Assembly (NCBI GenBank): GCA_014649555.1 | Contig: BMTG01000006.1 | Coordinates: 248,001-312,000, forward strand | Source: Streptomyces globisporus | GTDB lineage: Bacteria; Actinomycetota; Actinomycetes; Streptomycetales; Streptomycetaceae | Length of the DNA: 64,000 nucleotides | Reading direction: 5' to 3' | Shown here: positions 1 to 64,000 of the stretch, one piece after another | Layout: each line of letters opens with the position of its first letter | How positions within the stretch are numbered: position 1 is the first letter of the stretch | Translations under genes and position numbers: made by a program | Notes under the pieces: model-generated | Database searches by the model: none | What the model was told of the DNA's origin: nothing | Seen by the model: only the letters and a program-made list of their open reading frames with translations

Positions 1-662
1 AGCTCTGCACCAGCCCCCAGAACATCCTGATCCCGCGGGCCGGCATCCGAACCGACCTGGGGCGCAAGGGACATCTCGACGTGGTCGCCGACCTCGCCGC
101 CGCGGTGACCCGGCTGCTCACCGACGACGCGTTCGCCTGCGACCTGCTCGGGGCGCTCTGCGGGCCGGCGGAGGCCGCGTCCGCGGAACTGGCCGCCTCC
201 GGCGCCCTCGGCCCGGTCGTCCTGGCCGGCCGCACCGTGCACCACCCCCGCCACCCCCGTGCCACCGTCCGCACCCCGACCCTCGTCGCGCTGGACGCGG
301 CACGACCGCAGGACCGGGCCGCACTGGCACACGCCCGGCCCGGCCCCGTCTTCTTCACCGTGGCGGTCGACTCGGCCGACGACGGCATCGCCCTGCTGCA
401 CACCACCGCCACCACCGCCGGATCGCTCTCGGCCGGAGCCTGGACGGCGTCCGAGCAGGTGGAGCACGCGGTGACCCGAGCCTGCGCGGACGCCGGAGTG
501 ATGCTCTCCCTCGGCATGACCGGCGACTGGTACCTGACCCAGAGCGCCGTCTACTCCGATCTGCACGGCACCGGAGCCAACCCGGCGTCCGACCACGCCT
601 TCTGCGACGGCGCGTTCGTGGCACGCAGATTCCGCACGGTCGAGGTCCGCCGCCGTGTATGA
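1..662 (+). CDS. PaaN-like aldehyde dehydrogenase, C-terminal part (cut by window edge)
   Basis: The open frame enters from the left edge with no start, so only the last 220 or so residues are present. Right at the edge is LCTSPQN, which fits the catalytic-cysteine segment of the PaaN branch of the aldehyde dehydrogenase superfamily (CTxPQN). Known members oxidise ring-opened phenylacetate-type semialdehydes, and relatives occur in actinobacterial natural-product clusters. The remainder is the usual C-terminal alpha/beta part, ending SDHAFCDGAFVARR. The stop lies 61 bases before the best start of the LuxR-type gene, so both may be read together. Whether this gene serves the neighbouring NRPS operon, which is on the other strand, is unknown. 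Confidence 0.7.
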   Translation, partial: LCTSPQNILIPRAGIRTDLGRKGHLDVVADLAAAVTRLLTDDAFACDLLGALCGPAEAASAELAASGALGPVVLAGRTVHHPRHPRATVRTPTLVALDAARPQDRAALAHARPGPVFFTVAVDSADDGIALLHTTATTAGSLSAGAWTASEQVEHAVTRACADAGVMLSLGMTGDWYLTQSAVYSDLHGTGANPASDHAFCDGAFVARRFRTVEVRRRV

Positions 663-723
663 CCGGACCGCACACGCGCAGCCGCGACGGGAACCAGCCG
701 ACGATCCGAGAAAGAGGACCCAC

Positions 724-2019
724 GTGCCACGTGCCCCGTTCGACCTGCCGTTCAGGGGCCGGGACGACGAACTGTCCCGCGTCCGCCGTGTGCTCGACCA
801 CGCGGCACGCGGCGGCAACGCTCTCCTGGTGGTCGAAGGACCACCGGGGACCGGCAAGTCCCGCCTGCTGCAGGCCTGCGCCCAGGAAGCGGTCCGGCGC
901 GGCTTCCGCGTCCCCGACGAGACCTGCGTGCGCCGCCAACTGCCCTCCCTGGGACGGTGCAAGGTGCCGGGCGTCGGACGCACCGGCCGGACAGGCCGCC
1001 CGGGGCTGCGCCGCATGCCCGTCCTCGTTCTGATCGACGAGGCGGACCACCTGGGCGCCGACGCCGTGGACGCCCTGCTCGCGCGTGGCGCCGCGCCGCA
1101 CGGAGTGCCCACCGTGTGGGCCCTCGCCCACCGGTCCGGGCGCACCTGCGAGAGCCTGGCCGCCGTGCTCTCCACCCGCTGCGGATACGTGGAGCGGCTC
1201 ACGCTCGGCGCGCTCGCCCCCGGCGTCATCACCGCCCTGGCCACCGGGGCCCTCGGAGCGCCCCCGTCGCCGTCGCTGCGACAGCTGATCGAGAAGGCGG
1301 GCGGCCACCCCCGGATCACCGCCGAACTGCTGCTCGGACTCCAGGAGGAGGGCGCGGTCGAGACCGGCTCGGGCCTGGCCCACCCCACGTCCACCCGGCT
1401 GCCGGAACGGCTCCACCGCCGGATCGAGGAGACCATGGCCTGCTACTCGCGGGCCTGCTGCCAGCTCCTCAGCGTCGCCGCCGTGCTGGGCCGGGAACTG
1501 GACTACGAGATCCTCGCGCCGATGCTCCGCACCGCCCCCTCCGCGCTGATCCCGCTCGCCGAGGAGGCCTGTGCGATGGGCGCGGTGACCGGCGACGGCG
1601 GACGGACGGTGTTCCGCAACGAGCTGATGCGGGAGATCCTCGCCGAGGCCGTCCCGGCCGCGCTCCAGCGGGTGCTGCGCCGGGAGGCGGAGGCGCTGCG
1701 CACGGCACGGGCCGCGGGACTCCCCGCGCCCGGTCCCGCCGGGACCACGGCCCCGGCACCGGCCGAACCACCGGAGGCGACGGCGTGGGACCTGCTGAAC
1801 GACCGGCAGGCCGCCGTGGTCCGGCTGGTCAAGGCGGGCCTGACCAACCAGCAGATCGCCCGCCGGCTCGATGTCTCGCCGCACACCGTCAACTACCACC
1901 TGCGCAGGCTCTTCCGGAGTTTCGGCGTGCGTTCACGGATCGATCTGCTCAGCGCGGTCGAGCAGCGCGTCCTGCCCGGCCGTGCTGTCCCGGCCGGTAC
2001 CCGGTACGTCCGGTCGTGA
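724..2019 (+). CDS. Short ATPase-LuxR family transcriptional regulator (probable pathway regulator)
   Basis: A 431-residue protein with an N-terminal AAA/STAND-type ATPase and a C-terminal LuxR DNA-binding domain. Walker A GPPGTGKS is at about residues 39-46 and a Walker B-like LVLIDEAD near 101-108. The helix-turn-helix (LTNQQIARRLDVSPHTVNYHLRRLF) occupies about 370-395. I chose GTG 724 because AAAGAGGA lies at 711-718; an in-frame GTG at 655 overlaps the upstream gene but lacks a good ribosome site. Typical LAL regulators have about 900 residues, so this one lacks the long TPR-like middle. It ends 70 bases from the convergent NRPS operon and is the obvious candidate to control it; that is inference. 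Confidence 0.85.
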   Translation: MPRAPFDLPFRGRDDELSRVRRVLDHAARGGNALLVVEGPPGTGKSRLLQACAQEAVRRGFRVPDETCVRRQLPSLGRCKVPGVGRTGRTGRPGLRRMPVLVLIDEADHLGADAVDALLARGAAPHGVPTVWALAHRSGRTCESLAAVLSTRCGYVERLTLGALAPGVITALATGALGAPPSPSLRQLIEKAGGHPRITAELLLGLQEEGAVETGSGLAHPTSTRLPERLHRRIEETMACYSRACCQLLSVAAVLGRELDYEILAPMLRTAPSALIPLAEEACAMGAVTGDGGRTVFRNELMREILAEAVPAALQRVLRREAEALRTARAAGLPAPGPAGTTAPAPAEPPEATAWDLLNDRQAAVVRLVKAGLTNQQIARRLDVSPHTVNYHLRRLFRSFGVRSRIDLLSAVEQRVLPGRAVPAGTRYVRS

Positions 2020-2088
2020 CGGCCGCGCACGCGGCGCGCCGGGCCGCCGCCCGCTCATCGCGGACGGCGGCCCGGCAGGTTGGACCGG

Positions 2089-2970
2089 TCAGGCGGTGAG
2101 CGGCCGCAGATAGCGGTCCAGCACCGGATCCGGCAGGACCCGGGCCAGGGCCCCGGCCCGGCGGGCATCGTCCCCGACCCGGTAGCGCGACCGGGGCCGC
2201 GCCGCCGTGAGGGCTCTCACCACCGCCGCGGCGAAGTCCTCGGGCCGGGTCCCGCTTCCCGCGGCCCCCGCCTCGTTCTGCCGCAGGAACCGCAGGAACG
2301 GCGCCCGGTACAGCTCCGCGACCTCACTCCCCACACCGGCCAGAGCCGCCTCGCCGCCCGTCGACACCTTGCTCCAGATAGGCGTCATGATCGCGCCCGG
2401 CTGCACCACGCTCACCCCGATGCCCTGGGACCGCAGCTCCCGGCGCAGCACATCGGTCAGAGCCTCCTTGGCGAACTGCGCGGCCGCATAGGCGCCCATG
2501 AAGGGCAGCGCGATGCTGCCCAGGCCCGAGGTGACATTGACGATCCGGCCCCGGCTGCGCCGCAGATCCGGCAGGAACGCCTGGGTGACCGCGAGCTGGC
2601 CCACCACATTGGTGTCGAGCTGCTGCCGCAGCCGCTCCGGGTCCACGCACTCCAGTGGGCCCGAGACACAGATCCCGGCGTTGTTGACCAGCCCCCACAG
2701 CGGCCGGCCGTCGCCGAGCGAGGCGATCTCCTCGGCCGCCGAGGCGATCGATACCCGGTCCGTGACGTCGACACGTACCGCGGTGATCCGGCCGAGCCCC
2801 GACCGCCCGGCCAGCGCCTCGCCGTCCGCCTCTTTCCGTACGCCGGCGAAGACGCTGAACCCGGCCCGCTCCAGCCGCAGCGCACATGCCTCGCCCAGCC
2901 CCGACGAGGCGCCCGTGACCAGCACGGACCGGCCGTTCGGCGTGACGGGGAGCCTTCTAACGGCCGGCAT
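2089..2970 (-). CDS. Short-chain dehydrogenase/reductase with Gln in place of the catalytic Lys
   Basis: A 293-residue classical SDR. The cofactor motif TGASSGLG is at 19-26, NNAG at 96-99, the active-site Asn is N121 and the Ser is S148. Tyr161 begins what should be YxxxK, but the sequence reads YAAAQ, so residue 165 is Gln; the codon is CAG on the coding strand. Loss of this lysine normally cripples hydride-transfer catalysis, so the protein may be slow, use a nearby lysine (K168), or act as a non-redox or binding protein. It is the last gene of the NRPS operon and its start overlaps the monooxygenase stop by 14 bases, which implies translational coupling and a role in tailoring the same product. 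Confidence 0.9.
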   Translation of the reverse strand: MPAVRRLPVTPNGRSVLVTGASSGLGEACALRLERAGFSVFAGVRKEADGEALAGRSGLGRITAVRVDVTDRVSIASAAEEIASLGDGRPLWGLVNNAGICVSGPLECVDPERLRQQLDTNVVGQLAVTQAFLPDLRRSRGRIVNVTSGLGSIALPFMGAYAAAQFAKEALTDVLRRELRSQGIGVSVVQPGAIMTPIWSKVSTGGEAALAGVGSEVAELYRAPFLRFLRQNEAGAAGSGTRPEDFAAAVVRALTAARPRSRYRVGDDARRAGALARVLPDPVLDRYLRPLTA

Positions 2971-4162
2971 GGGCGTCCTCCGGTGCGGTCCGGTTCCCGG
3001 GGAAGGTGAGCGCGCCTTCCAGGATGGCCGTGAGCCGCCCGGTGGGCAGGAACCTGAAGTAGGCGTCCCTGACCGGCCGCCGGACCGGGTTCACCGACTG
3101 CTCGAAGGTACTGATGGAGCGTGAGGCGGCCACCATGCCCCGGGTGCGCTCGCGGCGTTCGTCCTCGTACCGGCGCAGCGCCACCGTGCTGTCGGAGCTC
3201 CCCGCGAGATGACGGGCGAGGACGACGGCGTCCTCGATCGCCATGCAGGAGCCCTGCCCCAGGCTGGTCAGCATCGGGTGGGCCGCGTCGCCCAGCAGGG
3301 TCACCGGACCCCGGCCCCACTGCTCCAGGAAGGCCCGGTCACGCGAGGGGACGGCCAGGATCGACTCCTGCGGGGTCTGCGCGATGGCCTGCTGGACCTC
3401 CTCGGCCCACCCGGCGAAGGCGCGCCGCACATCCTCCTTGCCGCCCTGCCAGTCGTGCGACTCCTCGGTGGGCATGTTCTTCGTACCCCACCAGTACAGC
3501 GTGCCGTCGCCCATGTCGACCAGGCCGAACCGCTGTCCGCTGCCCCAGAAGTGCGTCACCGAGCCCGGTGTGAAGTTCGGGTGATCGAACGGGACGAGCG
3601 CCAGCCAGCAGATGTAGCCGCTGTCCTGGGAGGGTTCGTCGCCCGGGCCGGTCAGCTGGCGCCGTACGGCCGAGTTGAAGCCGTCCGCGCCGATGAGTAC
3701 GTCGCCGTCGGCCCGGGAGCCGTCGGTGAAGTGCACGCTCACCCCGCCCCCGGGAGGGTCCGGGTCGAAGCGCTCCGCCTGCGCCCCCAGCACGACGGGA
3801 ATACCCTCGGCCGCCTCCAGCAGGGCCGCCTGGAGCGCGGAACGGGTGATCAGGACGCTCGGCACCCCGAGCCGCCCGATGATCTCGGGGAAGGGGAACT
3901 CCCGGATCAGCCGTCCCCTCGACGTCTTCACCCGGTACGACTCCAGGACCTGGCCGCGCTTCTCCAGACCGAGGTCGATCCCGGCGGAGTCCAGGGCGGC
4001 CAGCGCGTTGCTCATCACCGAGAGGCCCGAGCCTGCCGCGCCGAGCTCGGCCGCCCGCTCGTACACCTCGACGTCCAGTCCGGCCCGGCGCAGGGCCACG
4101 GCGGCCGTCAGACCGCCGATGCCCGCACCGATCACGATCGCCTTGCGGCGCGCTTGCGTCAT
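2957..4162 (-). CDS. FAD-dependent monooxygenase, candidate pyrrolizidine-forming oxygenase
   Basis: A 401-residue class A flavoprotein hydroxylase of the UbiH/PHBH type. The FAD-binding GAGIGG is at 12-17, and the second FAD motif GDAAHPM is near residue 292. A conserved GADGFNS (DG motif) lies between them. The start sits one base after the NRPS stop (TGACATG), so the two are co-translated. In known Ser-Pro or Thr-Pro bimodular NRPS systems (PxaA/PxaB, LgnD/LgnC, BraB/BraC) the partner flavin monooxygenase performs a Baeyer-Villiger-type oxidation of the released bicycle and so contracts the ring. The same job is inferred here from context and family, not shown by the sequence alone. Confidence 0.88.
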   Translation of the reverse strand: MTQARRKAIVIGAGIGGLTAAVALRRAGLDVEVYERAAELGAAGSGLSVMSNALAALDSAGIDLGLEKRGQVLESYRVKTSRGRLIREFPFPEIIGRLGVPSVLITRSALQAALLEAAEGIPVVLGAQAERFDPDPPGGGVSVHFTDGSRADGDVLIGADGFNSAVRRQLTGPGDEPSQDSGYICWLALVPFDHPNFTPGSVTHFWGSGQRFGLVDMGDGTLYWWGTKNMPTEESHDWQGGKEDVRRAFAGWAEEVQQAIAQTPQESILAVPSRDRAFLEQWGRGPVTLLGDAAHPMLTSLGQGSCMAIEDAVVLARHLAGSSDSTVALRRYEDERRERTRGMVAASRSISTFEQSVNPVRRPVRDAYFRFLPTGRLTAILEGALTFPGNRTAPEDAHAGR

Positions 4163-4163
4163 G

Positions 4164-7100
4164 TCACTCTCCGATCAGTTCGGTGACGACCTGGGCGAGG
4201 TGGGCCACATGGGGCTCCTCCATGATCGTCAGGTGGTCGCCGGGCACGTCGATGACGGTCAGTTCACCGCGGGTCCGCTCCCGCCAGCCGTTCGCCGGGT
4301 CCCGGTGCAGGGACTCGATGGCCGTGTGCATCGAGTCCAGGACCTCGGGCAGCGGCTCGGACGCGTGCACCAGCGTCATGTCCTGGTCGACCGGTGCGGG
4401 CCGGTAGGCGAAGGCGGCCCGCCAGTTGGCCTCGTACACATGGAAGAGCCGCCGCACCACCGCCCCCGTACTGCCCGCCGGCAGCACACCCTCCTCGACG
4501 GCGAGCCGGGCGATGAAGCCGAACTTCTCCTCCAGCGTCCCGAGCCCGGACGGAATGGCCTCCAGCGGGGAGTCGCCGCCGCGCTGGAGCCACAGCAGCT
4601 CCCAGAAGAACCAGCCCAGCAGGGCGTCGTCGTCGGTGGTCAGCCGCCGTCCGGGGTTGAGTGCGGTGGTGTCCAGCAGCACGAGACGCGCCACCTCCTG
4701 TCCCGCGGAACGCAGTTGACGGGCCATCTCGAAGGCGACGAACCCGCCGAAGGACCAGCCGCCGATGACGTACGGGCCCTCGGGCTGCACCCGGCGGACG
4801 GCCTCGACGTATCCGGCCGCGATCTCCTCCACGCTGCGCAGCGGCTCGGTCCCCGCGTCGACCCCGGCCGCCTGGAGCGCGTACAGCGGCTGGTCGTCGC
4901 GCAGGTACTTGGCGAACCGGACGTAGCACAGGACGTTGCCGCCCATCGGATGCACGAAGAACGCGGGCCGCCGGTCGCCGCCGGACCGGATCGGCACCAG
5001 CGGGTCGAACTCCGCGCTCACCCCGCCCGACCGCAGCCGATCGGCGAGCTGGGCCACCGTGGGCGCCGAGATGAACTCCGAGAGGGGGACGGTCACTCCG
5101 TACCGCTGCTCGATGAGGACCACCAGCCGCATCGCCGTCAGCGAGGTGCCGCCGAGGTCGAAGATGTTGTCGTGGACCCCGGGCACCGGCAACTGGAGCA
5201 GTTCGCCGAGGAGTTCGGCCAGCGCGTGCTCGTACGCGTCGCGCGGCGGTGTGTTGTCGCCCGCCCGGCCCGCGGTCAGGGTGATGCGGCGCAGGGAGGC
5301 GTCGTCGCGCTTGCCGCTCGGGGTGAGCGGAAGCTCGGGCAGCCACTCGTAGTGCGAGGGCAGCATGTAGTCCGGCAGCACGGTGCGCAGTTGCTTGCCG
5401 AGCTGACCCAGATCGGTGTGCTCGCGCTCGCCCACCAGGAACGCGGCCAGGAAGGAGTCGTTGCCCTCGCGCCGCCGTGCGACCACCGCCACCTCGGCGA
5501 GCCCGGGGTGATCGGCGCCGAACCGCGCCACGGCGAGCTCCACCTCGGCCGGCTCCACCCGGAAGCCGCGCACCTTCACCTGGGCGTCGGCCCGCCCGAG
5601 GCAGACCACCGAACCGTCGGGCAGCACCACCCCGAGGTCGCCGGTGCGGTAGAGGCGGCGGCCCGGCGTGCCGTCGGGATGCGGTACGAAGCGCTCGGCG
5701 GTCAGCTCCGGCTGGTGGAGGTATCCGTCGGCCAGGCAGACGCCACCGAGGTGGATCTCGCCCTTGACGCCCGCGGGGACCGGCCGCAGCTCCGCGTCCA
5801 GGACCAGCACCTGCGATCCGGGCACCGCCTTCCCGATCGGCGGCAGCGGCGGCCACGACGCGGGATCACCCGTCATCGTGTGACGCGTCACCACATGCGA
5901 TTCGGTGGGGCCGTACTGGTTCTCCAGCAGCACCCCCGGCAGCGCCGCGCACAGCCGCCGGATCTCCGGCGTGACGCGCAACTGCTCCCCGGAGGAGATC
6001 AGCGTCGTCAGGGCGCGGGGGACGAGTCCGAGAGCATCGGCCGTCTCCGCGAGCTGCTGGAGGGCGACGTAGGGCAGAAACAGCCGCTCCACCCGCTCCC
6101 GGTCCAGCAGCCGCAGCAGCGCGGGCAGATCGCGCCGCTCGGCGCCCGAGAGCAGCAGAAGGGTGCCGCCACCGCACAGTGTGGAGAAGATCTCCTGGAA
6201 GGAGACGTCGAAGCTCAGCGGCGCGTACTGCACGGTCGTCGCACCGACCGCCCCGCTCGGAACGTCGTTCTGCCAGGCGATCAGCTGGGCCAGCGAGCGG
6301 TGCGGCATCGCCACGCCCTTGGGCCGGCCGGTGGAGCCGGAGGTGAAGAGGACGTAGGCGGTGCTCGTCGGTGAGATGGCGGGCAGCGGTACGCCGTCGG
6401 ACGCCCCGGCGCCGCCCGGCGTGGCCAGGGCGGCGTCCGCGAGCAGGACGGGCACCCCCTCGGGGAGCAGCTCGCTCTGCGTCCGCTGTGCGACCACCCG
6501 GAGGGGACGGGCCTGCTCCAGCATCGCCGCGAGCCGTTCCTGCGGGTAGTCGGTGTCCAGCGGCAGCGCGGCGGCCCCCGCCTTCAGCACACCCAGGATC
6601 ACGGCGACGGTCTCGGGGGAGCGGTCCATGGCGATGCCGACGCTGTCACCGGCGCTCGCCCCGAGCGCGAGCAGCCGGTGCGCCACCCGGTCGGACGCCC
6701 GGCCGAGGTCGGCGTACGTCCAGCGATCGTCGCCGAAGACCAGCGCGACCGCGTCCGGAGCCTTCTCCACCTGTTCCCGTACGGCGGTGACCACATCGGC
6801 CGGTGCGGCGGGGGCCCCGGCCGGCACGGGCGCCAGGTCGGGGGCCCCGGCCCGCAGCGCGGTGTCCGGGCGCTCGTGGGGGTGGTGGGCGAGCGTGTCC
6901 AGGACCGTCAGGAACCGGTCGGCGTACAGCGTGGCCTGGCCCGGGGTGAAGACGCTGCCCCGGTAGTCCATCCGCAGCCCGAGATGTCCGTCCGCCGGGT
7001 CGGCCACCGCGTTGACCAGCAGGCTGAAGTTGGTCTCCTCCCAGGCGTGGAAGGCGTCCATCCGCACACCGGGGAGGGCGAGAACGGGGGAGAGCTGCCG

Positions 7101-10100
7101 GAAGTGGATGTAGTTGAACGCGGTGTCCAGCACCGTGACGCCCAGCTCCTCCTGGACGGCGCTGAGAGGGTGGCGCCGGTGCGGGTGGCTCCGCTGCTCC
7201 TGGCGGAACGTTTCGCGGGCCACGTCGAGCAGGCTCTCCCGGCCGGTGTCCAGGCGCACCGGCAGCGTGTTGAGGAACAGCCCCACGATGCGCTCCGCGC
7301 CCTCCGCGTCCGGTCGGCCATGGGTGACGAGGCCGGTCGTGACATCGGTGGTGCCGGTGAACAGACCGAGGGTCAGGCAGTGGGCGGCGAACAGCACCGA
7401 CTTGACGGGCAGGGCGTGCTCCCGCGCGAACTCCTCCACGGCCGAAGCCAGTTCACCCGGCAGGTCGATCCGTCGTGTGATGAGTCCCTCGCTGCCGGGG
7501 GCCTCGTGCGGGCGGAAGCCGTCGAACTGGGGGAGTGCGGAGCCCTCCAGATACCGCGACCAGTAGGCCCGGCTCTCCGCGGACTCCAACGACGCGCGTT
7601 CGGCCGCCACATGACCGGCCGCCGAGGGCAGTTCGACGGCCGGGACCGCACCGATCCCCGCCCCGGTCAGGTGCAGATGGTCCTGGAGCAGCTCACTGAC
7701 GGCGTTCGCCACGCTGCCGCCGTCCAGCAGCGCGTGGTGGAAGTTGAGGACCAGCTCCACGCTGTCGTCCGCCAGCACATAGGCCCGGAAGTGGTGGAGC
7801 GGGGCGTCGGTGAAGACGTACGGGTGGTAGCGCCGTTCGGCGACGTACGCCGCCATCTCCTCGCGCGCCGCCTGCTGCGGCAGCCCTCGCAGGTCGCGGA
7901 CGGAGAGCGCGCCCTCCACCGTGTCGTGCACCAGCTGCAACGGCTCGGAGAAGGTCCCCAGGTCGAAGGAGGAGCGCAGCGCGGGGTGGCGGGCGACCAG
8001 CCGGTCGAAGGCCGAGCGGAACGCTTCCTCCTGCCACGGAAGGGTCAGCGAGTACTGGAAGACGTCGCGGTAGACGGCGGAGGTCTCCTCGGTGCGGCTG
8101 TGGTAGATCAGGCCGAGCTGGAGGCGGGAGAGCGGCTGCGCGTCCTCGATGCCGGGCGTTCCCTCCAGCCGGGCCACATCGACCCGGGAGACCAGCGCGA
8201 ACGGCTCGTACCCGCCCGGCGGCGGCGCGGCCGGACCCTCGGTGACCACCGCGGCCAGCCCGGCGACCGTCGGGTTGCGGACGAGGTCGGAGAGCGAGAA
8301 GTGCAGCCCCTGCTTCTCCGCCGCGGCGCGCAGCCGCAGCATCTGGATCGAATCACCGCCCAGCGCGTAGTAGTTGTCGTGGACGCCGACCTCGGCCACG
8401 TCCAGGAGCTCGGCCCACACCAGCGCCAGCCGCCGCTCGGTGTCATTGCGCGGAGCGGCCGCGGAGCGTGGTGAGGCGCCCGTCACCGTCGGCTCCGGCA
8501 GTGCGCGCCGATCGGCCTTGCCGTTCGGGGTGAGCGGCACCTCGTCGATCCGTACGAAGTGCGCGGGGACCATGTAACCGGGCAGCGTCGCGGCCAGGGC
8601 GGCCCGCAACGAGGCGTCGTCCAGCGGGAGATCGGCGACGTAGTAGCCGACCAGATAGGTGGAGCGGTCCGCCGAGTCACGGTCCACGACGATCGCGTCC
8701 CGGACTCCGTCCACGGTGGCCAGCGCGCTCTGCACCTCGCCGAGTTCCACCCGGTTGCCGCGGATCTTGACCTGTCCGTCGATCCGGCCCAGGTACTCCA
8801 GCGTTCCGTCGGACAGCAGCCGCGCCAGGTCACCCGTCCGGTAGAGCCGCCCTTCGGCGGCGAAGGGATCGGCGACGAACTTCTCGGCCGTCAGCTCCTC
8901 GCGGCCGAGATAGCCGCGGGCCACCTGCACCCCTCCGACGCACAGCTCGCCCGCCAGCCCCGCCGGCTGCGGGGCCCCGGCCGGGTCGAGGACGTGGAGC
9001 CGGGTGTTGTCGACGGGACGGCCGATCGGCACCCGGTGCTGCGGAGCCCCGGCCGGATCGCCGGGCAGGTCCTGGTAGGAGACGTCCACCGTGGCTTCGG
9101 TCGGCCCGTAGAGATTGACCAGCAGCGGACCGGAGCCGGCGGCGTACGCGCCGAAGACCCGGTGGAACTGGTCCACCCGGGCCGGAGGCAGCGCCTCGCC
9201 GCTGCAGAAGACCCGGCGCAGCGAAGCCGCGTCGGCGCGCAGGGCCGGACTCTCCTCCAGCAGATCGAGGAAGGGGCCGAGCATGGACGGCACGAAGTGC
9301 AGGGTGGTGACCCGGCGCGAGCGCACGGTCCGCAGGATGTCCCGCGGGTCCTTCTCGCCGTCGACCGGCAGCAGCGCCACGGACGCGCCCTCGGCCGCCC
9401 ACCAGAACAGCTCCCACACCGACACGTCGAAGGAGATCGGGGTCTTCTGGAGCAGGACGTCGTCCGCGCCGATCGGATAGCGCCGCTGCATCCAGGCCAG
9501 CCGGTTGACCACCGAGCGGTGCTCGACCATGACCCCCTTGGGCCGGCCGGTCGATCCGGACGTGTAGATGACGTACGCGAGGTGGTGCGGGCCCGCCGCC
9601 GGCTCCACCGGACCCGACGGCCCGCGCAGCAGCTCCCGCACGGTCAGCACCACAACGGACGGGTCCAGACCCGACGGGGGCGTCTCGCCCGACGTCAGGA
9701 CGACGCTCGCCCGGCTGTCCTCCAGCAGGAAGGAGATCCGCTCCTGCGGGTATCCGGGGTCGACGGGCACATACGCACCGCCCGCTTTCAGTACGCCGAG
9801 GAGCGCGGCCGGCAGGTCCGGCCCGCGCCGCATCAGCACGGCCACGCGGTCGTCGGGGCCCACGCCCCGGGCCCGTAAGGCGCGGGCGATCTGATTGGCC
9901 CGCGCGTCCAGGGTCGCGAAGTCGATCCGCTCCCCGGTGGCCTCGTCCACGACCGCCGTACGGCCGGGGTGCACCGCCGCCCGCTCCTCGAACAGCTCGT
10001 GCAGGGTGCGGTCCGTACGGTGGGCGACGTCGGGCCCGCGGGCAGCCCGTGCGAGCTCGCCCCGTTCCTCCTCGCCGATCAGGGGAAGCGTGAGGGCGGG

Positions 10101-11384
10101 CCGCTCAGGGGCCTCGACCGCGCCCTCCAGCAGCCGGCGGATCCCCTCGGCCACACCGGCGACGGGGAAGTCCTCGTCGAAGACGTCCAGGGCGTGGTCG
10201 AGGGCGATCCGCAGCGTGCCGTCGCCCTCGTCGGCGTGGACCGTCACCGCCAACGCGTCCTGCCGGTGCACAGGGGCCATGATCGACGCCACCCGTGTGA
10301 TTCCCGCCGGTACCGCCACGGCCGGGAAACGCACGTACGACAGGGTGACGTCGAAGAGCGCGCGGACACGCCCGGGCAGCTCCCCGACCGTGCGCAGCAC
10401 GTCGCCCAGCGCGAGACGCTCATGGCCCCGCAGCTCGGCCGTTCTCGTCCTGACCTGCTCGGCGAGGTCCGGCAGGGAGGCGTCCGGGCGGAGGTCCACC
10501 CGCAGCGGCAGGCTGTTCGCGAACTGCCCGACGACCGAGCGCGTCCGTTCGTCCTGCCGGTTGAGGAAGGGCACACCGAGCACGATCTGCTCACTGCGGT
10601 GCACCCGCGCGAAGTAGGTGGCGAACGCGGCGGCGACGACACCGAAGGGCGAGCCGCCGCCCTCCCGTATTCGGTCCACCAGCGCGGCGTCGACGGAGAA
10701 GCCGTAGCGAGCCCGTCCCGGGCCGTCAGGGGCCTCGGCGCCCGCCGAGCGCGGGAAGAGCACGGGGACCGTGTCCCGGTGGGCGTCACGGTGGAAGGCG
10801 AGGTCACGTTCGCGGTCGGCCGAAGCCCGGTAGGCGGCATCGGCCTCCACCGCCACACTGTGGGAGAGCCGGGGCCGTGAGTCCTCCGCCGCGTCGCCCC
10901 GGGCGTACGCCTCCCACATCTGGCCGCTCACCGTGTTCAGGGCCCAGCCGTCGACGACGAGATGATGGGCCTTCAGCGCCAGGTGGACCGTCGCGGAGCT
11001 CTCCCTGACGAGCAGCGCGGAGACGAGTGGCGAGTCCTGGACGGTGAACGGCTCGGCCAGGAATTCCTCCAGCCGGGCGGCGACGGCCGCGGCGGGGTCC
11101 TCGCGGCCCGAGAGATCCTCGTCCGGCTCCCAGACGCCGGGCCATTCACGGGGATCACCGGACCACTGGAACGGAACGCCGTCCCGCTCGCCGAACCGGA
11201 TCCGGAACGCCTCATGACCGAGGAGTGTCCGGGTCAGCGCGTCGTGCAGCGCGCCCGTGTCCACGGGACCCGTCAGCCGCTCGTGCTGGACCACGTTGAA
11301 CTGAGGGTCGCCCGGCGCCCTGGATTCGGCCGCCCAGATGTCTTTCTGATAGGAGGTCAGAGAAGTCTCGCGATACGTACTCAT
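4164..11384 (-). CDS. Bimodular NRPS C-A-T-C-A-T-TE predicted to join Ser and Pro
   Basis: A 2406-residue nonribosomal peptide synthetase. Order and rough positions: C1 1-430 (HHLVVDGW near 139), A1 455-960, T1 975-1045 (GGDS near 1008), C2 1065-1500 (HHALLDGG near 1215), A2 1515-2030, T2 2040-2110 (GGTS near 2075), thioesterase 2120-2406 (GWSFGG near 2205, His in PGDHLTI). The ten specificity residues read DVWHFSLVDK for A1, identical to the serine code, and DVQFISQVVK for A2, close to proline codes of the DVQxIAHVV type. A condensation domain at the very N-terminus, with no loading module, suggests N-acylation of Ser by a fatty acyl-CoA. Product inferred: an N-acyl-Ser-Pro-derived bicycle. 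GGGGAG precedes the ATG. Confidence 0.95.
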   Translation of the reverse strand: MSTYRETSLTSYQKDIWAAESRAPGDPQFNVVQHERLTGPVDTGALHDALTRTLLGHEAFRIRFGERDGVPFQWSGDPREWPGVWEPDEDLSGREDPAAAVAARLEEFLAEPFTVQDSPLVSALLVRESSATVHLALKAHHLVVDGWALNTVSGQMWEAYARGDAAEDSRPRLSHSVAVEADAAYRASADRERDLAFHRDAHRDTVPVLFPRSAGAEAPDGPGRARYGFSVDAALVDRIREGGGSPFGVVAAAFATYFARVHRSEQIVLGVPFLNRQDERTRSVVGQFANSLPLRVDLRPDASLPDLAEQVRTRTAELRGHERLALGDVLRTVGELPGRVRALFDVTLSYVRFPAVAVPAGITRVASIMAPVHRQDALAVTVHADEGDGTLRIALDHALDVFDEDFPVAGVAEGIRRLLEGAVEAPERPALTLPLIGEEERGELARAARGPDVAHRTDRTLHELFEERAAVHPGRTAVVDEATGERIDFATLDARANQIARALRARGVGPDDRVAVLMRRGPDLPAALLGVLKAGGAYVPVDPGYPQERISFLLEDSRASVVLTSGETPPSGLDPSVVVLTVRELLRGPSGPVEPAAGPHHLAYVIYTSGSTGRPKGVMVEHRSVVNRLAWMQRRYPIGADDVLLQKTPISFDVSVWELFWWAAEGASVALLPVDGEKDPRDILRTVRSRRVTTLHFVPSMLGPFLDLLEESPALRADAASLRRVFCSGEALPPARVDQFHRVFGAYAAGSGPLLVNLYGPTEATVDVSYQDLPGDPAGAPQHRVPIGRPVDNTRLHVLDPAGAPQPAGLAGELCVGGVQVARGYLGREELTAEKFVADPFAAEGRLYRTGDLARLLSDGTLEYLGRIDGQVKIRGNRVELGEVQSALATVDGVRDAIVVDRDSADRSTYLVGYYVADLPLDDASLRAALAATLPGYMVPAHFVRIDEVPLTPNGKADRRALPEPTVTGASPRSAAAPRNDTERRLALVWAELLDVAEVGVHDNYYALGGDSIQMLRLRAAAEKQGLHFSLSDLVRNPTVAGLAAVVTEGPAAPPPGGYEPFALVSRVDVARLEGTPGIEDAQPLSRLQLGLIYHSRTEETSAVYRDVFQYSLTLPWQEEAFRSAFDRLVARHPALRSSFDLGTFSEPLQLVHDTVEGALSVRDLRGLPQQAAREEMAAYVAERRYHPYVFTDAPLHHFRAYVLADDSVELVLNFHHALLDGGSVANAVSELLQDHLHLTGAGIGAVPAVELPSAAGHVAAERASLESAESRAYWSRYLEGSALPQFDGFRPHEAPGSEGLITRRIDLPGELASAVEEFAREHALPVKSVLFAAHCLTLGLFTGTTDVTTGLVTHGRPDAEGAERIVGLFLNTLPVRLDTGRESLLDVARETFRQEQRSHPHRRHPLSAVQEELGVTVLDTAFNYIHFRQLSPVLALPGVRMDAFHAWEETNFSLLVNAVADPADGHLGLRMDYRGSVFTPGQATLYADRFLTVLDTLAHHPHERPDTALRAGAPDLAPVPAGAPAAPADVVTAVREQVEKAPDAVALVFGDDRWTYADLGRASDRVAHRLLALGASAGDSVGIAMDRSPETVAVILGVLKAGAAALPLDTDYPQERLAAMLEQARPLRVVAQRTQSELLPEGVPVLLADAALATPGGAGASDGVPLPAISPTSTAYVLFTSGSTGRPKGVAMPHRSLAQLIAWQNDVPSGAVGATTVQYAPLSFDVSFQEIFSTLCGGGTLLLLSGAERRDLPALLRLLDRERVERLFLPYVALQQLAETADALGLVPRALTTLISSGEQLRVTPEIRRLCAALPGVLLENQYGPTESHVVTRHTMTGDPASWPPLPPIGKAVPGSQVLVLDAELRPVPAGVKGEIHLGGVCLADGYLHQPELTAERFVPHPDGTPGRRLYRTGDLGVVLPDGSVVCLGRADAQVKVRGFRVEPAEVELAVARFGADHPGLAEVAVVARRREGNDSFLAAFLVGEREHTDLGQLGKQLRTVLPDYMLPSHYEWLPELPLTPSGKRDDASLRRITLTAGRAGDNTPPRDAYEHALAELLGELLQLPVPGVHDNIFDLGGTSLTAMRLVVLIEQRYGVTVPLSEFISAPTVAQLADRLRSGGVSAEFDPLVPIRSGGDRRPAFFVHPMGGNVLCYVRFAKYLRDDQPLYALQAAGVDAGTEPLRSVEEIAAGYVEAVRRVQPEGPYVIGGWSFGGFVAFEMARQLRSAGQEVARLVLLDTTALNPGRRLTTDDDALLGWFFWELLWLQRGGDSPLEAIPSGLGTLEEKFGFIARLAVEEGVLPAGSTGAVVRRLFHVYEANWRAAFAYRPAPVDQDMTLVHASEPLPEVLDSMHTAIESLHRDPANGWRERTRGELTVIDVPGDHLTIMEEPHVAHLAQVVTELIGE

Positions 11385-11471
11385 GGGGTCTCCCCTTTTG
11401 CCGGCAATCCGGCGCCCATCGCTCAGGTTGATTCGTCCGGAACGATAGGCATTCGGTGATCGGCGAAACCA

Positions 11472-11535
11472 CTACTCGAATGGGTAGGGGCCGGGTCACG
11501 ATACGAGCCGGCCGGATCGCTACCCGCTTGAGCAG
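11472..11535. promoter_or_regulatory. Pair of related 16-bp inverted-repeat sites in the NRPS promoter region
   Basis: Site 1 at 11472-11487 reads CTACTCGAATGGGTAG. Site 2 at 11520-11535, read on the minus strand, is CTGCTCAAGCGGGTAG. They agree at 12 of 16 positions and both follow CT(A/G)CTC-N4-GGGTAG, a near-palindrome. Centres are 48 bp apart. Site 1 lies just upstream of a possible -10 for the NRPS, where an activator would sit. Binding by the LuxR-type regulator encoded at 724-2019 is inference. Confidence 0.5.
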
Positions 11536-11690
11536 CGCCGATGGTGGACCCAGGAGGAGAACTGCGACCGCAGCTGTGCATGTGTTCACGCTTGCTTCAT
11601 GTTGCTTCTCGCGCATTTAACGGAGAGACATAATGGTGCGCGGAGCGGTGACTTTCGGTCATGTTCGTCTGGACCTGATGGAATTCGGCC

Positions 11691-11723
11691 ACGGTCCGTC
11701 GTGGGAATCCCACGACGGACCGT
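11691..11723 (-). terminator. Perfect 15-bp hairpin terminator after geosmin synthase
   Basis: Arms 11691-11705 and 11709-11723 are exactly complementary (ACGGTCCGTCGTGGG and its reverse complement) with a 3-base loop. It begins 31 bases past the geosmin synthase stop. There is no U tract, as is common in Streptomyces. It should separate geosmin synthase transcription from the NRPS operon. Confidence 0.8.
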
Positions 11724-11753
11724 ATTCCCCCGGGAGCCCTACGGCCCGGGATG

Positions 11754-14033
<2,280 letters not shown>

Positions 14034-14060
14034 CTACCCTTCGGCCATCCGGGGCACGCA

Positions 14061-14084
14061 CGATGACAATTAGTCACATCATCG
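14061..14084. promoter_or_regulatory. Nested palindrome upstream of geosmin synthase
   Basis: CGATGA at 14061-14066 pairs with TCATCG at 14079-14084. Inside it, TGAC at 14064-14067 pairs with GTCA at 14073-14076. The element is AT-rich compared with its surroundings and lies about 94 bases upstream of the geoA ATG. On the minus strand it reads TGTGACTAATTGTCATCG, loosely Crp-like but with the wrong half-site spacing. The binding protein is unknown. Confidence 0.4.
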
Positions 14085-14103
14085 GCACGTCGGGGGTGTC
14101 GGC

Positions 14104-14799
14104 TCAGTAGGCGGAGTCGACGTTGTCGATCGAGCCGTACCGGTCCGCGGCGTAGTTCGCGGCGGCGGTGATGTTGGCGACCGGGTCGGTGAGCTTCTTC
14201 GGGGTGCCCTTGACGTGGTACGCGTCGAAGGTGGGCTGGATCACCTGGAGGAGACCCTTGGAGGGAATGCCGTTCTGCGCGTTGATGTCCCAGTCGTTGA
14301 TGGCGTTCGGGTTGCCGCTGGACTCGCGCATGATGTTGCGGTGCAGCCCCTCGTAGGAGCCGGGGATGTTCTTCTTGTCCATGATGTCGAGCGACTCGCG
14401 GATCCAGCCGTCGAGGTTGTTCGCGTACTTCTTCGGCGTGACGGCCTTGCGCTCGGTGGAGCGGTTGGCGGCCTGCTTCTCGGAGCGCTCCTTCTCGGCC
14501 GCCTTCTTCGCGGTCGCCTTCTTCGCGGTCGCCTTCTCGGCGATCGCCTTGGCGGCGGCCTTCTTCGCCGCGGCTTCCTTGGCGGCGTTCTCCTTCGCGG
14601 CCTTCTCGGCCGCGTCCTTCGCCGTGGGGACGCCCGCGGCGGCGACCGGCTCCACGGAGACGGACGACCGGGTCGCGGTGGTCTGCGCTTCGCTCGGGCC
14701 GCCGGTGGCGGTTATGGCGGTCACGGAACCGGCCGCGACGAGCACGGCGGTGGCGATCTTGTGCGAGCGGGTGATGCGCAGGGTGGAGATGCGGGGCAT
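14104..14799 (-). CDS. Secreted lytic transglycosylase (SLT fold) with Lys/Ala-rich linker
   Basis: A 231-residue secreted protein. A signal peptide covers about residues 1-38. A Lys/Ala/Glu-rich repetitive stretch (repeats of KAAAK and KATAKK type) fills about 58-115. A C-terminal transglycosylase domain begins at YANNLDGWI, with the catalytic glutamate in IMRESSGNP and the typical GLLQVIQPTF and NYAADRYG motifs. It would cleave peptidoglycan glycan strands outside the cell, where the basic linker may hold it near anionic polymers. Such enzymes in Streptomyces act in spore germination and wall remodelling. It stands alone, between geosmin synthase and the kinase-fold gene. Confidence 0.9.
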   Translation of the reverse strand: MPRISTLRITRSHKIATAVLVAAGSVTAITATGGPSEAQTTATRSSVSVEPVAAAGVPTAKDAAEKAAKENAAKEAAAKKAAAKAIAEKATAKKATAKKAAEKERSEKQAANRSTERKAVTPKKYANNLDGWIRESLDIMDKKNIPGSYEGLHRNIMRESSGNPNAINDWDINAQNGIPSKGLLQVIQPTFDAYHVKGTPKKLTDPVANITAAANYAADRYGSIDNVDSAY

Positions 14800-14908
14800 G
14801 CGTGAGCTCTTCCTATGGGGGACGGGCTTCGCGGCCTTCGCGCCGCGTCGGCGGGTACCGGACCGTCCGGGCCGCGTTCGCCGGTGGGCGATCGACGCGG
14901 ACTCGAAC

Positions 14909-14945
14909 TCGGTGCCTGCCGGGATCCATGGTTAGCGGGCACCGA
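14909..14945 (-). promoter_or_regulatory. Leader stem-loop upstream of the transglycosylase gene
   Basis: TCGGTGCC at 14909-14916 pairs perfectly with GGCACCGA at 14938-14945 around a 21-base loop. It lies 110-146 bases upstream of the ATG, so it could be in the transcript leader. Streptomyces cell-wall hydrolase genes often carry c-di-AMP (ydaO) riboswitches, but the conserved ydaO core was not recognised here. Function unknown. Confidence 0.3.
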
Positions 14946-15144
14946 CATAGGAAGCAATGACCGCCTTTACTACGCTTCATCGTGAGATGCCAATTTATGA
15001 GCCATATGGGCGGTTCGTTACGCCGGACGGGAGGGCTCGCGTCTCCTACCGGAGGTCGTAGGTGATGTGGGTCTCGTGGCGGGCCTCACCCGCGAGGTGC
15101 CCCGGAACGACACAGGGTCAGCGCTCGGTCACCGAACGCAGAAC

Positions 15145-15190
15145 AGCGCGCTGCGGGACCGGTGTGTCGGCACCGGTCCCGCAACGCGCT
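15145..15190 (-). terminator. Hairpin terminator after the phosphotransferase-fold gene
   Basis: TGCGGGACCGGTG at 15152-15164 pairs with CACCGGTCCCGCA at 15171-15183, 13 bp with no mismatch. Flanking GC-rich sequence extends the stem to about 15145-15190 with one mismatch. It lies 85 bases beyond the stop of the leftward gene at 15275. Confidence 0.7.
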
Positions 15191-15274
15191 TCTTCTTCAC
15201 AGTGGTCTGGTCACTGTGGTTTTCGAATGGCGGGCCCCGCCCCGCCCTCTTGTCCGGCTCGGCGTCGTCCCGCC

Positions 15275-16411
15275 TCAGCGGGTGCCGACCGCCGCCCGCA
15301 CCGCCCGCCGCGCCATCGCGCAGTCGTCGTGCAGCCTCCGCAGCAGCAGCCGCTGCTCCTCACCCGAGGAGAGCGCCCCCGGACGGTCCGCTCCCGCACC
15401 CACCGCGGGCGCCTCCCGCATGGTGCGCTGCACCGCCGTCTCGTAATTCCGGATCTCGCGAGTCAGCACCAGCATCAGGTTCACCAGGAACGCGTCCCGC
15501 GCGGCCGGGCCCCTGGCCTGGGCCAGCTGACTGATCTGGCGGCGCGCCACCGGGGCGTCACCCAGCACCGCCCACAGCGTCGCCAGGTCGTACCCCGGGA
15601 GATACCAGCCGGCGTGCTCCCAGTCGACGAGCACCGGTCCGGTCGGCGACAGCAGGATGTTGGAGAGCAGGGCGTCCCCGTGACAGAACTGCCCCATGCC
15701 CTGCCGGCCGCCCGCGTGAGCCAGTCCGTGCAGCAGCTTCTGCAGATCACCGAGGTCACGGTCGGTGAACAGACCGAGCTCGTGGTAGCGGGCGATCCGC
15801 GAGGCGTAGTCCAGCGGCGCCTCGAACAGCCCGGACGGTGGCCGCCAGGCGTTCACCCGGGCGATGGCGCCCAGCGCTGCGCGGATGTCGGCCCGCGGCG
15901 GCGCCTCCGCCGGGTGCCGGGTGAGGGCGGCGACCCGGCCGGGCATCCGCTCGATCACCAGCGTGCAGTTCTCCGGATCCGCCGCGATCAGCCGGGGCAC
16001 CCGAACCGGGGGCCGGTGCCGGACGAACGCGCGGTACGCCGCTATTTCGTGCCGGAACCGCTCGGTCCACGCCGGCGAGTGGTCCAGTAAACACTTCGCC
16101 ACGGCGGTCGCCCGCCCGGTCGTTCCGACGATCAGGACCGAACGGCCGCTGCGGCGGAGCACCTGGACCGGGTTGAACTCGGGGCAGATGCGCTGCACGG
16201 AGGCGATGGCCATCCGCACCTGCGCGCCCTGCGGCCCGGACAGGTCGATCCTTCCGCTGAGCGGTCCGGCGCCCGGTCCCGCGGCCCGTCGGGCCCGGCC
16301 CGGACCCTGCACCGGTGCGCCGGCGTGAGGAGCGAGATAGGGCCCGCCGCCCGCGCCCATCGGGCGGAGCGGACGGGGCGGGGCGGACACGGAGGACGAT
16401 GCTGTGTACAT
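15275..16411 (-). CDS. Phosphotransferase-fold (APH family) protein
   Basis: A 378-residue protein of the aminoglycoside phosphotransferase/choline kinase fold. The catalytic loop HGDALLSN (Brenner motif HxDxxxxN) and the metal-binding VDWEHAG are both present, so it is probably an active small-molecule kinase; the substrate cannot be read from sequence. The ATG at 16411 was chosen because the frame upstream is Arg/Pro-rich and lacks domain similarity, and AAGGGA lies 12 bases before the ATG. It is divergent from the TPR regulator, with about 230 bases between starts. From memory this gene pair recurs in streptomycetes; that was not checked. Drug resistance should not be assumed. Confidence 0.8.
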
Positions 16412-16553
16412 GGGCGAGACAGATCCCTTCGTGCGCCGACAAGGTACGTGCGCCAACCCGGCCGACGGCCGTTCGGCACCCTGGGGAGTACCTAGGGCTG
16501 CCGGGCGGGGTGGCGCACTCCTACCTGACAACGGGTCACGGGTGGCAGACCAT

Positions 16554-16583
16554 CTGGCGGACCCTGGCGAACCCTGGCGAATA
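16554..16583. repeat. Three 10-bp direct repeats phased by one helical turn
   Basis: CTGGCGGACC, CTGGCGAACC and CTGGCGAATA follow each other at 16554, 16564 and 16574. A weaker relative (GTGGCAGACC) starts near 16542. They sit in the divergent promoter region, 27-60 bases before the possible starts of the TPR regulator. The exact 10-bp period puts all copies on one face of the helix, which suits cooperative binding. Confidence 0.5.
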
Positions 16584-16609
16584 GTCACAGCGCATCTGAC
16601 AGGGGGTTA

Positions 16610-18130
16610 ATGTCAAGTCAGCCGAGAACCTGGGGGCTTGAAGTGACCGGAGAACCCAACACCCGCCTCAGCGACCTGTTCGGCCTGGCCGGCTGGTCCA
16701 AGGGCGAACTCGCGAGAATGGTGAACCGGCAGGCGGCGGCCATGGGCCACCCGCAGCTGGCCACCGACACCTCGCGCGTCAGGCGCTGGATCGACATGGG
16801 GGAGTCCCCCCGTGATCCCGTGCCCGAAGTGCTGGCAGCTCTGTTCACCGAGCGGCTCGGCCGTGTCGTGACCATCGAGGACCTCGGGTTCGGCCGACGC
16901 GGGCGTGTGGGGAAGCGGCGTGACTCCGGGACGGAACACAATCCCGATCAACTGCCGTGGGCGCCCGAGCGGACGGCAGCGGTCCTCACCGAATTCACGG
17001 GAATGGACCTCATGCTCAACCGACGCGGCTTGGTGGGTGCGGGCGCCGCGCTCGCCGCCGGCTCAACCATCGCCGGCCCCATGTACGACTGGCTGCACAG
17101 CGACCCCGCTCTGGCGGCCGACGCTCCACGGACCAACGATCCCCTGCACGCCGATCCCGCCGGTTTCGACCGGTACGAAGCCGCACCGGTCGGCTCCGAG
17201 GAGATCGAGGCACTGGAGCACTCGGTCGAGGTCTTCCGTGCCTGGGACGCGTCCCGGGGCGGCGGACTCCAGCGCAAGGCGGTCGTGGGCCAGCTCAACG
17301 AGGTGGGTGGCATGCTCGCCTACCGCCACCCCGATCATCTCCAGCGGCGTCTGTGGGGCGTCGCCGCCAACCTCGCCGTCCTGGCGGGCTGGATGTCCCA
17401 CGACGTAGGCCTCGAACCCACCGCCCAGAAGTACTTCGTCATCGCCGCCCACGCGGCCCGCGAGGGCGGCGACCGGCCGCGCGCCGGAGAGGCGCTCTCC
17501 CGGGCGGCACGCCAGATGGTGCACCTGGGCCGCCCCGACGACGCGCTCGACCTGATGAAGCTCGCCAAATCCGGCTCCGGCGACGAGACCCTGCCCCGTA
17601 CGCAGGCGATGCTGCGCACCATCGAGGCCTGGGCGCAGGCGTCGATGGGGCGCGGCCAGGCCATGCGTCGCACCCTCGGCGAGGCCGAGGAACTCTTCGT
17701 CTCGGACAAGAGCGATGTGCCGCCGCCCAGTTGGATGCAGATGTTCGACGAGGCTGATATGCACGGCATGCAGGCGCTCGCCTTCCGTACGCTGGCCGAG
17801 CACGACCCGGGAGCGGCGATCATCGCCCAACGCCACGCCAAGCAGGCGCTGGAGCTGCGGGTCAACGGGCGCCAGCGGTCGAAGATCTTCGACTACATCT
17901 CGCTGGCCTCGGCCTGCTTCATCGCCAACGACCCCGAACAGGCCGACCGTTACGCCCGGCTCGCGCTGGTGTCGATGGGGGAGACCTCCTCGCACCGCAC
18001 CTGGGACCGGCTCCGCGAGATGTACCGGCTCACCGGTCAGTTCGCCGGATACGCGGGCATCCAGGATCTGCGCGAGGAGATCGAACTGTCGCTGCCGAGC
18101 CAGAAGAAGGCCAGGGGCACGCAGATCTGA
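16610..18130 (+). CDS. Helix-turn-helix/TPR regulator, NsdA-like
   Basis: A protein of up to 506 residues with an N-terminal XRE-like DNA-binding part (RLSDLFGLAGWSKGELARMVNRQ and the following WIDMGESPRDP). Near residue 134 is an RRGLVGAGAALAAGS segment, followed by a long helical TPR-like C-terminal part. The architecture resembles NsdA, a known negative regulator of differentiation and antibiotic production in Streptomyces; the assignment is from memory of the family. ATG 16610 has AGGGGG too close (3-4 bases). GTG 16643, preceded by TGGGGG at a better distance, gives MTGEPNTRLSD and is the likelier start. Divergent from the APH-fold gene. Confidence 0.8.
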   Translation: MSSQPRTWGLEVTGEPNTRLSDLFGLAGWSKGELARMVNRQAAAMGHPQLATDTSRVRRWIDMGESPRDPVPEVLAALFTERLGRVVTIEDLGFGRRGRVGKRRDSGTEHNPDQLPWAPERTAAVLTEFTGMDLMLNRRGLVGAGAALAAGSTIAGPMYDWLHSDPALAADAPRTNDPLHADPAGFDRYEAAPVGSEEIEALEHSVEVFRAWDASRGGGLQRKAVVGQLNEVGGMLAYRHPDHLQRRLWGVAANLAVLAGWMSHDVGLEPTAQKYFVIAAHAAREGGDRPRAGEALSRAARQMVHLGRPDDALDLMKLAKSGSGDETLPRTQAMLRTIEAWAQASMGRGQAMRRTLGEAEELFVSDKSDVPPPSWMQMFDEADMHGMQALAFRTLAEHDPGAAIIAQRHAKQALELRVNGRQRSKIFDYISLASACFIANDPEQADRYARLALVSMGETSSHRTWDRLREMYRLTGQFAGYAGIQDLREEIELSLPSQKKARGTQI

Positions 18131-18153
18131 ACCGGCCCCCACGCGCCGCTCGG

Positions 18154-18288
18154 CGCTCCTTCACCCCCTGATACGTCCGTGCCTCTGCACGCGCCGGCAC
18201 ACAGCGCTTGCTCCTTCAGGCACTGACACAGGGCGCGCTCCTGCACGCGCTGACGCGCAGTCCGCGTTCCCTCACGCCCCGATACGGG
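18154..18288. repeat. Five degenerate ~28-bp tandem repeats
   Basis: Units related to CTCCTKCACGCGCTGAYACG start near 18156, 18182, 18211, 18238 and 18266 (steps of 26-29 bases). The first and last units agree best (CTCCTTCACCCCCTGATACG and TTCCCTCACGCCCCGATACG). They fill the gap between two convergent genes and run into the last codons of the phosphatase gene. Too degenerate and too closely packed for a CRISPR. Confidence 0.4.
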
Positions 18289-19702
18289 CGACCAGCACGC
18301 ACGCGTCGTCCAGGCGCTCGGTCCCGCCGAACTCCTCGACGACGCCCCGGACGCACTCCTGTGCCGTACGGGCCTCTGTGAACCGGGGGGCGAGGGCGAA
18401 CAGTGCCTCCGGGCCCGCACCCCGGTCGCCGCGTCGGGTCAGCCCGTCGGTGTGCAGGACGAGCACGTCGCCCGGGAACAGCCGTACCTCGTCCTGCTCG
18501 AACACGGCCTGGGGAGCGGCGCCCAGCAGCATCCCGTCCGGCGGGGGCAGGATCCGTCCCGCACCGCCGCGGAAGAGGACCGGCGCGGGGTGACCTGCCT
18601 GCGCCCAGGAGAGAACGGAGGTTCCGGGGTCGAAGCGGCAGCACAGGGCGCTGCCCAGCGCGGGCTGTACCGACGTCTCCAGCACCTGGTTGAGGTGCCC
18701 CATCAGCGCGCCCGGTTCGATGCCGGCGACGGCCATGCCCCGCAGCGCGCCCAGCAGCATCGCCATCGCCGAGGTGGCGGGGATGCCGTGGCCGGTGAGG
18801 TCGCCGACGGTGAGGAGGGTGCGTCCGTCCGGCAGCTCCATCGCGTCGTACCAGTCGCCGCCGATGAGCCCACTGGAGGCGGAAGGGAGGTAGTGCGCGG
18901 CGATGTCCAGGGCGCCGGGGCCCTGCGGCGGGAGGCGCAGCGATCCGCGCCACGGCGGCAGAACGGTCTCCTGGAGCTCCACGGCCATGCGGCGCTCGGT
19001 GCGCTCGATGTGCTCCTCGCGCTGTACCGACGCGCGGCTCCTGGTCACGGCCTGCTCGCTGCGGCGCAGCTCGCTGACGTCCCGCAGGACCGCCCACATG
19101 GAGGCGGTGCAGCCTTCGGTGTCGAGGACCGGCTCGCCTGTCATGTGCAGCGTGCGCGTGCCGCCGTCGGGGCGCACGATGCGGAACTCGCCGTCCATCG
19201 GCCGGCCGTCGACCAGGCAGCCCGTCACCATGGCGGTGAGCACCGGCTGGTCCTCGGGCAGCAGCACGGACGGGAGGTCGTCCAGGGAGAGGGGGGCGGA
19301 GCCGAGCGGTCGGCCGAAGATCTCGTACAGCTCCTCGGACCAGCTGGACTCGTCGGTGAGGAGGTTCCACTCGGCGCTGCCCACCCGGCTGAGCAGGGAA
19401 CCGGCCCTCGGGTCCTCCGGTGCCTTGTCGCCCTCGGGGGCGGTGTCCTCGGCCCCGGGCCCCGGCAGACCGGCCCTGAGCTGGCCCAGGTGTTCGTCGA
19501 GGGTGTCCAGGTGGTGAACGGCCAGCTCGCACAGGGCGCGCTGCCAGCGCAGCTGAGGGTCGTCCTCGTCGACCATGACGGCGTCCCGCCGCACGGCGTC
19601 CACGTCCCCCCGCAGCCGGCGCGTCCGGTGGATCAGGTCGTCGACGGCGTCGTGCGCGGGAAGCTGTGGTGCGGGGCGGTCCGCGAAGAGGGGGGACGGC
19701 AT
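18272..19702 (-). CDS. PAS-domain SpoIIE/PP2C-type serine phosphatase
   Basis: A 476-residue protein. An N-terminal helical part (about 1-75) and an acidic Pro/Gly-rich linker precede a PAS domain (about 105-225, AEWNLLTDESSWSEELYEIFG onward). A coiled linker follows, then a C-terminal SpoIIE-like phosphatase domain with GGDWYDA near 290 and GDLTGHGIPA near 311. Such RsbU-like proteins dephosphorylate anti-sigma-factor antagonists in partner-switching systems, with PAS supplying the sensed signal. No anti-sigma or antagonist gene is adjacent, so its partner is elsewhere. No membrane segment is visible, so it is probably cytosolic. Confidence 0.9.
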   Translation of the reverse strand: MPSPLFADRPAPQLPAHDAVDDLIHRTRRLRGDVDAVRRDAVMVDEDDPQLRWQRALCELAVHHLDTLDEHLGQLRAGLPGPGAEDTAPEGDKAPEDPRAGSLLSRVGSAEWNLLTDESSWSEELYEIFGRPLGSAPLSLDDLPSVLLPEDQPVLTAMVTGCLVDGRPMDGEFRIVRPDGGTRTLHMTGEPVLDTEGCTASMWAVLRDVSELRRSEQAVTRSRASVQREEHIERTERRMAVELQETVLPPWRGSLRLPPQGPGALDIAAHYLPSASSGLIGGDWYDAMELPDGRTLLTVGDLTGHGIPATSAMAMLLGALRGMAVAGIEPGALMGHLNQVLETSVQPALGSALCCRFDPGTSVLSWAQAGHPAPVLFRGGAGRILPPPDGMLLGAAPQAVFEQDEVRLFPGDVLVLHTDGLTRRGDRGAGPEALFALAPRFTEARTAQECVRGVVEEFGGTERLDDACVLVARIGA

Positions 19703-19819
19703 CTCGTACTCCGTTACAGGCGCGGCCTAGCCGGTTCTGAAGGGGTGGACCGCTACCGACTGTCGCACAGGCCGCGGCGGGCCGTAAGGGATTTGGCAAC
19801 ACTCGATGCGTAGTTGCTT

Positions 19820-19833
19820 CTGGCATATGCCAG
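19820..19833. promoter_or_regulatory. Perfect 14-bp palindrome upstream of the PAS phosphatase
   Basis: CTGGCATATGCCAG is an exact palindrome. It lies 118 bases upstream of the phosphatase ATG and next to the inverted repeat GCAAC-N12-GTTGC at 19796-19817. The two elements together look like an operator for a dimeric regulator. The regulator is not identifiable from sequence. Confidence 0.4.
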
Positions 19834-19951
19834 CGGCTGTCCAGGCCGATGGCCATCCGAACATGCTTGCGTAGAGGGCGAGTTGGCCGTGCGTCTGGGG
19901 GTGCGGAGGTGCGGGAATGCCGAGCGGGCGGCCCGCGTTACCTGACCAGAA

Positions 19952-19966
19952 CGAAAACGAATCCCA
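19952..19966 (+). promoter_or_regulatory. Possible Zur box upstream of zinc-free L33/L31 genes
   Basis: CGAAAACGAATCCCA matches a TGAAAATGATTTTCA-type Zur consensus (recalled) at 10 of 15 positions. It lies 47 bases upstream of the L33 ATG. Streptomyces Zur is known to repress zinc-independent ribosomal protein paralogues, so position and target fit. The match is partial. Confidence 0.4.
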
Positions 19967-20012
19967 TTCCCGAAAGGGGTTTGGGGTCGTCGGAGGCATC
20001 TGGGAGGTGCCC

Positions 20013-20177
20013 ATGGCGCGCAGCGAGACCAGGCCCGTCGTCACTCTCCGGTCCACCGCCGGAACGGGTCGCAGCTATGTGACACGCAAGAACCGCCGCA
20101 ACGACCCCGACCGGCTGGAGCTCCGCAAGTTCGACTCCGCCGTCGGCCGCCACGTCCTGTTCCGCGAGGTCCGCTGA
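20013..20177 (+). CDS. rpmG: 50S ribosomal protein bL33, cysteine-free paralogue
   Basis: A 54-residue bL33 starting MARSETRP. The CxxC pairs that bind zinc in the ordinary form are absent; no cysteine is present at all. Cysteine-free forms replace the zinc-binding form under zinc starvation. GGAGGT at 20003-20008 fixes the ATG at 20013; the frame upstream is non-conserved. The bL31B gene follows after 64 bases, so the two probably form one zinc-starvation operon behind a possible Zur box. Confidence 0.95.
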
Positions 20178-20241
20178 CCGTCCGGGAAAGGCACGTCACC
20201 CTGTACGCCACCGCTGTGCGCGGTGAGGAAGGAACGCATCG

Positions 20242-20502
20242 ATGAAGCCCCGTATCCACCCCGTGTCCCGTCCCGTGGTCTTCCGTGACCGCGCGGCCGA
20301 CGTCGCCTTCCTGATCCGCTCGACCGCCGACTCCGGCGAGCGCGTGGAGTGGCAGGACGGCAACACCTACCCGGTCATCGACGTGGAGACCTCGTCGGCG
20401 AGTCACCCGTTCTACACCGGCGGCACCCAGGTGCTCGACACGGCGGGCCGCGTCGAGCAGTTCCGCCGCCGCTACGGCACCGGCGAGCCGTCCGGAAGCT
20501 GA
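20242..20502 (+). CDS. rpmE2: 50S ribosomal protein bL31 type B (zinc-free form)
   Basis: An 86-residue type B bL31 ([16 protein letters not shown] start, [24 protein letters not shown] end). The four cysteines of type A L31 are missing. It would replace the zinc-binding L31 on the large subunit and so release zinc. The ATG is preceded by GAGGAAGGA at about 20223-20231. It follows the cysteine-free L33 gene, the arrangement known for Zur-controlled ribosomal paralogues. Other members sometimes found in such operons (S14, S18, L28) are absent here. Confidence 0.96.
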
Positions 20503-20726
20503 CCGAACGTGGCCTGACCAGGGGGAGAGCCGGGAATTCCGTGCCGTGGATCACATCCGCGGGGGCGGATTCCCGGGAACACCCCGGGATGGTTTATCGT
20601 TCATCTATACGTGGGTGTGAGGGGGACAGTGTCCCCGGGCCTCACCTGTAGCCCATGGGGACGATCGGCACCGCCGAAGCCCCGTGGAGCCCTCCGCCGA
20701 GAGGCGACCGCCCTTCACGCCCGCAC

Positions 20727-21560
20727 TCAAGCCGCCCCGGCTGGATTCCCCCGATCCGGCCGGGGCTTCCCCTTGCCCGGCCGGAACCGGCCTCGCGCCG
20801 GGACCGTCTCCAGAACCAGCGCCCCGGCGGCCATCACCACCGCCCCCAGCGCGGCCCCGGGGCTCCACCACCGCTCGGCCAGCGCCGCGACCGCCGCCCC
20901 CGCCACCACCGCGACCAGCCGCCCCAGCACCCAGCCGTCCCCGCCCCGCAGCTCACGCAACGCCACGCGACCGGCGAGCGAGGTCAGCGTCCCGGTGAAG
21001 TAGTTCGTCGGCGTCACCCGTACCCGCCCCTGGACGCCCATCGCCACCGCCACCAGTGCCAGCAGCCCGAGCCGTTCCCCGTACGACGTGACCAGCTCAA
21101 GACCCCACAGCACGGCGGCCGCCCCCAGCAGGACCACCTCCACCCACAGCAGCGCGGGGACCCGGAAGCCCCGCCCGGCCATCAGCGCACCGCCCGCCAC
21201 CCCGCAGAAGTAGGCCGCCAGCGCGACGACGACCTTCAGCGCCACGCCGTCCTCGCCCGCACCGGCGGCCGAAGCCCCGAGCAGCACCAGGTTTCCGGTC
21301 ATCACGCCGGCGAAGACCTGCCCCACGCAGAGGAAGACGAACGCGTCCGCCGCCCCGGAAGCCGCGGACAGCAGAAGCAGCGCCGCATCGCCGCGCGACG
21401 GTGCGTCACCGTCCCGGGAGGCACCGGAAGCGGAAGGCGGGTACGGCGGGAGCGCCGGGGGAGCGGAGGACACCCGAACATTCTCGGCACGCGCCGCTCC
21501 CCGACCGGCGCGTCGCCCGCTGTGCGGCGCGCCGCACAGCACCGCCTCCGCGCGGGTCAC
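20727..21560 (-). CDS. DUF1275 (YoaK-like) integral membrane protein
   Basis: A protein of up to 277 residues with about six hydrophobic segments. The DUF1275 signature is clear at SGAADAFVFLCVGQVFAGVMTGNLVLLG near residue 66. Function in this family is unknown, though a transport role is often assumed. The GTG at 21560 overlaps the TPR gene stop (GTGTGA), which suggests coupling, but the first 50 residues are Pro/Ala/Arg-rich. A later GTG at 21473 is an alternative start. The C-terminus is basic (RGRFRPGKGKPRPDRG). Confidence 0.85.
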   Translation of the reverse strand: MTRAEAVLCGAPHSGRRAGRGAARAENVRVSSAPPALPPYPPSASGASRDGDAPSRGDAALLLLSAASGAADAFVFLCVGQVFAGVMTGNLVLLGASAAGAGEDGVALKVVVALAAYFCGVAGGALMAGRGFRVPALLWVEVVLLGAAAVLWGLELVTSYGERLGLLALVAVAMGVQGRVRVTPTNYFTGTLTSLAGRVALRELRGGDGWVLGRLVAVVAGAAVAALAERWWSPGAALGAVVMAAGALVLETVPARGRFRPGKGKPRPDRGNPAGAA

Positions 21561-22057
21561 ACAATCTCGTGGAGATCCTTCGCATAGTGCTCGATCGCCC
21601 GCCGGTACTGCTGGACGTGGGGGTCCTGGCTGGTCGAGGCCGTCAGCTCCAGCAACAGCCGCATCGCCTCATCGTGCTCACCGGTGTTGAACAGCGCCAT
21701 CGCCAGGAACGTCCGCAGCGCACCGTCGTCCGGGAACTCCTCGACGCCCCGGCGCAGCGTCTCCACCGCCTGCCCGTACCGCCCGAGGACCCGGTACGTA
21801 CTGCCCAGGCCCAGCAGCGACCCGCGCCGGTCCTCCGTGGCCAGCTCCGGATGGGCCAGAGCCCGCTCGTAGTACGGCACCGCCTCCGACTCCAGGCCCA
21901 GCGCGTCGTGGATCCACGCCGTCCGGCAGGCCACCTCGGCGTCGCCCGGGTACGCGGCGGTCAGGGCGAGCAGCCGCTTGCGCGCCTCCTCGGGCTTGCC
22001 CTCCTCGCGCAACCGGTCGGCCTCGTCCAGCAGGTCCTTCTTCTTGTCTGCGCTCAT
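21557..22057 (-). CDS. Small tetratricopeptide-repeat protein
   Basis: A 166-residue cytosolic protein starting MSADKKKDLLDEADRL. It is built of tandem TPR-like helix pairs (EAVPYYERALAHPE, QAVETLRRGVEEFPDD, EAMRLLLELTASTS). The pattern matches the TPR_5 type common in actinobacteria, likely a protein-interaction scaffold. The ATG at 22057 is taken because the longer frame upstream is not TPR-like. It overlaps the DUF1275 gene start, so both may be expressed together. Divergent from the VanZ-like gene, with 98 bases between starts. Confidence 0.8.
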   Translation of the reverse strand: MSADKKKDLLDEADRLREEGKPEEARKRLLALTAAYPGDAEVACRTAWIHDALGLESEAVPYYERALAHPELATEDRRGSLLGLGSTYRVLGRYGQAVETLRRGVEEFPDDGALRTFLAMALFNTGEHDEAMRLLLELTASTSQDPHVQQYRRAIEHYAKDLHEIV

Positions 22058-22155
22058 GCGCACATCGTCGCAGGCGGAGCCGGACGGTCGTACGAGATTT
22101 CGCTCCATGGCCCGGCCGGGTGTGTGTTCCGGCCGGGCCGGGGCATCTGTCGCCC

Positions 22156-22944
22156 ATGACAGCAGAGGCGAATCCCCCTGTACGCCAGGGGACATGGGTA
22201 CGAGTGCTGGTACGCGGGCTGGTCCTGGCGGCGGCGCTGGTGGGACTGGTGGCGTTCTCCGTCCTGCTGGCCAAGGTGACGCTCACCCCCTCACCTGCCT
22301 CCGAGGACATCGTGACGTCGAACCTCCAGCCGGGGCGGTCGCTGCGCCAGTACGCCGAGGACTACACCTTCCTCGCCGCGTGCAAGCAGGCGGGCGGAAA
22401 CGTGCTGCTCGGCGTGCCGTTCGGACTCCTGCTGCCGTTCTTCGTGCCGCGCCGTCTGCGGATGATCCGGACGGTACTGCTGGCGGCCGTAGCCATGGCC
22501 GTCGTCGAACTGATCCAGGGAGCCCTGGTCCAGGGACGCGCTTTCGACATCGACGACGTCATCCTCAACACGACGGGCGCACTGCTCGGGTACTTCGTGC
22601 TGGGCCGCCGCATCAGCCACCGCTATTACACGTACGCCGAGGTTGCCCGGCCCTCCGAGCAGCGCGATGAGCCCGAGCCCACGCCCGAGCCGAAGCGCAC
22701 GCCGGGGAAGGCCGCCGGTACGAAGCCGGCCTGGAGGAAGGCCGCCGATACGAAGGACGGCGGTACGAAGACCGCTGGCGCGAAGGCCAGGGGTACGAAG
22801 ACCTCGAGCACGAAGACCGCAGGCGCGAAGACTGCCGGTGCCAAGGCGGCCGCCAAGAAGGCCACCGGCACGAAGGGCACCGGCGCCAAGGCCACCGACG
22901 CCAAGGCCCCCCGCCCCCTGCTCGACCGGCTCCGCGGGCGCTGA
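22156..22944 (+). CDS. VanZ-like membrane protein with Lys/Ala/Thr repeat tail
   Basis: A 262-residue protein. Residues 1-155 form a VanZ-like fold with four to five membrane segments (VLAAALVGLVAFSVLLA; LLGVPFGLLLPFFVP; VVELIQGALVQGRAFDIDDV; NTTGALLGYFVLG). The core motif E-Q-G-x3-GRAFDIDDVI-N-x2-G is intact. From about residue 175 the protein becomes a low-complexity basic tail of about 75 residues with repeats such as TKTAGAK and KKATGTKGTGAK, like histone H1 tails. VanZ relatives are linked to glycopeptide resistance or envelope functions, often without known mechanism. The tail is predicted cytosolic and may bind DNA, RNA or anionic polymer. Confidence 0.85.
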   Translation: MTAEANPPVRQGTWVRVLVRGLVLAAALVGLVAFSVLLAKVTLTPSPASEDIVTSNLQPGRSLRQYAEDYTFLAACKQAGGNVLLGVPFGLLLPFFVPRRLRMIRTVLLAAVAMAVVELIQGALVQGRAFDIDDVILNTTGALLGYFVLGRRISHRYYTYAEVARPSEQRDEPEPTPEPKRTPGKAAGTKPAWRKAADTKDGGTKTAGAKARGTKTSSTKTAGAKTAGAKAAAKKATGTKGTGAKATDAKAPRPLLDRLRGR

Positions 22945-22959
22945 GCCCGAGCACCCGTT

Positions 22960-22991
22960 CGGTCCGGGCCGTTTGCGAGCGGCCCGGACCG
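22960..22991 (+). terminator. Hairpin terminator after the VanZ-like gene
   Basis: CGGTCCGGGCCG at 22960-22971 pairs perfectly with CGGCCCGGACCG at 22980-22991, leaving an 8-base loop. It starts 16 bases after the stop codon. No U tract follows. Confidence 0.7.
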
Positions 22992-23056
22992 GACGCACGG
23001 TGGGGACACGTCCTGCGTGCGGATGCCGTACGGATCCCCTGCCGAGGAGGAGCGAC

Positions 23057-23845
23057 ATGGCCGAAGGCCAGTGGAGCCCGGGCCGCAAGGAAGCGGACGC
23101 CGACGAGTTCAGGCCCGTCCTGGACATCGTCGAACCGGCACGCCAGCGGCGGCTGACCGTACTCCTGCGACTCCTGCTGCTGATCCCGCACTTCATCGTG
23201 CTGTTCTTCCTGCACATCGCGGCGTTCTTCACCGTCATCGTGGGGTGGTTCGCCGCCCTGGTGCTGGGGCGGCTGCCCGACCCCGTCTTCCGTTTCCTGA
23301 CCGGTGTCCTCGGCTACGACATGCGCGTCTCGGCGAGCGACATGCTGCTCATCGACCGCTACCCGCCGTTCGCCCTCACCCCGCCCGCCGACTACCCGGT
23401 GCAGATCGAGGTGCGGCCCACCCCGCTCAACCGGCTCGCGGTGCTGTTCCGCATCTTCCTGATGATCCCGGCGGCGATCGTCCAGAGCCTCGCCGTGTAC
23501 GGGTGGTGGGCGCTGGCCTTCGTCTGGTGGCTGATCACGCTCTGCCTCGGCCGGATGCCCCGGCCGCTGTTCGAGGCGACGGCGGCCACCTTGCGCTACC
23601 GGATGCGCTTCTCCGCGTACGTCATGATGCTCACCCCCGCCTACCCCAAGGGCCTGTTCGGCGACGACGCTCTCGCCGCGGCCCCGGAACAGTCCCGTTC
23701 GGCCACCCGCCCCCTGGTCCTGAGCAGCGCCGGCAAGTGGCTCGTCGTGCTCTTCCTGGTGCTCGGCCTCGCCGGACACATCACCTCGTCCGTGACCGCC
23801 TCGACGACCGACGACACGACCGACACCCGGCTCGTCGGCCGCTAG
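23057..23845 (+). CDS. DUF4389 integral membrane protein
   Basis: A 262-residue protein with two similar halves, each a cluster of hydrophobic helices followed by a soluble segment. The halves are RLLLLIPHFIVLFFLHIAAFF...LVLGRLPDPVFRF and RIFLMIPAAIVQSLAVYGWW...LCLGRMPRPLFEA. A last membrane helix lies near the C-terminus. This internal duplication is typical of DUF4389, whose function is not known. GAGGAGGAGCG at about 23044-23054 supports the ATG at 23057. The stop overlaps the stop of the convergent WYL regulator by 4 bases. Confidence 0.85.
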   Translation: MAEGQWSPGRKEADADEFRPVLDIVEPARQRRLTVLLRLLLLIPHFIVLFFLHIAAFFTVIVGWFAALVLGRLPDPVFRFLTGVLGYDMRVSASDMLLIDRYPPFALTPPADYPVQIEVRPTPLNRLAVLFRIFLMIPAAIVQSLAVYGWWALAFVWWLITLCLGRMPRPLFEATAATLRYRMRFSAYVMMLTPAYPKGLFGDDALAAAPEQSRSATRPLVLSSAGKWLVVLFLVLGLAGHITSSVTASTTDDTTDTRLVGR

Positions 23846-24858
23846 GGGGAGCCGGAACCCGTGGAGCTCCGGCTCCCTGGGCCCGCTGCGACGGCGAAGC
23901 GGCGGGCCAGATCGGCGAAGGCGTTCCTGAGCTCGTCGGGCCCCACGACCTCGATGTCCACGTCGAACCTGCCGAGTTCGGCGGCCAGGCCGGGCCACGA
24001 CCAGGCGCCCAGAACCACCCGGCAGCGGTCGGGGCCGTGCTCCTCGACGATTCCGTCGCGGATGTGGCCCGCCACGGCGGAGGCCGGGGCGTCGAGGAGC
24101 GCCTCGCCGCGGCAGGGCCACGCGCCGGGGGCGTCGAAGCCCTGGAACCGGGCGGCGACGAACGCGGCCACATCGCCCCCGGGCACCTCGCGGGCGGTGA
24201 AGCGGGGGCCCGTCGGCGTGCGCGGGGTGATCCGGTCCGCGCGGAAGGTCCGCCAGTCCTCGCGTTCCAGGTCCCAGGCGACGAGGTACCAGCGCCCGCC
24301 CCAGGTGACCAGCCGGTGCGGCTCCACCCGCCGCACCACGGGCGGTGCGTCGTCGGTCGCCGGGGCGTACGCGGGGGAGTAGTCGAAACGCAGCACCTCC
24401 TGGGCGCGCACCGCGTCGCTCAGCGCGAGAAGAACCCGCGGATCGGCCTGGGGCCGCGGCGGGCCTCCCGTCCGTTCGACGGCGGTGACGTTCAGGGCGT
24501 CGACGCGATGGCGCAGCCGGGTGGGCATGACCTGCCGGACCGTGGTGAGCGCCCGGGCCGCGGCCTCCCCGATCCCGGCGCCGGTCGCGGTGGCGGTCCG
24601 CAGGGCGACGGCCAGCGCGACGGCCTGATCGTCGTCGAACAGCAACGGCGGCAACCGGGCGCCCGCGTCCAGCCGGTATCCGCCGTCGGGGCCCTTGAAC
24701 GCCACGATGGGGTAGCCCAGCTCCCGCAGCCGGTCGACGTCACGCCGTACCGTGCGCGGGCTGATCTCCAGCCGCTCGGCCAGCAGCTGCCCCGGCCAGT
24801 CGCGGCGCGCCTGGAGCAGGGAGAGCAGCGCCAGCAGTCGTGCTGAAGTCTTCGGCAT
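23842..24858 (-). CDS. WYL-domain transcriptional regulator (YafY type)
   Basis: A 338-residue regulator. A DeoR-like winged helix-turn-helix spans about 1-60 (LLALLSLLQARRDWPGQLLA, ISPRTVRRDVDRLRELG). A WYL ligand-sensing domain follows (about 145-235, with RWYLVAWDLEREDWRTFRADRI) and then a C-terminal WCX extension. Proteins of this kind bind nucleotides or other ligands and control neighbouring genes. It is divergent from the DinB gene at 24958, and a 31-bp dyad sits between them. That is the classic layout of a regulator that controls itself and its neighbour. Confidence 0.92.
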   Translation of the reverse strand: MPKTSARLLALLSLLQARRDWPGQLLAERLEISPRTVRRDVDRLRELGYPIVAFKGPDGGYRLDAGARLPPLLFDDDQAVALAVALRTATATGAGIGEAAARALTTVRQVMPTRLRHRVDALNVTAVERTGGPPRPQADPRVLLALSDAVRAQEVLRFDYSPAYAPATDDAPPVVRRVEPHRLVTWGGRWYLVAWDLEREDWRTFRADRITPRTPTGPRFTAREVPGGDVAAFVAARFQGFDAPGAWPCRGEALLDAPASAVAGHIRDGIVEEHGPDRCRVVLGAWSWPGLAAELGRFDVDIEVVGPDELRNAFADLARRFAVAAGPGSRSSTGSGSP

Positions 24859-24873
24859 GACACGAGTATGACT

Positions 24874-24904
24874 GGAGAAGAGGCCACATCCTGGCCGCTT
24901 CTCC
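24874..24904. promoter_or_regulatory. 31-bp dyad between WYL regulator and DinB genes
   Basis: GGAGAAGAGGCCA (24874-24886) and TGGCCGCTTCTCC (24892-24904) are 13-base inverted repeats with one mismatch and a 5-base spacer. The dyad begins 16 bases from the regulator ATG and ends 54 bases from the DinB ATG. It is the best operator candidate for the WYL protein. Confidence 0.55.
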
Positions 24905-24957
24905 TGAGAAGGTCGATCCGTACCGCACGACAGGAACTCCGGAAGGACCCGATCGCC

Positions 24958-25527
24958 ATGACGACCCCCTCCGTAACCCCCGACGCCGAGCGCACCGACC
25001 TGCTCGCCGCCCTCACCGAGGCGCGAGCCGCCCTGACCTCCTCGGTGAGCGGGCTCACCGAGGAGCAGGCCGGTCAGACCCCGACGGTCAGCGCCCTGTG
25101 TCTCGGCGGCCTCGTCAAGCACGTCACGGCCATGGAGGAGGGCTGGCTGAACTTCGCCGTCGAGGGTCCCTCCGCGATGTCCTTCGCCCTGCCCGACGGC
25201 GTCACGTGGGAGGACTTCATGGCCGGTACGGCACGCGAGTACCCGAAATGGGCGATCGACCGGGAGAAGGAGTTCCGGATGCTGCCCGGGGAGACGGTGG
25301 CGGGGATCCTCCAGGCGTACGAAGAGGTCGCAGCCCGCAGCGAGAAGATCATCCTCACGGTTCCCGACCTCTCGGCCTCGCACCCCCTCCCCGAGGCGCC
25401 CTGGAACGAACCCGGCGGCGAGTGGAGCGTACGGCGGGTGCTGACCCATGTCATCGCCGAGACCTGCCAGCACGCCGGGCACGCGGACATCCTGCGCGAG
25501 ACGCTCGACGGGCGGACGGCGACGTGA
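24958..25527 (+). CDS. DinB-family protein (probable thiol transferase or metal-dependent hydrolase)
   Basis: A 189-residue four-helix-bundle protein. The metal-binding histidines are in LVKHVTAMEE (His55) and near the C-terminus in HVIAETCQHAGHAD (His172 and His175). In actinobacteria many DinB proteins are mycothiol-dependent transferases that detoxify electrophiles; the substrate here is unknown. GGAAGGA at 24941-24947 supports the ATG. It is divergent from a WYL regulator and overlaps the next gene by GTGA, so these three genes look like one regulated unit. Confidence 0.85.
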   Translation: MTTPSVTPDAERTDLLAALTEARAALTSSVSGLTEEQAGQTPTVSALCLGGLVKHVTAMEEGWLNFAVEGPSAMSFALPDGVTWEDFMAGTAREYPKWAIDREKEFRMLPGETVAGILQAYEEVAARSEKIILTVPDLSASHPLPEAPWNEPGGEWSVRRVLTHVIAETCQHAGHADILRETLDGRTAT

Positions 25528-26627
25528 CCGTCCTGGACAACCGGGCCCTCAACCGCGCCACCCTCGCCCGCCAGCTGCTGCTGGAGCGGGCCGGCCGGCC
25601 GGTCGTGGACGCGGTGGCCCACCTCTGCGGTCTCCAGGCACAGGAACCGCAGGAGCCCTTCATCGGGCTCTGGTCCCGGCTGACCGCCTTCGATCCGGCC
25701 GTTCTCTCGGACCTGCTGACCCGGCGGAGCGTGGTGCGCACCCACCTGATGCGCCGCACGGTCCACCTCGTCACCGCCGACGACGTCCTCGCCTGGCGGG
25801 CCCGCCACGACGCGATGCTGCGCCAACGGGTCCTTGGGGTGTACCGCGACGAACTCAAAGGGGTCGACCTCGATGAACTCGCCGCAGATGCCCGGGACTT
25901 GATGTCTGACGGCGAGCCCCGCACCGCGGCCGAGATCGTGCGGGCGCTCGCCGGGCGCTGGCCCGGGCCGGGGCCGCGCCCCCTGGGCGAGATGGTGGTC
26001 GCCGGCCTCGTCCCGATGGCGCAGGCGCCGCCCAGGGGGCTCTGGCGCACCAAGGGCGGGGTGCGCAATGTCGCACTGTCCTCCTGGCTGGGCCGCCCGG
26101 TCGATCCGCCCGCCCCCGAAGGCGCCGACGACCTGGTCGGGCAGGCGCTGGTCAGGCGCTATCTGGCCGCGTACGGGCCGGCCGCCACGGCCGACCTGCG
26201 CGCCTGGTCCGGCCTGGCCGGGCTGCCCGGCGCGGTGGCCGCCGTACGCGACGAGCTGGTCCGCTTCCGCGACGAGCGGGGACGGGAACTGCTCGACCTG
26301 CCCGACGCGCCGCGCCCGGACCCGGACACTCCCGCGCCGGTACGGTTCCTGCCCGCCTTCGACAACGCCATCCTCGGCTACCAGGACCGCGGCCGGATCA
26401 TCGACGACGCCCACCGCGGCCTCTCGGTTGCCGGTGAACGCGTCGTCCTGGTCGACGGCCGCGTCGCCGCCACCTGGACCGTCGCCGAAGACGTCGTCAC
26501 GGTGGACCCCCTGCGCACCCTTTCCCGGGCCGATCGGGCCGCCGTCGCCGAACAGGGGAGAGAGCTCGCCGTGTTCCTCTCCGACGGTGACAGCGACCGC
26601 GTACGGGTGGCGGCCTCACCGAGCTGA
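25524..26627 (+). CDS. Winged-helix DNA-binding protein (HTH_42, DUF1006 family)
   Basis: A 367-residue protein of the HTH_42 family (YcaQ/AlkX-like). It begins with DNRALNRATLARQLLLERAGRP and shows the family motifs VAHLCGLQAQEPQEPFIGLWSR and RTHLMRRTVHLVTADD. Related proteins include DNA glycosylases that unhook interstrand crosslinks, with a QxQ or QxD catalytic motif; here LQAQEP is at the matching place. That makes a DNA repair role plausible but unproven. The GTG at 25524 overlaps the DinB stop (GTGA). Pairing with a DinB-type detoxifier would fit a response to alkylating agents. Confidence 0.8.
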   Translation: MTVLDNRALNRATLARQLLLERAGRPVVDAVAHLCGLQAQEPQEPFIGLWSRLTAFDPAVLSDLLTRRSVVRTHLMRRTVHLVTADDVLAWRARHDAMLRQRVLGVYRDELKGVDLDELAADARDLMSDGEPRTAAEIVRALAGRWPGPGPRPLGEMVVAGLVPMAQAPPRGLWRTKGGVRNVALSSWLGRPVDPPAPEGADDLVGQALVRRYLAAYGPAATADLRAWSGLAGLPGAVAAVRDELVRFRDERGRELLDLPDAPRPDPDTPAPVRFLPAFDNAILGYQDRGRIIDDAHRGLSVAGERVVLVDGRVAATWTVAEDVVTVDPLRTLSRADRAAVAEQGRELAVFLSDGDSDRVRVAASPS

Positions 26628-26766
26628 GCGGCCCCGGGCCCCAGGACGCGGGTGGCATCCGGGTGTCTGCCCGTCTGTACCGGAACAGGCCTATTTTGTA
26701 GAGGAGTTTGAACGAGAGGCGACCCAAGGCGGACTGAAAACACCGGATGCGGGTCACACGCAGAAC

Positions 26767-27471
26767 ATGACGTCCAGCGACGTAACCACAGAGCCCGCGC
26801 CGCACGGCGACCGGAAGCGCACCGCCCGCCCCTCGCGGGGATGGCTGAAAATCCTCGGCGCGGCCGCGGCTGTGCTGGCCCTGCTGTTCGCCGGCAGCAG
26901 GCTCAGCCTGCTGCCGGGGCTCGACGACTTCTTCGGCGAGGAGACCCGCGACCGGTCGGGTCCCGCCGTGCTCAAGTCCATCCAGGACATGAGCTCGTAC
27001 GAAGCCGCATCGGGCAACTTCCAGGTCGTCGTCGACCTGGAGAAGGACACGAAGTACGTCCCCGACGCCCTGCGCGGCACCCGCACCCTGTTCGTCGGGG
27101 CCGGCACGGTCGACGCCTCCGTCGACCTGGGCAAGGTCACCGAGGGCGGCGTCGTCGTCAACGAGGACCGCACCACGGCCGAACTGCGTCTGCCCCGGGC
27201 CGTGCTGGGAGAACCGGCCCTCGACCCGGACCGCTCGTACGCGGTGTCCAAGCAGCGCGGTCTCCTCGACCGTCTCGGCGACCTCTTCTCCGACAACCCC
27301 GGCAGCGAGCAGGCGGTCAACAAGCTCGCCGCCCAGCACATCTCGGAAGCGGCGAAGGAGAGCGAACTGACCACCCGGGCGGAGAAGAACACCGCGGACA
27401 TGCTGAAGGGTCTGCTCGGCTCCCTCGGCTTCGAGCGGGTCACGGTCCGCTTCGGCGACGACCAGGAGTGA
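26767..27471 (+). CDS. DUF4230 membrane-anchored protein
   Basis: A 234-residue protein with a short cytosolic N-terminus, one membrane helix (LKILGAAAAVLALLFAGSRLSLL, about 27-49) and an outside domain of the DUF4230 family. The family signature is visible in LKSIQDMSSYEAASGNFQVVVDLEKD and in the C-terminal helical part. Function is unknown. No strong ribosome site precedes the ATG at 26767, so the start is uncertain. It lies alone, between the HTH_42 gene and the monooxygenase promoter. Confidence 0.8.
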   Translation: MTSSDVTTEPAPHGDRKRTARPSRGWLKILGAAAAVLALLFAGSRLSLLPGLDDFFGEETRDRSGPAVLKSIQDMSSYEAASGNFQVVVDLEKDTKYVPDALRGTRTLFVGAGTVDASVDLGKVTEGGVVVNEDRTTAELRLPRAVLGEPALDPDRSYAVSKQRGLLDRLGDLFSDNPGSEQAVNKLAAQHISEAAKESELTTRAEKNTADMLKGLLGSLGFERVTVRFGDDQE

Positions 27472-27552
27472 TCGCGTCACCCGGGCGGCCGCACGCACCG
27501 CGTGCGGCCGCCCGCGCGGCTCCGGGGGCGGGGCGCCCGTCGGCCGTCACCC

Positions 27553-27590
27553 TTGACGTGCACGCGTCGGTAGGTATGGTCTAGTCCAAG
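27553..27590 (+). promoter_or_regulatory. Promoter with overlapping DasR (dre) site for the AA10 gene
   Basis: TTGACG at 27553-27558 and TATGGT at 27575-27580 form a -35/-10 pair with a 16-base spacer. TATGGTCTAGTCCAAG at 27575-27590 matches the dre consensus ACTGGTCTAGACCAGT at 11 of 16 positions and covers the -10. DasR is known to repress chitin-degradation genes in Streptomyces and is released by amino-sugar phosphates. The AA10 gene starts 156 bases downstream. Confidence 0.7.
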
Positions 27591-27745
27591 TGCAAGGCCT
27601 TTCCGGACACCTGTCATCAGGCTTGTCCGGCAAGGGACTTGCAGCCCTTCGCGCCTCTTGGCCCCACACTCGCGAGGCCTTGCCGCCGAAGCCGGACCCC
27701 CCACGGTCCGCCACCGCGCGGTGCGGTCTCATGTGAAGGAGAAGC

Positions 27746-28261
27746 ATGCACGCGAAAAGGAAGACCGCACTCGCCGTCGGCGCCGTACTCGCCCCGGTCC
27801 TCGCCCTGAGCCTCCCGGCGAGCTCCGCCAGTGCCCACGGTTACATCTCCAACCCGCCGAGCCGTCAGGCCCAGTGCGCCGCCGGGACCGTCAGCTGCGG
27901 CTCGATCACGTACGAACCGCAGAGCGTCGAGGGCCCCAAGGGGCTCACCAGCTGCAGCGGCGGCAACAGCGGCTTCGCCGAGCTGGACGACGACTCCAAG
28001 GGCTGGGCCGTCACTCCGGTGAACCGCTCCCAGCAGTTCGAGTGGAAGCTCACCGCACGCCACTCGACCAGCACCTGGCAGTACTTCGTGGGCGGCGAGA
28101 AGATCGCCGAATTCGACGACGGCGGCGCGCAGCCCGGCGCGACCGTGACCCACCAGGTCGACTTCGGCAACAAGACCGGTCAGCAGAAGGTCCTGGCCGT
28201 CTGGAACATCGCGGACACCTCCAACGCCTTCTACGCCTGCATCGACGTCAACGTCAGCTAG
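27746..28261 (+). CDS. Secreted AA10 lytic polysaccharide monooxygenase (chitin-active type)
   Basis: A 171-residue secreted copper enzyme. The signal peptide ends SASA|HG, so the mature protein starts with His31, and His106 (TARHST) is the second ligand of the histidine brace. Family motifs GYISNPPSRQAQC and CSGGNSGFAELDD are present, with four cysteines for two disulfides. The length fits single-domain Streptomyces chitin-binding proteins (CHB type) that cut crystalline chitin oxidatively; no separate binding module is present. GAAGGAGAAG precedes the ATG. A DasR-type site in the promoter supports chitin as substrate. Confidence 0.95.
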   Translation: MHAKRKTALAVGAVLAPVLALSLPASSASAHGYISNPPSRQAQCAAGTVSCGSITYEPQSVEGPKGLTSCSGGNSGFAELDDDSKGWAVTPVNRSQQFEWKLTARHSTSTWQYFVGGEKIAEFDDGGAQPGATVTHQVDFGNKTGQQKVLAVWNIADTSNAFYACIDVNVS

Positions 28262-28270
28262 CATCCACAC

Positions 28271-28294
28271 CGGCCGGGGGTGCACACCCGGCCG
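28271..28294 (+). terminator. Hairpin terminator after the AA10 gene
   Basis: CGGCCGGG (28271-28278) pairs with CCCGGCCG (28287-28294), starting 10 bases after the stop. A second GC-rich dyad follows near 28305-28335. Confidence 0.6.
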
Positions 28295-28446
28295 ACCGCC
28301 ACGCCCCGGACGCGCACCGTCGCGACCGGGGCGCGGTGCTGTCCGGCCCGGCCGGAAAGCGGCATGGCGCGAATCTCGGAAGTAGTCGAGCGGTTACCCT
28401 ACGTCAGCTGTCTTGATGGATCATCAGTGCTCAAGGGGACTCCTGA

Positions 28447-29121
28447 ATGAACCGTATGCGTACCGCACTCGCCGCGCTCGGCATCACCGCCGGACTGATC
28501 ACCGCCCCGGCGGCGAGCGCCGCACCGGGGCCCGAGAAGCCCGCTCCCGCCGCCGAACGCCACGAACCGTGCACCGGAGAGTTCCGCGGCGACGCCCGCC
28601 TCGGCCCCAAATGGCTGCCGAACAAGCGGCTCGCCTCGGTCGGCCCGCTCCTGAACGGCTACCAGCGCACCGGGGACCTCACCCCGAAGGACTTCCTGAA
28701 GAAGTACTGGGAAGGGCCCGCGGACACCGGCAGCTGGAAGTACCCGCCCAACGACGGCTTCGCCGAGGTGAACGGCGAGATCGACAAGGAGCCCGTCAAG
28801 CTGCGCACCGGCCAGCGTCTGGACCGCTTCGGCTCGGAGTACGGGGGCTACCTGGCCCCCGCCGGCGACGCCTACGCCGAGCGCGCCCTGCCCCCGCAGA
28901 ACCTCAACACCCGTGACGCGGGCACCCCGTGCGACTATCGCGTCTACAAGGTCGCCAAGCCCTTCTGGGTCTGGCAGGGCTCCATCGCCCCGTGGTTCGA
29001 GCAGCCCGGCGGCGGGCAGCAGATCAAGCTTGACGCCGTGTTCCTCGACCCGGGCGCGGGACAGCGGCTCAATGTGAAGTGGCTGCTGGACAACGCCTAC
29101 CTGACGCCCGCGGGCGCGTAA
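28447..29121 (+). CDS. Secreted TNT-domain protein (probable NAD+ glycohydrolase toxin)
   Basis: A 224-residue protein with a signal peptide (about 1-26, ending SAAPG). A C-terminal TNT domain covers about 95-220, recognised from WKYPPNDGFAEVNGEIDKEPV, LRTGQRLDRFGSEYGGYLAP and ERALPPQNL. TNT, first known as the toxin domain of mycobacterial CpnT, hydrolyses NAD+. Here the domain is carried by a small Sec-type exported protein with no large channel or polymorphic-toxin repeats. Four cysteines suggest disulfides. A small gene starts 5 bases after the stop and may encode its immunity factor. Confidence 0.85.
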   Translation: MNRMRTALAALGITAGLITAPAASAAPGPEKPAPAAERHEPCTGEFRGDARLGPKWLPNKRLASVGPLLNGYQRTGDLTPKDFLKKYWEGPADTGSWKYPPNDGFAEVNGEIDKEPVKLRTGQRLDRFGSEYGGYLAPAGDAYAERALPPQNLNTRDAGTPCDYRVYKVAKPFWVWQGSIAPWFEQPGGGQQIKLDAVFLDPGAGQRLNVKWLLDNAYLTPAGA

Positions 29122-29126
29122 CCGGT

Positions 29127-29360
29127 ATGGACCGCCGGGCCCTGCACGCCGCACTCGTCGAGGCACGGATCCCCGGCGGCTACTACCGCATCGAGGGCGT
29201 TCACGAGCCCGTTCCCACCCCGCCGGACTTCCTCTTCGTCCGGCGGGGCGGGGACGGCGGCTGGGAGACCGGGGCGTACGAGCGCGGAACGTATGAGGTC
29301 ATCGCCCGCCACCCGGACGAGGCCACCGCCTGCGCCCACCTGCTGAGCCTGCTCGTCTGA
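29127..29360 (+). CDS. Small protein, candidate immunity partner of the TNT toxin
   Basis: A 77-residue soluble protein (MDRRALHAALVEARIPGGYY start, EATACAHLLSLLV end) with no signal peptide. I do not recognise a named family. It begins 5 bases after the stop of the secreted TNT-domain gene on the same strand, and a cytosolic partner of this size beside a secreted NADase would fit immunity. This rests on position only. The fold looks alpha/beta, with an aromatic-rich middle (PDFLFVRRGGDGGWETGAYERG). Confidence 0.7.
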   Translation: MDRRALHAALVEARIPGGYYRIEGVHEPVPTPPDFLFVRRGGDGGWETGAYERGTYEVIARHPDEATACAHLLSLLV

Positions 29361-29376
29361 ACCCTCCCCGCACCCG

Positions 29377-29742
29377 TCAGCAGGGCGTGCCGGGGGTCGC
29401 CGCCGTCGCCCGCAGAAGGTCACGGACAAGCTCGAAGTCGATCTTCTGCGGCTGGCGGAACCGCAGACAGCCCTTGCCCATGTCGTGCGAGGCCAGCCGG
29501 TCCGCGAACGCGTCGCGGACATCCGTGCGCAGCAGATAGAACGAGATGTACTGCTTCTGGTCGGCGAAGGCGATCTCGCCCTTCCCCTCCCGCTCGTAGG
29601 CGGGCATGCCGTACGCCATCACCTCACGGAACCCCGCCAGCTCCTCGCGGCACAGGGCGCGCAGCCTCGTGAGGGCCTCCCGGCGGGCCTCCGGGGCCTC
29701 GGCGAGATACTGGTCGACATCCTGCGCGCTGCTCTGCACCAT
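29377..29742 (-). CDS. DUF1801 (YdhG-like) protein
   Basis: A 121-residue protein of the DUF1801 family, recognised from REVMAYGMPAYEREGKGEIAFADQKQYISFYLL. Relatives include the Bacillus frataxin-like iron chaperone YdhG, so a role in iron handling is sometimes proposed; most members are uncharacterised. It stands alone, convergent with the small gene after the TNT toxin, with 16 bases between the stops. Confidence 0.85.
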   Translation of the reverse strand: MVQSSAQDVDQYLAEAPEARREALTRLRALCREELAGFREVMAYGMPAYEREGKGEIAFADQKQYISFYLLRTDVRDAFADRLASHDMGKGCLRFRQPQKIDFELVRDLLRATAATPGTPC

Positions 29743-29807
29743 GAGCCGATCGTACGGCGGTGTGTCGCACCCCGGGCCCCCGGCGCCCGGTGAGCGACAG
29801 TGGGCGG

Positions 29808-30317
29808 ATGAACACCGCAGGCATGCTGGCCGAAGCGTTCGACCGGGTCGGGGAGGCCGTCCACGCGGCGGTCGAGGGGCTGCCGCCCGACGACCTCAAC
29901 GCCCGGCTCGACGAGGGGGCCAACTCCATCTCCTGGCTCGTCTGGCATCTCACCCGCATCCAGGACGACCACATCGCCGACGCCTCCGGCACCGCACAGA
30001 TCTGGCTCACCGAAGGCTGGGCCGACCGCTTCGCGCTCCCCTTCGACGCCACGGACACCGGCTACGGGCACAGCAGTGACGAGGTCGCCGCCGTCCGCGT
30101 GGACTCCGCCGACCCCCTCCTCGGCTACTTCGACGCCGTACAGGAGCGGACGCTCGACTTCGTCGCGGGCCTGGAGGGCCACGCCCTCGACCGGATCGTC
30201 GACGAGGGCTGGTCGCCCCCGGTGACTCTCGGTGTCCGGCTGATCAGCGTCGTCGCCGAGGACCTCCAGCACGCGGGCCAGGCCGCGTTCGTCCGCGGAC
30301 TGCTCCGGAGAGCATGA
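29808..30317 (+). CDS. DinB-family protein (DUF664-like mycothiol transferase type)
   Basis: A 169-residue four-helix-bundle protein. The likely metal ligands are in SISWLVWHLTRIQDDHI and EDLQHAGQAAFVRG. The length and the WxxWHLTRIQDDH motif fit the mycothiol-dependent transferase group common in Streptomyces. The ATG at 29808 has GGGCGG just upstream, and it is divergent from the DUF1801 gene. It is one of three DinB-type genes in this window. The substrate is unknown. Confidence 0.85.
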   Translation: MNTAGMLAEAFDRVGEAVHAAVEGLPPDDLNARLDEGANSISWLVWHLTRIQDDHIADASGTAQIWLTEGWADRFALPFDATDTGYGHSSDEVAAVRVDSADPLLGYFDAVQERTLDFVAGLEGHALDRIVDEGWSPPVTLGVRLISVVAEDLQHAGQAAFVRGLLRRA

Positions 30318-30429
30318 GAGCGGGGCCCGCGGGCCGGCGCGCACAGACCCGTGCACAGTCCCACCGGCGGTGCCATACTCGAAGGAAATCGGCCGGACAA
30401 GCAGTGTCATCGTCCGAAAGGTGACCATC

Positions 30430-30720
30430 ATGAGCTGGGCATCCTGGACGACCAGCGGGGTCTACACGGGCACCGGCGGAGTGCGCACCGAAGAAGCGGG
30501 CATCCTCAGCGGGGACCTCACCGTGCATACGACATGGTTCGACGGACAGGCGTCGGTGGCCGTGCAGTACAGCGGCTCCTCCGACTGGTTCACCCTCGTG
30601 GGCAGCCCCGTGCCCTGCCCCTCCGAGGAGGAGAGCCGCACCTTCCACCAGAGCGTCGTCGAAGCCGTGCGCGCCGGAGAGGGCGCGAGAGTCCCGCCGG
30701 TCGGCGCGGAACCCGCGTAG
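30430..30720 (+). CDS. Small conserved protein of unknown function
   Basis: A 96-residue protein (MSWASWTTSGVYTGTGGVRT start), predicted mostly beta-stranded, with no signal peptide or membrane helix. I know no function. GAAAGG at 30414-30419 supports ATG 30430; a GTG three codons earlier is possible. It lies between a DinB gene and signal peptidase I on the same strand, about 95 bases from each neighbour. Confidence 0.65.
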   Translation: MSWASWTTSGVYTGTGGVRTEEAGILSGDLTVHTTWFDGQASVAVQYSGSSDWFTLVGSPVPCPSEEESRTFHQSVVEAVRAGEGARVPPVGAEPA

Positions 30721-30815
30721 CGACTGTCGTCGCGCCCCACGCCCCATAGAGTGGATCACCGGACCCGTCCCCCGAGGGACGGGCACAGGCGGTTCACGGG
30801 GCGAGGAGCGGTGGC

Positions 30816-31520
30816 ATGGGGCGTGCGGGAGCGCGGCGTTCGAGGACACGGAAGAAGCGGCCGTTCTGGGTGGAGCTGCCGCTCCTGATCGTCATGGCCC
30901 TGGTGCTGGCCCTGCTCATCAAGACGTTCCTGGTGCAGGCCTTCTCCATCCCCTCGGACTCGATGCAGAACACCCTCCAGCGGGGCGACCGGGTTCTGGT
31001 CGACAAGCTGACCCCCTGGTTCGGCTCGGAACCGGAACGCGGCGAGGTGATCGTCTTCCACGACCCGGCCGACTGGCTCGCGGGCATGCCCGTGGACGAG
31101 CCCAACACCGTGCAGAAGGTGCTGAGCTTCATCGGTGTGATGCCCTCCGCCGAGGAGAAGGACCTCATCAAGCGGGTCATCGGCGTCGGCGGCGACACCG
31201 TGGAGTGCGCGGGCGACGGGCCGGTGAAGGTCAACGGCACCGCGCTCGACGAGCCGTACGTCTTCCCCGGCAACACCCCCTGCAGCAACGACGAGGACGG
31301 TGGCCAGTTCAAGGTCACCGTGCCCGACGGCAAGGTCTGGGTCATGGGGGACCACCGTCAGGCATCCGCCGACTCCCGCTACCACCAGGACGATCCCAAC
31401 GAGGGGATGGTCCCGGTCGACGAGGTGGTCGGCCGGGCCGCGGTCGTCGCCTGGCCGATCGGCCGCTGGGCCACCCTGCCGGTACCCGACACCTTCAAGA
31501 ACGTGCCCGCCAGGCCCTAG
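30816..31520 (+). CDS. lepB: Type I signal peptidase
   Basis: A 234-residue signal peptidase I. A basic N-terminus precedes one membrane helix (about 19-40), followed by the outside catalytic domain. The catalytic serine is Ser49 in SIPSDSMQ and the general base is Lys119 in LIKRVIGVGGD. The later family motif GDHRQASADSR is present, close to the usual GDNRxxSxDSR. It removes Sec and Tat signal peptides at the membrane. Streptomycetes carry several copies, often in a row, but this one is single. GGGGCGAGGAG precedes the ATG. Confidence 0.95.
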   Translation: MGRAGARRSRTRKKRPFWVELPLLIVMALVLALLIKTFLVQAFSIPSDSMQNTLQRGDRVLVDKLTPWFGSEPERGEVIVFHDPADWLAGMPVDEPNTVQKVLSFIGVMPSAEEKDLIKRVIGVGGDTVECAGDGPVKVNGTALDEPYVFPGNTPCSNDEDGGQFKVTVPDGKVWVMGDHRQASADSRYHQDDPNEGMVPVDEVVGRAAVVAWPIGRWATLPVPDTFKNVPARP

Positions 31521-31554
31521 CATCTTCAAGCATGTGCCCGAGAGGCCCTGGCCC

Positions 31555-31989
31555 TCAGCGCGGCGCGAAGTTCCGTACGTACCGGCGCTGCCAGGGCGTT
31601 TCCACCGCCCGTGGGTGGTAGCCGGCGCGGACGAACGCCACCGCCTCCTCGGCGGGCACCCCGTCGAGGACGGCCAGGACCGCCAGCGCCGTCCCGGTCC
31701 GGCCCATCCCGCCGCCGCAGGCCACCTCGACCCGCTCGTCGGCCGCCCGCTCCCACACCTCCCCGAGCAGGGCCCGCGCCTCCTCCCGGTCCGCCGGGAG
31801 CCGGAAGTCCGGCCACCGCAGCCAGCGCGACTCCCAGCGGACCGGGGGCGGGGTGCGGCCCAGGAGGTATACGGCGAAGTCCGGTTCGGGGCCCTGGGGG
31901 AGCGGCTTGCGCAGACCCCGGCCCCGGACCAGCCGTCCCGAGGGCAGGGCGAGGACTGTGGGGTCGGCGGCGTTCCAGTGTTCGGTCAC
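31555..31989 (-). CDS. Dual-specificity phosphatase-like protein lacking the conserved His
   Basis: A 144-residue protein with a Cys-based phosphatase loop, CGGGMGR at Cys91-Arg97 followed by TGTALA. The residue before the cysteine, normally His in HCx5R, is Ala90. A likely general acid is Asp61 in WPDF. The nucleophile and arginine are kept, so activity is possible but altered. GTG 31989 was chosen over a TTG three codons earlier. It lies 29 bases after the HPr stop on the same strand and is probably read with the fructose PTS genes. Its substrate is unknown. Confidence 0.75.
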   Translation of the reverse strand: MTEHWNAADPTVLALPSGRLVRGRGLRKPLPQGPEPDFAVYLLGRTPPPVRWESRWLRWPDFRLPADREEARALLGEVWERAADERVEVACGGGMGRTGTALAVLAVLDGVPAEEAVAFVRAGYHPRAVETPWQRRYVRNFAPR

Positions 31990-32018
31990 GTCCCCCAACC
32001 TAGAGGGCCTTCCGCCGG

Positions 32019-32291
32019 TCAGGCGGCGGTGTCGAGATCCTGCGCCAGCAGCTCCGCCAGCTCCTCGACCGCCGCCTGCGCCCCGTCGCCCTCGGCGCTG
32101 AGGACCACGGCCTCCCCGTACGGTGCCGCCAGAGCCAGCACGGCGAGCATGCTGCGGGCGTCGACCGGGTCGCGGCCCTCACGGGCGATGGTCACCTTGA
32201 CCTGCTGACGGGCGGCGGCCTTGACGAACAGCGACGCCGGACGGGCGTGCAGCCCGCTGCGGGAACCTATGACGACGGTCTGCTGGTGCAT
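32019..32291 (-). CDS. ptsH: HPr phosphocarrier protein of the PTS
   Basis: A 90-residue HPr. His15 in SGLHARPAS is the residue phosphorylated by enzyme I; Ser47 in ARSMLAV is at the regulatory serine position. It passes phosphate to the EIIA domain of the fructose permease. It is placed directly downstream of fruA on the same strand, 51 bases apart, with GGAGTGATCC before the ATG. Enzyme I is not in the window. Confidence 0.95.
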   Translation of the reverse strand: MHQQTVVIGSRSGLHARPASLFVKAAARQQVKVTIAREGRDPVDARSMLAVLALAAPYGEAVVLSAEGDGAQAAVEELAELLAQDLDTAA

Positions 32292-32342
32292 GGATCACTC
32301 CTGGGTGAGGGACGGTGGTGTCGGAGGGGGGTGGTGAGGTGG

Positions 32343-34373
32343 TCAGGCGGCGACCGTGACTCGGGAGTCGTCGGAGCCCGTGGCCCCCGCCTCCCCGGCC
32401 GCGTCCGGCGCCGCCCGGCGTGCGCCCTTGAGCAGGACGACGAGCGCGGTCGCCACCAGCGTTCCGGCGGCGATGGCGAGCAGGTAGAGGAACGGCTCGC
32501 CGATCAGCGGGACGACGAAGACGCCGCCGTGCGGAGCGCGCAGCGTCGCGCCGAAGGCCATCGACAGCGCGCCGGTGACCGCGCCGCCCGCCATCACGGA
32601 CGGGATGACCCGCAGCGGATCGGCGGCGGCGAACGGGATCGCGCCCTCGGTGATGAACGAGGCCCCCAGCACCCAGGCCGCCCGGCCGTTCTCCCGCTCG
32701 GTCTTCGTGAACAGCTTCTTGCGGACGGTGGTGGCGAGCGCCATCGCCAGCGGCGGGACCATCCCGGCCGCCATGACCGCGGCCATCACCTTCAGGCTGC
32801 CGTCGGTCGGATCGGCGAGACCGCCGACCGCGAAGGCGTACGCCACCTTGTTCAGCGGGCCGCCCATGTCGAAGCACATCATCAGGCCGAGGACGACGCC
32901 GAGGATCACCGCGTTGGAGCCCGACAGGCCGTTCAGCCAGTCCGTGAGCGCGTTCTGGAGCGAGGCGATCGGCTTGCCGACCACGATGAACATCAGGATG
33001 CCCACGACCGCCGACGCGATCAACGGGATCACCAGCACCGGCATGATGCCGCGCAACGTCGCATGGACCGGCACCCGCTGGATCGCCATCACCACCGCCC
33101 CGGCCAGCAGACCGGCGACCAGACCGCCGAGGAACCCGGCGTTCACCGTCAGCGCGATGGAGCCGCCGACGAACCCCGGCACCAGCGCCGGCCGGTCCGC
33201 CATCCCGTACGCGATGTAACCGGCCAGCACCGGCACCAGGAACGCGAAGGCCGCCGAACCGATCTGGTTGAGCAGCGCCGCCCAGCTGTCCGCCTCGCCC
33301 CACACGAAGTGGTCGGCCACCGACTTGGCGCTCGCTATCTCGTAGCCGCCGATGGCGAACGACAGGGCGATCAGCAGACCGCCCGCCGCGACGAACGGCA
33401 CCATGTAGCTCACGCCGGACATCAGATACGTACGGAGCCGGACGCCGAAGTGCGCGTGGTCCGTGCCGGATCGGCCTGCCTCACCGTCGCCGGAGTCCTT
33501 CCCGCCGTCGGCCTCGGACACGGCGGCGATCTCTCCGCGTTCCGCCTTGCGGCGGGCCTCGGCGATGAGTTCGGCGGGCCGGTTGATGCCCGCCTTCACC
33601 CCGACGTCGACCAGGGGCTTGCCGCGGAAGCGGGCCTTCTCCCGGACCTCCACGTCATGCGCCCAGATCACGGCGTCCGCCGCAGCGATGACAGCGGGAT
33701 CCAGCTTCTTGAAGCCGCCCGAGCCCTGGGTCTCCACCGTCACCTCGACGCCCTCGGCGCGGCCCGCCGCGGCCAGGGACTCGGCGGCCATGTAGGTGTG
33801 GGCGATGCCGGTGGGGCAGGAGGTGACGGCGACGATCCGGAAGGGGACGCTCCCGGCCGCTTCGACGGCCTCGGGCTCGGGCCCGGCCTCGGGTTCCGTT
33901 CCCTCTGCCTCGGGGGCGGGCTCCTCCACCGGCTCCTCGCCCCGGATCAGCGCGGCCACCGCCGCCGGGTCCGTCCCGGCGCGCAGGGCTGCGGTGAACT
34001 CCGGGGCCATCAGCCGGCGGGCCAGTCCCGACAGGATGGTGAGGTGATCGTCGTCGGCCCCGGCCGGGGCGGCGATGAGGAAGATCAGGTCGGCGGGACC
34101 GTCGGCCGCACCGAAATCGATGCCCGCCGCGCTGCGCCCGAAGGCCAGCGTCGGGGCGTTCACATGCTCGCTGCGGCAGTGCGGGATGCCGATGCCGCCG
34201 TCGAGGCCGGTCGGCATCTGTGCCTCACGGGCGGCGACGTCGGCCAGGAAGCCGTCGAGATCGGTGACGCGGTGCGCGGCCACCATCCGCTCGGCGAGCG
34301 ACCTCGCGGCGGCGTCCTTCGTTGCGGCGGACAGATCGAGGTCGACCAGTTCCGCGGTGATCAGCTCACTCAT
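32343..34373 (-). CDS. fruA: Fructose-specific PTS enzyme IIABC
   Basis: A 676-residue permease that imports and phosphorylates fructose to fructose 1-phosphate. EIIA is at about 1-145 with phospho-His65 in IGIPHCRS. A Glu/Pro-rich linker follows, then EIIB at about 177-275 with phospho-Cys186 in TSCPTGIAH. EIIC (about 310-650) has eight to ten membrane segments. All three domains are on one chain, as in other actinobacteria. The gene follows fruK after about 120 bases and precedes ptsH, so the operon order is fruR-fruK-fruA-ptsH. Confidence 0.97.
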   Translation of the reverse strand: MSELITAELVDLDLSAATKDAAARSLAERMVAAHRVTDLDGFLADVAAREAQMPTGLDGGIGIPHCRSEHVNAPTLAFGRSAAGIDFGAADGPADLIFLIAAPAGADDDHLTILSGLARRLMAPEFTAALRAGTDPAAVAALIRGEEPVEEPAPEAEGTEPEAGPEPEAVEAAGSVPFRIVAVTSCPTGIAHTYMAAESLAAAGRAEGVEVTVETQGSGGFKKLDPAVIAAADAVIWAHDVEVREKARFRGKPLVDVGVKAGINRPAELIAEARRKAERGEIAAVSEADGGKDSGDGEAGRSGTDHAHFGVRLRTYLMSGVSYMVPFVAAGGLLIALSFAIGGYEIASAKSVADHFVWGEADSWAALLNQIGSAAFAFLVPVLAGYIAYGMADRPALVPGFVGGSIALTVNAGFLGGLVAGLLAGAVVMAIQRVPVHATLRGIMPVLVIPLIASAVVGILMFIVVGKPIASLQNALTDWLNGLSGSNAVILGVVLGLMMCFDMGGPLNKVAYAFAVGGLADPTDGSLKVMAAVMAAGMVPPLAMALATTVRKKLFTKTERENGRAAWVLGASFITEGAIPFAAADPLRVIPSVMAGGAVTGALSMAFGATLRAPHGGVFVVPLIGEPFLYLLAIAAGTLVATALVVLLKGARRAAPDAAGEAGATGSDDSRVTVAA

Positions 34374-34494
34374 CGCGGTGCTCCTTGCTCGGGGACCGCC
34401 GGGGCGGCGGCTCGGGGGGACGGGGCGGAGCTCGCGTACGGGTGGGGTCCGTACGGGAGGTGCGGGGATGGTGGGGGCGTGGGTGGTGCGGGGG

Positions 34495-35442
34495 TCATGG
34501 GGCCGGCTCGCTCAGCGGGCGGTCCAGCGGTACGTCGGAGGTCGTCACGACCGACGGCAGATCGAGGTCGGCCGGGGTGGGCATGAGGCTTCCGGCCAGC
34601 TGCACGGCCGCGGCCCCGTGGGCGACGGCCGAGGCGAGCGCTTCCGGGCCCCGCCCGCCCGCCGCGAGAAAGCCGGCCAGCGAGGCGTCCCCGGCGCCGA
34701 CATTGCTGCGTACGGCGGCCACCGGGGCGGTCGCGAAGTAGGCGCCCGACGCCTCGACCAGCAGCTGTCCGTCCGCGCCCAGACTCGCCAGCACCGACCG
34801 GGCACCACGCTCGCGCAGCTCATCGGCGGCCTTGAGCGCGTCGCCCACCGTGGCCAGTGGACGGCCCACGGCCTCGGCCAGCTCCTGGGCGTTGGGCTTG
34901 ATCACGTCGGGCTCCTCGGCGAGCGCGGCGGTGAGCGCCGCACCCGAAGTGTCCAGCGCGATCCGGGCACCGGCGCGGTGACTCCGCTCGACCAGCTCCG
35001 CGTACCACCGCGGCGGCAGTCCGCGCGGCAGGCTCCCGCAGCAGGCGATCCAGTCGGCGGCGGCGGAGCGGACCCGTACCGCTTCGAGGACGTCCTCCGC
35101 CTCGGCCGGACTCAGTTCGGGGCCCGCCGCGTTGACCTTGGTGAGGGTGCCGTCGGCTTCGACGAGGGTGACGTTGATCCGGGTGTTCCCGCCGATCGGC
35201 ACCCCGGCCGCCTCGATGCCCAGGTCGCCGAGGAGCCGGGTGAGCAGGGCGCCCTCCGGACCGCCCATCGGGGCGACGGCGACGGTGCGGTGCCCGGCCG
35301 CCGCGACCGCGCGGGAGACGTTGACGCCCTTGCCGCCCGGGTCGACGCGGTCCGCCGTGGCGCGCAGGACGCTGCCGCGCGTGAGGCCGGGCAGCTCGTA
35401 GGTCCGGTCCAGGCTGGGGTTGGGGGTGACGGTGAGGATCAT
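34495..35442 (-). CDS. fruK: 1-phosphofructokinase
   Basis: A 315-residue PfkB-family sugar kinase. It starts MILTVTPNPSLDRTY, typical of FruK, with GGKGVNVSRA near residue 36 and the catalytic GAGDASLAGF near 251-260 (Asp as base). It converts fructose 1-phosphate to fructose 1,6-bisphosphate in the cytosol. The start overlaps the fruR stop by 4 bases, so the two are translationally coupled. Confidence 0.96.
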   Translation of the reverse strand: MILTVTPNPSLDRTYELPGLTRGSVLRATADRVDPGGKGVNVSRAVAAAGHRTVAVAPMGGPEGALLTRLLGDLGIEAAGVPIGGNTRINVTLVEADGTLTKVNAAGPELSPAEAEDVLEAVRVRSAAADWIACCGSLPRGLPPRWYAELVERSHRAGARIALDTSGAALTAALAEEPDVIKPNAQELAEAVGRPLATVGDALKAADELRERGARSVLASLGADGQLLVEASGAYFATAPVAAVRSNVGAGDASLAGFLAAGGRGPEALASAVAHGAAAVQLAGSLMPTPADLDLPSVVTTSDVPLDRPLSEPAP

Positions 35443-36200
35443 GCGCGTACTACTCCCGTGCCCCGGCTCTCGATGGAGCGGGCGTCGTCGGGGCTGAGGC
35501 CCGTGTCGGTGATGAGCAGGTCCACATCGGTCAGGTCGCCGAAGCGGGCGAAGTGCTCCTGTCCGAACTTGCCGGAATCGGCGAGCAGGACGACCCTGCG
35601 GGCCGCCTTGATCACGGCCCGCTTCACCGCGGCCTCGGCGAGGTCGGGCGTGGTCAGACCGCGGTCGGGACAGAAGCCGTTGGTGGCGAGGAAGACCACG
35701 TCGGCGTTGATCTCGGCGTACGAACCCAGCGCCCAGGCGTCGACCGCCGCGCGCGTACGGTGCCGGACCCGGCCGCCCACCAGATGCAGCGCGATGCCCG
35801 GGTGGTCGGCGAGCCGGGCGGCCACCGGCAGCGCGTGCGTCACGACGGTCAGCGCCGCGTCGACCGGTACGGCAGCGGCGAGCCGCGCCGTGGTGGTCCC
35901 GGCGTCGACGATCACATTGCCGTCGGCGGGCAGTTCGGCGAGGGCGGCCTGTGCGATGCGGTCCTTCTCGTCGGCGGAGAGGGCGTCGCGCTCGGCGAGG
36001 TCGGGCTCGAAGTCCAGCCGCCCCAACGGGATCGCCCCGCCGTGCACCCGGCGCAGCAGCCCCGCCCGGTCCAGGGCCTTGAGATCCCGCCGGACGGTCT
36101 CGGCCGTCACCTGGAACTCCTCGGCCAGGGACAGCACGTCGACCCGGCCGCTCTCCTGGGCGAGGCGGAGGATCTCCTGCTGACGCTCCGGTGCGTACAT
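35439..36200 (-). CDS. fruR: DeoR-family repressor of the fructose operon
   Basis: A 253-residue DeoR-type regulator. The winged helix-turn-helix is at about 1-58 (QEILRLAQESGRVDVLSLAE, ETVRRDLKALDRAGLLRRVHGG). The sugar-phosphate sensing domain follows, with NVIVDAGTTTARLA and LLADSGKFGQEHFA. It probably responds to fructose 1-phosphate. ATG 36200 (MYAPERQQ) is preferred because DeoR proteins normally start just before this motif; an ATG at 36221 is an alternative. It is first in the fruR-fruK-fruA operon. Confidence 0.9.
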   Translation of the reverse strand: MYAPERQQEILRLAQESGRVDVLSLAEEFQVTAETVRRDLKALDRAGLLRRVHGGAIPLGRLDFEPDLAERDALSADEKDRIAQAALAELPADGNVIVDAGTTTARLAAAVPVDAALTVVTHALPVAARLADHPGIALHLVGGRVRHRTRAAVDAWALGSYAEINADVVFLATNGFCPDRGLTTPDLAEAAVKRAVIKAARRVVLLADSGKFGQEHFARFGDLTDVDLLITDTGLSPDDARSIESRGTGVVRA

Positions 36201-36240
36201 GTGGTTTCGTTTCCGTTTCATGCCCGAGTCTGTGGTTTCG
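36201..36240. promoter_or_regulatory. Candidate FruR operator: direct repeats three helical turns apart
   Basis: GTGGTTTCG occurs at 36201-36209 and again at 36232-36240, 31 bp apart, with further TTTCGTTTCC and GTTTC copies between. The cluster abuts the fruR start and precedes the whole operon, fitting autoregulation. Confidence 0.5.
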
Positions 36241-36344
36241 CGCTCAGGTTACGTCCGGGGTGCGGGAATGTAAACACATTCGGGCGAGGTGTGGGCATGA
36301 ACGGACGCGGCAGACAACACCTGCCGGGGGTGTGGGCGCACGAG

Positions 36345-36381
36345 CGGGCGGGGCGCACCGTCCACCGGTGCGCCCCGCCCG
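36345..36381 (-). terminator. 16-bp perfect hairpin terminator
   Basis: Arms 36345-36360 and 36366-36381 are exactly complementary around a 5-base loop (TCCAC). It lies just past the stop of the small leftward gene at 36392 and should end that transcript before fruR. Confidence 0.8.
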
Positions 36382-36391
36382 ACGGGTCCGG

Positions 36392-36649
36392 TCAGCGCGT
36401 GCCCGGCGCGTCCTCGCTCAGAGGGCGGGCCAGCAGGGGAGCGCCGGGGACCTGGTGGCCGCCGCTGGCGAGCATGCGGACCTCTCCCCGGTCGCTGATC
36501 TCGGCGCGGACGATCCCCGTCTCGTCCTCGTACACCGGGAACCCACCGGCCCCCAGCCGGTCGGTCAGCCGGACGGAGACCACGTCGTCCGCGGCGCCGG
36601 ACATCTGGAAGATCAGCTCGTAACGCTCGGTGTGCACCATCTGATTCAT
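36392..36649 (-). CDS. Small actinobacterial protein (DUF6296-like)
   Basis: An 85-residue protein. The middle reads GAGGFPVYEDETGIVRAEISDRGEVRMLASGG, which I associate with DUF6296, a Streptomyces family of unknown function. ATG 36649 is chosen because GGGAGAA lies about 5 bases before it; the longer frame upstream is not conserved. It is soluble, with no cysteine. It is ended by a strong hairpin and divergent from the PepSY lipoprotein gene. Confidence 0.7.
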   Translation of the reverse strand: MNQMVHTERYELIFQMSGAADDVVSVRLTDRLGAGGFPVYEDETGIVRAEISDRGEVRMLASGGHQVPGAPLLARPLSEDAPGTR

Positions 36650-36818
36650 GACGTTCTCCCGGCCGTGCGCGGAGAATACGGCTCTGCCGCCATTGTTTCG
36701 CACCCCGGCGTCGACCGCCCGGGGAGCGACGGCCAACGGGCGGAGCCGCCCGGTCGATCGGGTGACTCCGCCCGGTAGGACAACATGACGGAAGGCCCGG
36801 AGGGCTAGGCATGCGTGC

Positions 36819-37628
36819 ATGAGACTTGAGCCTCGACGAATGAACAGTGCCTCCTCCCGTTCCCGCACTCTCAAGGCGGTCGGAGCCCTCTCCCTGGCCG
36901 CGGCCACGGCCCTCCTGATGACCGGCTGCGGTCAGAGCTCGGACAGCGCCAGCAGCGCGGCCACCTCCGAGGCGGCCAAGGTCGTCCCGCAGAAGCAGAC
37001 GACGTCGCCGTCGGCCACCGCCCAGCTGACCGAGGACCAGCAGGAACGCAAGACGGTGCTCGACGCCACGAAGGTCACCTTCGACGACGCGGCCACCACC
37101 GCCACCGGCGAGGTCGCCGGGAGCAAGCTCGTCGAACTGGACCTCGAGGGTGTGGACGACGAAGACAACCAGAGCCCCAGCCCGACCGCGACCGGCAGCC
37201 CCACGGGATCGCCCAGCCCGACCGGCTCCCCGAGCCCGACCGGAACCGGCAGCCCGAGCGCGAGCCCGGGTGCCGACGGTCCGGTCTGGGCCGCGGAGGT
37301 CGCGGAGAAGGACGGCACGATCCACACCGTCCGGATCAACGCGGTCGACGGCAAGGTGATCGAGGCCCGGGTCGACGCGGACCAGGACGCGGACGACAAG
37401 AAGCAGACGGCCGACTGGCTGGCCCAGGCCACCCAGACCCCGCAGCAGGCGGCCAAGGTCGCCACCGAGAAGAAGAAGGGGACGGTCACCTCCGTCAGCC
37501 TGGACGACAACGACGGCAAGGGCGTCATCTGGCAGGTCGACGTGGTCGGTTCCGACTGGAAGAAGACGACCTTCGACGTGGACGCCAAGAACGACACCAT
37601 CGTCCGCGAGGAGACCGACGAGGACTGA
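36819..37628 (+). CDS. PepSY-domain lipoprotein with Ser-Pro-Thr insert
   Basis: A 269-residue lipoprotein. A signal peptide with lipobox LMTGC ends near residue 37, so it should be anchored on the outside of the membrane. Two PepSY-like segments are visible: about 75-190 (RKTVLDATKVTFDDAAT... VWAAEVAEKDGTIHTVRINAVDGKVIEARVD) and 195-265 (TQTPQQAAKVATEKKKG...). A run of SPSPTGSP-type repeats of about 40 residues splits the first PepSY domain between its helix and its sheet. PepSY domains often inhibit or modulate extracellular proteins. Start: ATG 36819 or, seven codons later, 36840. Confidence 0.82.
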   Translation: MRLEPRRMNSASSRSRTLKAVGALSLAAATALLMTGCGQSSDSASSAATSEAAKVVPQKQTTSPSATAQLTEDQQERKTVLDATKVTFDDAATTATGEVAGSKLVELDLEGVDDEDNQSPSPTATGSPTGSPSPTGSPSPTGTGSPSASPGADGPVWAAEVAEKDGTIHTVRINAVDGKVIEARVDADQDADDKKQTADWLAQATQTPQQAAKVATEKKKGTVTSVSLDDNDGKGVIWQVDVVGSDWKKTTFDVDAKNDTIVREETDED

Positions 37629-37649
37629 CCGCCTCACCACCCGACCCGC

Positions 37650-37683
37650 GAAGGGGTACGCCGGACACCCGGCGTACCCCTTC
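37650..37683 (+). terminator. 15-bp perfect hairpin terminator with T-rich tail
   Basis: Arms at 37650-37664 and 37669-37683 (GAAGGGGTACGCCGG and its complement) surround a 4-base loop (ACAC). A T-rich tail (CTTCTTG) follows. It ends the PepSY lipoprotein transcript. Confidence 0.85.
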
Positions 37684-37808
37684 CTTCTTGCCCGCGCCGC
37701 CTTGTCGTGCGAATTTGCCGGAATGGCAACGTTGATCGCGTCAGGCGGGCGCCGCGCCTCATGATCGCCGGGTACCCGCGTCCGTCCGCGAGCCGAGGAG
37801 AAACGCCC

Positions 37809-38819
37809 ATGCAGCCCGACCCGTCCGCCGCACCGCGTCACCGAACCGTCGAAGCCCCGGCCGGACGCCTGCACCTGGTCGAGCAGGGCTCCGGCCCGCT
37901 CGTCCTGCTGGTGCACGGCTTTCCCGAGTCCTGGTACTCCTGGCGGCACCAGCTCCCCGCTCTCGCCTCGGCCGGCTACCGGGCGGTGGCGATCGACGTG
38001 CGCGGCTACGGCCGCTCCTCCAAGCCGGCCGAGACCGACGCCTACCGGATGCTGGACCTCGTGGCGGACAACGTCGCCGTCGTGCGCGCCCTCGGCGAGG
38101 AGAGCGCGGTGATCGTCGGCCACGACTGGGGTTCCAACATCGCCTCCGCCTCCGCCCTGCTCCACCCCGAGGTCTTCACCGCGGTGGCCCTGCTGAGCGT
38201 CCCCTACGCGCCGCCCGGAGGCCCCCGCCCCACCGATGTCTTCGGCCGGATCGGCGGTCCTGAGGAGGAGTTCTACGTCTCCTACTTCCAGGAGCCCGGC
38301 CGCGCGGAGGCGGAGATCGAGCCCGACGTCCGGGGCTGGCTCGCGGGCTTCTACGCAGCCCTGTCCGCCGACACCATGCCCGCCCGGAACGATCCCGACC
38401 CGCACTTCGTCGCCCGTGGCGGCGGCCGGCTGCGCGACCGCTTCCCCACCCAGGCGCTTCCGGCCTGGCTGAGCGAGGACGACCTCGACGTCTACGCCGG
38501 GGAGTTCGAGCGCACGGGAATCACCGGAGCGCTGAACCGCTACCGCGCCATGGACCGGGACTGGGAAGACCTCGCCCCGTACCGCGGAGCCCCGGTCACG
38601 CAGCCGTCCCTGTTCATCGGCGGCACCCTGGACGCCTCCACCACCTGGATGTCGGAGGCCATCGACGCCTACCCCACCACCCTGCCCGGCCTGGCGGCCT
38701 CCCACCTCCTGGACGGCTGCGGCCACTGGATCCAGCAGGAGCGCCCCGACGAGGTCAACCGCCTGCTGACCGACTGGCTCGCCACCCTCCAGGGCTCAGC
38801 CGGACGGGGCTGCCGATGA
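37809..38819 (+). CDS. Alpha/beta hydrolase, epoxide hydrolase-like
   Basis: A 336-residue hydrolase. The oxyanion motif LVHGFPESWYSWRHQ is near residues 33-47. The nucleophile is Asp in VGHDWGS and the catalytic His is in GCGHWIQQE near the end. An Asp nucleophile with an HGFPE motif fits soluble epoxide hydrolases (EphA type), and a cap domain with tyrosines fills the middle. It would open epoxides to diols in the cytosol. The start is ATG 37809, with GAGGAGAAA upstream. It stands alone; a physiological substrate cannot be named. Confidence 0.88.
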   Translation: MQPDPSAAPRHRTVEAPAGRLHLVEQGSGPLVLLVHGFPESWYSWRHQLPALASAGYRAVAIDVRGYGRSSKPAETDAYRMLDLVADNVAVVRALGEESAVIVGHDWGSNIASASALLHPEVFTAVALLSVPYAPPGGPRPTDVFGRIGGPEEEFYVSYFQEPGRAEAEIEPDVRGWLAGFYAALSADTMPARNDPDPHFVARGGGRLRDRFPTQALPAWLSEDDLDVYAGEFERTGITGALNRYRAMDRDWEDLAPYRGAPVTQPSLFIGGTLDASTTWMSEAIDAYPTTLPGLAASHLLDGCGHWIQQERPDEVNRLLTDWLATLQGSAGRGCR

Positions 38820-38832
38820 ACGGAAGCCTGTT

Positions 38833-40077
38833 CTAGTACCCGCCGCCCGGCTTCCGGCGGTCGAGCAGCCGGCAGACGAAGTCCTCCTGGAGCTTGCGGA
38901 GGGTGGCCAGCAGCCGCGGGTTCGTCGCACTGTTCACCTGGGAGGTGAGGGAAACGGTCAGGGACCGCTTGCCGTCCTTGGTCGCCGCGGCCAGCTGCGT
39001 GTAGCCGGGGAAGTTGCCGGTGTGGCCGTACACGGTGCCGCAGCGCGTCGTGTACGAGAAGACGGCGAGACCGGCCTTGTTACGCCCGGGACCGGCGGGT
39101 TCGGAGCTGCCCGTCACGAACGACAACTGCTGTGTGCGGACCGCCGGGCCGAGCCCCAGCCCGCCGGCGTAACCCCGGATGAAGGCCCCCAGGTCCCGGG
39201 GCGTGGAGACGATACCGCCCGACGCCCACACACCCGAGGCGCTGAGCACCGTGCTGACGTCCTCCGGCGCGCCCGGCTCGTCCACCGCGTAGCCGTGCAG
39301 ATAGGGCGTGGGCAGCCGGTAGCCCTGCGGGAGGCTGGTGTCGCGCAGGCCGAGCGGCCGGTAGACGAGGTCGGCGAGGAGCTTCTCGTACCGCTGACCC
39401 GTCACCGCCTCGGCCATCAGCGCCACGGCGATGTTGTCGGAGTTGGAGTAGCGGTACGCGGACCCGGGCCGGAACCGCAGCCGGTCCCCGGCGACGTAGT
39501 CCAGCAGCCGGCGGGAGTCGAAGTGCCTGCGGGGATCGGCCGTCAGCTCGGCGATGAACGTCGGGTCCTCGGTGTAGTCGGGGAGCCCACTGGTGTGGTT
39601 CAGGAGCTGGCGGAGCGTCACCCGGTGCCAGGCGGCGGGCAGCCGGGGCAGCCGCCGGCCGATGGTGTCGTCGAGACCGAGCGCGCCCCGCTGGGTCAGT
39701 TGCAGGGCGACCGAGCCGCTGAAGGCCTTCGCCGTGCTGGCGATCCGCATGTGGTCGGTGGTCCGGGGCTGACGCCCGGTGCCGAGCTGCGACGTACCCG
39801 CCCGGTACACCTCGCTCCGGCCGTCGGCCGTGAGGACGGCGATGGCGCCGGGCGGCCCGCCCGGGGTGTCCACGAGCGCCTGGAGCCCGCGTCGCAACGC
39901 GGGGTCGGCCGGTCCGTGCGGGCCACCGCCCCCGTCCGGGCCGCTGTCACCGCCCGCGTGGGCCGGGCAGCTCATCAGCCCGGCGAGCGATGCGGCGGCA
40001 AGGGCGGCGACAACGGCGCTCCGACGCCGGGGCCGGGGGCGGGGGAGCGGGGCGTCCGGATGGGAACGTGCGGGCAC
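38833..40077 (-). CDS. Secreted serine D,D-carboxypeptidase/beta-lactamase-family enzyme
   Basis: A 414-residue exported protein. A basic N-terminus and a signal helix end near AHAGG. The class C-type catalytic domain shows SxxK (IASTAKAF), the second motif YSN (YRYSNSDN) and a late HTG (GHTGNFPGY). These motifs fit the R61-type D-alanyl-D-alanine carboxypeptidases of Streptomyces and their esterase relatives. The GTG at 40077 is supported by AGGAGG 5 bases upstream; the open frame before it is not conserved. The tail contains two cysteines. Confidence 0.9.
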   Translation of the reverse strand: MPARSHPDAPLPRPRPRRRSAVVAALAAASLAGLMSCPAHAGGDSGPDGGGGPHGPADPALRRGLQALVDTPGGPPGAIAVLTADGRSEVYRAGTSQLGTGRQPRTTDHMRIASTAKAFSGSVALQLTQRGALGLDDTIGRRLPRLPAAWHRVTLRQLLNHTSGLPDYTEDPTFIAELTADPRRHFDSRRLLDYVAGDRLRFRPGSAYRYSNSDNIAVALMAEAVTGQRYEKLLADLVYRPLGLRDTSLPQGYRLPTPYLHGYAVDEPGAPEDVSTVLSASGVWASGGIVSTPRDLGAFIRGYAGGLGLGPAVRTQQLSFVTGSSEPAGPGRNKAGLAVFSYTTRCGTVYGHTGNFPGYTQLAAATKDGKRSLTVSLTSQVNSATNPRLLATLRKLQEDFVCRLLDRRKPGGGY

Positions 40078-40282
40078 GGGGGCCTCCTGAAGGCGGTGGG
40101 CGAAGGGCGGGGCGGAGATGGTTGGTCCGCTCCCGCGAGCCCCAGCATCGGGCGGCCGGACCGTGCTTGCCCCCGAGGTGGACCATCCGGGCGACCACCG
40201 CCACACCCCCGGCCTCAGGCCACGCGCCCGGCCCTGCCCGCTCTGCCCTCGCTCCTCGCCGCCGCGCTCCCCGGCGCGGCGG

Positions 40283-40786
40283 TCAGTGGGCCGGGGGAGC
40301 GCCCGCGCTCAGATCCAGGACGTACCGCCGCCCGGGGCGGTCGCCGAACATGACGTCCTCCAGCGGCTCGAACCCCGTACGCGCCAGCACCGCGCGGGAG
40401 CCCGTGTTGTCCAGCGTCGTCTCGGCGCGCAGCGAGGTGAGCCCGTACTCCTCGACCGCCAGCACACAGATCCGCTGGACCGCCCAGGTGGCCAGCCCCT
40501 GGCCCGCGGCCTTCTCCGCTATCCGGTACCCCAGCTCGGCCGAACCGTCCCGCACCTCGACGAGGTTGATCCGGCCGAGGACGCCGCCGTCGCCGTCCAC
40601 GATGAGGTGGAGGTGGTGCAGCCCCGCGTCCTGCTCGGCGAGCAGGGCGCGATGGCGTTCGGCGAACTCGGCGAAATAGGCGTCACCCCGGTCGGTGATG
40701 GACGCGGCGAAGTAGGTCCGGTTCTCCCGCTCGAAGGCGAGCAGAGCCTCGGCATGGTCGGGGCGGAGTCGGCTGATCGACGTCAT
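40283..40786 (-). CDS. GNAT-family N-acetyltransferase (RimJ/RimL type)
   Basis: A 167-residue acetyltransferase. The acetyl-CoA motif A region reads AELGYRIAEKAAGQGLATWAVQRIC, followed by LTSLRAETTLDNTGSRAVLARTGFEPL, typical of the RimJ/RimL branch. The usual Q/RxxGxG/A loop is AGQGLA. The acceptor is unknown. ATG 40786 (MTSISRLRP) is preferred to a longer, non-conserved extension. It is downstream of the STAND ATPase gene on the same strand, 94 bases apart. Confidence 0.88.
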   Translation of the reverse strand: MTSISRLRPDHAEALLAFERENRTYFAASITDRGDAYFAEFAERHRALLAEQDAGLHHLHLIVDGDGGVLGRINLVEVRDGSAELGYRIAEKAAGQGLATWAVQRICVLAVEEYGLTSLRAETTLDNTGSRAVLARTGFEPLEDVMFGDRPGRRYVLDLSAGAPPAH

Positions 40787-40880
40787 ACCCGGGATGCTAA
40801 GCCCACCCTCCCCGGGGGTGTCTCCCCGATTCACGGGCCGGGGCCTGGCGGACTGTCCGACCGGAACGGCCGGCCAGGCC

Positions 40881-42914
40881 CTAGACGGGGTTCCCGCGCT
40901 CCAGCGCGAGGGCCAGGCCGCGTTCGGCGTCGTCCGCCGAGGCGCGCCGGTAGGCCCGCTCGTACGCCGAGTCGCCCGCGGCCTGCCGGGCCCTCAGCTC
41001 CCACTGCTCGCGGATGGCCCCGAGCTCCGGGGTGCCCCGGTGCGGGTGGCCGATCATGCGCCAGTAGGCGTGCCCCGTACCGGACGCCCGGGCCGCGGCC
41101 ACCCCGTTCCCCTGGGCGGCGATGGCCCCGGCGAGCAGATCGAGACCGAGGGCGATGCCGAGGCTGTCGTGGAGCTCGTGCTTGCTCGCGAGCATCGCCC
41201 GAGCGTGGCTCTCCGCATGACGGGGACGGCCCTGGAGAAGGTGTATGAGGGCGAGTTGATGATCGGCGTACGCCCGCGCCCAGTGCTCCCCGAACCGCAG
41301 ACTGGTCCGCTGGAGCCGCATGGCCTCCTCGTACGCCTCGTCGAGCCGGCCGAGCGCCGACAGGGCGAACAGGCGTATCACCCGGCAGCGCAGCTGCGAG
41401 GGGGTGTCGGACGGGTCCCCCGGGTGGCCCTCCAGCGCGCGGTCGCTGACGGAGTACGCCGTGAGCGGCCGGCCCATCATCAGATACGTGAAGCTCACGG
41501 AGTGCGCCGCGAGCAGCTCCGACTCCGGGGCCTCTTCGCGGCGGGCCGCCTGCTCGCACTCCTCGCCGGTGCGGCGGGCCGCCTCGTGGTCGCCCTGGAG
41601 AGTCAGCGTGATCCCCAGGGCCCAGAGCGCCCGAGTGCGGTGCGGACCGGCGGAGAGCGGCAGGGCGAGCACCCGTTCCAGGTACGTACGGGCCTGGTGC
41701 AGATGGCCGCAGCAGCTCCAGAAGAGACCGGCGCACCCGGCCATCTCCATCGCCATCTCCGGATCCTCGGCCAGCAGATGGTCCAGGGCCGCGCACAGGT
41801 CCGCGTGGGTGTCGGCGATCCGGTGGTACCAGAGGACCTGCGAAGGACCGAGCCACCCCGCGTACGCCTGCACGGCGACGTGGGCGAAGTGCCGGGCGTG
41901 CCGGTCGGCGAGGAGCGCGTCCTCCGCCAGCTCCGCCAGCCACATCGCCCCGTACTCGCGCAGCGTGTCCAGCATCCGGTAGCCGCCCCCGGTCCGCCGG
42001 AGCACGGACTGGTCGGCCAGACGTTCCAGCGCGGACGCGACGGCCTCCGCCTCCAGCGGCCCGCCCGCGCACACCGCCTCCGCGTCCGGCGCCGTGATGA
42101 CGCCTCGGAAGACGGAGAGCCGTGCCCACAGCAGCCGCTCCAGCGGGGCGCAGAGCTCGTGGCTCCAGCCGATGGTGGTGCGCAGGGCCCGATGGCGGCG
42201 CGGCCAGACGGTGTCGTCGGTGAGGTCCTCCGCCCGGGAGGCCAGCCGCGCGGTGATCTCCTGCGCGGTGCTCTCGCGGAGCTGGGCACAGGCCAGTTCG
42301 ACGGCGAGCGGTATGCCGTCGAGACGGCGGCAGATCTCGGCGACGGCGGCCGCGCTCGCGGGATCGTCGAGCGAGAGATCCGGGGCGACGGCGGCCGCGC
42401 GCTCGTGGAAGAGCCGGACGGCCTCGTCGCCGTCGTCGCCCGCGGACAGCGGGGGTACCTCGACGCACATTTCGCCCACCGAACCCAAGGGCTCCCGGCT
42501 GGTGGCCAGGACCGTCAGCCCCGGGGCCGAGGCGAGCAGTTCGGTCACGAGCCGGCGGCAGGGACCGACGATCCGCTCGCAGCAGTCGAGAACGAGGAGC
42601 AGCTCTTTTCCGGACAGCCATTCAGCGAGCGCGGCCACCGGCCGGCGCGGACTGTGGTCCAGGAGCCCGACGCTGTCGCAGACCGTCGTGGCGAGCAACT
42701 GGTCGTCGTGGAGATGGGACAGATCGGCCCACCAGACACCGTCCGCGTACCGGCCCTCGGCGCGCTCGGCGGTGCGCAGGGCCAGTCGGCTCTTGCCGAC
42801 CCCGCCACTGCCGGTGAGCGTGACCAGCCGATGATCTCGAAGTGCCCGTTCGACGCTGACCAGTTCGCTGGTACGGCCCACGAAACTGGTCGTCACGACG
42901 GGAAGGTTGCCCAT
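40881..42914 (-). CDS. STAND (NB-ARC) ATPase with TPR part, no DNA-binding domain
   Basis: A 677-residue protein. An NB-ARC-type ATPase (about 1-300) shows Walker A GSGGVGKS at 35-42, Walker B LLLVLDCCE near 104-112, and RRLDGIPLAVELA. A helical TPR-like region follows to the end. Close relatives usually carry a SARP/BTAD domain in front or a LuxR helix-turn-helix behind. Here the protein starts at the ATPase (MGNLPVVTTSFVGR) and stops at LALALERGNPV, where a LuxR domain would be expected. It may act by protein contact or be a truncated regulator. The start is ATG 42914, or GTG one codon earlier. Confidence 0.85.
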   Translation of the reverse strand: MGNLPVVTTSFVGRTSELVSVERALRDHRLVTLTGSGGVGKSRLALRTAERAEGRYADGVWWADLSHLHDDQLLATTVCDSVGLLDHSPRRPVAALAEWLSGKELLLVLDCCERIVGPCRRLVTELLASAPGLTVLATSREPLGSVGEMCVEVPPLSAGDDGDEAVRLFHERAAAVAPDLSLDDPASAAAVAEICRRLDGIPLAVELACAQLRESTAQEITARLASRAEDLTDDTVWPRRHRALRTTIGWSHELCAPLERLLWARLSVFRGVITAPDAEAVCAGGPLEAEAVASALERLADQSVLRRTGGGYRMLDTLREYGAMWLAELAEDALLADRHARHFAHVAVQAYAGWLGPSQVLWYHRIADTHADLCAALDHLLAEDPEMAMEMAGCAGLFWSCCGHLHQARTYLERVLALPLSAGPHRTRALWALGITLTLQGDHEAARRTGEECEQAARREEAPESELLAAHSVSFTYLMMGRPLTAYSVSDRALEGHPGDPSDTPSQLRCRVIRLFALSALGRLDEAYEEAMRLQRTSLRFGEHWARAYADHQLALIHLLQGRPRHAESHARAMLASKHELHDSLGIALGLDLLAGAIAAQGNGVAAARASGTGHAYWRMIGHPHRGTPELGAIREQWELRARQAAGDSAYERAYRRASADDAERGLALALERGNPV

Positions 42915-43057
42915 CACGGGGACATCCTGCCTCGCCCGGGCCCACCACCTCCGTTCATAGCGAAAAGCAGTCAGAAACGGCCGACAATGCATCTCTTTCG
43001 ATCGGCGAGCGGCATTGATCGAAAGGTGTGGCGGTGCCCCGGTAGTTGTGGTGCTGC

Positions 43058-44035
43058 TCAGACGTCGAGAACGGCCGCCAGTGAATCGAGGGCTCCCAGC
43101 GGATCGGGGCCGACCGGAGCCAGCACGGTTTCGGTGACGCCCGCCGCCCGCAGTCCGTCGAGACCGGCCCGGGCCTCCGCCGGCGTCCCGGCCACGGCAA
43201 GGTGGGCGACCCAGCCGTCGGGCATGCGCGCCACGAACTCCTCGCGGCTCGCGCACCCGGCCCGCAGCGCGACCAGTTCGTGGGCGAACGGGAGCGGCGC
43301 GATGTGCGCGTGCCAGTCGGGCTCGCCGATCCACTCCAGGCCCGGGCGGGCGGCGGCCAGCGCGATGGCCGGATCGGCGTCGACGGATGCGATGTTGTAC
43401 GCGACGAGCCGGTGCGGGCGTTGGGCGGAGATGTGGCCGAGCGCGGCCCGCGCGTACGCCGGGGTGACCGGCTCCGCGAGGACCGTCCCGTCCGCCACTT
43501 CGCCGGAGAGCGCCAGGGACTTGGGGCCGCGTACGCCCGCCAGGATGTCGGGCACGGCGTCGGGCAGCGCGCTGCGGTCGAGCTGTACGCCGTCGAGGTG
43601 CACGTACTCGCCGTGCACCCGCACCTCCTCGCCGCGCAGCAGGGCCCGCAGGGCGTCGACGTACTCGCGAAGGAAGGTGAGCGGGCTGCGGGGCCACTGA
43701 CCGACGCTGCGCATCCAATGAGGCATGCCGTGCCCCACGGTTACGTCGATCCGGCCGGGGAAGAGCTGCGCCAACGACGCGATCTCCAGCGCCGCGAACG
43801 CCACGTTGCGGGCTCCGGCGGGCAGCAGTCCGATGCCGACCCGGATCCGGTCGGTGGAGGCCAGCACGGCGGCCGCCTGCGCGATGCCGCCGCGGAAGCC
43901 GAGGTCCTCGACCACCCAGACGGCGTCGAACCCCAGCTCCTCGGCCCGTCGCGCGTACGGCAGGACGCGGTCGGCGGGCAGGTCGCGCGGCAGCAGGACG
44001 CCCACGGTCCGGTCGGCGGCGGTGGGGGAACGCAC
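43058..44035 (-). CDS. LLM-class F420-dependent oxidoreductase
   Basis: A 325-residue luciferase-like TIM-barrel protein. Family marks are RAEELGFDAVWVVEDLG, TDRIRVGIGLLPAGARN, FPGRIDVTVGHG and GEYVHLDGVQL. In actinobacteria most such proteins use F420 rather than FMN. The GTG at 44035 has GAAGGAGAG upstream. It is divergent from a small alpha/beta hydrolase gene, with about 160 bases between starts. The substrate is unknown. Confidence 0.88.
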   Translation of the reverse strand: MRSPTAADRTVGVLLPRDLPADRVLPYARRAEELGFDAVWVVEDLGFRGGIAQAAAVLASTDRIRVGIGLLPAGARNVAFAALEIASLAQLFPGRIDVTVGHGMPHWMRSVGQWPRSPLTFLREYVDALRALLRGEEVRVHGEYVHLDGVQLDRSALPDAVPDILAGVRGPKSLALSGEVADGTVLAEPVTPAYARAALGHISAQRPHRLVAYNIASVDADPAIALAAARPGLEWIGEPDWHAHIAPLPFAHELVALRAGCASREEFVARMPDGWVAHLAVAGTPAEARAGLDGLRAAGVTETVLAPVGPDPLGALDSLAAVLDV

Positions 44036-44197
44036 AGGTGCTCTCCTTCGGTCGGCGGCCGGGCGACGGCGAACACTCCGTCCACCACGCAGCCCCGGCC
44101 TGCGAGGACAGACAACCAGACAGCGAGGCGCCGAGGACCTGCGGGGCGGGGACGGCGACGGCGAGGCGCTGTCAGACCCCTGCGCTACGTTGCTGGC

Positions 44198-44902
44198 ATG
44201 ACGCAATTCGTACTCGTGGCAGGGGCCTGGCTCGGTTCGTGGGCGTGGCGCGACGTGGAGTCCGACCTGCGCGCGGCCGGTCACGGGGTCCATCCGTTGA
44301 CGCTGTCGGGGCTCGCCGACAAGCGGGGGACGGCGGCGGGGCTGCGGACGCACGTCCAGGACATCGTCGACGAGGTCGAGCGCCTCGCCCTGCGCGATGT
44401 GGTGCTCGTCGGCCACAGCTACGCGGGGATCCCGGTCGGGCAGGCGGCCGAGCGGATCGGCGACCGGCTCGCCCGCGTGGTCTTCGTCGACTCCAACGTC
44501 CCGGTGGACGGCGAGTCGTTCGTCTCCGGCTGGCCGGACGGCCGGGCCGGCGTGGAGGCCGCCATCGCCGCCAACGAGGGCTTCTGGCCTTCGCCGACCG
44601 CCGCCGACTGCGCGGACCAGGGACTCACCGACGAGCAGATCGCCCGGTTCATCGGCGGCTCGACACCCCACCCCGGCGCCACCCTCACCGATCCCGCCGT
44701 CCTGGCAGGTCCGTTGGGGCTGCTGCCCGCCACGTACGTCAAGTGCCTGCTCGACTGGCCCGAGCCGAGCCCCGAGGTGGCCGAGCTGTTGACGAGCGAG
44801 CGCTGGCGGCTGGTCACGATGGACACCGGCCACTGGCCGATGTTCTCGCAGCCGCGCGAGCTCGCCCGGATCCTGCTCGACGCGGCGGGAACGGACGGGT
44901 GA
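44198..44902 (+). CDS. Small alpha/beta hydrolase (esterase type)
   Basis: A 234-residue hydrolase of the plant-esterase-like type. FVLVAGAWLGSWAW is at the N-terminus, nucleophile Ser is in VGHSYAG, and His is in DTGHWPMFSQP. No signal peptide is present. Streptomyces carries many such proteins with unknown substrates. The stop overlaps the possible GTG of the zinc-ribbon gene (GTGA), so the two may be coupled. Confidence 0.88.
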   Translation: MTQFVLVAGAWLGSWAWRDVESDLRAAGHGVHPLTLSGLADKRGTAAGLRTHVQDIVDEVERLALRDVVLVGHSYAGIPVGQAAERIGDRLARVVFVDSNVPVDGESFVSGWPDGRAGVEAAIAANEGFWPSPTAADCADQGLTDEQIARFIGGSTPHPGATLTDPAVLAGPLGLLPATYVKCLLDWPEPSPEVAELLTSERWRLVTMDTGHWPMFSQPRELARILLDAAGTDG

Positions 44903-45087
44903 CGATGCCGAGCTCACCGGAAGAGGCGGCCACGGAGCACCCGGAGATCACTTTCATCGGTTGCGCGCGGTGCGGCACCCTCATCGCGGGCCTCGACGGG
45001 CGGTACGCCTGCTCGGGCTGCGGCTGGGTCAACGAATGGACCGAGGGCCACCGCCCCCTGCCCGAAGCCCGGCGCCGCCGCACCTGA
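44899..45087 (+). CDS. Small zinc-ribbon protein
   Basis: A protein of 60-62 residues with two CxxC knuckles, CARCG and CSGCGW, 15 residues apart, forming a likely zinc ribbon. The C-terminus is basic (EARRRRT). The GTG at 44899 overlaps the hydrolase stop; ATG 44905 is an equally possible start. Function unknown. Its size and charge would suit nucleic-acid or protein binding. Confidence 0.7.
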   Translation: MTMPSSPEEAATEHPEITFIGCARCGTLIAGLDGRYACSGCGWVNEWTEGHRPLPEARRRRT

Positions 45088-45103
45088 GCCCCGACCGCCG
45101 ACA

Positions 45104-45158
45104 CGACGACCGACGGCACGACGACCGACGGCACCACGGCCGACGGCACCACGGCCGA
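45104..45158. repeat. 15-bp tandem repeat, 3.7 copies
   Basis: CGACGACCGACGGCA is repeated at 45104 and 45119, then CCACGGCCGACGGCA at 45134 and a partial copy at 45149. It lies in the 125-base gap between the zinc-ribbon gene and the next gene. A 15-bp period suggests slippage of coding-like sequence, but no good frame uses it. Confidence 0.8.
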
Positions 45159-45212
45159 AGACGCCCCGACCCGACGACCTGGCTGCCGCCCGGCCGCAGA
45201 GGAGACCTCGCC

Positions 45213-45755
45213 ATGACCCACCCGCACGACGCCGACCCGGTCCGCGCCTCCCTGGCCGAGATCGCCGCCCTGCTCGCCCCGGCGCACCCCGGCGTCGCCG
45301 AGGAGGTGCTCCGCGCCCACGACAGCCCCCACGCGTACGTGAGCGCCTTCGCGGACCGGCTGGACGACCGGGGCATCGACGAGCCGTTCGGCGGCCTCGC
45401 CTGGATCGCGCTCGTCGATGCGCTCGCCGCACACGGCCTGCTCGCGGAGTTCGACTGGAAGGAGGACCCCCAGGAGATCCGGGCCCAGCTGCGGAAGCTG
45501 GAATCGCGGCCCTCCGTGGACCCATGGGACCTCTTCGAGGCCGATGCGGCCACCACCCTGCCGACCGACGAGTTCCTGCATGCCTGCGGCCGTCACTACC
45601 GTGAGATCGGTGCGGCTCTGGCCGTCCTCGACATCGACTCCGACTGCTACCCGGTGGTCGGTCTGCGGGCGGCCCGGGCCGGCGAGCTGACCGCGCTCGC
45701 CGCCCGGGCGGGCTTTCCCGTGCACCACCTCGGCACGGACCCACGCAGGCCGTGA
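45213..45755 (+). CDS. DUF6630-like protein of unknown function
   Basis: A 180-residue cytosolic protein. The C-terminal part reads ALAVLDIDSDCYPVVGLRAARAGELTALA, which resembles the DUF6630 family; the family call is tentative. GAGGAGA at about 45199-45205 supports the ATG. No catalytic motif is evident. It follows the 15-bp repeat region and lies between two small genes of unknown role. Confidence 0.7.
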   Translation: MTHPHDADPVRASLAEIAALLAPAHPGVAEEVLRAHDSPHAYVSAFADRLDDRGIDEPFGGLAWIALVDALAAHGLLAEFDWKEDPQEIRAQLRKLESRPSVDPWDLFEADAATTLPTDEFLHACGRHYREIGAALAVLDIDSDCYPVVGLRAARAGELTALAARAGFPVHHLGTDPRRP

Positions 45756-45928
45756 CGGAGATCTCGCCCGCAGCCTCAGGGCCGCTACGGGCCGCTGTTC
45801 CAGCAGGTACGGCGGGGTCCGCGCCCCGGAACGGAATCGCGACCGCCGCCGCCCACCACGTACACTCGCCCCCGCCTCCGCTGACCGGCAGAGGCGTTCC
45901 GCACCCGACCGACGGGGAAACAAACCGT

Positions 45929-46090
45929 ATGAGTTCCGCAGACAGCACCGAAGCACCGATCTACGCCGGCCTCGTCGAGGAGCAGGGCGACGTGCCCGCC
46001 GAGGTGCGCCGGGTGGCCGAGGAAGTCCTGCGCGAGGCCGACCGCGCCCTCGACTTCGGCACCGTACGAGCGGCCGCCGCAGCCCGCTAG
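45929..46090 (+). CDS. Small 53-residue protein of unknown function
   Basis: MSSADSTEAPIYAGLVEEQG begins a 53-residue acidic, helical protein with a heptad-like C-terminal half (RRVAEEVLREADRALDF). Codon use and GC3 look coding. I believe short proteins of this kind are conserved in streptomycetes, but I cannot verify it here. GGGGAAAC precedes the ATG. Function unknown. Confidence 0.55.
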   Translation: MSSADSTEAPIYAGLVEEQGDVPAEVRRVAEEVLREADRALDFGTVRAAAAAR

Positions 46091-46748
46091 CAGCGAGCCG
46101 CCGGAACTCCGGTCGCAGCCGCCCGAGGGCGGCGATGTCCATCACGGGACGATAAACGTCCTGCAACTATTGCCATATTCTTGCGTTCGCGACGCGATGG
46201 TTTGCTGAACAGCCGTCGCCGGTGGACGTGGGTGAGGCCGCGGTAGGCCGGGCGTCCGTACGACGGGCCCGACACCACCGCGGCCCCCCGGCCGCCCGCT
46301 GCGATCGCCCCGGCGGCCGTGCTCCGGTGAGCGGTCCACGCACCCGCGTGGAGAGCGCTCCCAGCCGGCCGCCGAGGGATGGAAACCCGCTCGTCATGCC
46401 GTCCGCGCCGCGTCTGCGGGCGGTGCGGGCCCGTGAAGCGCCGCCCGCCGGAACCAGCTCGCACGTTCCCGTCCTCGTGATCGCCCCGAGGGCGGCCCTC
46501 GGTGATCGCCCAGTGGCACCCCGCGCCCGCTCCGAACCCGCCCCTTGCTTGTCCTGTGGTTGCCCCGGAACCGCCATCGATCCGACCGCTTCCATCAGTC
46601 GTCGCGGCATCCCACCGGCAGGGTCTGTCAAAGATTTACGAAACCCGCGCGACATCTTGCGGACATTCGTCGGCGGTGGTTGAGTGTGGGTCGCCGCACA
46701 GCTCGGGGCTGTCGGCTTCCCGCACTCCTGCCCTAAAGGGGTCCACCG
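46091..46748 (+). other. 658-base gene-free leader region of the sugar transport operon
   Basis: No convincing gene is present. An AT-rich patch at 46145-46210 holds two inverted repeats: GGACG-N5-CGTCC (46147-46161) and GCGT-N5-ACGC (46183-46195). A second AT-rich patch, around 46626-46645 (TCAAAGATTTACGAAACC), could be an operator of a LacI-type regulator. The open frame at 46222-46683 is Arg/Pro-rich with no family resemblance. No LacI-type regulator gene is adjacent. Confidence 0.5.
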
Positions 46749-48101
46749 ATGAGAAGTTCTGTTCTTCGTCGTACCTGCACCGCCGCCGTCGCCACCGCAC
46801 TGGCCGTCACCGGCCTGGCCGCCTGCAACTCCGAGGGCGACAGCGCGGCGGACGGCAAGACGCGCATCACGGTCAACTGCTGGCCCCAGCCGAGTGCGAA
46901 GATCGACCACAAGCGGTTCGACGAGGACGTCAAGACGTTCGAGAAGCAGAACCCCGACATCGACGTCACCGCGCACGACGCCTTCCCGTGCCAGGACCCC
47001 AAGACCTTCGACGCGAAGCTCGCCGGCGGTCAGATGGAGGACGTCTTCTACACGTACTTCACCGACACCGAACGCGTCGTCTCCATCAACCAGGCCGCGG
47101 ACATCACCGAGTACGTCAAGGACCTCAAGGCGTACAAGGACATAGCCCAGCCCCTGCGTGACGCCTACACCGTCGACGGCAAGATCTACGGCATCCCGCG
47201 CACCAACTACTCCATGGGCCTGCTCTACAGCAAGCCGCTGTTCACCAAGGCCGGGCTCGACCCCAGCAAGCCGCCCACCACCTGGGCCGAGGTCCAGACC
47301 GCGGCCAGGAAGATCGCCGCGCTCGGCGACGGCACCGTGGGCTTCGCCGAGTACAGCGCGCAGAACCAGGGCGGCTGGCACTTCACCGCCTCGATCTACT
47401 CCCAGGGCGGCGCCGTCGTCAGCGAGGACGGCAAGAAGGCCACGGTCGACACCCCCGAGGGCAAGGCCGTCCTGCAGAACCTCAAGGACATGCGCTGGCG
47501 CGACAACTCCATGGGTGCCAAGCAGCTCCTCATCATCAACGACACCCTCCAGATGATGGGCTCCGGCAAGCTCGGCATGTACCTCGCCGCCCCCGACAAC
47601 GTCCCGCGCATCGTCAAGGAGGCCGGCGGCACGTACGAGGACCTGGCCTTCGCCCCGATGCCCGGCGGCAAGGGCACCCTCATGGGCGGCGACGGCTACA
47701 TGTTCAACAAGGAGGCCACCCCCGAGCAGATCCAGGCCGGCCTCAAGTGGCTGGAGTGGACCTTCCTCACCCCGGGCCAGGGCTACATGAACAACTACGC
47801 CCGCGCCGCCTCGGACAAGTCCCCGGTCGGCCTGCCCGAGCCGCGGCTGTTCACCGGCGCCACCGACGCCAAGGACCAGGAGCTGAAGAAGGCCTCCGCC
47901 AACGTGCCGGTCGAGAACTACCAGGCCTTCATCGACGGCGGCCAGCAGCTCGACATGAAGCTGGAGCCCAAGCACGGCCAGCAGATCTACGCGGTCCTCG
48001 ACGGCGCCGTCTCGGCCGTCCTGACGAAGAAGGACGCGGACATCGACGCCCTGCTCAAGGACGCCCAGTCCAAGATCGACGGAATCCTGGCCCGAGGCTG
48101 A
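46749..48101 (+). CDS. Sugar-binding lipoprotein of an ABC importer
   Basis: A 450-residue extracellular solute-binding protein (family 1). The lipoprotein signal ends in LAAC (Cys near residue 26). The binding protein body shows VNCWPQPSAKIDHKRFDEDV, IYGIPRTNYSMGLLYSKPLF and a late GYMFNKEATPEQ. It captures an oligosaccharide outside the membrane and delivers it to the two permeases that follow. The alpha-glucosidase gene at the operon end suggests alpha-glucosides such as maltose, trehalose or sucrose analogues. Confidence 0.93.
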   Translation: MRSSVLRRTCTAAVATALAVTGLAACNSEGDSAADGKTRITVNCWPQPSAKIDHKRFDEDVKTFEKQNPDIDVTAHDAFPCQDPKTFDAKLAGGQMEDVFYTYFTDTERVVSINQAADITEYVKDLKAYKDIAQPLRDAYTVDGKIYGIPRTNYSMGLLYSKPLFTKAGLDPSKPPTTWAEVQTAARKIAALGDGTVGFAEYSAQNQGGWHFTASIYSQGGAVVSEDGKKATVDTPEGKAVLQNLKDMRWRDNSMGAKQLLIINDTLQMMGSGKLGMYLAAPDNVPRIVKEAGGTYEDLAFAPMPGGKGTLMGGDGYMFNKEATPEQIQAGLKWLEWTFLTPGQGYMNNYARAASDKSPVGLPEPRLFTGATDAKDQELKKASANVPVENYQAFIDGGQQLDMKLEPKHGQQIYAVLDGAVSAVLTKKDADIDALLKDAQSKIDGILARG

Positions 48102-48106
48102 ACGCC

Positions 48107-49075
48107 ATGAAGACCACCTCCCACCCCGCAGCGCCCGCGAGAGGGCGGTCCGCCGGTGCGACGCCTCCCCCCGGGGACGCGCGCCCGGCGGGCCGCGGGC
48201 CCCGGCGACCGCTGCGCAGGAAGATCGCCGACCAGGCCACCGCGTACGGGTTCCTGATCGGCGGGCTGCTCTGCTTCATCCTGTTCTCGTGGTACCCGGC
48301 GGTCCGGTCGGTGATCATCGCGTTCCAGAAGTACACCCCGGGCTCCGACCCCGAGTGGGTCGGCACCGCGAACTTCACCCGGGTCTTCCAGGACCCGGAG
48401 TTCACGGCCGCCTGGCGCAACACGCTCACCTTCACCGTGCTCGCCCTGGTCATCGGGTTCGCCATTCCGTTCGTCATGGCCCTCGTTCTCAACGAACTCC
48501 GGCACGCCAAGGCGTTCTTCCGGGTCGTCGTCTACCTTCCCGTGATGATCCCCCCGGTTGTCAGCGCCCTGCTGTGGAAGTGGTTCTACGATCCGGGCGC
48601 GGGCCTGGCCAACGAGGTGCTCGGCTTCCTCCACCTGCCGACGTCGAACTGGACCAACGGCGCCGACACCGCGCTCGTCTCGCTGGTCATCGTCGCCACC
48701 TGGGCCAACATGGGCGGCACCGTCCTCATCTACCTCGCCGCCCTCCAGGGCATACCCGGCGAGCTGTACGAGGCGGCCGAACTCGACGGCGCGTCCGTCT
48801 GGCAGCGCGTCCGGCACGTCACGATCCCGCAGACCCGCTTCATCATCCTGATGCTGATGCTCCTTCAGGTCATCGCGACGATGCAGGTGTTCACCGAACC
48901 CTTCGTCATCACCGGCGGCGGACCGGAGAACTCCACCGTCACCGTGCTCTACCTGATCTACAAGTACGCCTTCCTCTACAACGACTTCGGCGGCGCGTCC
49001 GCCCTCAGCGTGATGCTCCTCCTGGTGCTCAGCGCGTTCTCCGCCCTGTATCTGCGACTCACCCGCACCGACTGA
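48107..49075 (+). CDS. Sugar ABC importer permease 1 (MalF type)
   Basis: A 322-residue membrane protein with six to seven helices. A Pro-rich cytosolic N-terminus precedes the first helix (YGFLIGGLLCFILFSWYP). The EAA loop that docks the ATPase is EAAELDGASVWQRVRHVTIPQ. The ATG is 5 bases after the stop of the binding-protein gene. No ATPase gene is in this operon; Streptomyces importers of this class usually share MsiK. Confidence 0.93.
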   Translation: MKTTSHPAAPARGRSAGATPPPGDARPAGRGPRRPLRRKIADQATAYGFLIGGLLCFILFSWYPAVRSVIIAFQKYTPGSDPEWVGTANFTRVFQDPEFTAAWRNTLTFTVLALVIGFAIPFVMALVLNELRHAKAFFRVVVYLPVMIPPVVSALLWKWFYDPGAGLANEVLGFLHLPTSNWTNGADTALVSLVIVATWANMGGTVLIYLAALQGIPGELYEAAELDGASVWQRVRHVTIPQTRFIILMLMLLQVIATMQVFTEPFVITGGGPENSTVTVLYLIYKYAFLYNDFGGASALSVMLLLVLSAFSALYLRLTRTD

Positions 49076-49092
49076 GAGGAGCGTCGCCCGCC

Positions 49093-50046
49093 ATGACCCA
49101 GACAGCTCCGCCCCCGGTGGCCGAGCCGCCCGCCGTCCGCGCCAAGCGCTCCGGCGAGACCCCGGCCGCCCGCTCCGTACGCACCGTCATCTCACCGCTG
49201 GCGCTCGCCGGACGCCGCGGCAAGGTCACGTACTGGTCGGTGTTCACCCTCGTCGTCCTGCTCTTCGCGTTCGCGTTCCTCTTCCCCGTCTACTGGATGG
49301 TCACGGGGGCGATGAAACCGCCCGAGGAAGTGGTCCGCACCCCGCCCACCCTCGTGCCCGAGCAGTGGCAGCTGAGCGGCTACACCGACGCCTGGGACCT
49401 GATGCGGCTCCCGACCCACCTGTGGAACACGGTCGTCCAGGCGACCGGCGCCTGGGTGCTGCAGATTGTCTTCTGCACCGCCGCCGCCTACGCCCTGTCC
49501 AAGCTCAAGCCGGCCTTCGGCAACGTGATCCTCGGCGGCATCCTCGCCACCCTCATGGTCCCGGTGCAGGCCCTCGTCGTACCGAAGTACCTCACCATCG
49601 CCGACATGCCGCTGATCCACGTCAACCTGCTGAACGACCCCCTGGCCATCTGGCTGCCGGCCGTCGCGAACGCCTTCAACCTCTATCTGCTCAAACGGTT
49701 CTTCGACCAGATCCCGCGCGATGTCCTGGAAGCCGCCGAGATCGACGGGGCGGGCAAGCTGCGCACCCTCTGGTCCATCGTCCTGCCCCTGTCGAGGCCG
49801 GTACTCGGCGTCGTGTCGATCTTCGCGCTGGTCGCCGTCTGGCAGGACTTCCTCTGGCCCCTGATGGTCTTCTCCGACACCGAGAAACAGCCGATCAGCG
49901 TCGCCCTCGTGCAGCTCTCGCAGAACGTCCCGCTGACCGTCCTGATCGGGGCCATGGTCATCGCGAGCATCCCGATGGTCCTGATGTTCCTGGTCTTCCA
50001 GCGGCACATCATCGCCGGGATCAGCGCGGGCAGCACGAAGGGCTGA
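49093..50046 (+). CDS. Sugar ABC importer permease 2 (MalG type)
   Basis: A 317-residue membrane protein with six helices, the partner of permease 1. Its EAA loop reads EAAEIDGAGKLRTLWSIVLPLSRP. It starts 17 bases after the permease 1 stop (GAGAGGAGCG just before the ATG). A Pro/Ala-rich cytosolic N-terminus of about 45 residues precedes the first helix. As with its partner, the ATPase must come from elsewhere. Confidence 0.93.
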   Translation: MTQTAPPPVAEPPAVRAKRSGETPAARSVRTVISPLALAGRRGKVTYWSVFTLVVLLFAFAFLFPVYWMVTGAMKPPEEVVRTPPTLVPEQWQLSGYTDAWDLMRLPTHLWNTVVQATGAWVLQIVFCTAAAYALSKLKPAFGNVILGGILATLMVPVQALVVPKYLTIADMPLIHVNLLNDPLAIWLPAVANAFNLYLLKRFFDQIPRDVLEAAEIDGAGKLRTLWSIVLPLSRPVLGVVSIFALVAVWQDFLWPLMVFSDTEKQPISVALVQLSQNVPLTVLIGAMVIASIPMVLMFLVFQRHIIAGISAGSTKG

Positions 50047-50213
50047 CCCACGCCACCCCCGGTGGCGCGACCACCCAGGACCCGCCGCCGTCCCCGGCCT
50101 TCCCGCCCCGCTCCGGGGCGGCGGCGTCAGACCCACCAGCTCTCTCGCTCCTCCCTGTCGCGCGGACCGGCCCACCCGCCGGCGACCGCGCCCGCCCGAA
50201 AGGAACCCGCCTT

Positions 50214-51815
50214 ATGGAAGGCAGCCAGCTCGCCGCCGACGACTGGTGGCGCTCGGCCGTCATTTACCAGGTCTACGTCCGCAGCTTCGCCGACGGCGAC
50301 GGCGACGGCACCGGCGATCTGACGGGCGTACGGTCCCGGCTGCCCTACCTGGCCGAACTCGGCGTCGACGCGCTCTGGTTCACCCCCTGGTACCTGTCGC
50401 CGATGGCGGACGGCGGATACGACGTCGCCGACTACCGGGCCATCGACCCCGCCTTCGGCAACCTCGCCGAGGCCGAGAAGCTCATCGCCGAAGCCCGCGA
50501 GGCAGGCATCCGCACCATCGTCGACATCGTCCCCAACCACGTCTCCGACCAGCACGTCTGGTTCAAGGCGGCACTCGCCGCGGGCCCCGGCAGCCCGGAG
50601 CGCGAACTCTTCCACTTCCGCCCCGGCCGCGGCGCACACGGCGAACTGCCCCCCAACGACTGGGAGAGCGAGTTCGGCGGGGTGCCCTGGACCCGCGTCG
50701 AGGACGGCGAGTGGTACCTCCACCTCTTCGCCACCGAACAGCCCGACCTCAACTGGGCGCACCCCGCCGTACGCCAGGAACACGAGGACGTCCTGCGCTT
50801 CTGGTTCGAGAGAGGCGTCGCCGGGGTGCGCATCGACTCCGCCGCCCTCGTCGCCAAGGACCCGGCCCTCCCCGACCTCGAAGGACACCAGGGGCCCCAC
50901 CCGTACGTCGACCGCGACGAACTCCACGACATCTACCGGCGCTGGCGGGCCATCGCCGACGAATTCGGCGGCATCTTCGTCGGCGAGGTCTGGCTGCCCG
51001 ACGCGGAGCGCTTCGCCCGCTACCTACGCCCCGACGAACTGCACACCGCCTTCAACTTCACTTTCCTCAGCTGCCCCTGGGACAGCGCGCTGCTGCGCCG
51101 CGCCATCGACGACACCCTCGCCGAACACGCCCCCGTCGGCGCCCCCGCCACCTGGGTCCTCTGCAACCACGACATCACCCGCACCGTCACCCGCTACGGC
51201 CGCGAGGACACCGGATTCGCCTTCACGGCCAAGGCGTTCGGCGTCCCCAGCGACCTGGAGCTCGGCACCCGCCGCGCTCGCGCCGCCGCCCTCCTCTCGC
51301 TCGCCCTGCCCGGCTCGGTCTACCTCTACCAGGGCGAGGAACTGGGCCTGCCCGAGGCCGACGTACCGCTGGACCGCATCCAGGACCCCATGTACTTCCG
51401 CTCCCAGGAGCGGGCCCCCGGCCGCGACGGCTGCCGCACCCCGCTGCCCTGGGCGACCGGCGAACCCTTCGCCGGCTTCGGCTCCACCGTGGAACCCTGG
51501 CTTCCGCTGCCCGCCGACTGGCCGTCCCGCGCGGCCGACCTCCAGGAGCGGGACCCCGGCTCCATGCTGGCCCTCTACCGCGAGGCCCTGCGGCAACGGC
51601 GCTCCCTGACCGCTCTGCACACCGAGCCGCTGCGCTGGCTGAGCGAGGAGCCCGGCCTCCTCCTGTTCGCCCGGGGCGATCACCTGGTCTGCGCCGTCAA
51701 CTTCGCCGAGCACCCCGCACAGCTCCCCGCCCACACCGAGGTCCTGCTGACCAGCGGCCCCCTGGACGCCGACGGCCGGCTGCCCCGGGACACGGCGCTG
51801 TGGCTGGCCCTCTGA
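50214..51815 (+). CDS. Alpha-glucosidase (GH13)
   Basis: A 533-residue GH13 enzyme with no signal peptide, so it acts in the cytosol on imported sugar. Conserved regions: DIVPNHVS near 104, nucleophile Asp208 in GVRIDS, acid Glu258 in VGEVW, and Asp320 in CNHD. The DGDGDGTGDLTGVRSRL opening is typical of oligo-1,6- and alpha-glucosidases. It is the last gene of the importer operon, 167 bases after permease 2, with GAAAGGAA before the ATG. Likely substrates are short alpha-glucosides; linkage cannot be read. Confidence 0.93.
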   Translation: MEGSQLAADDWWRSAVIYQVYVRSFADGDGDGTGDLTGVRSRLPYLAELGVDALWFTPWYLSPMADGGYDVADYRAIDPAFGNLAEAEKLIAEAREAGIRTIVDIVPNHVSDQHVWFKAALAAGPGSPERELFHFRPGRGAHGELPPNDWESEFGGVPWTRVEDGEWYLHLFATEQPDLNWAHPAVRQEHEDVLRFWFERGVAGVRIDSAALVAKDPALPDLEGHQGPHPYVDRDELHDIYRRWRAIADEFGGIFVGEVWLPDAERFARYLRPDELHTAFNFTFLSCPWDSALLRRAIDDTLAEHAPVGAPATWVLCNHDITRTVTRYGREDTGFAFTAKAFGVPSDLELGTRRARAAALLSLALPGSVYLYQGEELGLPEADVPLDRIQDPMYFRSQERAPGRDGCRTPLPWATGEPFAGFGSTVEPWLPLPADWPSRAADLQERDPGSMLALYREALRQRRSLTALHTEPLRWLSEEPGLLLFARGDHLVCAVNFAEHPAQLPAHTEVLLTSGPLDADGRLPRDTALWLAL

Positions 51816-51988
51816 ACCGGGGCGCCCGATGCGGGGGTGATCGCCCCAGGTGGCCTGAGTATCCGCACTCAGGCCCCCGGCCCCGCCCGCCACGACGATG
51901 AGGACGTGGCGGGCGAAGCCGAAGGGCGGGCCCGGCACCGCACCGCCGTCCACCGGGACGGCCGCGCCCGCCGGACCCAGGGAGAACC

Positions 51989-52654
51989 GTGCTCAGCCGC
52001 ATCGCCGCCGCCGTCGTCCCCTCGCTCGGACGCCTCACCGTCACGTCCGACCACGCCACGGCCCCCGCCGCCGGCAGCATCATCGTCGCCAACCACACCT
52101 CCCTGGCCGACCCGGGCATCGTCCTCGCGGCACTGCAGCGCCTCGGCGTCGAACCCGTCGTCATGGCCACCGCGGGCCTGTGGCGCATCCCGGTCCTCGG
52201 CCGTCTCCTGGAGCAGGGCGGCCACGTACCCGTACACCGCAACACCCACCGGGCGGCGGGCGCCCTCGACGCGGCCGCCGTCGCGCTCAGGGACGGCCGC
52301 CACCTGCTCATCTACGGCGAGGGACGACTGCCCTGCCGCCTGGACGCGGCAGAAGCCCCGCCGGAGAGCTTCCGCAGCGGCCTCGCCCGCCTGGCGCACG
52401 TCTCCGGGGCACCCGTCGTGCCGCTCGGCCAGGCGGGCGCCCGCCGGGTGACCTCGGGCCGGTGCGTCAAGCAGATCTCCGGGCTCCTCACCGCCCCGGC
52501 CCGCCGCCCCCGCCTCCACGTCCACATCGGCTCCCCGCTCCACCTCCCGCCGGAGGTGGAGACGGCGACCGCCACGGCCCGGGCGGCCGTCACCGCCGCC
52601 TGGCGCACCGCAGCGCACCACCTCGGCGAACCCGCGGCGCTCACCGGCCGCTGA
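51989..52654 (+). CDS. 1-acylglycerol-3-phosphate acyltransferase (PlsC-like)
   Basis: A 221-residue acyltransferase. The catalytic NHTSLAD (HX4D) is near residue 36 and the acceptor motif is YGEGRL, a variant of the usual PEGTR. It probably acylates lysophosphatidate or a related acceptor at the membrane. The GTG at 51989 has AGGGAGA upstream. The deviating second motif leaves another acceptor possible. It stands alone, 173 bases after the alpha-glucosidase. Confidence 0.87.
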   Translation: MLSRIAAAVVPSLGRLTVTSDHATAPAAGSIIVANHTSLADPGIVLAALQRLGVEPVVMATAGLWRIPVLGRLLEQGGHVPVHRNTHRAAGALDAAAVALRDGRHLLIYGEGRLPCRLDAAEAPPESFRSGLARLAHVSGAPVVPLGQAGARRVTSGRCVKQISGLLTAPARRPRLHVHIGSPLHLPPEVETATATARAAVTAAWRTAAHHLGEPAALTGR

Positions 52655-52655
52655 A

Positions 52656-52739
52656 CGCACCGCACGACAGGGCCCGATCCGCCGCCCGACAGGCCTCGAC
52701 GCGTCGAACGCCAGGGCTCGACGCACCGCGCGACAGGGC
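52656..52739. repeat. Two 18-bp near-identical repeats between convergent genes
   Basis: CGCACCGCACGACAGGGC at 52656-52673 and CGCACCGCGCGACAGGGC at 52722-52739 differ at one base. A third, weaker copy (CGCCCGACAGGCC) is at about 52683. They fill the gap between the acyltransferase and the convergent DinB gene. Confidence 0.6.
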
Positions 52740-52745
52740 AGCGGG

Positions 52746-53330
52746 CTATCCCGCGTCCCGGGCCGCCTGCTCCAGGCGCTGCCGGTAGCCCTCCCACCAC
52801 GCGCGGTCGCCCGGCGGCATGTTGTCGTTGCCGGACCGCAGCCCGACCGCCCCGTCGACGAGCTCCCGCACGACGTCGGCGTGCCCGGCATGCCGCTGGA
52901 GGTCGGAGATCACATGGACCAGGATCTGGTGCAGCGTCACCCGGTTCCGCTCCTCGGGCCACCACGCCACCCGACCGACCGCGTCGAGCGGCAGCTCGGC
53001 GATCGTCGCGTCCGCGTGCTCCGTCACCCGGCGGTGCAGCGCGAGGATGTCCGCACGGGATTCGTCGGCGGTCGCCCACATGTCCTGGTTCGCCTGGGCG
53101 TCGTCCCCGAAGGCGGACACCACCTCGCCGAACGGCCGCCCGAACGTCTCGCCGAAGTAGCCCAGCTCCACCCCGGCGGCATGCTTGACCAGTCCGAGGA
53201 GATTCGTGCCCGTCGGCGTCAGAGGGCGGCGGACGTCGTATTCCGACAGCCCTTCGAGCTTCCACAACAGGGCATCGCGAGCGGACCGGAGATAGCGCTG
53301 GAGGTCGGCCTTCGGCTGCGAAAAGGTCAT
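52746..53330 (-). CDS. DinB-family protein (mycothiol transferase-like)
   Basis: A 194-residue four-helix-bundle protein. Metal ligands are expected in LLGLVKHAAGVELGYFG and in HQILVHVISDLQRHAGHADVVRE. This spacing of histidines (KHAAG ... HVISDLQRHAGHAD) is that of the DUF664/mycothiol S-transferase group. The C-terminus has a conserved-looking NMPPGDRAWWEGYRQRLE. It stands alone, convergent with the acyltransferase gene. It is the third DinB-type gene in the window. Confidence 0.87.
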   Translation of the reverse strand: MTFSQPKADLQRYLRSARDALLWKLEGLSEYDVRRPLTPTGTNLLGLVKHAAGVELGYFGETFGRPFGEVVSAFGDDAQANQDMWATADESRADILALHRRVTEHADATIAELPLDAVGRVAWWPEERNRVTLHQILVHVISDLQRHAGHADVVRELVDGAVGLRSGNDNMPPGDRAWWEGYRQRLEQAARDAG

Positions 53331-53590
53331 GCGCGCAGTCTGTCACCGGGCACTGACAATCCACCCCGGCCCCCGGCCGGGGGCCGCGGTGCGCACCCCG
53401 CCCGTCCCGGGAGACCTCCCGGGTGGCGGCGGCGCCCGGGGCGGCGTAGGTATGGAGGCGTGCTGCTCCGAGGGCGTACGACACCACGGAGCGTACCGGT
53501 CTGCGAACGGCCGGTGACCAGCAGGCCCACCCGGCCGGACCGCCGTCGGCGTCCGCCGGGTCACCACCGGGGGCGAGGAGACGGATCCCG

Positions 53591-54379
53591 ATGACCGAGG
53601 CAGAGCAGAGCACCCCGGTGCACGGGGTCCCGTGCTGGGTCAGCCTCATGACCCGGGACCTGCGGGCCGCCCAGGACTTCTACGGGACCGTTCTCGGGTG
53701 GACCTTCCGCTCCGGCACCCTCGGCGAGGGCTTCTCCGTCGCCCATGCCGACGCCCTGCCCGTCGCCGGCGTCGGACAGATCGCTCCCGGCCTGCCCACG
53801 GCCGTCTCCTGGACCCCGTACTTCGCCGTGTCGGACGTCGACACCGCCGCGGCCCGCGTCCGGGAAAGGGGCGGCACCATCGCCGTCGGCCCGATCCGGA
53901 TCGGCCCGGGGCGGGGAGCCATGGCCGCCGACCGGGAAGGGGCCGCGTTCGGCTTCTGGGAGGGCCGGACCCCACCCTGGTCGTTCGGCCGCGACAGCGC
54001 GCCGGCCTCCCTCGAACTGCGCACGAGCCACGCCTTCGACTGCGCGATCTTCTACGCCGAGGTCTTCGGCTGGGCCTCCGAGGAGGCCGGGGGCTGCGAC
54101 GTCGGCTACGCCTACCAGCAGGACACGGTCGTCGTACGGCAGGGCGGCCGCACCGTGGCCACCCTGCGCGGCGGCGGGGACGCGTCGTCCCCCGACCCCC
54201 GGCTGCGCCCGCGGTGGCACGTCCGCTTCCAGGTCGAGGACCTGGAAGCGGTCACCGAGGCCGCCCGCGCGGCGGGCGGCACGGCCGGCCCGCCGGTGGA
54301 CTCGCCCGCCGACGGAAGCGAAGCGGTCATCAGGGACCCCTACGGCGCCATCTTCACCGTCTGCGCCCACCCGGCGTAG
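53591..54379 (+). CDS. Double VOC (glyoxalase-fold) domain protein
   Basis: A 262-residue protein with two VOC domains, about 12-125 (PCWVSLMTRDLRAAQDFYGTVLGW) and 137-260 (LELRTSHAFDCAIFYAEVFGW). Two-domain VOC proteins of this length are common in Streptomyces and include hydroxylase-like and antibiotic-binding members. Function is unknown; metal-binding residues are not obviously conserved. GAGGAGACGGATCCCG lies before the ATG. Confidence 0.88.
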   Translation: MTEAEQSTPVHGVPCWVSLMTRDLRAAQDFYGTVLGWTFRSGTLGEGFSVAHADALPVAGVGQIAPGLPTAVSWTPYFAVSDVDTAAARVRERGGTIAVGPIRIGPGRGAMAADREGAAFGFWEGRTPPWSFGRDSAPASLELRTSHAFDCAIFYAEVFGWASEEAGGCDVGYAYQQDTVVVRQGGRTVATLRGGGDASSPDPRLRPRWHVRFQVEDLEAVTEAARAAGGTAGPPVDSPADGSEAVIRDPYGAIFTVCAHPA

Positions 54380-54395
54380 CCGCCCCGCGCCGGCC

Positions 54396-55256
54396 TCAGC
54401 AGGTGCGGAACGCGTATCCGGGCCGCCCGGCCGGGACCACGTCGAGATCCCGGCGCACCACCGAGACCTTCGCTCCCACGGACGAACAGGCCTTGGCGAA
54501 GTCACGGTCCGTGTACTCCACGACGAAGACCTTGTTGCCGTACGCGGAGGCGTAGTCCGCGCATTCGTCGTAGCGGCCGCACTCCTCGGCGACGGCGAAG
54601 TCGAACCCGATCTGCTTCCGCTGCCCCAGCAGGTCCGTAGTGTTCTTCTGGCCGATCGCCAGACCCGCCGTGTGCGCACGGTCGGCCAGGAGCTTCGCGA
54701 ACGCCGCGTTGTGCGCACGGGTCAGCAGACCGTCGGAACGCTCGTAGGAGTCGAGGTTGTCGGGCTCCACCGCCTGGAACCCGGACGTGGCGCAGCCGCT
54801 GATCCAGCCGCCGACGATCTTCGCCAGCCGGGTGCGCTTGCCTGCGGTCGAGGTGTCGAGCAGCGCCTCGCCCCAGGCCTCGTCGTTCACCAGGTCGCCG
54901 TCGGCGTCGCGCAGCAGCAGATCGGGGTTGTTCTTCTCCCACCAGCCCAGGGCGTCGGGCTGGGTCTGGAAGGCGTTGACGTAACAGACGTTGTAGAGGC
55001 CCTTGGCGGGCTTGGCGCCGCGGTCCCGGGAGAGCGCCTTGACCCCGGTGGGCGGGGTGTACGCGCCGCCGATCTGGTAGTCGAAGGCCGCGTTCGCCGT
55101 GGGCGGTACGACCTTGGGCGCGGCCTTCGTCGGGGAGCCTGTGGCGGAGGCGTGGGACAGGAGCAGCCCCGCTCCCGTCGCCAGCGCGGCCCCACCGGCC
55201 AGGGCGGCGAGAGTCCGCTTGCGGCGGAGCAGAGGACGGACGGCGTGCTGGGGCAT
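54396..55256 (-). CDS. Secreted GH114-type endo-alpha-1,4-polygalactosaminidase
   Basis: A 286-residue exported protein. An N-terminal signal with a basic start (LLRRKRTLAALAGGAALATGAG) is followed by a GH114 TIM-barrel domain. Family marks are FDYQIGGAYTPPTG, VCYVNAFQTQPD, VEPDNLDSYERSDG and AEECGRYDECADY. Such enzymes split galactosaminogalactan-type polymers found in fungal biofilms and some bacterial exopolysaccharides. The start is ATG 55256, with ACGGGAG upstream. It is next to a two-component system on the same strand, 52 bases upstream, which may control it. Confidence 0.88.
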   Translation of the reverse strand: MPQHAVRPLLRRKRTLAALAGGAALATGAGLLLSHASATGSPTKAAPKVVPPTANAAFDYQIGGAYTPPTGVKALSRDRGAKPAKGLYNVCYVNAFQTQPDALGWWEKNNPDLLLRDADGDLVNDEAWGEALLDTSTAGKRTRLAKIVGGWISGCATSGFQAVEPDNLDSYERSDGLLTRAHNAAFAKLLADRAHTAGLAIGQKNTTDLLGQRKQIGFDFAVAEECGRYDECADYASAYGNKVFVVEYTDRDFAKACSSVGAKVSVVRRDLDVVPAGRPGYAFRTC

Positions 55257-55308
55257 ACGGACTCCCGTGCGTGGGCTTCGAACCTTCCCCCGCATCATGG
55301 ACGGCCGA

Positions 55309-56646
55309 TCATGAGCGAACCGTGAGGGCCGGACCCCCGCCGCGTCTGCGGCCCGGCCGCGACCGCTCGGGTGCGAGCCGCAGCACGAACTCCGCGCCGC
55401 CGCCGGGACGGGCCCGGACGGTGAGATTCCCCCGGTGCACCTCCGCGATACGCCGCACCAGCGAGAGGCCGATCCCCGTGCCCCCGCCCGGGGAGCTGAA
55501 CCGCTCCATCAGCTCCGGCAGCCGGTCCGGATCCACTCCGGGGCCCCGGTCGGCGACCCATACCTCCGGCCCGCGCACGGTCACCACCAGTTCCGCCCCG
55601 TCCGGTGCGTCCACGGCCCGTCCGTGCCGCACCGCGTTGTCCAGAAGATTGCGCACCGCGACCCGCACCAGGGCGGCGTCGGCCTCGGTCACCGACTCCT
55701 CCAGCCGCAACCGAGGACGGGGCCCGCTCTCCGGCAGCTCCGCGCACACCTCTTCGACGAGCTGGTCCAGCCGCAACGGCTCCGCCCGTACGGTGTCCAC
55801 GGCGGCCTCCAGCCGGCCCCGGGCCAGCAGGTTCTCCACGACGTCGGCCATCCGGTCCGCCGCCCGTCGGATCCGGGGCAGATGTGCGTCGAGAGCACCG
55901 CCCGGAGCCCCCGCGGCCATCTCCACCGACCCGCGCATCACGGCGACCGGGGTCCGCAGCTCGTGCGCGGCGTCCGCCAGCAGCCGTTCCTGCTGCTCCA
56001 GCGCCTGCCAGGCCGGGCGCATGCTGCGCCCCGAGAGCACGTGCCCCGTCAGCGCGGCCAGTGCCGTCAGCGCACCGGTCCCGACGACGAGGGAGAGGAC
56101 CAGACTGCGGTGCTCGGCCGCGCCGCGCTCCGGATCGCCGACCGCGACGGCCGCGCCCGCCACCTCGTCGGTGGCGTCGTGGTAGAAGGGCACGGCCAGC
56201 AGCCGCACCGGTTCTCCCGAGCGGTCGCGCGCGCCGGCCCGCGCCGGCCCTGCCGCGTCCATCGCCGAACGGGCCACCCCGTCGACCGCCCCGGGAGCCA
56301 CGGCGAACTGCGCGGTGCGGCCCCGGAACACGGTGACCGGATCACCGCCGGGCCGCTTCTCCAGCACCAGGATCTGCGGGGTTCCCGTGGTCGCCTCGTC
56401 GTCCTGGAGGCCGTCCAGCCGGATCCGGTCGTCCTCGTAGTAGACGAGTGAGGCGGCGACGGAGGCCCGGCGGCGCATCTCGTCGTACTCGGCGTCCTCC
56501 CTCGCCCGGTCGTCGGTACGGATCACCACCCAGGACAGGCACGCCAGCCCGACGACGGTGATCAGCGTGTACGCCGCGGTCAGCCGCAGTTGCAGCCGGC
56601 GCAACCGCCTTCTGGCCGGGGAGCGCCGCCGCGGGGATCTCGCCAT
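55309..56646 (-). CDS. Sensor histidine kinase
   Basis: A 445-residue membrane kinase. Two membrane helices (about 22-42 and 182-202) flank an extracytoplasmic sensor domain. The phosphorylated His228 is in DAAHELRTPVAVM and the ATPase part shows NLLDNAVRHG, ADRGPGVD and GGGTGIGLSLV. The HAMP region seems reduced. The ATG at 56646 overlaps the response-regulator stop by one base (TGATG), so the two are co-translated. The signal is unknown. Confidence 0.95.
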   Translation of the reverse strand: MARSPRRRSPARRRLRRLQLRLTAAYTLITVVGLACLSWVVIRTDDRAREDAEYDEMRRRASVAASLVYYEDDRIRLDGLQDDEATTGTPQILVLEKRPGGDPVTVFRGRTAQFAVAPGAVDGVARSAMDAAGPARAGARDRSGEPVRLLAVPFYHDATDEVAGAAVAVGDPERGAAEHRSLVLSLVVGTGALTALAALTGHVLSGRSMRPAWQALEQQERLLADAAHELRTPVAVMRGSVEMAAGAPGGALDAHLPRIRRAADRMADVVENLLARGRLEAAVDTVRAEPLRLDQLVEEVCAELPESGPRPRLRLEESVTEADAALVRVAVRNLLDNAVRHGRAVDAPDGAELVVTVRGPEVWVADRGPGVDPDRLPELMERFSSPGGGTGIGLSLVRRIAEVHRGNLTVRARPGGGAEFVLRLAPERSRPGRRRGGGPALTVRS

Positions 56647-57320
56647 CAGCAGGGCCCCGGCTCCGCCGACAGCAGGAACCCCCGGCCGCGCACGGTGTGC
56701 ACCAGACCCGGAGAGCCCAGCTTGCGCCGCAGGCCCGCGACGACGGCGTCCACCACATTGGAGACCGGGTCGGCCATCTCGTCCCAGCAGTGCTCCAGCA
56801 GGCCGGTGCGCGTGACGACGGCGTCCCGGTGCACGAGGAGCTGCTGGAGCACGGCGTACTCCTTCGGGCTGAGCGACAGCAGCACGCCGCCGCGCCGCAC
56901 CTCGTGCCGTGACACGTCCATGACCACGTCCGCGCAGGTCAGGAAGGCCGGAAGCCGGTCCGGGGCCCGTCGGCTCAGGCCGCGCACGCGCAGGACGAGC
57001 TCGCGCATCGCGAACGGCTTGGCGAGATAGTCGTCCGCCCCGCTCTCCAGCCCCCGCACCCGCTCGTCCAGCGAATCCAGGGCGGTCAGGCAGAGCACCG
57101 GCACCGACCAGCCGGCCCGGCGCCTGCCCTCCAGCGGGGCGAGGGTGTCGCCGAAGGGCACCATCCGGTCCAGCACCACACAGTCGTACGCGGTGAGGTG
57201 CAGAGCGACGTCCGCCTCCGGCCAGTCGGCGGCGCAGTCCACGGCGAAGCCCCCGTCGCGCAGCCCGGCGGCGATCACCTCCCGCAGATCGTCGTCGTCC
57301 TCCACCAGCAGCACACGCAC
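56646..57320 (-). CDS. OmpR-family response regulator
   Basis: A 224-residue regulator. The receiver domain has the acidic pair at 8-9, phospho-acceptor Asp51 (VVLDRMVP), Thr79 and Lys101 (AKPF). The winged-helix DNA-binding domain follows (LSPKEYAVLQQLLVHRDAVVTR, VVDAVVAGLRRKLG). It is the first gene of the pair with the sensor kinase. Its targets may include the GH114 gene downstream on the same strand. Confidence 0.95.
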   Translation of the reverse strand: MRVLLVEDDDDLREVIAAGLRDGGFAVDCAADWPEADVALHLTAYDCVVLDRMVPFGDTLAPLEGRRRAGWSVPVLCLTALDSLDERVRGLESGADDYLAKPFAMRELVLRVRGLSRRAPDRLPAFLTCADVVMDVSRHEVRRGGVLLSLSPKEYAVLQQLLVHRDAVVTRTGLLEHCWDEMADPVSNVVDAVVAGLRRKLGSPGLVHTVRGRGFLLSAEPGPC

Positions 57321-57428
57321 GGGGAGAACACCTCTGCATCCTGGTCCGGGAAGGCCCCTCGCCCGGAGAGCGGAGGGAAGGGATCCGCCATCCTAGGCCG
57401 TCCCGAGCACCGGTGCCGAGGCGGTCCG

Positions 57429-58499
57429 TCAGTCCGGCGACGCCTCGATGATCTGGAAGATGTTGGGTGCGGGCAGCGGCGCCAGGCTGCGCAGGACGAA
57501 GCCGCCCGCCGTGCACAGGGAGGCGAAATCGTCCGCGGTCCGTTCCCGGCCGCCGACGTTGACCAGCATGTTGAGGTCGCTGAGGTAGACACCTCCCGGC
57601 GGGTCCGCCGGCACGGTGGCGGGCAGCACCGGCTCGACGATCAGCAGGGAGCCGTGGGCGGGGATGACGTCCCGGATCCGCCGCAGGATGGCCGCGCACC
57701 TCTCGTCGTCCCAGTCGTGGATGATGCTCTTCAGCAGGTACAGGTCGCCGCCGGCCGGGGCCGAGGCGAAGAAGTCGCCGGTCTCCAGGGCGACGCGCCC
57801 GGTCAGGCCCTCGTCGGCCAGGCGCCGGGGCGCCTGCGCGAGCCCCTCGGCCGTGTCGAACAGGATGCCCTGGAGCTTCGGATGCTCCCGCAGGATCGAG
57901 GCCAGCAGGGTGCCGTCGCCGCCGCCGATGTCCACCAGGGTGCTGAAGCGTCCGAAGTCGTAGTGGTGCGGCACGGTGCCGGCGGTCAGCCGGGTGCCCT
58001 GGCTCATCGCCTCGTTGAACGCGGCGGACAGCTCGGGGTGCTCCTTCAGATGGCCGAAGAAGTCGGTCCCGAACACCGTGTCGAACGTGGTCCCGCCCGT
58101 GCGGACGCTCTCGTCGAGCAGGTCCCAGCCCCGCAGCATGACCGGATCGGTGAACATCCGGGCCATCGCGGCCATCGAGCCGGCCGTGCCGGTGCGCAGG
58201 AAGTCGCCCGCCGCGGTGGTCCGGAAGAGGCCCGGTTCCGTCTCGGACAGCAGTTGGAGTCCGGCCAGGGCGCGCAGCAGACGCAGCGTCGCCTGCGGAT
58301 GGGTGCCGAGGGACGCGGCGAGCGCGTCGGCGGTCAGTTCGCCGGAACCGATCCGGTCGAAGACGTCGAACCGCACGGCTGTGCCCAGGGCCTGGGTGGC
58401 CATCTGGCCGAGCACGAGCCGGGACAACGCCCCGCGCGCCTGCCAATCGACCGGCGCTTCCTGGCCGTTGCGGGTCTCCTGATCCTGGCCATCCGTCAT
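57429..58499 (-). CDS. SAM-dependent O-methyltransferase (small-molecule type)
   Basis: A 356-residue enzyme of the acetylserotonin O-methyltransferase/hydroxyneurosporene-type group. An N-terminal dimerisation winged helix (about 22-95) precedes the Rossmann domain with SAM motif LVDIGGGDGTLL at 188-199. The catalytic His is in IIHDWDDERC. Such enzymes methylate hydroxyl groups of polyketides and other secondary products. AGGGAGG 8 bases before the ATG fixes the start at 58499. An iron box lies just upstream (58516-58534), so expression may depend on iron. No cluster partner is adjacent. Confidence 0.9.
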   Translation of the reverse strand: MTDGQDQETRNGQEAPVDWQARGALSRLVLGQMATQALGTAVRFDVFDRIGSGELTADALAASLGTHPQATLRLLRALAGLQLLSETEPGLFRTTAAGDFLRTGTAGSMAAMARMFTDPVMLRGWDLLDESVRTGGTTFDTVFGTDFFGHLKEHPELSAAFNEAMSQGTRLTAGTVPHHYDFGRFSTLVDIGGGDGTLLASILREHPKLQGILFDTAEGLAQAPRRLADEGLTGRVALETGDFFASAPAGGDLYLLKSIIHDWDDERCAAILRRIRDVIPAHGSLLIVEPVLPATVPADPPGGVYLSDLNMLVNVGGRERTADDFASLCTAGGFVLRSLAPLPAPNIFQIIEASPD

Positions 58500-58515
58500 G
58501 TTCCGCACCTCCCTG

Positions 58516-58534
58516 TTGGGTTAGGTGAACCTAA
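58516..58534 (-). promoter_or_regulatory. Iron box (DmdR/IdeR type) upstream of the methyltransferase
   Basis: TTGGGTTAGGTGAACCTAA matches the TTAGGTTAGGCTAACCTAA iron-box consensus at 16 of 19 positions. It ends 17 bases before the methyltransferase ATG and overlaps the stop codon of the upstream argP gene. Binding of an Fe(II)-loaded DtxR-family repressor here would block methyltransferase expression in iron-rich cells. Confidence 0.7.
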
Positions 58535-59472
58535 CCTCGAAGGGGGCGAGGGGCAATCGGCCGTCCGCCCGCGAGCGTGTCGGCGGCCTCCGCCGCCACC
58601 GCCTCGGCCACGGTCGCCAGGGCGGGTGAGTCCAGCTTCCACTGCTGCCAGTGCAGCGGCACGTCCACGGTGCGGTCCGGGGTGAGCAGCACCAGCCGGC
58701 CGTCGCCCAGCAACGGCTCCGCCTGGACGTCGGGCACCATGCCCCAGCCCATGCCCGCCGCCACGGCGCTCGCGAACCCCTCCGAGCTGGGCACCAGATG
58801 ACGCCGGGAGCTCGCCCGGGCCCCGGGGACGAGCCGGCGCACGAACGAGTCCTGCAGGTCGTCGCGCCGGTCGAAGCTGACCACCGGGGCGTCCTCGATC
58901 AGTTCGCGCACATCGGTGCCCGCCCGTCTCCCCAGCCACCGGTCGGCGAAGCCGGGTTCGGCCACCGGCAGATACCGCATCCGGCCGAGCCTGCGCACCG
59001 AGCACCCCGTCACCGCCTCCGGTGACGAGGTCACCGCGGCCATCACCAGCCCTTCCCGCAGCAGGGTGGCCGTATGGTCCTGGTCCTCCCGGTGCAGTTC
59101 GTAGGCGAGGTCGAGCTCCTGCGGTACGCGCCGCAGGGCGGGCAGGAACCAGGTCGCCAGGGAATCGGAGTTCACCGCGATCGACAGGAGCGTCGGTTCG
59201 CCGGGCCCGGACATCCCGAGCGCCGTCCGCGCGTCGCGCTCCAGCCGGGCGAGCTGGCGGGCGAAGCGCACCACCACCTCACCGGACTCGGTCGGCCGCA
59301 CCGGCTTCGTACGCATCAGCAGCACCCGGCCCGTGCGCTGCTCCAGTGCCTTCACCCGCTGGCTGACCGCCGACGGTGTCAGCCGCAGGACGTTCGCCGC
59401 CGCGTCGAAGGTGCCTTCGTCGACCACGGCCAGCAGTGTGCGCACCTGATCGAGAGGAAGCTCGGACATCAT
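58531..59472 (-). CDS. argP: LysR-family regulator ArgP/LysG
   Basis: A 313-residue LysR regulator. The helix-turn-helix is in the first 60 residues (LLAVVDEGTFDAAANVLRLTPSAVSQRVKALEQ), and the effector domain follows. The DEGTFDAAANVLRLTPSAVSQRVKALE stretch is characteristic of ArgP/LysG, which activates a basic amino acid exporter when lysine or arginine is high. It is divergent from the LysE-type gene, the standard arrangement. ATG ATG allows a start at 59472 or 59469. Confidence 0.94.
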   Translation of the reverse strand: MMSELPLDQVRTLLAVVDEGTFDAAANVLRLTPSAVSQRVKALEQRTGRVLLMRTKPVRPTESGEVVVRFARQLARLERDARTALGMSGPGEPTLLSIAVNSDSLATWFLPALRRVPQELDLAYELHREDQDHTATLLREGLVMAAVTSSPEAVTGCSVRRLGRMRYLPVAEPGFADRWLGRRAGTDVRELIEDAPVVSFDRRDDLQDSFVRRLVPGARASSRRHLVPSSEGFASAVAAGMGWGMVPDVQAEPLLGDGRLVLLTPDRTVDVPLHWQQWKLDSPALATVAEAVAAEAADTLAGGRPIAPRPLRG

Positions 59473-59476
59473 GGAT

Positions 59477-59502
59477 GCTAATGATACGTAAGAATCTTTA
59501 GC
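59477..59502. promoter_or_regulatory. Candidate ArgP operator
   Basis: GCTAA (59477-59481) and TTAGC (59498-59502) are inverted repeats that enclose the AT-rich TGATACGTAAGAATCT. It is in the 67-base gap between the divergent argP and lysE starts, as expected for a LysR-type T-N11-A site. Confidence 0.45.
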
Positions 59503-59539
59503 TGGACGCCGCAACTCTGTGCTCCGTAGCGTCGGCCGC

Positions 59540-60151
59540 ATGACGAACGCCCTGACCACCGCGGCCGCCGGATTCGGTACCGGCCTCTCCCTCATCGTCG
59601 CCATCGGCGCCCAGAACGCCCTGGTGCTGCGCCAGGGGGTCCGCCGGGACGGCGTGCTCGCGGTGGTCGGCATCTGCGCCCTGTCCGACGCGGTCCTCAT
59701 CACGCTGGGGGTCGCCGGCGTCGGCGCGGTCGTCGTCGCCTGGCCCTCGGCACTGACCGTCGTGGGCCTGCTCGGCGGCCTGTTCCTGATCGGCTACGGG
59801 CTGCTCGCCGCCCGCCGCGTACTGCGCCCGTCCGCGCTGCACGCGTCGGACGCCCCGGCCGCGTCGCGCCGGGGTGTCGTGCTGACCTGCCTGGCGATGA
59901 CCTGGCTTAACCCGCACGTGTATCTCGACACCGTGTTCCTGCTGGGGTCCGTCGCCGCCGACCAGGGACCCCTGCGCTGGACCTTCGGCCTCGGCGCGAT
60001 CCTCGCCAGCCTGTGCTGGTTCGCGGCGCTCGGCTACGGAGCCCGGCTGCTGAGCGGAGTCCTTGCCCGCCCCTCCGCGTGGCGGGTGCTGGACGGCCTG
60101 GTCGCCGTGATGATGATCGGCCTCGGTACGAAACTGGCGCTGGGCGCCTGA
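59540..60151 (+). CDS. lysE: LysE/ArgO-type amino acid exporter
   Basis: A 203-residue membrane protein with five to six helices. The family start FGTGLSLIVAIGAQNALVLRQGVRR and the TWLNPHVYLDTVFLLG motif are characteristic of LysE/ArgO, exporters of lysine and arginine. It is divergent from the ArgP-type regulator and should be induced when these amino acids accumulate. It ends 53 bases before the convergent quinone oxidoreductase. Confidence 0.95.
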   Translation: MTNALTTAAAGFGTGLSLIVAIGAQNALVLRQGVRRDGVLAVVGICALSDAVLITLGVAGVGAVVVAWPSALTVVGLLGGLFLIGYGLLAARRVLRPSALHASDAPAASRRGVVLTCLAMTWLNPHVYLDTVFLLGSVAADQGPLRWTFGLGAILASLCWFAALGYGARLLSGVLARPSAWRVLDGLVAVMMIGLGTKLALGA

Positions 60152-60203
60152 ACGCCCGGCCGCCCGCCCCGTACACGGAGCGGGCGGCCGGGCGCGCCGC
60201 GTT

Positions 60204-61154
60204 CTACGACACCACGAGGACGAGCTTGCCGGTGGTGCGGCCCGTCTCGCCCAGCGCGTGCGCCTTCGCCGCCTCGGCCAGCGGGAAGGCCGCCTCGACA
60301 TGGGCGCGCAGCTCACCGGCCCGGACCAGGCCGGCGATGGCCGTCATACCCGCGTGATCGGCCTCGACCAGCAGGTTCTCCACCCGGATCTCCCGTGCGG
60401 CGGCCTTCGCCGCCTCCGCCGGGTCGCCGCCCGGCAGCAGCGACACGAGCGTGCCGCCCGGGCGCAGGACGTCCAGTGAACGCGCCCGCGTCTCGCCCGA
60501 GAGCGGGTCGAGCACCATGTCGACATCGCTCACCGCGTCCCCGAAGTCCACGGTGCGGTAGTCGATGACCTCGTCCGCCCCGAGCCCGCGCACGAAATCG
60601 TGCTTGGCGGCGCTCGCGGTGCCGATGACGTACGCCCCCAGCGACTTGGCGATCTGCACGGCGAGGTGGCCGACCCCGCCCGCGGCGGCGTGGATCAGGA
60701 CCCGCTGCCCGGGGCGCACGTCCGCCGTGTCGACGAGCGCCTGGCGGGCGGTGAGCGCTGCGAGCGGGAGGGCCGCCGCCTGGACGTGGTCCACACCCTC
60801 GGGCTTGTGGGCGAAGGCACGGGCCGGGCCGACCGCGAATTCGGCGTGGGAGCCGACGCCGTACGGGTAGGGCAGCATGCCGAACACCTCGTCGCCCGGC
60901 TTGAAGAGGGTCACTCCGAAGCCCACCGACTCGACGACCCCGGACACGTCCCAGCCCAGGACGAGCGGCAGCCGGTCCAGGAACATCGCCTGGCCCCGGT
61001 GCTTCCAGTCCGTGGGGTTCACTCCGGCCGCCCGGACGGCGACCACGATCTGACTCGGCCCCGCCACGGGCCGGGGGAGCCGGACCTCCTCCAGTACCTC
61101 GGGGCCTCCGTAGACGTTCTGGCTGATGGCGCGCATGCTCTCGTTCTTCGTCAT
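60204..61154 (-). CDS. Zinc-free NADPH:quinone oxidoreductase (MDR family)
   Basis: A 316-residue medium-chain reductase of the QOR type. Marks are GVNPTDWKHRG near the N-terminus, GWDVSGVVESVG, and the nucleotide-binding AAAGGVGHLAVQIAKSLGA. Zinc-ligand cysteines are lacking. It would reduce quinones or alpha,beta-unsaturated carbonyls with NADPH in the cytosol. The start is ATG 61154 (an alternative ATG lies at 61136). It is divergent from the GlxA-type regulator across a 69-base gap holding two palindromes, so it is the likely target of that regulator. Confidence 0.92.
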   Translation of the reverse strand: MTKNESMRAISQNVYGGPEVLEEVRLPRPVAGPSQIVVAVRAAGVNPTDWKHRGQAMFLDRLPLVLGWDVSGVVESVGFGVTLFKPGDEVFGMLPYPYGVGSHAEFAVGPARAFAHKPEGVDHVQAAALPLAALTARQALVDTADVRPGQRVLIHAAAGGVGHLAVQIAKSLGAYVIGTASAAKHDFVRGLGADEVIDYRTVDFGDAVSDVDMVLDPLSGETRARSLDVLRPGGTLVSLLPGGDPAEAAKAAAREIRVENLLVEADHAGMTAIAGLVRAGELRAHVEAAFPLAEAAKAHALGETGRTTGKLVLVVS

Positions 61155-61166
61155 ACGTCCAGCCTC

Positions 61167-61204
61167 ACGCCTGGCCGCCAGGCGTACCATGGCATGATTG
61201 CCAT
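61167..61204. promoter_or_regulatory. Two palindromes in the quinone oxidoreductase/GlxA intergenic region
   Basis: ACGCCTGGC-C-GCCAGGCGT at 61167-61185 is a perfect 9-1-9 palindrome. ATGGCA-TGAT-TGCCAT at 61189-61204 is a perfect 6-4-6 palindrome. Both have a TGGC/GCCA core. They fill most of the 69 bases between the two divergent starts. Confidence 0.6.
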
Positions 61205-61223
61205 CTTTCGACAGGATCGTGCC

Positions 61224-62189
61224 ATGGGAAACGTGCACCGCGTCGTCGTACTCGCCCTGGACGGGGTGTATCCGTTCGAGCTCGGCATCCCGAGCCGGGT
61301 CCTCGACGCGGCCGACGGTCGCTACTCCGTCGTGACCTGCACGGTGGACGGCCGGCCCGTGCGCACCAACGCCGACTTCTCGGTCACCGTCGAGCACGGC
61401 CCGGAGGTGCTGGCGACGGCCGACACCCTCGTCATCCCGCCCTTCGACACCTCACTCCTCACCCGTGAGGCGCCCGCGCCCGCCGTCGCGGCGCTCGCGG
61501 CCGTACGCCCCGGCACCCGCATCGTGTCCATCTGCACCGGCGCCTTCCTCCTCGCCTCGGCCGGACTGCTGGACGGCCGGCGGGCCACCACCCACTGGGC
61601 GCTCGCGGAGCTCTTCCGGTCCTGGTACCCCCAGGTGCTGCTGGACCCGGACGTCCTCTTCGTCGACGACGGCGACGTGCTGACCTCGGCCGGCGCGGCG
61701 TCCGGGGTCGACGTCTGCCTGCACCTCGTCCGCGCGGACCACGGCAGCGAGGTCGCCAACCGGGTCGCCCGGCTCTGCGTCGTACCGCCGTGGCGCGACG
61801 GGGGGCAGGCCCAGTACATCGAGCAGCCCGTGCCCGATCCGGCGGCGAACGGCACCGCCGCGACCCGCGACTGGGCACTGCGGAACCTCCACGAACCGCT
61901 GAGCCTGGCAAGCCTCGCCGACCACGCCCGGATGAGCCTGCGCACCTTCGTCCGGCGCTTCAACGAGGAGGTCGGCATGAGCCCGGGCCGCTGGATCGTC
62001 CAGCAGCGGGTCGACCGGGCCCGGCATCTCCTGGAGTCCACGGACCTGGCGGTGGACGAGATCGCCGGCCGGGTCGGCTTCGCCACCGGAGCCTCGCTGC
62101 GCCAGCACCTGCACGCCGCCATCGGCGTCACTCCACTGGCCTACCGGCGTACGTTCCGCGGTGCGGTCCTCGCGGCGGGGCGGCCGTAG
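61224..62189 (+). CDS. GlxA-family AraC-type transcriptional regulator
   Basis: A 321-residue regulator. An N-terminal DJ-1/PfpI-like domain (about 5-170, with ICTGAFLLASAGLLDGRRATTHW) is followed by an AraC DNA-binding domain of two helix-turn-helices (LASLADHARMSLRTFVRRF, VDEIAGRVGFATGASLRQHL). Cys105 in SICTGAF is at the nucleophile-elbow position of the DJ-1 fold. Such regulators often control reductases or catabolic genes beside them. Divergent from the quinone oxidoreductase gene. Confidence 0.94.
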   Translation: MGNVHRVVVLALDGVYPFELGIPSRVLDAADGRYSVVTCTVDGRPVRTNADFSVTVEHGPEVLATADTLVIPPFDTSLLTREAPAPAVAALAAVRPGTRIVSICTGAFLLASAGLLDGRRATTHWALAELFRSWYPQVLLDPDVLFVDDGDVLTSAGAASGVDVCLHLVRADHGSEVANRVARLCVVPPWRDGGQAQYIEQPVPDPAANGTAATRDWALRNLHEPLSLASLADHARMSLRTFVRRFNEEVGMSPGRWIVQQRVDRARHLLESTDLAVDEIAGRVGFATGASLRQHLHAAIGVTPLAYRRTFRGAVLAAGRP

Positions 62190-62212
62190 GGGTCGGTCGG
62201 GCCCCGGCCGGT

Positions 62213-62851
62213 TCAGTCCTCCGGGGCCAGGCGGCCGAGGCGTTCGGCGCGCGCGGGGGTCAGATCGAGGGCGGTGAGGATCGAGGGCGCGGCGATGCTG
62301 GGAAGTATGTGCTGCTGCAGCGTGATGTGGCGGCGCTGCAGATCCCGGTAGTTGGTGAGAGTCTGGGATACGGCCTGGGTGCCCGTGAATGCGGCAACGT
62401 ACAGGTCCGCCGTCTCGGTGGGGTTGACGTGGGGGAGCAGCTCACCGTTGTGTTTGGCCTGCGCGAGGAGGTGATGGGTGGCTTCCTGCCAGCGGAGGAA
62501 AGGGCCGCTGCGGTCGAGGCCCTGCGCCTGCTGGTCCATGGAGAGGCGCACGCCCGCCCGGGCGAGGAGACTGGTCTGCAGGCGGTGGCTGAACAGCATC
62601 CCCAGATCGATGAGTTCCTGGAGCTTGAGGGAGTGCTCCGGAACGGTCTGCGGCGGCTCCTGGGCGTCGAGAACACCGAGCGCGAGATCTTCCTTGGACG
62701 GAAAATGAAAGTAGAGAGCGCCTTTCGTGACGTCGGCGCTTTTCAGTATTTCCGTGATCGTCGCGGCTTGATATCCGTATTTCTCGAAAGCCTGCGCCGC
62801 TGCCATCAGGATTGCCTGGCGGGTGCGGATCGCCCGGTCCTGCTTGGCCAT
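62213..62851 (-). CDS. Gamma-butyrolactone receptor (ArpA/ScbR family)
   Basis: A 212-residue TetR-type repressor. The helix-turn-helix covers about 8-56 (AFEKYGYQAATITEILKSADVTKGALYFHF), nearly the ArpA/ScbR signature. Trp121 in PFLRWQEA matches the ligand-pocket tryptophan (Trp119 in ArpA), so it is likely a true receptor, not a pseudo-receptor. Ligand binding would release it from DNA and switch on antibiotic genes. AAAGGAGACAGG before the ATG fixes the start. Divergent from the AfsA-like gene. Confidence 0.93.
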   Translation of the reverse strand: MAKQDRAIRTRQAILMAAAQAFEKYGYQAATITEILKSADVTKGALYFHFPSKEDLALGVLDAQEPPQTVPEHSLKLQELIDLGMLFSHRLQTSLLARAGVRLSMDQQAQGLDRSGPFLRWQEATHHLLAQAKHNGELLPHVNPTETADLYVAAFTGTQAVSQTLTNYRDLQRRHITLQQHILPSIAAPSILTALDLTPARAERLGRLAPED

Positions 62852-62881
62852 CCTGTCTCCTTTGCTGGGCCGGATGGCCCG

Positions 62882-62903
62882 GGAAACGGCCGGGACGGTA
62901 TGG
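62882..62903. promoter_or_regulatory. ARE-like site upstream of the butyrolactone receptor gene
   Basis: GGAAACGGCCGGGACGGTATGG resembles autoregulatory elements bound by ArpA/ScbR proteins (AAACCG-N-CGGTATGT type). The right half GACGGTATG fits well and the left half lacks one C. It starts 31 bases upstream of the receptor ATG. Confidence 0.5.
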
Positions 62904-62937
62904 GGAGGGGCGGCCCTGCCGGGGATAGAAAAAAAAC

Positions 62938-62961
62938 CGCTGAGTCTGTATCTTATCAGCG
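62938..62961. promoter_or_regulatory. Inverted repeat in the promoter of the AfsA-like gene
   Basis: CGCTGA (62938-62943) pairs with TCAGCG (62956-62961) around an AT-rich 12-base spacer that includes TATCTT (62949-62954), a possible -10. It sits next to a run of eight or more A residues. It is 50-74 bases before the AfsA-like ATG. Confidence 0.45.
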
Positions 62962-63011
62962 CACGTGCATCGCAGGAACGGCTCGCCATCACATGACCCC
63001 TGGGGGGAGTT

Positions 63012-63953
63012 ATGCCCGAAGCAGCAGCCCTGATCGACTCGGTGCCGGCAATGGATTCGGAGGCCGACATGGTGCATCCCGTGGGGATCGACATGGTGCA
63101 CCGGACCAGGCCGGAGGACGCTTTTCCGCGTAACTGGGTGCGCCTTGCGCACGATCGGTTCTCGGTGGCGGCCGTCCTGCCGCACGATCACCCGTTCTTC
63201 GCCCCGCTCGGCGACCGGCACGACCCGCTGCTGGTCGCCGAAGCGATGCGCCAGGCGGCCATGCTCGCCTTCCACGCCGGCTACGGCGTTCCGCTCGGCT
63301 ACCACTTCCTGATGGCGGACCTCGACTACGTATGCCACCAGGACCACTGGGGCGTCGGCGGAGTTCCCACCGAGATAGACGTCGAGGTGTTCTGCTCCGA
63401 CCTGAAGTGGCGGAGCGGACTGCCCGTGCAGGGGCGCGTGGGCTGGGCGGTGCACCGGGACGGGGAGTTGGCGGCCACGGGGATGGGCGCGACCCGCTTC
63501 ACCAGCCCCAAGGTGTACCGGCGGATGCGCGGCGACGCCCCCGCCGAGGGGATATCGATACCGGAGGCGGCGCCGGTCGCCGCCGCCCATGCCGGCCGGA
63601 GCCGGACCGAGGACGTGGTCCTGTCGGACACCGGCCGCGACGGCGTCTGGGAGCTGCGTGTGGACACCCGGCACCCGACGCTGTTCCAGCGTCCCAACGA
63701 CCATGTCCCGGGCATGCTGCTGCTGGAGGCGGCCCGCCAGGCGGCCTGCCTCGCGGCGGGGCCCGGCGGCATCGTTCCGGCGGAGGCGAGCAGCCGGTTC
63801 CACCGGTACGCCGAGTTCGGCAGCCCGTGCTGGATCAGCGCGGTGATCCTGCCGGAAGAGGCCGAGGACACGGTGACGGTCCAGGTGACAGGCCGTCAGA
63901 ATGACCAGCCGGTGTTCTCCACACTCCTGTCCGGCCCGCGGGCCGACGGCTGA
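63012..63953 (+). CDS. AfsA/ScbA-like gamma-butyrolactone synthase
   Basis: A 313-residue protein with two AfsA hotdog-like domains: about 25-175 (MVHRTRPEDAFPRNWVRL, AEAMRQAAMLAFHAGYGVPLGYHFLM) and 200-305 (HPTLFQRPNDHVPGMLLLEAARQAACLA). AfsA enzymes condense a beta-ketoacyl-ACP with dihydroxyacetone phosphate, the first step of A-factor-type hormone synthesis. The length equals that of ScbA. GGGGGGAG at about 63002-63009 precedes the ATG. It is divergent from the receptor gene and followed after 14 bases by an SDR gene, so a complete signal synthesis unit is likely. Confidence 0.94.
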   Translation: MPEAAALIDSVPAMDSEADMVHPVGIDMVHRTRPEDAFPRNWVRLAHDRFSVAAVLPHDHPFFAPLGDRHDPLLVAEAMRQAAMLAFHAGYGVPLGYHFLMADLDYVCHQDHWGVGGVPTEIDVEVFCSDLKWRSGLPVQGRVGWAVHRDGELAATGMGATRFTSPKVYRRMRGDAPAEGISIPEAAPVAAAHAGRSRTEDVVLSDTGRDGVWELRVDTRHPTLFQRPNDHVPGMLLLEAARQAACLAAGPGGIVPAEASSRFHRYAEFGSPCWISAVILPEEAEDTVTVQVTGRQNDQPVFSTLLSGPRADG

Positions 63954-63967
63954 GAGGTTCCACGCCA

Positions 63968-64000
63968 GTGATTCTCGTGACGGGTGCGACCGGAGCGGTG
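63968..64000 (+). CDS. Start of an NAD(P)-binding SDR/NmrA-like protein (cut by window edge)
   Basis: Only 11 codons are visible, starting GTG (MILVTGATGAV). The VTGATGAV run is the N-terminal nucleotide-binding motif of atypical SDR/NmrA proteins. It begins 14 bases after the AfsA-like stop. In butyrolactone clusters such a gene often encodes the reductase or epimerase that finishes the signal (ScbB/JadW2 type). Confidence 0.6.
   Translation, partial: MILVTGATGAV

Follow-up and report, generated by a model that had tools for sequence, protein, structure and literature searches.

Organization of the locus

The window, by which we mean the whole 64,000-nt stretch of Streptomyces globisporus DNA that was analysed and to whose positions all coordinates refer, contains three intact open reading frames on the minus strand, encoding a bimodular non-ribosomal peptide synthetase (NRPS), a flavin monooxygenase (FMO) and a short-chain dehydrogenase/reductase (SDR). 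The NRPS stop is separated from the FMO start by a gap of one base, and the FMO and SDR genes overlap by 14 bases, spacings that on re-measurement were as given in the original prediction. Pfam searches of the operon returned two Condensation, two AMP-binding and two PP-binding domains, one Thioesterase, FAD_binding_3 and adh_short. On the plus strand, the genes for a PaaN-like aldehyde dehydrogenase (ALDH) and a LuxR-type regulator overlap by 8 bases; these linked genes had not been mentioned before. The features are as follows:

1..662, plus strand: PaaN-like ALDH, 3' end (586 aa; the gene starts left of the window, L048:10903-12663)
655..2019, plus strand: AAA/LuxR-type regulator, cluster-linked in close relatives (Pfam, orthologue counts)
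2089..2970, minus strand: cluster-specific SDR, 293 aa, with N121, S148, Y161, Q165 and K168 (Pfam, alignments)
2957..4162, minus strand: LgnC/PxaB-type Baeyer-Villiger FMO, 401 aa (Pfam, motifs, tree)
4164..11384, minus strand: bimodular NRPS, C1-A1-T1-C2-A2-T2-TE, 2406 aa (open reading frame, Pfam, motifs)
4185..4967, minus strand: type I thioesterase, GWSFG (Pfam, motif)
5025..5237, minus strand: T2 carrier domain, LGGTS (Pfam, motif)
5265..6812, minus strand: A2 adenylation domain, code DVQFISQVVK, Pro-type of the family (code re-derived)
6855..8162, minus strand: C2 condensation domain, probably dehydrating (CmodAA), HHALLDG, RR at a C6-like motif (PDB matches)
8235..8462, minus strand: T1 carrier domain, LGGDS (Pfam, motif)
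8490..10022, minus strand: A1 adenylation domain, code DVWHFSLVDK, Ser (code re-derived)
10065..11384, minus strand: N-terminal C1 condensation domain, probably starter type, HHLVVDG (PDB matches, motif)

The NRPS and FMO genes lie within 2 kb of each other in 36 of the 39 related loci compared, and their pairing is therefore not due to chance. The TPS gene at 11754-13967 was rejected as a cluster member, being common, among the related stretches compared, to the closest relative L049 alone. Of 15 plasmid records compared, H1 alone was close (59.8%), and its length identifies it with G350:C2; a sample of Gammaproteobacteria returned the centre genome alone (1/369). Two pairs of loci each turned out to be one place (L059 and L090; L133 and L234), and after merging there are 30 distinct SDR loci, while the 33 SDR rows correspond to 31 distinct genes.

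The NRPS is predicted to assemble serine and proline

Pfam domains and active-site motifs (HHLVVDG at residue 140, LGGDS at 1008, HHALLDG at 1216, LGGTS at 2077 and GWSFG at 2209) confirmed the C-A-T-C-A-T-TE order originally proposed, and both specificity codes were recovered from the adenylation domains, the last K being conventional and not read. Of 44 rows, which stand for 43 distinct loci, 42 share the first nine letters of the A1 code, and 35, among them the two-gene locus of Xenorhabdus hominickii, show the A2 pattern DVQ..SQ. Judged by their codes, A1 would thus select Ser and A2 Pro or a Pro analogue, as the family requires.

The best PDB matches of C1 are Txo2 and Txo1, whose type is not assignable, followed by RzmA, ObiF1, EntF and CDA C1, and surfactin chains reach at most 30 bits against it in pairwise scores; on balance, C1 leans towards a starter or capping type, the direction in which the original prediction pointed. 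For C2, pairwise scores put McyA (8jbr, 230 bits) and AmbE (7r9x, 178 bits) ahead of the next PDB match (112 bits), making it a probable dehydrating (CmodAA) condensation domain, an assignment that draws on PMC10880069 and PMC11342130.

The monooxygenase is of the LgnC/PxaB type

The FMO contains, besides GxGxxG, YWWGTKN at residue 223 and GDAAH at 291, the motif set described for such Baeyer-Villiger monooxygenases (BVMOs) (PMC7820566). The His, Tyr and Trp that are key residues of LgnC (H200, Y219 and W221; PMC11457151) are found here, each shifted by four, as H204, Y223 and W225, and are invariant in all 13 aligned rows, our own included. YWW is kept in 29/29 relatives of the genus (L009-L037), and the LgnC motif occurs in none of the seven own-genome FMO paralogues examined, of nine matched. 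In the tree, the FMO clusters with monooxygenases of other Ser-Pro NRPS clusters (group support 89/97 against own-genome paralogues, the outgroup branches being long), and a grouping with unrelated hydroxylases was not found. Motif and tree thus bear out the predicted coupling of a Ser-Pro NRPS to a flavin monooxygenase, here a LgnC/PxaB-type BVMO. The label "UbiH-type" fits only loosely, since HpxO leads the curated profiles with 240 bits, short of its own cut-off, and TIGR01988 scores 65 bits.

An SDR with a displaced lysine

In the SDR, the TGxxxGxG motif, the Rossmann fold and the Asn, Ser and Tyr of the classical N-S-YxxxK set are retained, and the position of the catalytic Lys is occupied by Q165 (YxxxQ); an invariant Lys, K168, follows three residues later, at Tyr+7. 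In all 33 orthologue rows, which represent 31 distinct genes, another residue occupies the position of the catalytic Lys (Gln in 30 genes, Met in one), whereas the Lys is kept in 28/28 other own-genome SDRs scored among the matches listed (30 loci of 45). An alignment slip was ruled out by the classical spacing of 13 between Ser148 and Tyr161 and by three listed PDB alignments that are gap-free from Tyr to Lys. Because the Ser-Tyr spacing stays at the classical 13, it is the Lys that moved. A branch of the pyrrolizidine/ClpP-inhibitor family that extends over Actinomycetota and Gammaproteobacteria may thus use an SDR with its catalytic Lys shifted by one helical turn. The spacing from Y161 to K168 fits the Y-x6-K motif of the divergent SDRs FabI and FabL, which are enoyl reductases (PMC9260719), but the Ser-Tyr spacing is classical and the overall similarity is to DHRS9/17beta-HSD. 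Of five models (five sequences), the best had a mean pLDDT of 79.7 and the others 50-60; Foldseek assigned the SDR model a 17beta-HSD-like fold, with DHRS9 and 17beta-HSD1 as its nearest structures. Dehydrogenase activity may nevertheless persist in the SDR, with Q165 or K168 substituting for the Lys.

The original prediction regarded the SDR as an add-on of this operon that may give a reduced or hydroxylated variant. The first part is contradicted by its orthologues, found in 23/36 FMO-positive and 0/37 FMO-negative genomes (Fisher p 4e-10, which is only a guide because the genomes are related), and the SDR is accordingly no new oddity of one strain; 13 of the 36 FMO-positive genomes have no SDR. 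The second part does not follow for an SDR lacking the canonical Lys, and is unsupported as stated. The SDR gene is often immediately 3' of the monooxygenase gene. A literature search returned nothing on a YxxxQ SDR or an SDR/PaaN pair; the azabicyclene (2019), bohemamine (2020), pyracrimycin (2022) and ClpP-inhibitor (2022) studies may cover the SDR.

PaaN-like and PapA5-like partners

The cluster ALDH scores 698 bits against the PaaN profile (cut-off 579) and retains Cys369, with Ser335 at the probable position of the Glu base. The Glu of YTEKAGVN, which we take from work on PaaZ to be the catalytic base, is replaced in 14/14 cluster PaaN copies examined and kept in 10/10 core copies; one alignment puts the canonical Glu two residues earlier. 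A second PaaN copy lies near the cluster in 9/9 nearest relatives, and in the Pseudomonas loci L226-L228 the order is NRPS-FMO-SDR-PaaN in a row. LuxR orthologues are present in 12/36 FMO-positive and 1/37 FMO-negative genomes, and the PaaN and luxR genes, on the opposite strand, may constitute a separate unit.

The 30 distinct SDR loci, spanning Streptomyces, Marinactinospora, Pseudomonas and Xenorhabdus, contain, within the stretches compared, a PaaN gene in 14 cases, a PapA5-like acyltransferase gene in 16 and both in none. A loss of the catalytic His by the PapA5-like partners was considered and rejected, since xHxxADG is present, with the second His kept, in 18 of 20 loci examined (L090 left out as the same place as L059); the exceptions are L070, where the match was partial (274 aa), and L084, without the motif at that place.

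Comparison with known systems

The legonmycin system LgnA-D of Streptomyces sp. MA37 has in common with the window the LgnC-type FMO motif and key residues, and with the predicted pathway the acyl-CoA, dehydrating C2 and Pro (PMC11457151, PMC8748450). It differs in that A1-T0 is split onto LgnB, LgnA is required and Thr is used, whereas the window has one collinear NRPS and Ser; the legonmycin-like locus L065 has no SDR. The pyrrolizixenamide system PxaAB of Xenorhabdus, like the window, combines a single C-A-T-C-A-T-TE NRPS (Ser, Pro) with one BVMO. From its layout, X. hominickii L093 (codes DVWHFSLVD and DVQYISQVI) is presumably a pxa locus, but it has no SDR or PaaN and its FMO is 48% identical.

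The azetidomonamide/azabicyclene and clipibicyclene (ClpP inhibitor) systems have the same NRPS-BVMO core, and the azabicyclene-like Pseudomonas loci L224/L225 encode the same YxxxQ SDR, together with ClpP, AzeJ-like, P450, SnoaL, FabH and PapA5-like genes, the window having PaaN instead of PapA5. A ClpP/AzeJ-type pathway was rejected, since queries from L225 (its ClpP verified with Pfam, its AzeJ presumptively named) gave no AzeJ or ClpP match at 1e-8 in the window or L048. In L078 an AzeJ-like gene occurs without the SDR, an argument against tying the SDR strictly to carbamate-producing clusters. The bohemamine/legoncarbamate lga system of Streptomyces shares the Ser and Pro/5-methyl-Pro NRPS and LgnC-like FMO (PMC7820566); its methyltransferase and acyl-CoA genes, known by description, are a difference.

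Proposed pathway and alternatives

We propose, with a probability of roughly 0.8, that the product of the operon is an N-acylated pyrrolizidine-type alkaloid or else the unstable bicyclic carbamate from which it would form, with the SDR and PaaN as a linked tailoring pair. That the core pathway is of this known kind is well supported at the sequence level, because of the LgnC signature, the FMO grouping, the typing of C2 and the starter-leaning C1. By analogy, C1 would load an acyl group onto T1-bound Ser, C2 would dehydrate the acyl-Ser to dehydroalanine and couple it to T2-bound proline, and the TE would cyclise and release an indolizidinone; oxygen insertion by the monooxygenase would give a 1,3-oxazepine-dione, the bicyclic carbamate, which would spontaneously hydrolyse, decarboxylate and ring-contract to the pyrrolizidine. 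The N-acyl pyrrolizidine or related bicycle originally predicted remains the likely product of the core, but not as an SDR-made variant. The core can stand without SDR and PaaN, because L088 (Streptomyces sp. NBRC 110028), whose FMO is 74% identical and of the same clade, has neither in its 21-kb locus. L088 is not the bohemamine producer TP-A0873, which is NBRC 110035.

The SDR and the Glu-less PaaN-like ALDH would then act as a linked tailoring pair, perhaps under LuxR control. Our guess, at somewhat less than even odds, is that the substrate of the SDR is the reactive BVMO product or the core, which it would convert either by an enoyl-type reduction or without redox chemistry, and that PaaN forms a Cys-bound acyl group and passes it to a thiol or amine and not to water. 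It is a more doubtful idea that the SDR and the base-less ALDH (or PapA5-like protein) divert or trap the unstable BVMO carbamate so that an undescribed scaffold results, through reactions new to both superfamilies.

Another possibility is that the SDR, together with either PaaN or the PapA5-like protein, forms alternative modules of acyl-starter supply: PaaN would make or reduce an acyl-CoA, the PapA5-like protein would take acyl groups off a carrier protein, and keto- or enoyl-reduction of the chain would fall to the SDR. CoA-acylating ALDHs generally have the Cys and lack the Glu, as does the cluster PaaN. The association of each SDR with exactly one partner in the 30 loci fits this idea, as do the FabH- and SnoaL-like genes of the PapA5-type loci L224/L225 and the plain short fatty acyl chains of the two-gene pyrrolizixenamides (PMC11177316). 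However, the neighbouring genes inspected beside the SDR in the window and in L226 include none for a ketosynthase or carrier protein, and the frequent position of the SDR gene directly 3' of the monooxygenase gene also argues against it; we consider it possible, if rather unlikely.

Less probable still is the ordinary NADPH ketoreductase of the original prediction, converting a ring ketone into a hydroxypyrrolizidine: the fold, TGxxxGxG, N-S-Y and the nearest structures favour it, but the Lys is replaced throughout the orthologues and kept in the other own-genome SDRs scored among the matches listed. A brabantamide-like lipocyclocarbamate in place of a pyrrolizidine is improbable, since the well-supported clade formed by L229-L233 (100/100), Pseudomonas loci without the SDR that we assume to be of the brabantamide type, does not include our FMO; Pseudomonas BraABC nevertheless shares the NRPS logic and has a homologous NRPS and BVMO (PMC11177316). 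Equally improbable is an NRPS-FMO unit with SDR, LuxR and PaaN as hitch-hikers, for although two enzymes are enough to build the scaffold in most such pathways (PMC11457151) and L088 has neither SDR nor PaaN, the bias of the SDR towards FMO-positive genomes (its p value a guide only, the genomes being related) and the recurrence of the SDR/partner pattern across two phyla speak against it.

Implications

The core enzymes place the cluster in the family of metaze B, a bicyclic carbamate that covalently modifies and inhibits ClpP; carbamates of this kind lack stability (PMC13386464). Whether a pyrrolizidine, a carbamate or a brabantamide results can be decided by the side chain as well as by the BVMO (PMC11177316). 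Judging from their sequences, residues that normally serve catalysis seem to be missing from the SDR and PaaN, which may therefore carry out unusual chemistry; their roles, like the product of the cluster, are what we infer. The pathway-bound SDR lacking the catalytic Lys and the paired ALDH lacking its probable base are each conserved across two phyla and are candidates for steering the product outcome.

The core pathway and its distribution

The NRPS, flavin monooxygenase (FMO) and SDR genes form a single minus-strand operon at 11384-2089, in which one base separates the NRPS stop from the FMO start, the FMO and SDR genes overlap by 14 bases, and all NRPS motifs checked are intact. The left edge of the window cuts through an ORF for a PaaN-type aldehyde dehydrogenase of 586 aa, whose end lies in the window and overlaps the luxR gene by 8 bases.

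Genes of the operon and of the left edge (domains by Pfam)
1-662, plus strand: 3' end of the PaaN-like gene
655-2019, plus strand: AAA/LuxR-type regulator
2089-2970, minus strand: SDR, 293 aa, adh_short
2957-4162, minus strand: flavin monooxygenase, 401 aa, FAD_binding_3
4164-11384, minus strand: NRPS, 2406 aa, C-A-T-C-A-T-TE

The NRPS is adjoined by a two-domain terpene cyclase (11754-13967, minus strand), an arrangement shared among the fetched stretches only with the closest relative, L049; the NCBIfam model "family 2 encapsulin nanocompartment cargo protein terpene cyclase" gives it 1185 bits, below its cut-off of 1200.

The adenylation codes of the original prediction, DVWHFSLVDK and DVQFISQVVK, were both obtained again on re-derivation. 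Nine letters of the A1 code are identical in 42 of 44 rows (43 distinct loci); in L063 a change of Val to Ile is the sole difference, and in L065 A1 is carried by a separate protein. The A2 code reads DVQ..SQ in 35 of the 44 rows, and since the two-gene locus of Xenorhabdus hominickii (L093) carries DVQYISQVI, DVQ..SQ is the variant of the Pro code usual for the family. Five of the nine differing rows read DVQHCSHAA, which is unlike the family Pro code and belongs to a Streptomyces group including S. californicus (L058, L059, L062 and L089; L090 is the same place as L059, the two being counted once among distinct loci); A2 may use a modified proline there.

The first condensation domain, C1, scored best with Txo2 and Txo1 (96 bits, the type of both not being assignable here), followed by RzmA (79), ObiF1 (76), EntF (67) and CDA (65 bits), whose C domains we take to be starter or capping domains; surfactin chains gave 30 bits at most. 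C1 opens module 1, so its donor must come from elsewhere. C2 scored far highest with McyA (230 bits), presumably the source of the microcystin CmodAA domain, and with AmbE (178), the next best being 112, and it has an RR pair at its C6-like motif. The AmbE domain has been characterised as dehydrating, the microcystin domain is among the first CmodAA members, and such an RR pair is described for this dehydrating group (PMC10880069, PMC11342130).

The LgnC signature comprises GxGxxG, YWWxTKN and GDAAH (PMC7820566), with H200, Y219 and W221 among the important residues (PMC11457151). In the window FMO, YWWGTKN stands at 223 and GDAAH at 291, and H204, Y223 and W225, which match the three LgnC residues with an offset of 4, are invariant in all 13 aligned rows (chosen rows, own included). 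Among 29 genus relatives (L009-L037), YWWGTKN is exact in 20, differs by one letter in 4 and is reduced to YWW with other letters in 5, and the LgnC motif is absent from all seven own-genome paralogues examined, out of nine other matches. A tree of 60 rows, without L086, L087 and 12 of the 22 Pseudomonas hits, grouped the window protein with L088 (Streptomyces sp. NBRC 110028) and nine close Streptomyces relatives (clade support 100/97), and placed the five SDR-less Pseudomonas FMOs (L229-L233) in a separate clade (100/100). The expectation that this FMO groups with cluster FMOs and not with unrelated hydroxylases was borne out, the split from the own-genome paralogues having support of 89/97 with long outgroup branches flagged.

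The FMO was found in 37 of 392 genus genomes at E<=1e-70 and in 11 of 396 phylum genomes at 1e-60, own included in both. Besides the own locus, surroundings were fetched for every genus match (37) and for 2 of the 10 in the phylum, and 36 of these 39 loci have an NRPS no more than 2 kb from the FMO (genus 35/37, phylum 1/2); L085-L087, where the FMO is 38-42% identical, have none there. The genus of Pseudomonas arcuscaelestis has the FMO at 1e-60 in 22 of 398 genomes, and the ten of these loci that were fetched comprise five with the SDR and five without.

An SDR with an altered catalytic site

The SDR is tied to the pathway: in a survey of 73 genomes, it was found at E<=1e-50 in 23 of 36 FMO-positive genomes (the 36 include G074 and G236, whose FMOs are weak and which have no NRPS) versus 0 of 37 without an FMO match at E<=1e-70 (Fisher 4e-10, a guide only, as the genomes are related). 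Where YxxxK is expected, it has Y161-A-A-A-Q165, followed by K168; it retains N121, S148 and the cofactor motif. Its orthologues in the fetched loci (33 rows, 31 distinct genes) have Gln in 32 rows and Met in one (L083), and all 33 keep Lys at Tyr+7. Of 14 other SDR matches in the same loci, 13 have the classical Tyr and Lys and one has neither; of the 45 own-genome matches, loci were given for 30, of which 28 have YxxxK, one is unaligned and the cluster SDR is the exception. The spacing Y-x6-K is that of the enoyl reductases FabI and FabL, the latter with Asn-Ser-Tyr-x6-Lys (PMC9260719). This likeness may be superficial, since the cluster SDR keeps the classical distance from Ser to Tyr and it is the Lys that has moved. 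The nearest solved structure, by sequence and by fold, is DHRS9, followed by acetoin reductase and 17beta-HSD1.

Among 30 distinct SDR-bearing loci, 14 have PaaN and 16 a PapA5-like acyltransferase, and none has both or neither within the fetched stretches (~20 kb each); in L051 and L055, PaaN is separated from the FMO by ~12 kb and from the NRPS by ~3 kb. The PapA5-like gene occurs without an SDR in the stretch in L070, L073, L075 and L084; the genomes of the first three have the SDR on other contigs or ~11 kb away, and L084 is a real exception. The X. hominickii genome that holds L093 has a second NRPS-FMO locus, L236, which carries a PapA5-like gene and a tandem pair of YxxxQ SDRs.

The PaaN-like enzyme and the LuxR regulator

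A PaaN match is present in 72 of the 73 genomes, and all nine nearest relatives have an extra copy near the cluster, 60-85% identical to that of the window, together with the LuxR regulator. More distant second copies (42% and 50%) occur in the FMO-negative G013 and G033. The regulator was found at 1e-30 in 12 of 36 FMO-positive versus 1 of 37 FMO-negative genomes (Fisher 6e-4, likewise a guide only for related genomes). The PaaN-luxR pair is seen in both orientations relative to the operon, which argues for a functional link. Marinactinospora (L235) has PaaN (52%) and LuxR (35%) upstream, and in Pseudomonas L226-L228 PaaN directly follows the SDR (33-34% identical). L226 (2599-16658) forms an operon NRPS-FMO-SDR-PaaN-PPTase-MFS transporter-hydrolase, a compact candidate for expression.

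All 14 cluster copies (the window's own, L235, L226-L228 and those of nine Streptomyces relatives) have Ser, Ala, His or Gln in place of the Glu in the core motif YTEKAGVN, and they retain the Cys (GQLC, GRLC or AQLC). Core PaaN copies have the Glu in 10 of 10 fetched and in the solved relative 5uju. This Glu is probably the catalytic base: its spacing of 34 to the Cys equals that known for ALDH2, and we take the PaaZ base to lie at the same position. In the PDB alignment with 4go3, the canonical Glu falls two residues before this one, which keeps the assignment at probable. A PaaN tree gave no single supported clade for the Streptomyces cluster copies. Upstream of PaaN in L048 (4121-8105) lie genes that resemble enoyl-CoA hydratase and thiolase and may be plain core metabolism; the score of one of them was for lipid-transfer protein/thiolase.

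Relation to known pathways

The azabicyclene-like Pseudomonas loci L224/L225 have the same YxxxQ SDR as the window, along with ClpP, P450, SnoaL and FabH (Pfam) and a methyltransferase-like protein that we take to be AzeJ. In contrast, the YxxxQ SDR is missing from the pxa-like L093 and the legonmycin-like L065, both labelled by layout, and from Pseudomonas L229-L233. The legonmycin-like layout of L065, a locus from within the genus, is C-T-C-A-T-TE, FMO and a separate A. As judged from few pathways labelled by layout, the SDR may accompany the carbamate/ClpP-inhibitor members of the family. L078 speaks against a strict rule: besides its NRPS and FMO it has a P450 and an AzeJ-like gene (44%), but no SDR, PaaN or PapA5-like gene.

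For homologues, Ser/Thr acylation, dehydration by C2, cyclising release and Baeyer-Villiger ring expansion have been shown, followed by non-enzymatic hydrolysis, decarboxylation and contraction (PMC8748450, PMC11177316, PMC11457151). The window pathway would follow these steps with Ser and Pro, and the SDR and PaaN would act in tailoring. The end product may be a pyrrolizidine, a carbamate that has been trapped, or a new compound. No description of the NRPS-BVMO-SDR-PaaN arrangement was found in the searchable literature, whose coverage of key papers was incomplete. That the core is a new member of a known family is well supported, and the whole arrangement, in which both tailoring enzymes are altered, is a variant.
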